A DNA stretch of 34,007 nt, from positions 1 to 34,007 of the forward strand of contig BBBF01000018.1 in assembly GCA_001315925.1 (NCBI GenBank). Reading direction: 5' to 3'. Under the pieces are notes generated by a model. That model was not told the origin of the DNA, searched no databases, and saw nothing but the letters and a program-made list of their open reading frames with translations. The position numbers were made by a program, and so were the translations under genes. Source of the stretch: Thermocladium modestius JCM 10088 (GTDB taxonomy: Archaea; Thermoproteota; Thermoprotei; Thermoproteales; Thermocladiaceae). This document shows positions 1 through 34,007 of the stretch, in pieces; position 1 is the first letter of the stretch; the number at the start of each line of letters is the position of its first letter.

Positions 1-23
1 CTGCTCGTTATGTTGAGAGGCAT
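1..23 (-). CDS. Possible 5' end of a leftward gene, cut by the window edge
   Basis: On the minus strand an ATG lies at 23-21 and is followed by an open frame to the edge, beginning MPLNITS. A T/A-rich element (GAGTTAAATAG on the plus strand, 47-57) sits about 24-34 nt upstream, the spacing seen for most start codons here. Only seven codons are visible, so no product can be named. The call rests on promoter spacing alone. Confidence 0.3.
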
Positions 24-143
24 TACTCGGTTTGTGCGAGCCACGGAGTTAAATAGTTTTTCAGCGGCCCAGCGATGAGTGGATAATCAACCCATAATTG
101 CCGTTCATCCATATGAGTCTATAATGTGGAAATTCATTGTTGA

Positions 144-221
144 TGGGCCCGGAGGGACTTGAACCCCCCCGACCAACAGGTCTGGAGCCTGCCGCTCTGA
201 ACCTTGCTGAGCTACGGGCCC
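144..221 (-). tRNA. tRNA-Trp (anticodon CCA)
   Basis: Read on the minus strand, the acceptor arm GGGCCCG (221-215) pairs with CGGGCCC (151-145), with discriminator A at 144. The anticodon arm is GCAGG-CTCCAGA-CCTGT, which puts CCA in the anticodon. The T-arm 3' half CCCTC follows a TTCAAGT loop. The 5' side of the T-stem is a run of seven G (C at 164-170 on the plus strand) where five would fold, so the arm carries two surplus bases. CCA is not encoded and I see no intron. A minus-strand TATA box lies at 244-258. Confidence 0.93.
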
Positions 222-285
222 TCGCCGCTCCCTCGTTGTGGACTTTTTATTTTTTACCTTATTACGGGCCCTCGCCGCCCCCTCG
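213..285. repeat. 23-nt direct repeat at the tRNA-Trp 5' end, 50-nt period
   Basis: The sequence at 213-235 (starting TACGGGCCCTCGCCGC) recurs at 263-285 with one mismatch and an exact offset of 50 nt. The first copy covers the first nine bases of tRNA-Trp and 14 nt of its leader. The second lies upstream of the tRNA promoter and has no tRNA body. It looks like a small tandem duplication of the tRNA start. Confidence 0.8.
244..258 (-). promoter_or_regulatory. TATA box of tRNA-Trp
   Basis: The minus-strand sequence GGTAAAAAATAAAAAG is centred about 29 nt upstream of the tRNA 5' end at 221, which fits an archaeal TATA box with transcription starting just ahead of the mature tRNA. Confidence 0.6.
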
Positions 286-316
286 GCCGCTGGTTACACT
301 GATTATACTTGAGATT

Positions 317-329
317 AATATTTATTAAA
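317..329 (+). promoter_or_regulatory. TATA box of FBP aldolase/phosphatase
   Basis: AATATTTATTAAA is centred about 28 nt before the ATG at 350, implying a leaderless transcript. This favours the ATG at 350 over the in-frame GTG at 332, which would lie immediately beside the TATA box. Confidence 0.65.
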
Positions 330-349
330 CCGTGGGTTTATTACACCCC

Positions 350-1552
350 ATGAAGATATCCATTTCGATAATAAAGGCGGATATAGGCGGTCTTCCCGGC
401 CATGCCTGGGTTCATCCCAAGATACTGGAGTATGCCTCGGATAGATTGGCTGGGGGGGAGGTTAGAAGGGGATCCATAATAGATTACTTCGTGTTTAATG
501 TGGGGGGGGATGATATGAGCCTATTGATGACTCATGATAAGGGATTAAATTCTCCTGCCATACATGAGGCCGCGTGGAATATCTTCAGGGACGCGACGGA
601 GTCGATAGCCAAGAAGGTGAAGCTATACGGCGCCGGCCAGGACTTGCTCAAGGACTCGTTCTCCGGCAACATAAGGGGGGGCATGGGGCCGCAGATCGCC
701 GAGATGGAGTTCGAGGAGCGGGGAAGCGAGCCCGTGATAGTGGTAGCTGCGGATAAGACCGAGCCCGGGGCCTTCAACCTACCGTTCTACAAGATGTTCG
801 CGGATCCCTTCAACACAGCAGGCCTCGTGATAGATCCAGCAATGGCGGAGGGCTTCTTGTTCGAGGTGATAGACGTGGTGGATGCCAGGGTTTACCTGCT
901 CAAGCGCCGGAGGACATTTACAGGCTGCTGGGCTGATCGGAACCCCCCCAGGCAGGTACATAGTGAGGAGGGTTTACAGGAAGCGGGATTTAATGCAGGG
1001 AGCAGTGGCCAGCGTGGAAAGGCTTAACCTGATAGCGGGTAAGTACGTCGGCAAGGACGACCCGGTCGCCATAATAAGGGCACAGCACGGATTGCCGGCC
1101 GTGGGGGGAGGTCCTGGAGGCCTTCTCCTACCCCCCCACTTGGTGGAGGGTTGGATGAGGGGGAGCCACGTCGGTCCGTTGACGCCGTCCAAATTCGTGC
1201 AATTCATTCCCGACAAGAAAATCGCGCTGGGGGGGCCTAAGATGACCAGGTTCGACGGTCCTCCAAAGGTAGGCGCCCTCGGCTTCCAACTGCACGACGG
1301 TTACCTGGAGGGACCCGTCGACCTATTCGACGATCCCGCGTTCGATTACTCTAGCAGACGGCCGCCGCCATAACGGATTACATTCGCAGGATGGGTCCAA
1401 TAATGCCGCATAGGTTGCCGCCAGACGAGATGGAGTACACAACGCTATCCCAAGTGCTGAAGGAGGTCAGCTCCATGCCGCTCGACGATTATGAGAAGGA
1501 CAGGGAAGGCGCGCTCAAGGCATTGATGGCGAGGACTGGGTCCACGGGTTAA
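350..1552 (+). CDS. fbp: Fructose-1,6-bisphosphate aldolase/phosphatase
   Basis: This is the archaeal bifunctional enzyme that condenses DHAP and glyceraldehyde-3-phosphate and then dephosphorylates FBP, making gluconeogenesis one-way. The N-terminus has the metal-binding IKADIGGLPGH segment. GAGQDLLKDSFSGN, ADKTEPGAFNLP and FADPFNTAGLVIDP follow. IAGKYVGKDDPVA carries the Tyr and Schiff-base Lys of the aldolase activity, and RFDGPPKVGALGFQL, LFDDPAFD and LPPDEMEYTTL close the protein. About 390-400 residues fits the family. The frame breaks near 905 and 930 (a G and a C appear missing), near 1100-1135 at G/C tracts and near 1362. Conservation on both sides of each break argues for sequence error rather than decay. 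tpiA follows, giving adjacent lower-gluconeogenesis functions. Confidence 0.95.
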
Positions 1553-1592
1553 TGCCGTAAATACACAGCCTCCCCCCCTTAGACCCTCTACG

Positions 1593-1600
1593 TTTATATT
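1593..1600 (+). promoter_or_regulatory. TATA box of triosephosphate isomerase
   Basis: TTTATATT is centred about 26 nt before the ATG at 1622, supporting that start, a leaderless mRNA, and transcription separate from fbp. Confidence 0.6.
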
Positions 1601-1621
1601 CCTGGACGCACTCGCCGCCTC

Positions 1622-2324
1622 ATGAAGTTGCCTATCCTGGTCATAAACATGAAGGCGTACCAGGAGGTGGTGGGGGGAGGGAGCTATTCAACTGGCCAAG
1701 GCGGCAGACGAGGTGTCCAGGGAGACCGGGGCCTCTATAGCCGTTGCCCCCCCCGCTTCCCCCCCTCCTCAAGCCCGTGGTCGAGGCGGTGGAGATAGAG
1801 GTATTCGCCCAATCCGCCGACCCAGTGCGCCCTGGAGCCGCTACGGGCTTCACGCCGCTCGAGATGATAAAGGAAGCGGGGGGGGCCCGCGGGGGGGTCA
1901 TCCTAAACCACAGCGAGCATAGGCTGTTGTTGAACGACTTGTCCTGGATGATAGGCCGCGCCAGGGATTTGGGGGGGCTTGATCAATTGGTGTGCGCCCC
2001 GGATCCCGAGACAAGCGCTGCCGCGGCTGCGCTGTCTCCCACGGCTATAGCGGTGGAGCCCCCCCCGAGCTGATAGGGACAGGCAAGGCGGTCAGCAAGG
2101 AGAGACCGGAGGTGATATCGAGGACGGTGGAGCTTGTTTCGAGAATAAGCAAGGGCGTCCACGTGATAACGGGGGGGGCCGGCATAGAGAGCGGGAGCGA
2201 CGTGTCCGCCGCCCTATCCCTGGGGACGCAGGGCGTTCTCGTTGCCAGCGCGATAGTGAAGGCCAGAAACTGGAGGGATAAGATAACTGAGCTTGCGCTT
2301 CCATTGTTGGGGGGGAAAAGATAA
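1622..2324 (+). CDS. tpiA: Triosephosphate isomerase
   Basis: Interconverts DHAP and glyceraldehyde-3-phosphate, the two substrates of the neighbouring FBP aldolase/phosphatase. It is the short archaeal type (about 230 residues). VINMKAY gives the N-x-K active-site start, [11 protein letters not shown] the catalytic His, and [16 protein letters not shown] the catalytic Glu and loop 6. [29 protein letters not shown] complete the phosphate-binding end of the barrel. Frames shift at the G tract near 1672 (six observed, five needed) and near 2061. The run at 1885-1890 lies in the [12 protein letters not shown] strand, where extra Gly codons are inserted. The gene ends 35 bp before the convergent acyl-CoA ligase. 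Confidence 0.93.
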
Positions 2325-2359
2325 TTGGCTTTCTTTCCAGAATGAAGAGGGGAATAGCC

Positions 2360-4067
2360 TCACTTCTGCTTCAATACGTTGCCGTACCTATCCCGCAGCG
2401 ATTTCTTGTCTACCTTACCGGTGCTGGTGAGGGGAAGCTCATCAACTATTATCACCTTGTCCGGGAGCCACCACTTGGGTATTGCGCCCTCGCTCACGTA
2501 CCTCTCCAGGTGGCGTATTATGTCTTCCTCCCTTAGCTGCTGCCCCCCCTTCTTGGGAGTCACCAAGGCCACTGGTCTCTCGCCCCCCACTTGTCGTGAG
2601 GCACGCCTATCACTGCCACGGCGGCAACGCTTGGGTGAGTGGATATTAGGTCCTCAAGCCTCAGACTGCTTATCCACTCTCCCCCCCTGACTTTACCACG
2701 TCCTTCATTCTATCCACTATCTTGACGTAGCCATCGGGGGGGAGCCTCACCGCGGCATCCCCAGTGTGGAACCACCCATTCCGCCAAGCGTTTCTCGTCT
2801 TCTCTTCATCTCCCATGTACTCCTTGAATATCCAGGGCGATCTAACCGCTATCTCGCCTATGGTCTTGCCATCCGGGGGGGGAACATCGTTATCGTACTG
2901 ATCCACCACCCGCAGATCCACCAGCGGCACAGGAGCCCGGTCCGTATCTCAACCTCCTTCCTGCTCTCCCCCCCGTCCAGGGAGGCGTGCTCCGGCCTTA
3001 GGTGCGATATTGTGAGTATGGGCGCGGTCTCCGTCAGCCCGTACCCGCTGATCACCGTCATTCCCCCCCTGGCGACGGCTGCGTCCAATAGTCCCTTGGG
3101 CAGGGCCGCGCTCCTATTATCATCTTGACGCCGCGCAGGTCGTACTTGGGGGGGGAGTCGGGGTGGGAGAGGAGCGCGTATAGTATCGTTGGGACTCCGG
3201 CCGTGAAGGTGACCTTCTCCTCCGCGATCAATCTAAGCATGTGGCCCCCCCACTCGAATTTGCCGGGATACACTATTTTCACCCCCCCTGCCAGGGGGGG
3301 TAGGGAGTAGGGCATTCCCCAGGCGTGGACGTGGTACATGGGGGGGACGAGCGGCATCGCCGTATCTAGGTTCTTGAGCTCTATTGGCGGTTGAACCACC
3401 GCCCCTATCGTTGCCAGCGAGTGGAGCACAAGGCCCCTGTGCGTGTGGATTCCTCCCTTGGGCAGCCCGGTGGTTCCGGACGTGAACAGCATGGTGGCGG
3501 GGGGGGTTCTCTCGTCGAGCTCCGGGAACGATGCCTCTCCCTGTTTGGCGGTTTCGTCATAGTAATTAAGCATCTTGACGTCGACGTGATCATCAGGTAC
3601 TTTGTTTTCATCGCTCATGTATATCACGTATTTTATGGAGTTCACGTTGCCCATTATGGGTTTTAGGAGGGGGTGAGAAATCGTCGATGTTGATGAACAA
3701 CAGTTCAGGCTTGGCGACGTTCATTGTGTATATTATCTCCTGTGGGGGCTAGACGTACGTTAACTGTAAAAAGCGTGGCCCCCCCAATTGATGGTACCGC
3801 ATAGTACAATTCCCCCCCATACCTAAGCGAGTTCCAGTCCAGGACGGCCACCCTGGTGCCCGGCCGCCCCCCCGCCTCGCCCCCCCGCTTCGCTCCCAGC
3901 TCTAATAGCAATGAAGCTACTTGTCGAACCCTGTGATTGAATTGGGTATTTGTCAACATGGTGCGCCTTCCATTATATGGCCAATAAACTATCTCCCTAT
4001 TGGGATATGATGACATTATGTAATTTAATATTTTGTCTATTGTTAGTTGATAGTCATAGTAGCTCAT
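2360..4067 (-). CDS. AMP-forming acyl-CoA synthetase (fatty-acid CoA ligase type)
   Basis: Activates a carboxylic acid to its acyl-CoA through an acyl-adenylate. The order from the start at 4067 is: N-terminal MSYYDYQLTIDKIL, the P-loop-like motif FTSGTTGLPKGGIHTHRGL, YGLTETAPIL (A5), GWFHTGDAAVRLPPDGYVKI and VDRMKDVVKSGGE (A7-A8), and LTSTGKVDKKSLRDRYG with the C-terminal catalytic Lys. About 565 residues fits medium/long-chain ligases; the substrate cannot be fixed from sequence. Frames shift at tracts near 2690, 2935, 3115 and 3780. It is divergent from the acyl-CoA dehydrogenase at 4168, which suggests a shared fatty-acid degradation role. Confidence 0.9.
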
Positions 4068-4086
4068 GTACCTAGTAGAAAAAGCA

Positions 4087-4100
4087 CATTAATAAATGTT
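4087..4100 (-). promoter_or_regulatory. TATA box of the acyl-CoA synthetase
   Basis: On the minus strand AACATTTATTAATG is centred about 27 nt upstream of the ATG at 4067. It shares the 100-bp divergent spacer with the promoter of the acyl-CoA dehydrogenase. Confidence 0.6.
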
Positions 4101-4122
4101 ACTGCTCTACACTACATATAGG

Positions 4123-4136
4123 TAATATTTTTTAAC
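4123..4136 (+). promoter_or_regulatory. Probable TATA box of the acyl-CoA dehydrogenase
   Basis: TAATATTTTTTAAC is centred about 38 nt before the ATG at 4168, slightly farther than usual. A C tract at 4146-4152 lies between them and is probably inflated, so the true distance may be a few bases less. Confidence 0.45.
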
Positions 4137-4167
4137 TCAAATTAACCCCCCCAAGTATTTGATAAGT

Positions 4168-5421
4168 ATGGTATTTCCCTTCGATGGTCTGGGAGACTAT
4201 CAATTAATGTTCAAGGCAGAACACGAGATGTTCAGGAAAGCCGTCCGCGAGTTCGTGGAGAAGGAAATAAGGCCCCCCCTGGCGCAACAAATAGATGAGA
4301 CAGATGAAGTGCCAAGGCCCCTGCTGGAGAAGATGGCGCAGCAGGGCTTCTTCGGGCTGCATTTATCGGAGGAGTACGGGGGGGGCAGGGCGGCGACACG
4401 ATGATGACCGTGATATTAAGCGAGGAGATAGCAAGGGTGTCGCCCGCCGTTACGGTGGTGATGGGCACTAACGACCTGTTCTCGATACCATTATTGATAT
4501 ATGGTAATGAGGAGCAGAAGAAGAAATACTTGCCGCCCCCTAGCCAAGGGGGGGGAGAAGTTCGGGGGGGCATTTGCCGCCACGGAACCATGCTGCGGAA
4601 GTGATGTGGCTGGATTCCAGACTAAGGCTGAGAAGAAGGGAGATAGGTGGGTCATAAATGGTAGAAAGATGTTCATAAGCAACGCGGACCTAGCGGACTA
4701 CTTGATAGTGTTCGCCAGGACGAGCCCTCCCCCCCCTGACAGGAGGAGGAGGTGGATGGGATTGACTGCCTTCATAGTCGAGAAGGGAACCCCCCCAGGC
4801 CTTAGCTTGGGAATGAAGGTCCACAAGATGGGGGGCTTAGAGGCAGCCACACTTGGGAGGTAGTGCTGGATAACGTGGAGGTGCCCGACGAGAATAGGGT
4901 CGGGATGGAGGGCATGGGATTCCTGATAGCCATGGAGACCTTTGATAGGACCAGGATAGGCGTGGCCGCCCAGGGTCTCGGCATGGCCCAGGCAGCGTTC
5001 GAGACCGCCTTCACGTACGTGCACCAGAGAAAGGCATTCGAGGCCTCGCTGGCCTCGTTCGAGGCCGTGGAGTTCTCCCTAGTCAACATGCTTAGCGAGT
5101 TGATGAGCGCTAGGTACCTCACCTACCTAGCCGCCTACTTGGCGGATCAGAATAGGCCGGAGTTCACGTTCGCGGCCTCGCTGGCCAAGTTCTACGCCAC
5201 TGAGGCTGCGAGAAGATAATCTCGGAGGCAATAAATCTGCACGGCGGGGTCGGCATAACGACGGAGGTCGGTTTGGAGAAGTTGGCCAGGGACGCCAAGA
5301 TAACCCAGATATACGAGGGCGCCAACAACATACAGCGCTTGGTTGCCTATAGGCAATTGGTGAGGATCCTCCGCAATAAGGGGGGGGTATTGGGCGGGGG
5401 GGGTCCTCCGGCGAAATGTGA
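4168..5421 (+). CDS. Acyl-CoA dehydrogenase
   Basis: FAD enzyme oxidising acyl-CoA to trans-2-enoyl-CoA, the first oxidative step of beta-oxidation. The helical N-terminus includes FRKAVREFVEKEIRP and LSEEYGG. The flavin-binding strand FAATEPCCGSDVAG follows, then WVINGRKMFISNADLADY. The helical C-terminal domain has AINLHGGVGITTEVGLEKLARDAK and QIYEGANNIQRL, whose Glu is the position of the catalytic base in this family. The ATG at 4168 is preferred to TTG at 4159. Breaks occur at tracts near 4385, 4550, 4830 and a non-tract site near 5215. The end is uncertain: two long G tracts follow the last conserved residues, and I place the stop at TGA 5419-5421; the uncorrected frame runs to 5491. 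Confidence 0.92.
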
Positions 5422-5470
5422 GTGGGGGGGAGGGGGGGAGCGGTTCCCTAATTCCTCATTTTGGCCAGCA

Positions 5471-5482
5471 ACTTTTATAAAG
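5471..5482 (+). promoter_or_regulatory. TATA box of the SCP2-fold gene
   Basis: ACTTTTATAAAG is centred about 26 nt before the ATG at 5503, supporting an internal promoter and this start. Confidence 0.6.
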
Positions 5483-5502
5483 GCGTTATAATCCGTTGTA
5501 GT

Positions 5503-5837
5503 ATGTCAAGCGAAGATCCAATACAACTGCTCTCCAACTTAATAGACGCGAATAAGCAGAAGATAGCCGAGAAGATGAAGAACGTGGACAAAGTTTTTCA
5601 ATTTCAAGGCAGCAATCTAGAGGCATTCTACGTGCAGATAAAGGGAGGAACAGCCTCCGTGGTCAAGGGAGTCCACTCATCCCCCCCCAACCTGAGCATC
5701 AGCATAAGTAGGGATAACTTGATCAAGTTGATAAAGGGGGGGAGCTGGACCCCATAAGCGCGTTCTTCAAGGGTCAATTAATGATAACTAAGGGAAATCC
5801 CATGGAGGCCATGGATCTAATAAATTTAATGAAGTGA
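5503..5837 (+). CDS. SCP2 sterol-transfer-fold protein
   Basis: Small (about 110 aa) protein of the SCP-2 lipid/acyl-CoA-binding fold. It reads MSSEDPIQLLSNLIDANKQK, then FQFQGSNLEAFYVQIKGG, the strand NLSISISRDNLIKLIKG, and, after a one-step frame change at the G tract near 5745, DPISAFFKGQLMITKGNPMEAMDLI. The N-P-x-x-A-F-x-x-G-x-L-x-x-x-G end is the family signature. It directly follows the acyl-CoA dehydrogenase and probably handles acyl-CoA or lipid ligands for it; that role is inferred from context. Its stop lies 2 bp from the convergent proS stop. Confidence 0.8.
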
Positions 5838-5839
5838 AC

Positions 5840-7336
5840 TCAATATCTTCTGGAGACCCTAACCCAGTAATTAGCCTCCTTGTCCGGACACGCCAAGTCT
5901 CTATGCCCTCCTATCTGCTCGCTTGGATCGGAGTCAACAGGCACGCCCAGGACGTTGGCGTCCAGTGACTCCTGCATCTTCAATCCACACTGCTCATCGC
6001 CGCTCCATGGAACCACTACGACGCCTGAATTCAATTTATTCAGGGCCTCCTTAATATCGTCCACCACGTATATTGACCTCCTCATGTTGCTCCACGCCTC
6101 GCCTCTCATGTTATCGCCAACATCCACTATAAGCTCCTTGACGAAGTCCACCGCCTCCTCCCTGGACACCTCGTACTTCTCACCCGTGTCCCTGCGGGCA
6201 AACGTGATGACGCCTTTGTCCAAGTCCTTGGGCCCTATCTCCGCCCTTATGGGCACTCCCCGCATCTCCCAGTCATTGAACTTCCAGCCGGGCGTCTTAT
6301 CATCCCTTAAGTCGGCAATGGCCCGTATTCCCGCCGCCTTCAACTCCTCCGCGGCCTTCTCAGCTGCCCCCCCTTCACGTCGCGTCCCTCCTGGGGGTAT
6401 TGGGATCACCACCACTTGTATTGGAGCTATGTTAGGCGGTAGCAGTAGTCCGGAGTCATCGCCGTGTATGGCCAGCATGCTGGCTATCACTCTCTCCGAA
6501 ATGCCGTAGCTGGTGGTATGAACGTACTTGGCTGATCCATCCTTGTCCAGATACGTGACGTCGAATACCTTCGAGAAGTTTGTTCCCAAGTAATGCACGG
6601 TGCCTATTTGAATGGTCTTTCCATCCGGCATTAATGTATCAAACGCGATTGTGTAGACGGCGCCGGCGAATTTATCCCACTCCGGCCTCCTCGATATCAA
6701 GTACGGTATGCTGAGGTAATCATATATTTTCTTATATATCTCTATGGCTTCCCTCACGGTCCTCTCCGCGTCCTCCCTATCGGCGTGCGCCGTGTGGGCC
6801 TCCTTGAACATAGAGATCTCCCTCAGCCTTATCATTGGGTGAGTGGATTTAGTCTCCGCCCTGAAAACGCTGGCTATCTGGTAAACCTTGAGAGGCAAGT
6901 CAGTGTGATCCTTTATCCACAGCTTGAACATGGGCATCATGGCGGTCTCGCTGGTGGGTCTCAGGATTAGTCTCTCCGGGTCCTTACCTCCCTTTGATAC
7001 CCAGAAGACCTCCTCCTCGAAGCCCCCTTATGTGCTCGCTTTCCTTGCTGAAGTACTCCAGCGGTATGAAGACGGGGGGGAACAAGACCTCCCCATGCCC
7101 GCTCTCATCGTGGAGGCGCCGTATCTCCTCCTCAACCATTCGCCGCACCCGCAGGCCGTAGGGCCTCCATATGTAGGCCCCCCCCTTCACCGGGTACCTA
7201 TATTCATATAACTCAGCGTCCATTATTACCTTATTGAACCAATTTATGAAATCCTTGACCTTCTCGCGCTTTCTCTCGCGCCTCCCCCCCCTTACTATGC
7301 GTGCCTTACCGAGCTCGGCAATAGGAATCCCCCCAT
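5840..7336 (-). CDS. proS: Prolyl-tRNA synthetase (archaeal type)
   Basis: Class II enzyme charging tRNA-Pro. Visible parts in order: [37 protein letters not shown], motif 1 region [16 protein letters not shown], motif 2 [54 protein letters not shown], and motif 3 [20 protein letters not shown]. An anticodon-binding domain ([11 protein letters not shown]) and a C-terminal zinc-domain-like end follow. I choose the ATG at 7336-7334, not ATG 7400: if the adjacent G run (six) is really four, ATG GGG ATT CCT ATT GCC reads straight into the conserved frame, and a TATA box (7353-7362) lies at the usual distance. Other breaks are near 6372 and 7025. Confidence 0.93.
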
Positions 7337-7352
7337 TCCTCGAATCGAGGCT

Positions 7353-7362
7353 GCTTTTTAAC
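7353..7362 (-). promoter_or_regulatory. TATA box of proS
   Basis: On the minus strand GTTAAAAAGC lies about 17-26 nt upstream of the ATG at 7336. It would sit inside the coding region if translation began at 7400, so it argues for the shorter start. Confidence 0.5.
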
Positions 7363-7413
7363 ATTAACGCTGGTGGGATCGGGATTGGGCCGTCGCTCAT
7401 CCATTCACGGAAA

Positions 7414-7423
7414 TGTTAAAACC
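7414..7423 (+). promoter_or_regulatory. TATA box of leuS
   Basis: TGTTAAAACC is centred about 26 nt before the ATG at 7444, giving a leaderless leuS message divergent from proS. Confidence 0.6.
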
Positions 7424-7443
7424 TTGGCATGGGCGCAAAAACG

Positions 7444-10434
7444 ATGAGCTTTCTATAACGATACGGTAAGGGAAATGCTGGAGATATCCAGGAAATGGCA
7501 GAAGGAATGGTACTCCCAGGGGATCTTTGAGGGGGAAGATCGATGATGGCAAGCCCAAGTTCTTCATAACGGTTCCGTACCCCCCTACGTTCAGGGCCCG
7601 CCTCATATAGGGCATGGAAGGACCTTCACGATAAGCGACATAGTGGCTAGGCTTAAGAGGATGCAGGGCTATAACGTGTTGTTTCCCATTGCGTGGCACA
7701 TAACCGGCACTCCAATTCAATCCGTGGCGGATCGCATAAGCAAGGGGGGGGACTCGGAGATAAAGTCCCTCTACGAGTGGTACGTCGGCATTTACATCAA
7801 GGATAAGGAGGAGGTGAGCAGGGTCATAGAATCATTCAAGGATCCCTGGAACATAGCCAAGTTCTTCGCCGGCCATTACGAGGAGGACTTGAAGATGCTG
7901 GGCCCATCCATGGACTTCACCCGCCAGTTCACCACGGGGGATCCCGAGTATAGCTCCTTCATTATTTGGCAGTACTACAAGTTGAGGGAGCTCGGTTTCA
8001 TAGCTCGGGGAAAGCATTCCGTGCTCTTCGCGCCGGCTGAGGGGCAGGCCGTGGGGGGGGAGCACGACATAAGGGGGGGAGGCGATGAGATCAACATAGA
8101 GATGCTTGAGTTCAACCTGGTAAAGTTCCGCTGGGGGGGGATAAGTACCTGGTGGCGGCCACGTTCAGGCCGGAAACCATATTCGGCGCCACGAACATCT
8201 GGGTAAACCCAGCCGCGGCCTACGTGGAGGCACGCGTCAATGGGGGGGAGACTTGGATAGTGTCGAAGCAAGCGGCTTGGAAGCTGTCCTACCAGGACAA
8301 GGAAGTCAAGGTGATTAGGGAGTTGAGGGGGGGGAGGGAGCTCCTCGGGGGGGTTCAAGCCATAAACCCAGTCACGGGCGCGCTCCTCTACGTGCTGCCC
8401 GCCAGCTTCGTCGACGACGACACTGGGACGGGGGGGATTGTATACAGCGTTCCAGCCCACGCTCCCTTCGATTATGTGGCATTAATGGATCTGGCTAGGA
8501 TCGATGATGAGTTCGGGAGAATCGCGCGAGCCATCTCTCCCGTGGGCATAATAAGGGTGGAGGGCTATGGGGGGGAATGGCCAGCCGCCGACATAGTGGG
8601 CAGGATGGGGGGGATACACAGTCAAGAGGAGAGAGGTAAGTTGGAGGAGGCCACCAAGGCGATATACAGGGATGAGTATTACTCGGGCGTGATGAGGGAT
8701 AACACGCCGTTTCCAGGAGTTAAGGTGTCGGAGGCCAAGGAGAGGGTAATTCAATTATTAAGGGAGAAGGGCGCGTGGGACGTCATGTATGAGACGGAGC
8801 CGCGGTTGATCTACACGAGGGGGGGGTGGGAACAGGGTTATCGTGGCGGTGATAAGGGATCAATGGTTCCTGAACTACGGTCACCCCGAGTGGAAGCCCA
8901 GGATACGCGAGGCGCTGGAGTCCATGAAGATAATCCCAAGCTCGTATAGGGTTAACTTCGAGTCCACCGTGAATTGGTTGGGCATGAGGCCCTGCGCCAG
9001 GAAGAGGGGGGGCTTGGGCACTCGCCTTCCCTGGGATAATGAGTGGATAATAGAATCATTGAGCGACTCCACAATATACATGGCCTTCTACACTGTGGCT
9101 AGGCATGTAAAGGAGGGGGAGGCCTCCAAGGTCCTCAGCGAGTTGGCCAGCAAGGTGATAGATAGCAATGGCTCTGATGAGGATTCCCTCAGGAAGCTGC
9201 TCTCATTCTATGACTACGTGTTCCTCGGCGAGGGTCAACCCCCCCTCATCCTGCCGGAGGTTGCTCGCAGGGCGCGCGAGGAGTTCTCCTACTGGTACCC
9301 CCCCGTGGATCAACGGCACAGCGGGATTGATTTGATCGGGAATCACCTCAGCTTCTTCATAGCCCACCACGCCGCCATATTTCCCAGAGAGATGTGGCCG
9401 AGATCCATCACGCTCAACAACTTCGTGATACGCAATGGCCAGAAGATGTCCAGGTCCTTAGGCAACGTGCTTCCCCCTCAGGGAGGCCGTGGGCAGTTAT
9501 CCGCCCGATATGGTTAGGCTCTACGTTGCATATGAGGCTGACCTTGAGAACTTGTTGGATTGGAAGGATAAGGAGGTCGACGTGGTGCTCTCCAGGTTAA
9601 TGACCTTCTGGCGCGTGGCTAACGAGATAATATCAATGCCGGCCGAGTCCATGAGTGAGCATAAGCCATCCCTGCCCAGCGAGTGGCTGCTCAACAAGGT
9701 GGATAAGGCCTTGTTGTCCGCTCCATCCCTCATAGATGGCATGAGGATAAGGGAGTACGTGTTGGATTCATTCTTCAACATGCTGAATGCCGTGGAAGTG
9801 TATATGGAGCTGAAGGATGGGTTGCCGGAGTCCAAGGCAGTCTTGAGGGAGTTCTTGAGGAGGTGGTTGGTGTTGTTGAGCCCCCCCTTAATGCCGCACT
9901 TGACGGAGGAGTTATGGCACAGGTTGGGAAATTCATCCATGCTCTCCCTGGAGCGGTGGATAGTGCCGGCTAGGGAGCCCAGCGACGCTGCTGAGAGGGC
10001 GGTGGGCGTAGTGTTCAAGACAATAGATGATGCCAGGGAACTCCTCAGAATAAAGGGGGGGAAGGCCAGAGCCATTCATGTATATGTAGGCCCCCAGCGA
10101 TGAGTTGTATGACTTGATGAGGTCCATATCGTCCAAGATGGCGGAGAGGAAAGACGTGGGCGCGATAATAAGGGAATTAACCGGGGGGGATCCTAGGTTC
10201 AGCAGCGTCAAGCAGAGGATCCCGGACTTGGCGAGGAGAATGATCAACGGGCAGCTGCCCAGGGACGTAGTGGATAGGGAGGTTGAGGTATCGGCATTCA
10301 ATTACTTCAAGCCGGTGATGGAGAGGAGGCTTGGGGTGGACGTGGTAATACATGATGCATTGAATCCGGGAAGCGATTTGGGCGGCAAGGCCAAGGCCGC
10401 CCTCCCGGGCCGCCCGTCGATTTTCATCGAGTGA
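7444..10434 (+). CDS. leuS: Leucyl-tRNA synthetase
   Basis: Class Ia synthetase, archaeal/eukaryotic type (about 970-990 residues). The HIGH signature is in PPHIGHGRTFTISDIVARL near 7600, followed by GYNVLFPIAWHITGTPIQSV. The inserted editing (CP1) domain includes TFRPETIFGATNIWVNP and DDTGTGIVYSVPAHAP, whose Asp is typical of post-transfer editing sites. NGQKMSRSLGNV near 9445 is the KMSKS loop. The C-terminal helical and anticodon region ends FNYFKPVMERRLGVDVVIHD. The ATG at 7444 opens the correct frame only if one T of the run at 7450-7452 is surplus (MSFYNDTVREMLEISRKW). Further breaks occur near 7535, 7575, 8140, 8825, 9475 and 10095. It ends 20 bp from convergent pmbA. Confidence 0.95.
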
Positions 10435-10454
10435 ACACGGTGGATTCCAATCCA

Positions 10455-11750
10455 TTACTGGCTTTTCGTGACTGGGAAGCTGGAGATTGCCACGAAGGGA
10501 GCCTTGGTCGGGGGGGTCTCCACCTCCCACCACCGTATTGGGTACTGGGTCTTGGAAACCGCCTCCACGTTCCTAAGCAAGTCGCCTAACCGCCCCGCTA
10601 ACCTCAACCTTCCCTTGGATCGCCCAACCACCTTGCCATTTCTTATCAATAGGATGGCATCCCTTCCCACCGTGGAGAACACGCCCTCCATGCTGTTCTG
10701 AAGCCTCGTGTACCAGTTATTCGTGAAGAGAACCCCATCTCCATCCAACACGTCCTCCTCGCTTGCTTCTCCCCCCCTGCAACCTCTAAGTTCCACGGCG
10801 AGGGATGCATCCAGCCCGCGTTTCCTGTGCTGCTCGTGCCGCGTCGCTTGGCCAATGCGGTGTTGAATAGGAGGGTCTTGAACTCCCCCCCGTTCTCCAC
10901 TATAGCCTTATCGTAAGTGATCACCCCCCCCTCATCGTCGAAGAATATGGGCCTCATATCGCTCAGCGGCTTGTCGTATATGGTCAGCAGCGGCGAGAAC
11001 ATCTTGTCCCCCCCTGGCCTCGCTTGGTGAATATGGATGACCCCCCCATCTCCACAGACATGGCGGACGCCATTCTTCCCACCAGTTGGAGTAGGTTGGA
11101 GAACACCATTGGGGACAGCATCACCCTGTGCCTTCCCTCGTCTATCTCAACTTCGTCGCTGATGGCTGCGTACTCCTCGGCCCGCTGCATGGCAGCCTTC
11201 ACGTCATTGATGTTGAGCCGTGAACCCGTCGTGGACCAGTGGCCCGTGTGCTCGCCCTTGAATACCCGGAAATGCGATGTAAATGTCGTTAACTCCTCCA
11301 TCCCTAGAAAACCACCGCTGGTCGCGACCTGCCTATTGATCGCCTCAAGAGTCACAACGCCGCTGGTTCTCTCCACGATCATGTTGAGCAGATCCCCTAT
11401 TAATCCCTCAGGGTTGGCTATGCTTCGCTTTATCTCCCCCCCATCGCTTGCGTCCCGCCTCACCTCCCTCTCGTTCTTGGGTACTTCGAAGAAGAAGGGA
11501 GACTCAATCATGCTGCTCCTCACCTCCTTCTGCAAGTCCTTGGGGGGGGATTGCCCGAGAAGCCTACTATCGCCATCCTTCCGCCCTCCCCCCCCGCGTA
11601 GATCCTGCCCTCGACGGTGCGCCACCGCTGAACCAGGGCCACGGCGCTGTCCACTATCTTTATCATAAGGCTATCCCTGAACTCCAGCACCGCCGCCTTC
11701 TCCTTCTCCTCTATTGAGTCCAGCAGGGATGTGATTAGCCTACTCTCCAA
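10455..11750 (-). CDS. pmbA: PmbA/TldE, TldD partner subunit
   Basis: Non-catalytic paralogue of TldD; in the known family the two form a heteromeric metalloprotease that degrades or matures small unstructured peptides. The C-terminal half reads NNWYTRLQNSMEGVFSTVGR then DAILLIRNGKVVGRSKGRLR, a PmbA hallmark. The middle has ISDEVEIDEGRHRVMLSPMV and HTGHWSTTGSRLNIN. No HExxxH motif is present, as expected. The start is TTG at 11750, overlapping the end of tldD by 11 nt, which implies translational coupling. Frames shift near 10785, 11005 and 11555 at C tracts and near 10840 away from one. About 430 residues is normal. Confidence 0.88.
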
Positions 11751-13139
11751 GCTTCTTCACCCTTATATTTCTGATCCTCATATTGGGTCCCCCCCATCCA
11801 CACGGGCACTGCCTGGCTCGGCTCTCCCTTCCCGCACATGCCGGCGTAGAACCTCAATTCATTATCTACGGCATCTATGGAGGAGTATATCTCCCCCCGT
11901 GGTTGCCTCCAGCACTGGATACTTAAGCGGCTCCCCCAACCTCGCCGTTCCTTATCTCGTAGGCCTCGAGCCCCCACATAGCGTTGCCCCCCACCTTATA
12001 TCGTCGATGTTCCACTCCATATAGCTCTTCAAGAATATACCGCCTCGCACGTCCCTAACCAACTCGTCGAACTTCATGCTGCCCGGCTCAAAGAAGGTAT
12101 TGGACATCCTTATTATCGGCTCCGACTGGTAATCCATGCTTCTCATGGCTCCATTGGGTTCGGAGTTCATCTTAAACGCGGTGAAGCGGCTGTGGAGAAG
12201 CTCGTTGACTCTCCCCTCCACTATCAACCTGCGCTTCCTTGCCTCCACGCCCTCGTCATCCACCAAGTAAAAGCCCAAGCTGTTGGGTATGGTTGGGTCA
12301 TCGGACACATTGACGGCGTTCGAGGCGAATTTGCCGGAGGCCAGGCTCCCGAGGTAGCTCTTGCCCGCCTGGGCTGCCTCCCTTCCCAAGACTCTGTCCG
12401 CCTCGAAGGGGTGCCCCCCCGTCGATTCATGAGCTATTATGCCGGATATCAAGCTGCTGACCACCACATCCATCCTGCCCGTGGGCGGCGACTTGCCGTG
12501 TACCAACACGTAGTCGAGGGATCTAATCCTTCCCCCACCAATTCATCATGTATTCTCCACTTGTCCAGCAGCTCCAAGCCGCCCAGCGCGCCCAGCTCGT
12601 CCGACCACATGGCCATGGTCTCCCCCCCGCGTTCTCCAGCACCATGGAGTACATCACCCAAATGCCCGGCCTCTCTATGTAGGAGTAAGTGCCTCGGTGT
12701 TGTATAACGCCCTCTCCTCCCTGAATTCAGTTAGGGATATATTGAATCTGATCAGTTTGGACTTTATCTTCTCCCCCCTCACCAATGAGTCCAGCTCCTT
12801 CAATATCTTGATTTTATCCTCCAGCGATACATCCTCGACGGGCTTGGCTTGGGGGGGAACCACCACTCGCCTCTCCACTGGGACGACGGGCTTGAACCCC
12901 CCCTCCTCCCAACTCTTTGCCCGCACCTCCAACTTATCGGTCCTGGGCTCATTGGAGGAGAATGCCGTTAGTATCCCGTTCTTGAAGGACCTGACAAGGT
13001 ACCCCCCCTCGCTGACCCACGTCGACTTGCCCGCCACCTCTCCGTTCACCAAGGATATGCTGGAGCCCTGCTGGCGATGATACCGCGCGTCGGAGTAAGG
13101 CGCGGTTGAGTCTATCAATCTTCGCAAATCGTCCTCCAT
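11740..13139 (-). CDS. tldD: TldD metalloprotease
   Basis: Zinc protease of the TldD/PmbA family. N-terminus MEDDLRRLIDSTAPYSDARY, then GYLVRSFKNGILTAFSSNEP. The zinc motif appears as GIIAHESTGGHPFEADRVLG: the family needs HExxxH, and the observed form has one extra Gly from a seven-base tract at 12414-12420 (four expected). The C-terminus AGMCGKGEPSQAVPVWMG, IRNIRVKKLGE is typical of TldD. Frames shift near 11790, 11890, 11990, 12535 and 12695. The stop TAG (11742-11740) lies inside the beginning of pmbA. About 460 residues fits the family. Confidence 0.92.
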
Positions 13140-13157
13140 GGTATATATTGTAGCTTT

Positions 13158-13170
13158 GCCTTTTAAGCAT
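13158..13170 (-). promoter_or_regulatory. TATA box of the tldD-pmbA operon
   Basis: On the minus strand ATGCTTAAAAGGC is centred about 25 nt upstream of the tldD ATG at 13139. No second promoter is evident before pmbA. Confidence 0.6.
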
Positions 13171-13215
13171 TAACGATGTGCGCTGCCCAACCGAATGCCG
13201 GCGCCGCTGGCAAAA

Positions 13216-13224
13216 CATTAAATT
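13216..13224 (+). promoter_or_regulatory. Probable TATA box of the small exported protein gene
   Basis: CATTAAATT is centred about 27 nt before the ATG at 13246, the usual leaderless spacing here. Confidence 0.45.
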
Positions 13225-13245
13225 GGCGTCGGTAGGCGAGCGCCG

Positions 13246-13806
13246 ATGCTGGTGCTACTGGCTGCAATGCTGATGGCTTGCCCCCCCTCTACATCTACAA
13301 CAACAGCGCTTACAAGCTGTTCCTATTCGATCGCGTTTATTATGATAATCTAACCTTCGATCCATCCAATCTAACCTGCACGTACTTGACTAGGCTCTTG
13401 GATATTGAGTTGAATTACTTGAGAAGAATACGGCCCGCTCCCCCCCGCATCAAGATCAAGCTAGTCCAGCAACCCAGCGAGACCGCGCCGTGGCTCGGCT
13501 CTTGGAGTATGATGAGGAGTACTTGAGGCGAGTGGAGGAGGAGTTCAATTCATCGTGCAGCGGGGGCCTGCACGTCGAAGTATTTCGTGTTATATACAAT
13601 GCTGTCCCAATTCTATGAGGTGAACTCCGAGGCGTTGGGTTGATAAACTCCCCCCCAATAATAGAGAACATAACGGAGTGGAGTCATGCATTCATGGCAG
13701 AGCTGGCTATATTCAATCCAGCATCGCCGTTACCATCCCCCCCGCGCAGGTACAGGGGGGGAGGATAAACTCAATGATAGAATACATTCAATCACTGCGC
13801 AGCTAG
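13246..13806 (+). CDS. Hypothetical small exported protein with Cys residues
   Basis: I do not recognise this family. The start MLVLLAAMLMACP is a short hydrophobic leader ending in Ala-Cys, like a signal peptide. After the C tract at 13281-13286 the protein continues in the next frame as LYIYNNSAYKLFLFDRVYYD, NLTFDPSNLTCTYLTRLLDI, ELNYLRRIRPAPPRIKIKLV. It then continues, after a break near 13500, as LEYDEEYLRRVEEEFNSSCS, KYFVLYTMLSQFYEVNSEAL and an end near FMAELAIFNPASP and MIEYIQSLRS. Several Asn-x-Ser/Thr sequons and a few Cys fit an extracytoplasmic protein. It sits between tldD (divergent) and a GH31 gene (convergent, stops 4 bp apart), so context does not reveal its role. Confidence 0.6.
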
Positions 13807-13810
13807 AAAG

Positions 13811-16026
13811 TTAATCGCCTAGCTCCAGCTCCACGGCGGAGCCCGGCTTGACGGTCGCCTCTATGAAAGAGCCCCTCGCCGAGTATTGAGCCGGTGATCC
13901 ATCTATGAGGAACCGCTTGGGCTTGTTCTTGGTGTATATGGAGAGGGTCACCCATGTATTAAATGAATCGGGCCCCCCCCGCTTCCCCCCCACCTCTATG
14001 CGAGATACGGATCCCTTGAGCTCCTGCCTTATGGTTAACTTGCTTGGTTCCCCCCCCATGGACTCGCCGTCATCCTCATATATTGTAAACTCGCCGTTGC
14101 CCGGGTATATCAATGCGATTAATGACTCCCGCATCATGGGCACAACTCCCCCCTCCCTAACCAGCACGGGGGGGATTGCCGAGGGGGCACGTCTATTGTA
14201 GTCACGGCTCCCCCCCCTCCACCTCGCTTCCCATCCTGACATCCCAGCCACTTGCACTTGGGCAGGTAAGCCCTTCTAACTGTTGACCCGCGTTCCAGCG
14301 CAGGCGTTAATAGAACGTAGGGTCCCAGCATGAATTCATCGTCTATCTCGTGGACGTTATCGTCATCTTGGAATTCATAGACGAGGGGGCGGATTATGGG
14401 CTCCCCCCCAATTCATGTGATCCCCCCCACGCCAGCGAGTAGATGTAGGGCATTAACTCTTCCCTCAGCTTGAGGAGACCCCCCCTTATGATCCCCCCCT
14501 CATAGGCGCTCCCCCCCCAAGCCCACGGCTCTTGGTCCGGCGAGTCGATTGATGTATGGTTCCTCAGCAGGGGGGGAGTAAATATGGCCACCTCGTACCA
14601 CCTAATCAAGAGCTCCGGATCCAAGTAGAAGCGGCCCTGCTTGGTGTTCTTGGCGAATCCCCCCCCACATCAGCGCCAACAAATGGGACCCCCCCCGACA
14701 AGCTGAGCCCCAGCAGGATGGGAATTTGAAGCCTCAAGTGCTCCCAACTGCTCGTGTTGTCGCCCGTCCATATGGCCGCGTACCTATGGATGCCGGCGTA
14801 GCCCGCCCTACTAAGTATGAATGGTCTCTTGCCCGGCCTGGCCTTGAGCATTCCCTCATACGTTGCCTCCGCCTCCAGCAATGCGTATGCATTATGTATC
14901 CTGGCGTGAGGCACTTGCCTTCCGTCCACTACGTGCATCAAGTCATCATCCGAGACCGTGTGATCCTTATAATCGAAGCCGGCAGGTTCATTCATGTCCA
15001 GCCACACTCCATCTATTCCATCCTTGACGAAGTCGCCACCAACGAGCTCCACCAATTCCTGACGTCGTCCCTAGCGAAGTCGGGAAAGGCGCAGAGGCCC
15101 GGCCACACGCGGGATGTGAAGAGATCCCCGTTTCTTCTCAAGCAGAAGTAATTACCATCTATGCCGGACCTGAATACTGGGTAAGTGGGGGGCTTGTCTT
15201 AACCCCCGGGTCTATGATGGTGACCACCCTAATCCCCGCCTCATGTAGCTTATCGATGAGGGACTTGGGATCAGGGAACCTCTTCCTGTCCCACGTGAAT
15301 ATCTTATACCCATCCATGTAGTGTATATCCAGGTAAACGGCGGAGAGCGGCAATCCATCCCTCCTGTATCGATCCACAATGGCCAGCAAATTGGTCTCCG
15401 GATAGTAACTGTACCTGCTCTGCTGATTCCCCCCCAGCGCCCACTTAGGCGGCAGGAAGGGTCTCCCGGTCAACTCGAAGTACGATCGCAGCACGTCCTT
15501 GATGGATGGCCCGTATATTATGTAGTGATCCACGGACTCGTCGTCGACCACGACCGTGAATTCGCCGAAGTCGGTCTGCCCCCCCAGGTCTATTGACATG
15601 TAGGCGGGCGAGTCCACGAAGTGACCCACCGCCCTGCCGTTGCGCAGCACTATGAAGAACGGTATCGACACGTAGAGGGGATCCGTCCCCCCCGTCGCGT
15701 AGCCATACGCGTCGGTGTTCCACATGATCACTCTATGCCTCTTCCTATTCAAGGGAAGGGCCTTCTCCCCAAGCCCATAGACTTTATCGAATGGCCCCAA
15801 CTCCCCTCTTATTACTATGCGCTCCCCGCTCGCTTCATACGATACCCTCTCCTCGGTATCGCTGAATCTGGCCGACACCGTGTTCTCCGCCACGGCCACT
15901 ATGGGGGGGCCCTCCCCCGCCGCTCTCTCCCTCCTTCACCACGGCAAACGATGACCGCCTCTCCCTACCCACGTGAGTTCTCACCACGTTAGGCGATATC
16001 AACGAGACAGTGATGGCATTATCCAT
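13811..16026 (-). CDS. malA: GH31 alpha-glucosidase (MalA-like)
   Basis: Retaining glycoside hydrolase releasing glucose from alpha-glucosides. N-terminal beta domain: VYGLGEKALPLNRKRHRVIM, WNTDAYGYATGTDPLYVSIP. The barrel starts PPKWALGNQQSRYSYYPE, then LPLSAVYLDIHYMDGYKIFT. GVWLDMNEPAGFD holds the nucleophile Asp; AIWTGDNTSSWEHLRLQI holds the acid/base Asp. A C-terminal beta domain ends near 13820. About 735 residues matches archaeal MalA. Start ATG at 16026 is preferred to TTG 16047 because of TATA spacing. No signal peptide is seen, so it is probably intracellular. Multiple breaks at tracts near 14180, 14405, 14510, 14665, 15190 and 15905. The substrate (maltose, isomaltose or xyloside) is not determinable. 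Confidence 0.92.
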
Positions 16027-16050
16027 GTGGAACCACCCACGGGCCAAGCC

Positions 16051-16067
16051 GTAATTAAATATTGGGC
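16051..16067 (-). promoter_or_regulatory. TATA box of the GH31 gene
   Basis: On the minus strand GCCCAATATTTAATTAC is centred about 32 nt upstream of ATG 16026. The alternative TTG at 16047 would almost touch this element. Confidence 0.55.
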
Positions 16068-16086
16068 TTCAGTGCTTGAATCCCAA

Positions 16087-16096
16087 CTTTAAAAGG
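16087..16096 (+). promoter_or_regulatory. TATA box of the cobD-cobS operon
   Basis: CTTTAAAAGG is centred about 26 nt before the ATG at 16117. The message would be leaderless, leaving no room for a cobalamin riboswitch. Confidence 0.6.
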
Positions 16097-16116
16097 CCCG
16101 AGGCGAGGCATTGTGC

Positions 16117-17145
16117 ATGCCTTACCACGGCGGGCGTCGATACTTGGGCCTCGACAACGTCATGGACTTCAGCGTCAACGCAAATCCCGTCGGCCCGCCC
16201 AATTTCCTGGCACGTGCGATTTCTTGGAGTATCCAGACCATGAATATAAGAAATTGAGGAGGGCTATATCGAATCATTACGGCGTGGAGGATGTGGTGCC
16301 CGTCAACGGGGGGGCATCCGAGGCGTTGGCAGTGCTTCCGCTTGCCATTAGGCCCAACAAAATAGTCACTATTGCCCCATCGTATGGGGGGGATTACGAG
16401 GAGAGAGCCGGGGGGGCAATGGGGGGGCTCAAGCATGAGTACGTCTTCATGAAGGACCACGGCTCCTCGTTCAGAATAGATGAATTGCCCAACCTCGGCG
16501 GTGGAGTCCTAGTCTACCTATCCAATCCCAATAATCCGACAGGTTCCTCCATAAATGCATCGACCCTGAGGGGGATTGGCGGAGGGCTTGGATGGGTTCC
16601 TGGTGGTCGACGAGGCGTACATGGAGCTCAGCTCGGCGGAGTCAATGCTGGGCACGGATCTCGAGAACGTGGTGGTGGTGAGGTCCTTCACCAAGGCATT
16701 ATCCATGCCGGGGCTTAGGGCAGGGTTCATTTACTCGGCCAACGAGGAGGTGATCAAGAGGACGAGGGCGCTCCTCCCCCCCTCTTGGAATGTGAATTCA
16801 TGCGCCGACTCCCTAATAACCGAGCTGCTCTCCAACTACGGCGCGCAGTACTCCAACTTCCTGGCCGTCTCCCGCAAGTATGTGGAGGCAGGATTGAGCG
16901 TGTTAAGCAGGGGGGGATTGAGGAGGCTAGGCATGCACGTATACGAATCCACGGCGAACTTCATATTGGCGAGGGGGGGCCCAATTTCATCCCAGGAATT
17001 AGCGGATAAATTGCTGCGGCAAGGAGTCCTGATAAGGCCGGCCCACACATTCGCTGGGCTGGGCCCCAATCACTTCAGGGTGGCCGTCAAGGATGCGTGG
17101 AGCAATGAGGTGTTGCTGGATGCAATTGAGAAGATACTTGAATGA
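16117..17145 (+). CDS. cobD: CobD-like threonine-phosphate decarboxylase (class II PLP aminotransferase fold)
   Basis: PLP enzyme that would make (R)-1-amino-2-propanol phosphate, the cobamide linker. Sequence landmarks: MPYHGGR then NVMDFSVNANPVGPP (the substrate-binding start of CobD/HisC), VNGASEAL, VYLSNPNNPTGSSINAS, GFLVVDEAYMELS, and RSFTKALSMPGLRAGF carrying the PLP-binding Lys. The C-terminus ends FRVAVKDAWSNEVLLDAIEK. HisC is the main alternative; the following cobS favours CobD. Breaks: near 16213, where CTGGCACG should read CTGGGCACG (one G short), and near 16573 at GGGGG. Its last 8 nt overlap cobS. Confidence 0.82.
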
Positions 17146-17872
17146 GCTGCTCTCCCTCATTGCATTCCTGACCGTGATACCGACGGGCCGCGGCGACTTG
17201 GAGGAGGCTGCATCCGGCTTCTACTTAGCGCCTCTCGTGGGGGGGTTCATAGAGGGAGCCATCGCCTCGCCTCCCCCCCTGCTGCTCGGCAAACCCCTCC
17301 TCTCAGCCTCGCTGGCCGTGGCGATCTTGGCATTGATTACTGGGTTTAATCACGTGGATGGGTTCCTGGACTTCTCTGAGGCCATCATGAGCAGGTCAAC
17401 GGATCCCGTCGCTGTATTAAGGGATAAGCACAGGGGGGGATCCTTCGCGGTGGCAGCTGGGGCATTGCTTTTCATAGTGCTGACATCCGCTGTTAGCTCC
17501 GCCTCAGACCCGGTAATTCAATTGATCGAGTCATCATCCTCCGCCGCATTCTCCATGTATGTGTTAGCCAATATAAGCGAGCCCGCCGAGTCCGGATTGG
17601 GCAGGGCATTCATACTGGCATCCAAGGACGATTCCAAGGCCATCGCGTCCCTGGCAATATACTCAGCCCTGGAATTAGCGGTGTCCAGGTCGCCTCTCGT
17701 GTTTGCAATCGTGACGGCGGAAGCGTTGGCCGTTGCGTACTTGTCCAAGTCCATTGCCATGGCTAGGCTTGGCTTCGTCAATGGAGATGTGCTTGGCTTC
17801 GCGTATGAACTGACGTTGCTGGCCACGGCCAGCACAATGGCATATCTCCCGCCATATTTATCGCCTATATGA
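17138..17872 (+). CDS. cobS: Adenosylcobinamide-GDP ribazoletransferase (cobalamin synthase)
   Basis: Membrane enzyme that joins the lower ligand to adenosylcobinamide-GDP, completing the cobamide. The start LIAFLTVIPTGRGDLEEAA, GFNHVDGFLDFSEAIMSRST, RDKHRGGSFAVAAGALLF and FVNGDVLGFAYELTLLA match CobS, including the HxDG and GD-x-x-G segments. Several long hydrophobic segments predict an integral membrane protein of about 245 residues. The start is TTG at 17138, overlapping cobD; the ATG at 17142 is out of frame. Two tracts (near 17240 and 17275) add residues without shifting the frame. With cobD it forms a two-gene nucleotide-loop operon. Confidence 0.88.
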   Translation: MNELLSLIAFLTVIPTGRGDLEEAASGFYLAPLVGGFIEGAIASPPPLLLGKPLLSASLAVAILALITGFNHVDGFLDFSEAIMSRSTDPVAVLRDKHRGGSFAVAAGALLFIVLTSAVSSASDPVIQLIESSSSAAFSMYVLANISEPAESGLGRAFILASKDDSKAIASLAIYSALELAVSRSPLVFAIVTAEALAVAYLSKSIAMARLGFVNGDVLGFAYELTLLATASTMAYLPPYLSPI

Positions 17873-17932
17873 GCACGTCGTTCCAAGCACTCCCGCCCTT
17901 AATGGCGAAGGCTCTATGCGTTGGGGTAAAAT

Positions 17933-17943
17933 GCTTAAATACC
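17933..17943 (+). promoter_or_regulatory. TATA box of rps19-rps17
   Basis: GCTTAAATACC is centred about 27 nt before the rps19 ATG at 17965, so the ribosomal-protein message is leaderless. Confidence 0.65.
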
Positions 17944-17964
17944 GGGCGCTTAATTGTCCTGTGA

Positions 17965-18528
17965 ATGTCAAAGAAACCTGAGCAGAAGAAGCCGGAGCAG
18001 AAGAAACCTGAGCAAAAGAAGCCTGAGCAGAAGGCCGAGGCTCCAGCTCCAGCTCCCGAGGCGCCTCAAGAGGAGGGGGCGGAGGCTGGTCGCAAGGGAT
18101 GGATAGCCCCCCCAGCCGTTATTTCCCAGGAGGAGTGGAAGAACTATAAGTATAGGGGCTACACCTTGGAGGAGCTCCAACGGATATCTATGGAGGACTT
18201 CATTAAGTTGCTGCCCGCTAGGCAGAGGAGGAGCTTGATGAGGGGGCTCAAGCCGGAGCATAAGAAGCTCTTGGAAAGGATTAGGAAGGCGGTGGCCTCG
18301 GGCAGCAAGAAACCAGTGAGGACCCACGTGAAGGACATGATAGTTCTCCCAGAGATGGTTGGGTTAACCCTTCAGGTATATAATGGCATCACTTATATAC
18401 CCATACAGATATCGCCGTGGCACATCGGTAGGTACATAGGAGAATTCGTTCCAACAGCTAAGATAGTGCAGCACGGAGAGCCAGGCCTCAAGGCCACTAG
18501 GTCCTCCCTGCACATAGCGGCTAAGTGA
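17965..18528 (+). CDS. rps19: Ribosomal protein uS19 with a repeat-bearing N-terminal tail
   Basis: Small-subunit head protein. The conserved body begins at about residue 55 with [19 protein letters not shown], then [58 protein letters not shown] and [17 protein letters not shown]. The first 50 residues are a low-complexity, charged tail: four tandem KKPEQ units, then Ala/Pro/Glu-rich sequence. The total is 187 aa, longer than a typical archaeal uS19. The frame is open throughout. It is followed by rps17 with an SD-like GAGGTGA across the stop codon. Confidence 0.95.
17971..18030 (+). repeat. Four tandem 15-bp repeats encoding KKPEQ
   Basis: Four consecutive 15-nt units (17971, 17986, 18001, 18016) each encode Lys-Lys-Pro-Glu-Gln. 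They differ only at wobble positions (AAA/AAG, CCT/CCG, CAG/CAA), so the repeat is partly diverged in DNA but exact in protein. Confidence 0.9.
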
Positions 18529-18533
18529 GGTGA
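18527..18533 (+). promoter_or_regulatory. Ribosome binding site of rps17
   Basis: GAGGTGA lies five bases before the ATG at 18539 and overlaps the rps19 stop. It selects ATG 18539 over the upstream in-frame GTG at 18530. Confidence 0.65.
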
Positions 18534-18538
18534 GGCTG

Positions 18539-18994
18539 ATGGAGATAGTTACGAAGCAATTACAGGAACGCCCGAAGATAGGGGGGGATGTTATCTCCCT
18601 CCCCCCCAACGGGGGGGAGGAGGTGAGGGTGAGGTCGGTTGGGTTGCCTTGGTTGCTGCCGCCCAGGGTCGTGTGCAACGACCCAAAATGCCCCCCCTGG
18701 CATGGCCACACCAGCATTAGGGGGGAGGTGTTGAGGGGGGGAGTCGTGGACAGCGTTTACGGCAATCATGCAGTTGTAGTGCATGAGTGGCTCCACTACG
18801 TTCCCAAGTACAAGCGATATGAGAGGCGCAGGAAGAAGATACATGCTTACCTTCCCCCCCGTTGCGTGTCGGTCAAGGTGGGCGAGGAGGTCACTATAGG
18901 CGAGACGAGGCCGCTTTCTAAGGCCACTGCATTCGTTGTTCTTGGGACCTCCAAGGATACAACATCTATTAAGCCTAAAATGGAGAGCATCTAA
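18539..18994 (+). CDS. rps17: Ribosomal protein uS17
   Basis: Small-subunit protein. The archaeal core is visible: VVCNDPKCP then WHGHTSIRGEVL, VVDSVYGNHAVVVHEWLHY, VPKYKRYERRRKKIHAYLP, VSVKVGEEVTIGETRPLSKA and TAFVVLG. There is an N-terminal extension of about 40 residues before the core; I cannot say whether it is specific to this lineage. At least five G/C tracts interrupt the gene, and each adds one Gly or Pro without breaking the frame (for example CPPWHG where CPWHG is expected). It is translationally coupled to rps19. Confidence 0.93.
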   Translation: MEIVTKQLQERPKIGGDVISLPPNGGEEVRVRSVGLPWLLPPRVVCNDPKCPPWHGHTSIRGEVLRGGVVDSVYGNHAVVVHEWLHYVPKYKRYERRRKKIHAYLPPRCVSVKVGEEVTIGETRPLSKATAFVVLGTSKDTTSIKPKMESI

Positions 18995-19313
18995 AGCTAC
19001 GTAGAGCCGTTTTGACCTTGGGCACGCATAGTTCGTTCAGGGGGGGATGAATTTCTCAGGCGATTCTGGACTTTATGTAAGGGATTGATGAGGAGGAGTT
19101 TAATGGATGGTGGATTTAGAGGAAGGGCGTAGTAGCGCGTCGAGCAGTTAAGGAGCAGGGCTTCGTTGAGGTGGAAGTTGGTGGTGTGGTGATGGGCTCT
19201 CTTGAGGGTTGCGCTTCTACCTTGGTTTCCTTGTCATTGAGCTTTTGTAAAATAAAATACTCTGCGGGTAAACATTATTAATGCGGCGGTTATTCTGTGG
19301 GATAGCGAGATGA
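18995..19313. other. Intergenic region between rps17 and the OFOR operon
   Basis: About 320 bp with no gene I can support. A plus-strand frame of about 50 codons is open from about 19125 to 19280 (it includes EQGFVEVEVGGVVMGSLEGC) but has no well-placed start and no family I recognise. It may be a gene fragment. The right end carries the promoter of the next operon. Confidence 0.5.
19273..19283 (+). promoter_or_regulatory. Probable TATA box of the OFOR operon
   Basis: CATTATTAATG is centred about 36 nt before the ATG at 19314, leaving a short leader of roughly ten bases. Confidence 0.5.
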
Positions 19314-22143
<2,830 letters not shown>

Positions 22144-22154
22144 ACTGCTCTGCT

Positions 22155-22466
22155 TCAACTGAAGAGCAGCTCCAATATTTTCAATCCTATTCTTTCTTCT
22201 CCCATTATCACCAAGTCATCGTTATCCTCAGAGAACTCCGCTATTAGCTTAGCCAGCGACTCCTCCGATGGCGCTCCCTCCTTAATCACCTCCCCCCCGC
22301 CCCCCCTATAGCCGTTGTCCTCGAACACAACTATTATCTTGTTTGAATAATACATGAACCTATACGCCGCGACGTTCTTTCCATCCTCAACTTTCTTGTA
22401 AAGTATGGCCGTTATGAGCGGCTCCGTCAATCCATGCCGGGTCCACTCGTAGTTCTTCAGTTTCAT
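22155..22466 (-). CDS. Conserved-looking hypothetical protein, 103 aa
   Basis: I do not recognise the family. The frame is open from ATG 22466 to the stop at 22155. It reads MKLKNYEWTRHGLTEPLI, VAAYRFMYYSNKIIVVFED and a C-terminal helix-rich half, SEESLAKLIAEFSEDNDDLV. No signal peptide, membrane segment or Cys motif. A TATA-like element lies 16-30 nt upstream. It is convergent with the OFOR beta gene (11 bp between stops) and divergent from MBF1. Confidence 0.65.
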   Translation of the reverse strand: MKLKNYEWTRHGLTEPLITAILYKKVEDGKNVAAYRFMYYSNKIIVVFEDNGYRGGGGEVIKEGAPSEESLAKLIAEFSEDNDDLVIMGEERIGLKILELLFS

Positions 22467-22481
22467 GATCCATCATTTCTG

Positions 22482-22496
22482 CATTGATTAAAATTG
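22482..22496 (-). promoter_or_regulatory. TATA box of the 103-aa protein gene
   Basis: On the minus strand CAATTTTAATCAATG is centred about 23 nt upstream of ATG 22466. Confidence 0.45.
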
Positions 22497-22583
22497 TTTA
22501 CCCGTATATTCAATGGAATTACTTCCCAGTTCAGCGTTGGGGGGGGTCCCCATCATCAATGCTAACTTGGCTGCTCTGAAATG

Positions 22584-22593
22584 TTTTTAAATT
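22584..22593 (+). promoter_or_regulatory. TATA box of the MBF1 gene
   Basis: TTTTTAAATT is centred about 25 nt before ATG 22613 and 22 nt before ATG 22610, favouring the second ATG slightly. Confidence 0.55.
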
Positions 22594-22612
22594 GGCGGTG
22601 GTTCTATACATG

Positions 22613-23162
22613 ATGGTAACTTGTGATATTTGCGGCAGAGAGACCAGCAACCCCCCCGTCATAATGGAGATAGATGGAGCGTACCTGAACCTATGCGAGA
22701 GATGCGCGTCCAAGTACGCGAGCGCAAAGAACGCCAAGATAATTTCCGGGGGGGTTGTGGGGGGGCCGGTTAATCCCAGCGCAGCGCCTAGGATAGTCTC
22801 CTCGAAGCCTACGCCTCGGCAATCGCCGCCCAAGAAGAGTGGGATAAGCGTGAAGCAGGCAGATAGGTATGCCGTCGCAGAGGATTACGCCGATCTGATA
22901 AGAGGCGCGCGGGAGAACCTGGGAATGGATAGGACGGCCCTGGCCCGGGTCCTCGGCATAAAGGACAGCGTGCTTCGAAACATAGAGGAGGGCAAATTGG
23001 TTCCGGATATAGCGCTGGCCAAGAAGATGGAGAAGGTGTTGGGAATACAATTGCTGATCAGCGAGACTGAGGGCGGTGGCGTGGATTCCGGGGGGGATTC
23101 GACAGGGAGATAACCCTGGGGGGGACGTTGTTGAGCTCAGGAAAAAGGAAGGCAGCAAGTAG
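22613..23162 (+). CDS. mbf1: Multiprotein bridging factor 1 (MBF1) homologue
   Basis: Archaeal transcription or translation-associated factor. An N-terminal zinc ribbon (MVTCDICGRE and LNLCERCASKY, two CxxC pairs) precedes a linker. A Cro/C1-type helix-turn-helix follows: IRGARENLGMDRTALARVLG, IKDSVLRNIEEGKLVPDIAL, AKKMEKVLGIQLL. As printed the frame stops at 23113, but the next frame across the G tracts (near 23090 and 23118) gives GDVVELRKKEGSK, matching the basic tail usual for archaeal MBF1, so I end the gene at TAG 23162. In that reading it overlaps the start of hflX. Confidence 0.88.
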
Positions 23163-24397
23163 GAACGCCATCTTATTGATGGCAGGTCCCGGCAAGGATG
23201 GTAAGGAAGGCGAATTCGCTGAGCTAGCCAGGGCGGCGGGCTATAACGTAGTTGACGTGATCCGCCAACGCAGGACCATCGATTCCAGGTTCTACGTGGG
23301 ATCGGGGAAGTTAATGCAAGTAAAGCAATTGATGGCTGACCGCGGCGTGACGCATGTAATAACCTATGACAAGCTCAAGCCAGCCAGTTCAATAACCTGC
23401 GCAGGGAGTTGAAGGTCAACGTGATGGATAGGGTCCAGCTAATACTGGAGATATTCAACGAGAGGGCGGGCGACATGGAGTCTAAGCTGCAGGTGAGGCT
23501 GGCCGAGCTCTACAACCAGCTCCCCCCCTTGCTGAGGGAGTACGTGAGGCACGCCAAGAGGGGGGGGAGCAGATAGGATTCATGGGATTGGGCGAGTACG
23601 CCATAGATGCATACTATAAGCACGTGTTGAAGCAAATAGCCGTGATAAGGAGGAGACTGGATGAGTTGATGATTGCCCAGGCCGATAGGATTCGTCGCAG
23701 GAAGGAAGTGGGCATGCCTCAAGTAGCCATAACGGGTTACACGATGGCCGGCAAGACGAGCCTCTTCAATTTGCTGGCTAGGGAGTCCAAGGGAATAGAT
23801 GGGAGGCCCTTCGCCACCTTATCCACATACTCCAGGCTAGTGAGCTTTCACGGTAAGAGAGCCATCTTGACGGATACCATCGGCTTCATAGATGATCTGC
23901 CGCCGCTCCTTATAAAGTCATTCTATGCCACGATAAGCGAGGTGACCTATGCTGATGTGGTTCTGCTGGTCGTGGATGCGAGCGAGGAGGATGCAGAGAT
24001 TAAGCGCAAGCTATCCGTGTCCCTTAATGTGTTCGATTCCCTAGCCGTCAATAGGCAGAGGGTGTTGGCCGTGATGAACAAGATAGACCTATTATCGCCC
24101 GCTGATCTGTCCCGCATTAATGGCTTGGCATCCAGGTTCGGCTTGAGGTTCGTGGATATATCAGCGAAGATGGGAATAGGCATTGATGAGCTCAAGTCTA
24201 TAGTGGGCGAAATGTTAGAAGATTACGTCACGGTCAAGCTGAGGGGGGGCGACGTGCCTGAGTGGGCGTTTAAGGTTGCCACCGTGCTTGGATCCGATGG
24301 GGGGGACGGACTTACGCTGCTCATCAATAAGGTGTACCTGCCTAAACTATCCAAGGAAGCCAAAATAGAATTGATTAGAAATGACGTGAGTGATTAG
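23128..24397 (+). CDS. hflX: HflX-type GTPase
   Basis: Ribosome-associated GTPase of the Obg-HflX superfamily. The N-terminal domain contains RNAILLMAGPGKDGKEGEFA and RTIDSRFYVGSGKLMQVKQL. A linker follows (MDRVQLILEIFNERAGDMES, KLQVRLAELYNQLP). The G domain shows G1 GYTMAGKTSLFNLL, the switch region RPFATLSTYSRLVSF, G3 LTDTIGFIDDLP and G4 AVMNKIDLL. The start is uncertain: no ATG precedes the conserved sequence, and TTG at 23128 or 23131 inside the MBF1 end is likeliest. A break near 23390 is explained if AAGCCAGC is really AAGCCCAGC; another is at the G tract near 23565. Confidence 0.92.
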
Positions 24398-24410
24398 TAA
24401 GTATGAAAAG

Positions 24411-24442
24411 ATTTTTGGTTAATTATGTATTAAAATTTTTAT
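24411..24442 (+). terminator. Candidate T-rich terminator after hflX
   Basis: Two oligo-T stretches (24412-24416 and 24436-24440) lie 15-45 nt after the hflX stop. Archaeal termination commonly occurs at such T-rich tracts without a hairpin. Confidence 0.4.
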
Positions 24443-24702
24443 ATAATATATGGAATATCGTTGTGGTGTCTTTTTCAAGTGTTTAACGTTATCCAAGACC
24501 CTAGTATAAATATTCATGTTTAATATTAATTTAAATGAATGTGATGAGATTGGTATGGAGTTTAGATAAATATTGTAAAGATAGAGTGGGAGCGATTTGA
24601 TGGATTTTAGAATAATTTATAATTATATTATTTTATCGACGGCTAGCTGGATATATATCTACTTTCATTTTTATGTATGCAAAATGTGCAATGCACGGAC
24701 GG

Positions 24703-24711
24703 CTTTTATCC
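24703..24711 (+). promoter_or_regulatory. TATA box of the Cys-cluster gene
   Basis: CTTTTATCC is centred about 27 nt before the ATG at 24734. Confidence 0.5.
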
Positions 24712-24733
24712 ATCTTAGGCAACGCATATATTC

Positions 24734-25259
24734 ATGGACGTGAAGCTAATCTTAGTCAATGAGTGCACGTTTAATTACATAGCGGAGGAGATCAGGTACT
24801 TGGATGCAATCCTGTCCGGGGGGGACAAGTCCCCCCCCAGCCGTGCGCCGTGCCCGCCACTTCTCCAAGATGGGATTATTGAGGGGGGGACGGGCTGGCG
24901 GGAGATCCAATAGTGGTGGCCACGTACGACGTCGACGGTCTCTCCATAAGGTTGAGGGAATTGCTGGTGATCCACCGCTCCAGCGCGGGGGGGAGACTCA
25001 TGATATTCAAGTCCAGGTGCAAGTCATGCACGGGATGCGGCTTGCTTCAGGCATGTACATCCATAATAAAGGACGTGGCCCGCGAGTTCGACATAGATGA
25101 TCTGAGGGGGGGCTGTCTCCCAAGGAATTGGCGAGCGACATGTTGAATAAATTGCTCGATAGATCCAAGGGAATGGTGGCTACAGTCAACATGAGGCAGG
25201 CCCAGCGTCCTCGTCCCAAGTATGATGGGAAGATAAGGCTCGTGGAGAAGGTTAGGTGA
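24734..25259 (+). CDS. Unknown protein with a compact Cys cluster
   Basis: I do not recognise the family. N-terminus MDVKLILVNECTFNYIAEEI. After a tract-rich stretch (24818-24890) the frame continues PIVVATYDVDGLSIRLRELL. It then reads MIFKSRCKSCTGCGLLQACT, with four Cys in a C-x2-C-x2-C-x5-C spacing suggesting a metal or Fe-S site. The C-terminus is SPKELASDMLNKLLDRSKG, PRPKYDGKIRLVEKVR. About 170 residues; no signal peptide or membrane segment. It lies 100 bp upstream of A-type ATPase subunit D, each with its own TATA box, so a functional link is unproven. Confidence 0.65.
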
Positions 25260-25326
25260 GCAAGCGGCTTGGGCAATCGCATCAATGAATGGTCACATGA
25301 TGGCCCGATCATGGGCGAGACGCGGG

Positions 25327-25341
25327 TTAAATTTATATTTT
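25327..25341 (+). promoter_or_regulatory. TATA box of atpD
   Basis: TTAAATTTATATTTT is centred about 28 nt before the ATG at 25362. Confidence 0.65.
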
Positions 25342-25361
25342 CCAAGTTATGAAGTTGAGCA

Positions 25362-25991
25362 ATGTCGGTGCTAGGCAAGCCGCTTCCCTCCAGGCTGACG
25401 CTTCTCAAGCTGAGGGAGCAGGGAGTGCTGTATAGGAATGTTAAGCGAACGGTGGAGGACGCCAGGAACGCCACAATTCAGCGGGTGAGGACCATAATAC
25501 AGAGGTTGGAGGAAACCAGGAAGCGCGCCTACGATTACGTCATGGCCGTCTCCCAGCTTTATGGCTTGGCCGAATCCAAAATGGGCCCCCACCAATTATC
25601 CCTGCTGGCCTCTTTCGTGAAGCCGACCGCCCAAGCGTCTCTGGTAACGAAGGACTTCGGCGGGATAAAGTTCACCACGCTGGAGTTGAGGGGGGGTCTG
25701 GCGTCGCCTAATTATAGCATGTTCGGAACGGACTCCGTGCTCGATACGGCCATGTATAAGCTAATGGACGGCTTCAACATAGTGCTTGAGTACATAAACC
25801 TGCAGGGACTGTTTGAGATGCTGCTGGCCAGGATAAAGGAATATCAAAGGATGATAAATGCTATAGGCAATGTCCTGCTGCCCAGGATAAACGATTCCAT
25901 AGCGTTCATAAGGCTTGCGCTGGATGAGGAGGAGAGGGAGGACTTCGTGAGGAGAATAATTATAAGCAGACTATTAGGTGGTTCCCAATGA
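25362..25991 (+). CDS. atpD: A-type ATP synthase subunit D
   Basis: Central-stalk (rotor) subunit of the archaeal A1Ao ATP synthase. The start PLPSRLTLLKLREQGVLYRN matches the conserved PTRxxLxxLKxR opening of V/A-type subunit D. Long N- and C-terminal helices (RVRTIIQRLEETRKRAYDYV and IEYINLQG-like LEYINLQGLFEMLLARIKEY) predict the antiparallel coiled coil of this family. The frame is intact, with one tract near 25695. 209 residues is typical. Its stop overlaps the start of the next ORF in an ATGA. Confidence 0.92.
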   Translation: MSVLGKPLPSRLTLLKLREQGVLYRNVKRTVEDARNATIQRVRTIIQRLEETRKRAYDYVMAVSQLYGLAESKMGPHQLSLLASFVKPTAQASLVTKDFGGIKFTTLELRGGLASPNYSMFGTDSVLDTAMYKLMDGFNIVLEYINLQGLFEMLLARIKEYQRMINAIGNVLLPRINDSIAFIRLALDEEEREDFVRRIIISRLLGGSQ

Positions 25992-26140
25992 GTCTGGAGA
26001 AATCCATAAGCGAGGAGGCGGGCAAGGCCATTGAGGAGGCCAAGAAAGAGTTATCCCAGGCATTGGGGGCAAAGAAGGCCGCAATTCTTGAGGAACTGGA
26101 TAAGTATAAGCAGAAGATAATGGAGAAGGCCCGCCAATGA
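25988..26140 (+). CDS. 50-aa helical protein coupled to atpD
   Basis: MSLEKSISEEAGKAIEEAKK, then ELSQALGAKKAAILEELDK, YKQKIMEKARQ: almost entirely charged, heptad-like helix. The ATG overlaps the atpD stop (ATGA), implying coupled translation. It resembles part of a peripheral-stalk subunit (E or H), but at 50 aa it is far shorter than either. It may be a truncated or genuinely small stalk subunit. The identification is by context only. Confidence 0.6.
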   Translation: MSLEKSISEEAGKAIEEAKKELSQALGAKKAAILEELDKYKQKIMEKARQ

Positions 26141-26238
26141 AACATTATGGGCCGCGAGCCCGTTAAATCCTTCCCTGAAAGGATGAATCCCGGCATTGTT
26201 TCAGTTCGGAATGATTCCCGAATCAAGGAGGCCGTGAA

Positions 26239-27294
26239 TCATAGTAGAATGAAGAGTTCCTGCCGGATGTCCCTCGATATGTTGAGCTTCACCATGTTGA
26301 ACATGGATGCCACCATGTCTCCCTCCAAATCCCTCGCGTGGGAAATTATCAATGCAGCCCCCCCCGGCGAGAATTCCGTGTACTTTCCGAAGACCTCCCT
26401 GGCCCTCCGGGACATGTAGGAGTAATACGAGGCGTGAAGCAGCCTCACTATATCCGTTAAGTCGGCTTGCCTCACTACTGCGAGTATGTTGGCGATTATG
26501 GGATGTTGAGACACCGCCTCTATTAGTCTACCGGGGGGGTCCTCCGGCGGTATCTTGTACGCGTAGCCATACTTTACCTTCATGTCCTCCACCACTTGCG
26601 GCTGCAGCTTCCACAGGGTACCCCCTCAACAGTATGTTTAAGTTGTAGAAGTCAACCATGTCCGTAATCACCTCCTTGAGGGATTCATCATCCCTCACAT
26701 AGCGCGTCAGCGCCTCTATGTATGAAGACTCGAGCAATGTGTCCAGTATAGCTAACTGAATTTCTTGGTGGTTATGAATGAGCTCCAGCGCCTTAGCGAA
26801 TGCCTTGTACGCCATGTGATTCATGGCCCTCAATCTATCGGCCAAGTCGTTAAGATTGGATGCGCTCATTAAATCCGCGATCACGTGCCTCCTCCCAAGC
26901 GCCTCCTCTATGGACATGTTGAGGCCGGCCTCCAGGCTCCTCCTGTCCATTCCCGCCATCATGCCCTTAGCTATTGATTTTATGTTCTCCACCTCGAACT
27001 TCATCAAGTAATCGCCGAGCGCCATGCGGACAAGGAATGGAGCCGTCCTGGCGACTCCGTATACTTCCCTAGCCGCATTCTCCCTCACCCTCAACGCGAA
27101 TTCCTGAGTGGAGACGTCCTTACCTAGCTTGGCCACCACGGGGGGGAGTAGGAGGTATTTGCAAGGTAGGAGAGGAACTCGTCCAGCGATGACGTGAAGA
27201 GGAGGTTCTTTATGGTAGCCATGCCGAGGAGCTTGGATTTCAGGAACCTAACCCGTGGGCCCAGGTAGGGGGGGTACTTGGATACAACGCTCAT
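26239..27294 (-). CDS. atpC: A-type ATP synthase subunit C
   Basis: The d/C-type subunit that links the A1 rotor to the membrane ring. N-terminus MSVVSKYP, YLGPRVRFLKSKLLGMATIK, NLLFTSSLDEFLSYLANTSY. It continues KFEVENIKSIAKGMMAGMDR, VDFYNLNILLRG, and a C-terminal half ending with FILL at 26242. The repeated FEVENIKxI and DFYNLNILLR pattern (two of the three homologous helical modules) is characteristic. About 350 residues is normal. Breaks occur at tracts near 26620, 27140 and 27272. The ATG overlaps the stop of the upstream gene in an ATGA. The symbol is used for subunit C of the archaeal enzyme. Confidence 0.8.
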
Positions 27295-27611
27295 GAGAAT
27301 CCCAGCAGGGACATGACTTGATCGACTGCCTTCTTGGTTATGGCTTCCCTTCGACTCCTCAGCCTCTCTATTTTCTTGGAGTTCTCCTCGACGTACTTCC
27401 TCACCTCCTCGGCCGCGCGGGAGTCTATGCTCTCCCTGTACTCGCTTATCAATTGCGATATTTTCCTGCTCAAATCATCGCTCATCCTGGACTTAATGGA
27501 GGAGAGCAACTCCTCCATCTCCTTCTCAGCCTCCTTCTTCCTGCTATCGATGGCGTCCACGGCCTCATCCAAGTCCTTCATTACGCCGTACAACCGCTCC
27601 AGGGACGACAT
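27291..27611 (-). CDS. Candidate A-type ATP synthase peripheral-stalk subunit H
   Basis: A 106-residue, almost purely helical protein: MSSLERLYGVMKDLDEAVDA, IDSRKKEAEKEMEELLSSIK and VDQVMSLLGF, strongly coiled-coil. Length and composition match the AhaH-type peripheral stalk, and the coupled downstream gene is subunit C. Start ATG 27611 is chosen because a TATA box lies 24-31 nt upstream; the frame is open farther upstream but would cross that promoter. Sequence identity to AhaH cannot be judged here. Confidence 0.6.
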   Translation of the reverse strand: MSSLERLYGVMKDLDEAVDAIDSRKKEAEKEMEELLSSIKSRMSDDLSRKISQLISEYRESIDSRAAEEVRKYVEENSKKIERLRSRREAITKKAVDQVMSLLGFS

Positions 27612-27634
27612 ATAGCCAACTGGTCGCCTAGTCG

Positions 27635-27642
27635 CTTTTAAG
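27635..27642 (-). promoter_or_regulatory. TATA box of the subunit H-C operon
   Basis: On the minus strand CTTAAAAG is centred about 28 nt upstream of ATG 27611. Confidence 0.55.
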
Positions 27643-27701
27643 CTTAACCCATGATAGGGCAATCGCAATTCCAACCTGTAATTAACTGCCTAAATGGTGG
27701 G

Positions 27702-27716
27702 TGGAAAATTAAATAA
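27702..27716 (+). promoter_or_regulatory. TATA box of the GlmU-like gene
   Basis: The AAAATTAAATAACG element lies about 23-35 nt before ATG 27739. It would sit inside the coding sequence if ATG 27694 were used, so it fixes the shorter start. Confidence 0.55.
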
Positions 27717-27738
27717 CGCGTGCGATAGCCCTCACGAG

Positions 27739-28912
27739 ATGGATATAGCTCTGCTGGATGATTGTAGGGACAGGTTTGTGCCCATATCATACACCACGCC
27801 AACTCCCTTCCTGATAACGGGCGGTCTCAGGTTGGTGGAGCACTGGATGATAAGGCTCGGCAAGGGGGGGGTGGGGGGGCTTGACTTGGCCATGCAGCTG
27901 GACGAGGCCGAGCTTCATTTGAGCCGCAACGAGCTGCTGCTTAGCAAGTGGTGGGGGGGGTACGAGCCCCCCCGCCTCTCCCCCCCTAATTCATCTACAT
28001 CAATCTCCGCCTGCGTTCTCCCAACCAATGAGACCGTGGCTAAGGTCATGGAATACGTGGAGCGCGGCGCCAGGGTTGTTTGCGGCGGCGAGGAGTTGAT
28101 TCACGGGGGGGACGGCGAGGCCGTGGAGGACTGCTCGCTGCCTGTTCTCAGGGGGGGCGCCTGGGACTTGATTAAATTCAACCACGAATTGCTGCTGGAG
28201 ACGATACCGTTGCTGGGCAGGGGGGGCGACGTGGTTTCCGTGGACTCCAAGATACGCGATGCTCACTTGGACACATCAAGCGGGCCGATAGCCGTGATAG
28301 GGGGGGCTAATATAGTGAACCCGGTCAGCATCAAGGGGGGGCCTGCGCTGGTGGGACCTGATTGCGAGCTTCAATCGTTCACGTTACTGAGGCCGGGCTC
28401 GGTCTTGTACTGGGGGGGCAACGTGGTTGGAGGCGAAGTCAAGAACAGCGTATTGGATAAGGGAAGCAGGAAACCGCATCACGGCTACTTGGGCGACTCC
28501 TACCTGGGCAAGTGGATAAACCTGGGAGCCGGCACCTCCGTGTCCAACCTGAAGAACACGCTAGGCCATGTTAGGTTCATGGGCAGGGATACCGGCATGA
28601 GTAAGTTGGGCCCCCCATAATCGGGGGGGACTGGGTTCGCTCCGGCATCAACTCCAGCATAATGACGGGCAAGGCGGTGGGACCCGGCTCGCACGTATAT
28701 GGATTGGTGAGCATCGATGTGCCCCCCCCTTCGTCTTCTTCAAGAACTATGGGGGGGAACCCGTGATGAGCCAAGTGAATGCCGACAAGCTGGGAGAGAT
28801 AATTCGAAGATCGGCGGACGGAGATGAGAGGGAGGCGCGGTTGGCATCCATGGTCTACGAGGCGACGGGCAAGTTGAGGATCGGCATAGGTAAGTTCAAC
28901 TTCAAGCTGTGA
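27739..28912 (+). CDS. GlmU-like sugar-phosphate nucleotidyltransferase / acyltransferase
   Basis: The N-terminal domain begins MDIALLDDCRDRFVPISYTT, PTPFLITGGLRLVEHWMIRL, matching the GlmU_Nter/NTP_transf_4 type of sugar nucleotidyltransferase. The C-terminal half is a left-handed beta-helix (hexapeptide repeats), with VLDKGSRKPHHGYLGDSYLG, WINLGAGTSVSNLKNTLG, and, after a break near 28613, INSSIMTGKAVGPGSHVYG. It probably makes or acylates a nucleotide-activated (amino)sugar for glycosylation or the cell surface; substrate unknown. More than ten G/C tracts cross 27860-28430 without breaking the frame. About 390 residues. The start is decided by the TATA box. Confidence 0.8.
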
Positions 28913-29313
28913 CTCCCACCAACCTCCTCACCGCCTTGAGGGCTGGGGTTCCCGGGGTCTTGGGGGTTTACTCTCCTTTAGGGCTACTCGTTGCTTCATC
29001 GCGGCGGTCGGCATTGTGGGGGTACACCCCCCCCGCTCCCAAGAATCAACCGCCGAAACAATTACACACTTAACAAAAACATAACCCCCCCACCTTAAAA
29101 GGCAAGGCTTATCCTCTCTATCATGGTGGTGCGCCCCCCCTTCCCGCTCTCTTAATCATTGTCTTGGTTTCTCGGGCTAAGGGTATTTCCGTTGGGGGAA
29201 TTTAATGTGTTCTTTTTAAAGGCTATTTATAAATTTTGTTAATGATAAATGGCACAGGCCCGCTTATATTGGCAAAATAGAAGTAATACAGTGTAAGTAT
29301 ACGTGCGATAGGT
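28913..29313. other. Intergenic region with a mobile-element relic
   Basis: About 400 bp without an intact gene. The left third carries a minus-strand IS200/IS605-type 3' end (described separately). The middle is C-rich, and the right part is AT-rich and contains the promoter region of the sulfur cluster (CTTATATT near 29264-29271). Confidence 0.6.
28921..29045 (-). mobile_element. Relic of an IS200/IS605-family tnpB 3' end (omega-RNA-like)
   Basis: On the minus strand the sequence reads GGGAACCCCAGCCCTCAAGG then CGGTGAGGAGG (28922-28953). It resembles the right-end hairpin that follows archaeal TnpB (IS1341-type) genes, usually of the form AACCCCGCCCTnnAGGGCGGGGAGG. Just upstream, a minus-strand frame reads YPHNADRRDEATSSPKGE before a stop, like the disordered Arg/Pro/Glu tail of archaeal TnpB. 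No upstream catalytic domain remains. In intact elements this region also forms the omega-RNA scaffold, with its guide just beyond the hairpin. I infer a decayed or internally deleted copy; the match is from memory of the motif. Confidence 0.5.
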
Positions 29314-29731
29314 ATGGGCGAGAACAAGAAGATCGGCATGGTCGTGTTTTCCGGGACGGAGGATAAAATGATACCCGTGGGAGTGATCTCCCAGGGGGGG
29401 CGGCGGCGATGGGTTACGACGTCCTCATATTCTTCACGGGGGGGTGGGCCATGTTCAGGCTCCTCAAGAAACCCATAGAGCCAGGTGGCCCAAGGAGTTT
29501 GAACAGATGGTTCCCTCGCTGGTGGATGGGATGAAGAGGATAAAGGCGCCCAGTTGGGTGGACATGTTGAGGCAAGCCAAGGAGATGGGCGCCAAGGTGT
29601 ATGTGTGCTCCATGATGTCCCAAGCAGCGGGTCTCAGGAAGGAGGACTTCGACTCATCCCTGGTGGACGACGTGGTGGGCGTAGCCGCGTTCCTGGAGAT
29701 GGCGGAGGGAGGCCAAGTGCTCTTCATATGA
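29314..29731 (+). CDS. DsrE/DsrF-like sulfurtransferase family protein
   Basis: Cytoplasmic DsrE-fold protein (about 138 aa) of the type linked to sulfur trafficking. N-terminus MGENKKIGMVVFSGTEDKMI, then a GYDVLIFFTGWAMFRLLKKP segment, WVDMLRQAKEMGAKVYVCSM with the single conserved Cys, and VVGVAAFLEMAEGGQVLFI. The frame changes at the tracts near 29395 and 29442 and near 29480. It opens a four-gene cluster with tusA, an SQR-like flavoprotein and DUF1641, spaced 10 bp or less or overlapping, which supports a role in persulfide transfer. Confidence 0.85.
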
Positions 29732-29736
29732 GGTGA
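29730..29736 (+). promoter_or_regulatory. Ribosome binding site of tusA
   Basis: GAGGTGA spans the end of the DsrE-like gene and lies five bases before GTG 29742, selecting that start over GTG 29733, which overlaps the site. Confidence 0.55.
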
Positions 29737-29741
29737 CGCGC

Positions 29742-29981
29742 GTGACCCAGCCAAGCAGGATCGTCGATGCAAGGGGGGGCCTCTCGTGCCCCGGTCCCAT
29801 AACCGAGCTGGTCAAGGCGTACAGGAACTCCAGGGTCGGCGACGTGATAGAGGTGCTGGCCACCGATGAGGGTTTCAAGCAGGACGTGCAGGCGTGGATA
29901 AGGAAGACCGGCAATGAGTTGTTGGAGTTGAAGGAGGACGGCGGCGAGATAAGGGCATTGATAAGGATAACCAAGAGATGA
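29742..29981 (+). CDS. tusA: TusA-family sulfur carrier protein
   Basis: Small (about 80 aa) sulfur relay protein. The signature LSCPGPITELVKAY carries the persulfide-bearing Cys in a CPxP motif. It continues RVGDVIEVLATDEGFKQDVQ, AWIRKTGNELLELKEDG. A tract at 29773 adds a Gly in DARGGLSCPGP, where DARGLSCPGP is the family form, without breaking the frame. In sulfur-oxidising archaea TusA and DsrE proteins exchange sulfane sulfur; the same is likely here. Confidence 0.9.
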   Translation: MTQPSRIVDARGGLSCPGPITELVKAYRNSRVGDVIEVLATDEGFKQDVQAWIRKTGNELLELKEDGGEIRALIRITKR

Positions 29982-29987
29982 AGAGGT

Positions 29988-31200
29988 ATGAAGAATATAG
30001 TGATAGTGGGCGGCGGGGGGGCCGGCGGCGCTATGCTGGCCAACAGGCTGCCCAGCGATGAGTTCTCCGTCACCTTGATCGATAAGGAGGGGTATAACTA
30101 CTACCTTCCATGGCTCCTCTACACGGCGTTCAAGGGCTCGAGGAGGAATATAAAGATGGATCTACAACGCTTAATAAAGCCGGGCGTGAAGCTGATCAAG
30201 TCCAGCGCGACGGCCATCAACCTAAACGACAGGTGGGTGGAGCTCTCGGACGGACGGAGGCTGGGCTACGATTACTTGGTGATAGCGACGGGGGCCAGCG
30301 TCGATTACTCCAAGATAAACGGCCTACGCGACGTGGTGGCCAAGTACGGCAGTTACTACTCAACGGAGGATGAGGCGTTGAGGGTTTGGAGAACGCTCAA
30401 CTCCATCAAGGAAGGCACAATAGCCATAGTCGTGGCGGATCCAAAGCACCGCTGTCCGCCATCCCCCCCAATGGAGGGGGGGCATTCCTGGCGGAGGAGT
30501 TCATTAGAACCCGGGGGGGGCTTAGGGATAAGGTGAAGATAGTCTTCGCGACCCCGTACCCCCCGTCCCTACCCGGCCGAGCCCATGAATGAGGTGGTGG
30601 AGCCCATAATGAGGGAGAGGGGGGGATCGATATAATCGATTTCTTCACAGTGGATTACGTGGAGCCGGACAAGCAAGTGATACGCTCGCTGGAGGGGGGG
30701 ATGAGTTGAAGTACGATGCGGCCATAATCGTGCCTCCCACGTGGGGGGGTTGGCATAAAGTACGGCCCGGAGGACGTCGTTGATGAAGATGGATTCGTGC
30801 TGGCCGATAAATTCACGAATAAGGTGAAGGGGGGGTTCGACGACGCGTTCGTGATAGGCGATGCCTCGGCGTTGCCCGTGGCAAAGACGGGAGTGACGGC
30901 TCACCTCCAGGCAGGAGTGGTGGCTAGGATATTGATGGGGGGGGAGGACGCTAAGAACACGGGCAGGACCAATTGCCCATTCGACTTGGGGTATGGGCTG
31001 GGCACGTTCGTGATAGGGGATTACTACAGCCCCGTGGTCAAGTACCCCCCCCGAACAAGGTGAATCACTTGATGAAGATGGCCTTCGCATCCATTTACTG
31101 GGACATGATAAGGCACCCGGAGCTGTGGGACCCCCCCATATTCGACGCGTTCTTCGAGGCCACCAATCCATCAACGTTGAAGGGGGGGATATACGGGTGA
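29988..31200 (+). CDS. Sulfide:quinone oxidoreductase-like FAD flavoprotein
   Basis: Two-dinucleotide-binding-domain flavoprotein. The Rossmann start MKNIVIVGGGGAGGAMLANR binds FAD; LGYDYLVIATGAS is the second conserved strand. ADPKHRCPPSP carries a Cys in the position used in the SQR family redox centre, and DDAFVIGDASALPVAKTGVT is the FAD ribityl-binding segment. The C-terminal region (LGTFVIGDYYSPVVKYP, YWDMIRHPELWDP) may contact membrane quinone. About 400 residues. Breaks occur at tracts near 30467, 30515, 30565, 30620, 30700, 30750 and 31045. The next gene overlaps its stop in a GTGA. True sulfide oxidation is inferred from family and neighbours. Confidence 0.87.
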
Positions 31201-31847
31201 CCCCCCCCGTGGCATCAATCGATATAGACGAAGAGATGGAGAGGCTCCTATCGCCCCGCACAGTGGGGGGGCTGCTGGGCAAGATGGTTGACCTCTTGAG
31301 AAAGCTGGACGAGGCCGGCATCCTAGACGCGATCTCCAGCCTGGCAGCCAGCGACGTAGTGGGGGGGGAGCTCGCCAAGGTTCTCCTCACCACGGACCTG
31401 GTGAGGCTCCTCAACGGCATCGATAACCTGCTCAGGCTGGCGGGGGGGAGTTATCCGATGGAGAGGCTGTGGATTCCATAGAGAAGCTGCTGGGCCTGGC
31501 CAAGGCGTTGAATAGATTGGGAGTGCTGGACTCCCTGGAGGACTTGGCTGGTAACCCCCCCGAGTTGTTGGTGGACGCATCCAAGGCATTGTTGGGCACG
31601 GGGGGGTTCATACACTTGCTCAACAACTTGGACGAGCTCAACAAGGCCTTGACGGCCATCGACTTCAAGGCCCTCGCAAGCTTGATGGATGCCTTAATGA
31701 GGGGGGGACTGAAGGCGGGAGCAGGGCCACAGGACTCGCTGGGGGGCTAATCAAGCGGTCCTATCCAATGACGATGCCAAGAGAGGATTAGCCGTGGCCA
31801 TAAACGTTCTCTCCAAGCTGGGAGCAACAATCGCCCCGCCTCAATGA
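31197..31847 (+). CDS. DUF1641 family protein
   Basis: A helix-rich protein of about 215 residues. It begins GTG at 31197, overlapping the flavoprotein stop (GTGA), and reads [59 protein letters not shown]. After a break near 31740 it ends [30 protein letters not shown], matching the DUF1641 C-terminal pattern. DUF1641 proteins commonly neighbour SQR-like flavoproteins and DsrE/TusA genes in archaea; the molecular role is unknown. Four to five tracts insert extra Gly or Pro. Confidence 0.82.
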
Positions 31848-31860
31848 ATTCATCTCAAAA

Positions 31861-31873
31861 AGTTTAAAAAAGC
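31861..31873 (+). promoter_or_regulatory. TATA box of rpoN
   Basis: AGTTTAAAAAAGC is centred about 27 nt before the ATG at 31894. Confidence 0.65.
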
Positions 31874-31893
31874 TAGGTCCTATTCTCACGCAA

Positions 31894-32100
31894 ATGATAA
31901 CTCCTGTTAGGTGTTGGACGTGCGGCAAGCCGTTGGGCCATTTATGGGAGCCCTTCCGCAAGAGAGTGGCGGCTGGAGAGGATCCAGGCAAGGTCCTCGA
32001 CGACCTTGGGCTCACCAGATACTGCTGTAGGAGAACAATGCTGGGCCACGTGGAGTTAATAGACTCCATCTTGCCTTACAATAGAATGGAAAATCCATGA
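31894..32100 (+). CDS. rpoN: DNA-directed RNA polymerase subunit N (Rpb10 homologue)
   Basis: Small zinc-binding assembly subunit of archaeal RNA polymerase. [20 protein letters not shown], then [20 protein letters not shown] and [18 protein letters not shown]. The CxxC near the N-terminus and the CC pair form the usual zinc site. 68 residues, intact frame and a strong TATA box. Confidence 0.96.
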
Positions 32101-32197
32101 CTTGATACGTGAATAATTAAGATTGAGCTGAAGTAGGGTCGACCCTGCCTCCTTGGGATTGATGGGCTTGCCCCTACCGGAATGCTTAATGGGCTTA

Positions 32198-32208
32198 GGT
32201 ATATTAAC
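32198..32208 (+). promoter_or_regulatory. TATA box of the membrane protein gene
   Basis: GGTATATTAAC is centred about 28 nt before the ATG at 32231. Confidence 0.6.
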
Positions 32209-32230
32209 GCTGCAAGCCTCCTAGCCGGCA

Positions 32231-32997
32231 ATGCACCGCCCGCCTCTGCCCTTGATTGTGATAGCGGTGATTGCCTTGGCCTGCATCGCCTCAGCCCAGG
32301 AACTGCTTCCGGTTAACGGCACCGCCGAGGTTAACGGCGTCACGATTTACAGAGTAAACGGCGGGACCGTTATGGTGTACGGCTCGAGCGGCGTATTGAT
32401 CGCCAACGGCTCTATGTACTTGGTCACGGCGTATAAGGAACCGGGGGGGGATTATTGATATACGGCGGTCCCTCCCAGCAAACCGCTCCCCCCCAGCCCA
32501 GCGCCGCTCCCGCCCCCCCGGTCCCCCCCCACCGCGCGGTCAGTCAAGCCGGCCGGGGAAGGACTCCTGCCCCGCTTAATCCCCCCGCCGTCCCCCCACC
32601 GGCGGTGTTAGGCCCTCATCCTCCAATCCCCCCCGCCTCGCCCGCTCCACGGCTTTCTCCGCTGATGATATCCTACCTATCCCTTTCTCCGCTGATCTCG
32701 GCCACCGCGGTGGTTTCGCTGTTGGTTTGGAGGGAGGGGGGGAGGCGTAGATGCATTGATCAGGAGATGAGGCGGTTAGTGGATTGGTTAGGCGCGCGTC
32801 GCCCATCGTTGACTCCCCCCCGGGAATTGGTGGGGGAGGCGCCGCCGTGGGCCGTGGAGGCCGTGTCGCGGGTCGTCGACGTGTACGAGGCCTACGTTTA
32901 TGGAGGCGTGCCCATTGAGTGCGCGGAGTTTAAGAGGGCGGTTTCGGAGGCTATGAGGTGGAGGCCGGTATCGATGAGGCGGGCCGCGGACCTGTGA
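32231..32997 (+). CDS. Predicted exported single-pass membrane protein with Pro-rich linker
   Basis: Family not recognised. Residues 1-22 form a signal peptide (LPLIVIAVIALACIASAQ). A small extracytoplasmic beta-rich domain follows (NGTAEVNGVTIYRVNGG, GSSGVLIANGSMYLVTAY), with N-glycosylation sequons. After a break near 32450 comes a Pro/Ala-rich linker of about 60 residues, then a membrane segment (YLSLSPLISATAVVSLLVW) and a basic/acidic cytoplasmic tail (WAVEAVSRVVDVYEAYVYG). The linker is tract-rich, so its exact sequence is unreliable. The stop at 32995-32997 lies 40 nt inside rnhB. Confidence 0.65.
32946..32950 (+). promoter_or_regulatory. Ribosome binding site of rnhB
   Basis: GGAGG lies seven bases before GTG 32958, inside the upstream gene, and supports that start. 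Confidence 0.5.
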
Positions 32998-33589
32998 TTG
33001 GGCCCATGGTTATAGCCATCGTGGCCGTGGACGATCAAGGCAAGCTGCGGGCACTGGGGGTGAGGGATTCCAAGAAGCTCTCGCCGGGCAGAAGGAGGTA
33101 CTTGTTCGGCGAGGTAATTAGGCTGGCCAGCTGCGCGAAACACGTGCTGGTCCCCCCCGGGGGGAGATAGATAGGTACGTTGTCGCTAATCAATTGAATG
33201 AGTTGGAGATGGAGAAAATGATAGAGCTCATCCAATCATGTAATGCCGACGTCGTTTACGTGGACTCGCCCGATCCAAAGCCCGAGAGGTTTGGGAATAG
33301 GCTGGAGGCGGCGACGGGGGGGAGGCGAGTGATCGCCATGAACGAGGCCGACGCATTGATACCCGTAGTCTCGGCGGCCAGCATAGTGGCCAAGGTAATC
33401 AGGGATGGAGAGATAGACAAGTTAAAGAAGCAGTACGGCGACTTCGGCAGCGGCTACCCAAGCGATCCCAGGACCACGTCCTTTTTAGCGTCGTGGGTGA
33501 AGGAGCACGGCACCCTACCTCCAATAGTGCGGAGGACTTGGAAGACTGTGGATAGACTGCTTGGGGGAATGGATAAATATCTGACCTGA
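32958..33589 (+). CDS. rnhB: Ribonuclease HII
   Basis: Removes ribonucleotides and RNA primers from DNA. The start MEAGIDEAGRGPVIGPMVIA has the first catalytic Asp-Glu pair; DSKKLSPGRR, VVYVDSPDPKPERFGNRLEA and MNEADALIPVVSAASIVAK give the remaining acidic residues. The end is YGDFGSGYPSDPRTTSFLAS. About 210 residues is typical. A break near 33160 coincides with adjacent C and G tracts. GTG 32958 overlaps the upstream membrane-protein gene by 40 nt. Confidence 0.95.
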
Positions 33590-33618
33590 GGCCCATCTGG
33601 GGGGGACGGGGGGGAATC

Positions 33619-33630
33619 CTTTAAAAAACG
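33619..33630 (+). promoter_or_regulatory. TATA box of tRNA-Leu
   Basis: CTTTAAAAAACG is centred about 28 nt before the tRNA 5' end at 33653. Confidence 0.65.
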
Positions 33631-33652
33631 CCTCCAGGCAAAGCCAATATGG

Positions 33653-33745
33653 GCGGGGGGGGTGCCCGAGCATGGTCAAAGGGGGCGGACTCAAGATCCG
33701 TTGGCGAAGGCCTGCGTGGGTTCAAGTCCCACCCCCCCCGCACCA
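33653..33745 (+). tRNA. tRNA-Leu (anticodon CAA)
   Basis: Class II tRNA with encoded CCA (33743-33745). Anticodon arm GCGGA-CTCAAGA-TCCGT gives CAA. A long variable arm (TGGCGAAGGCCTGC) precedes the T-arm GTGGG-TTCAAGT-CCCAC. The acceptor should be GCGGGGG/CCCCCGC, but both sides carry eight G or C instead of five (33655-33662 and 33732-33739). No intron. Confidence 0.94.
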
Positions 33746-33862
33746 TCCTAGGAATGGAACATGTCATGATCCACAGTGCACCTCATCACAGTAGGTTAAT
33801 ATATTGGACTGCATAAATGACAGCAGCGGTCAGCCGCAGCCTCTATAATGGTGAGCATTACC

Positions 33863-34007
33863 TTAATCGACCCATTTTAAGAGATGGGCGCCGTTAATGA
33901 GGAAGCCGTCGATCAATTCATCGCCAAGCCACGCCTCCCCACCGGGAAGCGAGGATCCCGTCTCCTCGAATGAGCTAGGGCCAGACCTTCACTGCACCCA
34001 AGGTAAC
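33863..34007 (-). CDS. 3' end of a leftward gene, partial
   Basis: On the minus strand a frame runs in from the right edge and ends at TAA 33865-33863 with SSFEETGSSLPGGEAWLGDE, LIDGFLINGAHLLKWVD. A TGA about 24 bases into the window blocks the same frame upstream; a nearby one-base error would remove it. Composition looks coding, but I cannot name a family. Confidence 0.4.

Follow-up and report, generated by a model that had tools for sequence, protein, structure and literature searches.

The gene for ribosomal protein uS17 (rps17) in the genome of Thermocladium modestius JCM 10088 raises a simple question. How can a gene contain a series of long G/C runs and still be read in a single frame? 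A sequence-only reading of this DNA had noted at least five such runs in rps17, each adding one codon, had described a GlmU-like gene as behaving in the same way and had considered the excess of three-base changes (+3) to be curious for a random error. The DNA analysed here is a stretch of 34,007 nucleotides, which we refer to as the window; the genome to which it belongs is referred to as G000. It is compared with two congeners, Thermocladium sp. UBA166 (G002), which is clean, and G001, which is more distant.

Tracts in rps17 and run lengths in the genome

The open reading frame of rps17 covers positions 18530-18994 on the forward strand, and the start that is homologous to that of the congeners is at 18539. 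Defined in this way (18539..18994), the gene is intact and aligns with its G002 and G001 counterparts in a single frame. It has six tracts of seven bases, namely G at 18581, C at 18601, G at 18611, C at 18691, G at 18735 and C at 18854, together with one run of six G at 18720. From the homologous start, the gene is 456 bases long vs. 438 in G002, and so the earlier count of in-frame runs is borne out, with six tracts and six extra codons in the alignment with the two congeners. Opposite the tracts at 18581 and 18691, both congeners have a run of 4. The alignment also has one gap of 6 that spans the tracts at 18601 and 18611, and gaps of 3 at 18735 and 18854; the flanks have diverged here, and it is our reading of the gaps that these four tracts would likewise have gone from 4 to 7. 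The G6 at 18720 has no alignment gap, and an A/G difference joins two runs there.

In the window, the G/C runs of lengths 4, 5, 6, 7, 8 and 9 number 69, 35, 19, 155, 50 and 0, respectively. The corresponding means in a first-order Markov simulation of the window (100 runs) are 318, 107, 36, 12.6, 4.0 and 1.4, and the 36.5 kb of G002 that are syntenic with the window have 264, 85, 29, 0, 0 and 0. The histogram of the window thus peaks at 7 and 8, and a hole is left at lengths 4-6. This is true for G and C only, and the A and T runs are ordinary. The same picture is present in a sample of G000 outside the window. Two sampled stretches (L038 and L039) are all N and uninformative. In a 682 kb sample of G000, G/C runs of 9 are absent, and there are one C10 and one C12.

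The lengthening can be followed run by run. Both genomes were homopolymer-compressed and aligned by BLAST, and the run lengths were then compared at matched columns. Alignments had to reach 80% identity and 300 bits, and only columns flanked on both sides by two matching ones were used; the wider comparison comprises 25,409 informative runs in 61 kb of aligned sequence. With this method, a substitution that merges two runs, such as the one at 18720, may pass for an insertion. Of the 205 coding G/C runs with a length of 4 in G002, 90 have a length of 7 in G000, 50 are still 4, 13 are 5, nine are 6, five are 8 and 38 are shorter. The 62 runs of 5 remain 5 in 11 cases and are 6 in 11, 7 in 15, 8 in 16 and shorter in nine. 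Among the 23 runs of 6, six are unchanged, one is 7, 14 are 8 and two are shorter. Runs of 3 are nearly unchanged (587 of 654 are still 3, and six are 7), and no A/T run reaches 7 in G000 at the columns matched to G002. Fourteen coding runs are 1-3 long in G002 and 7 or 8 in G000, and these are taken as having been at least 4 long in T. modestius. The mapping against G001 is similar, with more noise. The lengthening does not consist in adding three bases: from length 4 on, runs jump to 7 or 8. The prominence of +3 reflects the great predominance of runs of 4.

Many runs are left as they were, including the 50 coding runs of 4 mentioned above. Control by region or by flanking bases was considered, but the effects are weak and a clear cause was not found among them. 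Among runs of at least 4, the proportion with a length of 7 or more is 0.50-0.67 in the stretches that measure 7,788 bases or more and 0.80 in one stretch of 4,120 bases, and it varies from 0.52 to 0.71 with the flanking bases. Neighbouring runs no more than 300 bases apart are slightly alike (concordant, 1963 + 838; discordant, 1158 + 1144).

Genes, non-coding DNA and structural RNAs

The 16S rRNA is independent of gene calls, and its sites were counted where three relatives agree. Sixteen of the 26 runs of at least 4 are lengthened in G000 and one is shortened. Ten of the 18 runs of 4 are 7, seven are 4 and one is 3; four of the six runs of 5 are 7 and two are 5; the single runs of 6 and 7 are both 8. 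Among shorter G/C runs (n = 407), none is lengthened and one is shortened, and one of 303 A/T runs is changed (lengthened). The 16S match is 1,580 bases long in G000 (G000:C22:166-1745) and 1,506 in G001. No 23S rRNA match was found in the G000 assembly, with 10 of 19 candidates scored. As a separate observation, the 23S rRNA match in G001 (L143, G001:C19:14248-17864) is 3,617 bases long vs. 3,069 in G008, which suggests an insertion, e.g., an intron.

Both tRNA genes of the window, as predicted by ARAGORN, display the same lengthening. In tRNA-Leu (CAA; 33656..33741, forward strand), placed side by side with two copies from G001 and one from G002, the G run at 33655, on the 5' side, has 8 bases vs. 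5 in the relatives (+3), the C run at 33732, on the 3' side, has 8 vs. 6 (+2), and a third run, G5 at 33681, is the same as in the relatives. In tRNA-Trp (CCA; 144..221, reverse strand), there is a C7 at 164 (forward-strand letters) opposite a run of 5 in G002 (+2). A cause based on codons is impossible in rRNA and tRNA.

Most of the protein-coding genes in the window do not share the fate of rps17. The syntenic stretch of G002 has 31 ORFs of at least 300 bases, three of which have no match in the window. Among the 28 that were compared by tblastn, seven, including rps17, are intact, 19 are distributed over two or three frames and two are partial, matching a single frame over 90% and 9% of their length; the latter may not be a genuine gene. 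Contrary to what had been proposed, the GlmU-like gene (a name given in the sequence-only reading; 28036..28909, forward strand) is broken; the matches of its homologue in G002 fall into three frames of the window (1, 2 and 3). Its runs at 28220, 28335, 28412 and 28751 are 7 long vs. 4 in G002, and the run at 28611 is 6 vs. 4. The segment 28918-29123 is a dispersed repeat that has a 91% copy at G000:C32:5681-5896. Counting the segment itself, G000 has 12 matches to it, whereas G001 has 26 and G002 none; it is possibly a small mobile element.

Rps17 therefore stood out because it is among the seven of 28 genes left intact. This selection effect in what was noticed would favor the explanation that the tracts are ordinary random homopolymer indels and that the +3 pattern is only apparent. 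However, random indels would be expected to center on +1 or -1 and to affect A/T runs as well, whereas the observed runs go straight to lengths of 7 or 8 and the A/T runs at the 16S sites are almost all unchanged. Such indels are contradicted by the shape of the window histogram, with its hole at 4-6 and its two peaks, and we consider them a very unlikely cause.

Another explanation is that slippage in the cell expands G/C runs and that selection on the reading frame retains the +3 changes in genes. In agreement with this, +3 is the mode in genes. With coding DNA defined by a longest-ORF rule on G002, the 174 lengthened coding runs (G002 length at least 4) comprise 25 with +1, 38 with +2, 106 with +3 and five with +4. 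Furthermore, within the window +3 accounts for 10 of 12 lengthened runs in the intact genes vs. 59 of 101 in the split genes (p = 0.12), a comparison that includes 20 of the 21 genes that are not intact and omits the one with the 9% match; this higher share in the intact genes is suggestive only. However, the tally that the earlier reading had proposed, with coding and non-coding DNA counted separately, gives the same excess outside of genes, an outcome that this reading had itself named as refuting. The 13 lengthened non-coding runs comprise one with +1, four with +2, seven with +3 and one with +4, and the +3 share of 7/13 is indistinguishable from 106/174 (Fisher p = 0.77, with a small non-coding sample); the 16S rRNA adds +3 in 10 of its 16 lengthened runs. 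An excess of multiples of three that is confined to genes was hence not found in this tally. The share of runs affected is also alike (141 of 241 coding and 11 of 18 non-coding), and 68 of the 174 coding changes are not multiples of three and disrupt the frame. Slippage should also yield a continuous spread of lengths, and this is at odds with the lack of G/C runs of 9 noted above. The coding/non-coding comparison, together with the rRNA and tRNA runs, leads us to reject reading-frame selection, and we give this explanation only a minimal chance of being correct. The earlier reading was right that the pattern is not random error and that +3 is the commonest change, but a link to the reading frame, if one was intended, is not supported.

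Other genomes and the most probable cause

The signature is not limited to T. modestius. Runs of exactly seven G were counted per strand in 41 genomes (G000 and relatives) and number 4190/3768 in G000, 2522/2281 in G021 and 2031/1826 in G022. These are the only genomes with more than 1,000 such runs among 398 genomes of the phylum, the next having 185/155. The congeners of G000 have 20/23 and 63/56. G021 and G022 are from a genus other than that of G000, and the counts per strand are 0-3 in 10 further genomes sampled from it. The signature thus occurs in two genera, and the remaining sampled genomes of both lack it. Contingency loci are known to include poly-G/C tracts near this length, and this resemblance could indicate phase-variable tracts that toggle genes on and off, but such loci would be expected in particular, usually non-core, genes and with ragged lengths, whereas G000 has thousands of tracts against the few dozen per strand of its congeners, they are present in rps17, 16S rRNA and tRNA and they are only 7 or 8 long, so that the probability of this explanation is negligible.

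Sampled stretches of G021 (L079) and G022 (L080) have the G/C hole at 4-6 and the peak at 7, and the rRNA of both genomes obeys the rule found in G000. The 11 runs of 4 in the 16S rRNA of G021 are 7 in five cases, 5 in three and unchanged in three. The 15 runs of 4 in the 23S rRNA of G022 are 7 in nine cases, 8 in one, 5 in two, unchanged in two and shorter in one, and none of 330 A/T runs in this 23S rRNA is changed. When the G021 16S runs (L086) are separated by base, the C runs of 4 are all 5 (3/3), and the G runs are 7 in five of eight cases and unchanged in three of eight. This asymmetry is not seen in the 16S rRNA of G000, and it may help to identify the technical step. The listed completeness of G000 is 47.56 at 1.92 Mb, and that of both G021 and G022 is 67. 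Completeness is also low in genomes without the tracts (G023, 63; G024, 54; G015, 67), and low completeness is not by itself diagnostic of the artefact.

From these comparisons of sequence, the tracts are almost certainly a base-specific, length-dependent sequencing or assembly error in the T. modestius assembly. The lengthening is confined to homopolymers with a fixed base and length dependence (G/C runs of at least 4, with shorter runs and A/T runs nearly unchanged), and it is indifferent to function, as genes, intergenic DNA, rRNA and tRNA are all affected. A G/C run of at least 4 in a relative is often written as 7 (from 4), as 7 or 8 (from 5) or as 8 (from 6 or 7), regardless of whether the site is in a gene, an intergenic region, an rRNA or a tRNA. 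A gene in which all of the affected runs were 4 long gains whole Gly or Pro codons and its frame stays open, as in rps17, and genes that also have +1, +2 or +4 changes lose their frame. The responsible step may be a homopolymer-length call, either in base-calling or in the consensus, with a threshold of 4 and a ceiling near 8. The artefact may be project-specific. Very probably, the extra codons are not biology; it is equally our strong expectation that the lengthened tracts in rps17 are technical and have no bearing on uS17.

Published surveys and known homopolymer errors

G000 represents its species in a standard collection, yet the artefact breaks many of its genes, and the frameshifted genes of G021 and G022 merit the same caution. 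Thermocladium modestius JCM 10088 has been reported to be among the archaea richest in potential G-quadruplexes, with 7.381 per kb at 53.14% GC (PMC7565180). For a 36% sample of G000 (51.64% GC), we obtained a G4Hunter density of 6.54 per kb, which drops to 3.72 per kb when runs of 7 or 8 are counted as 4 or 5. However, the clean congener G002 has 6.01 per kb at 54.39% GC, and because of this high value, at a higher GC content, the artefact would explain no more than some of the richness.

Other published observations resemble ours. Interspersed GnNiGn repeats, up to several hundred, have been described by a second G-quadruplex survey in T. modestius JCM 10088, Methanogenium cariaci JCM 10550 and Thermogymnomonas acidicola JCM 13583 (PMC8044849); the available text sets them aside, as they have only two G-runs, without discussing error. 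They are like the tracts described here in having long G runs in many places and in distant archaea; they differ in that the authors' n > 7 was not reproduced in our analysis. The T. modestius assembly used in that study is probably the assembly of the window. Likewise, two Thermoproteales genomes, one of them Vulcanisaeta souniana JCM 11219, are described in another study as having many split proteins, and the authors suspect assembly fragmentation (PMC11237513). Broken genes in the same archaeal order are what we see as well, and our guess is that G021 or G022 could be V. souniana JCM 11219 and that its splits could be due to run-length errors. We think it fairly likely that a single error mode without a name so far, in which G/C runs of at least 4 are written as 7 or 8, corrupted a batch of archaeal type-strain genomes, other phyla included, and that the published G-quadruplex density, GnNiGn repeats, gene fission and low completeness come partly from it. 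A run-length histogram would flag such assemblies ahead of G-quadruplex, gene fission and pseudogene surveys.

A literature search, with partial coverage, did not find a paper on this error mode or on the sequencing of the strain. Homopolymer-length errors are known from flow-based and long-read sequencing and from run-length consensus callers. The error described here resembles them in that it affects only homopolymers, is base-specific and causes frameshifts and low completeness. However, the known errors are mostly of one base and often shorten runs, whereas the runs in T. modestius jump by two or three bases, to 7 or 8.
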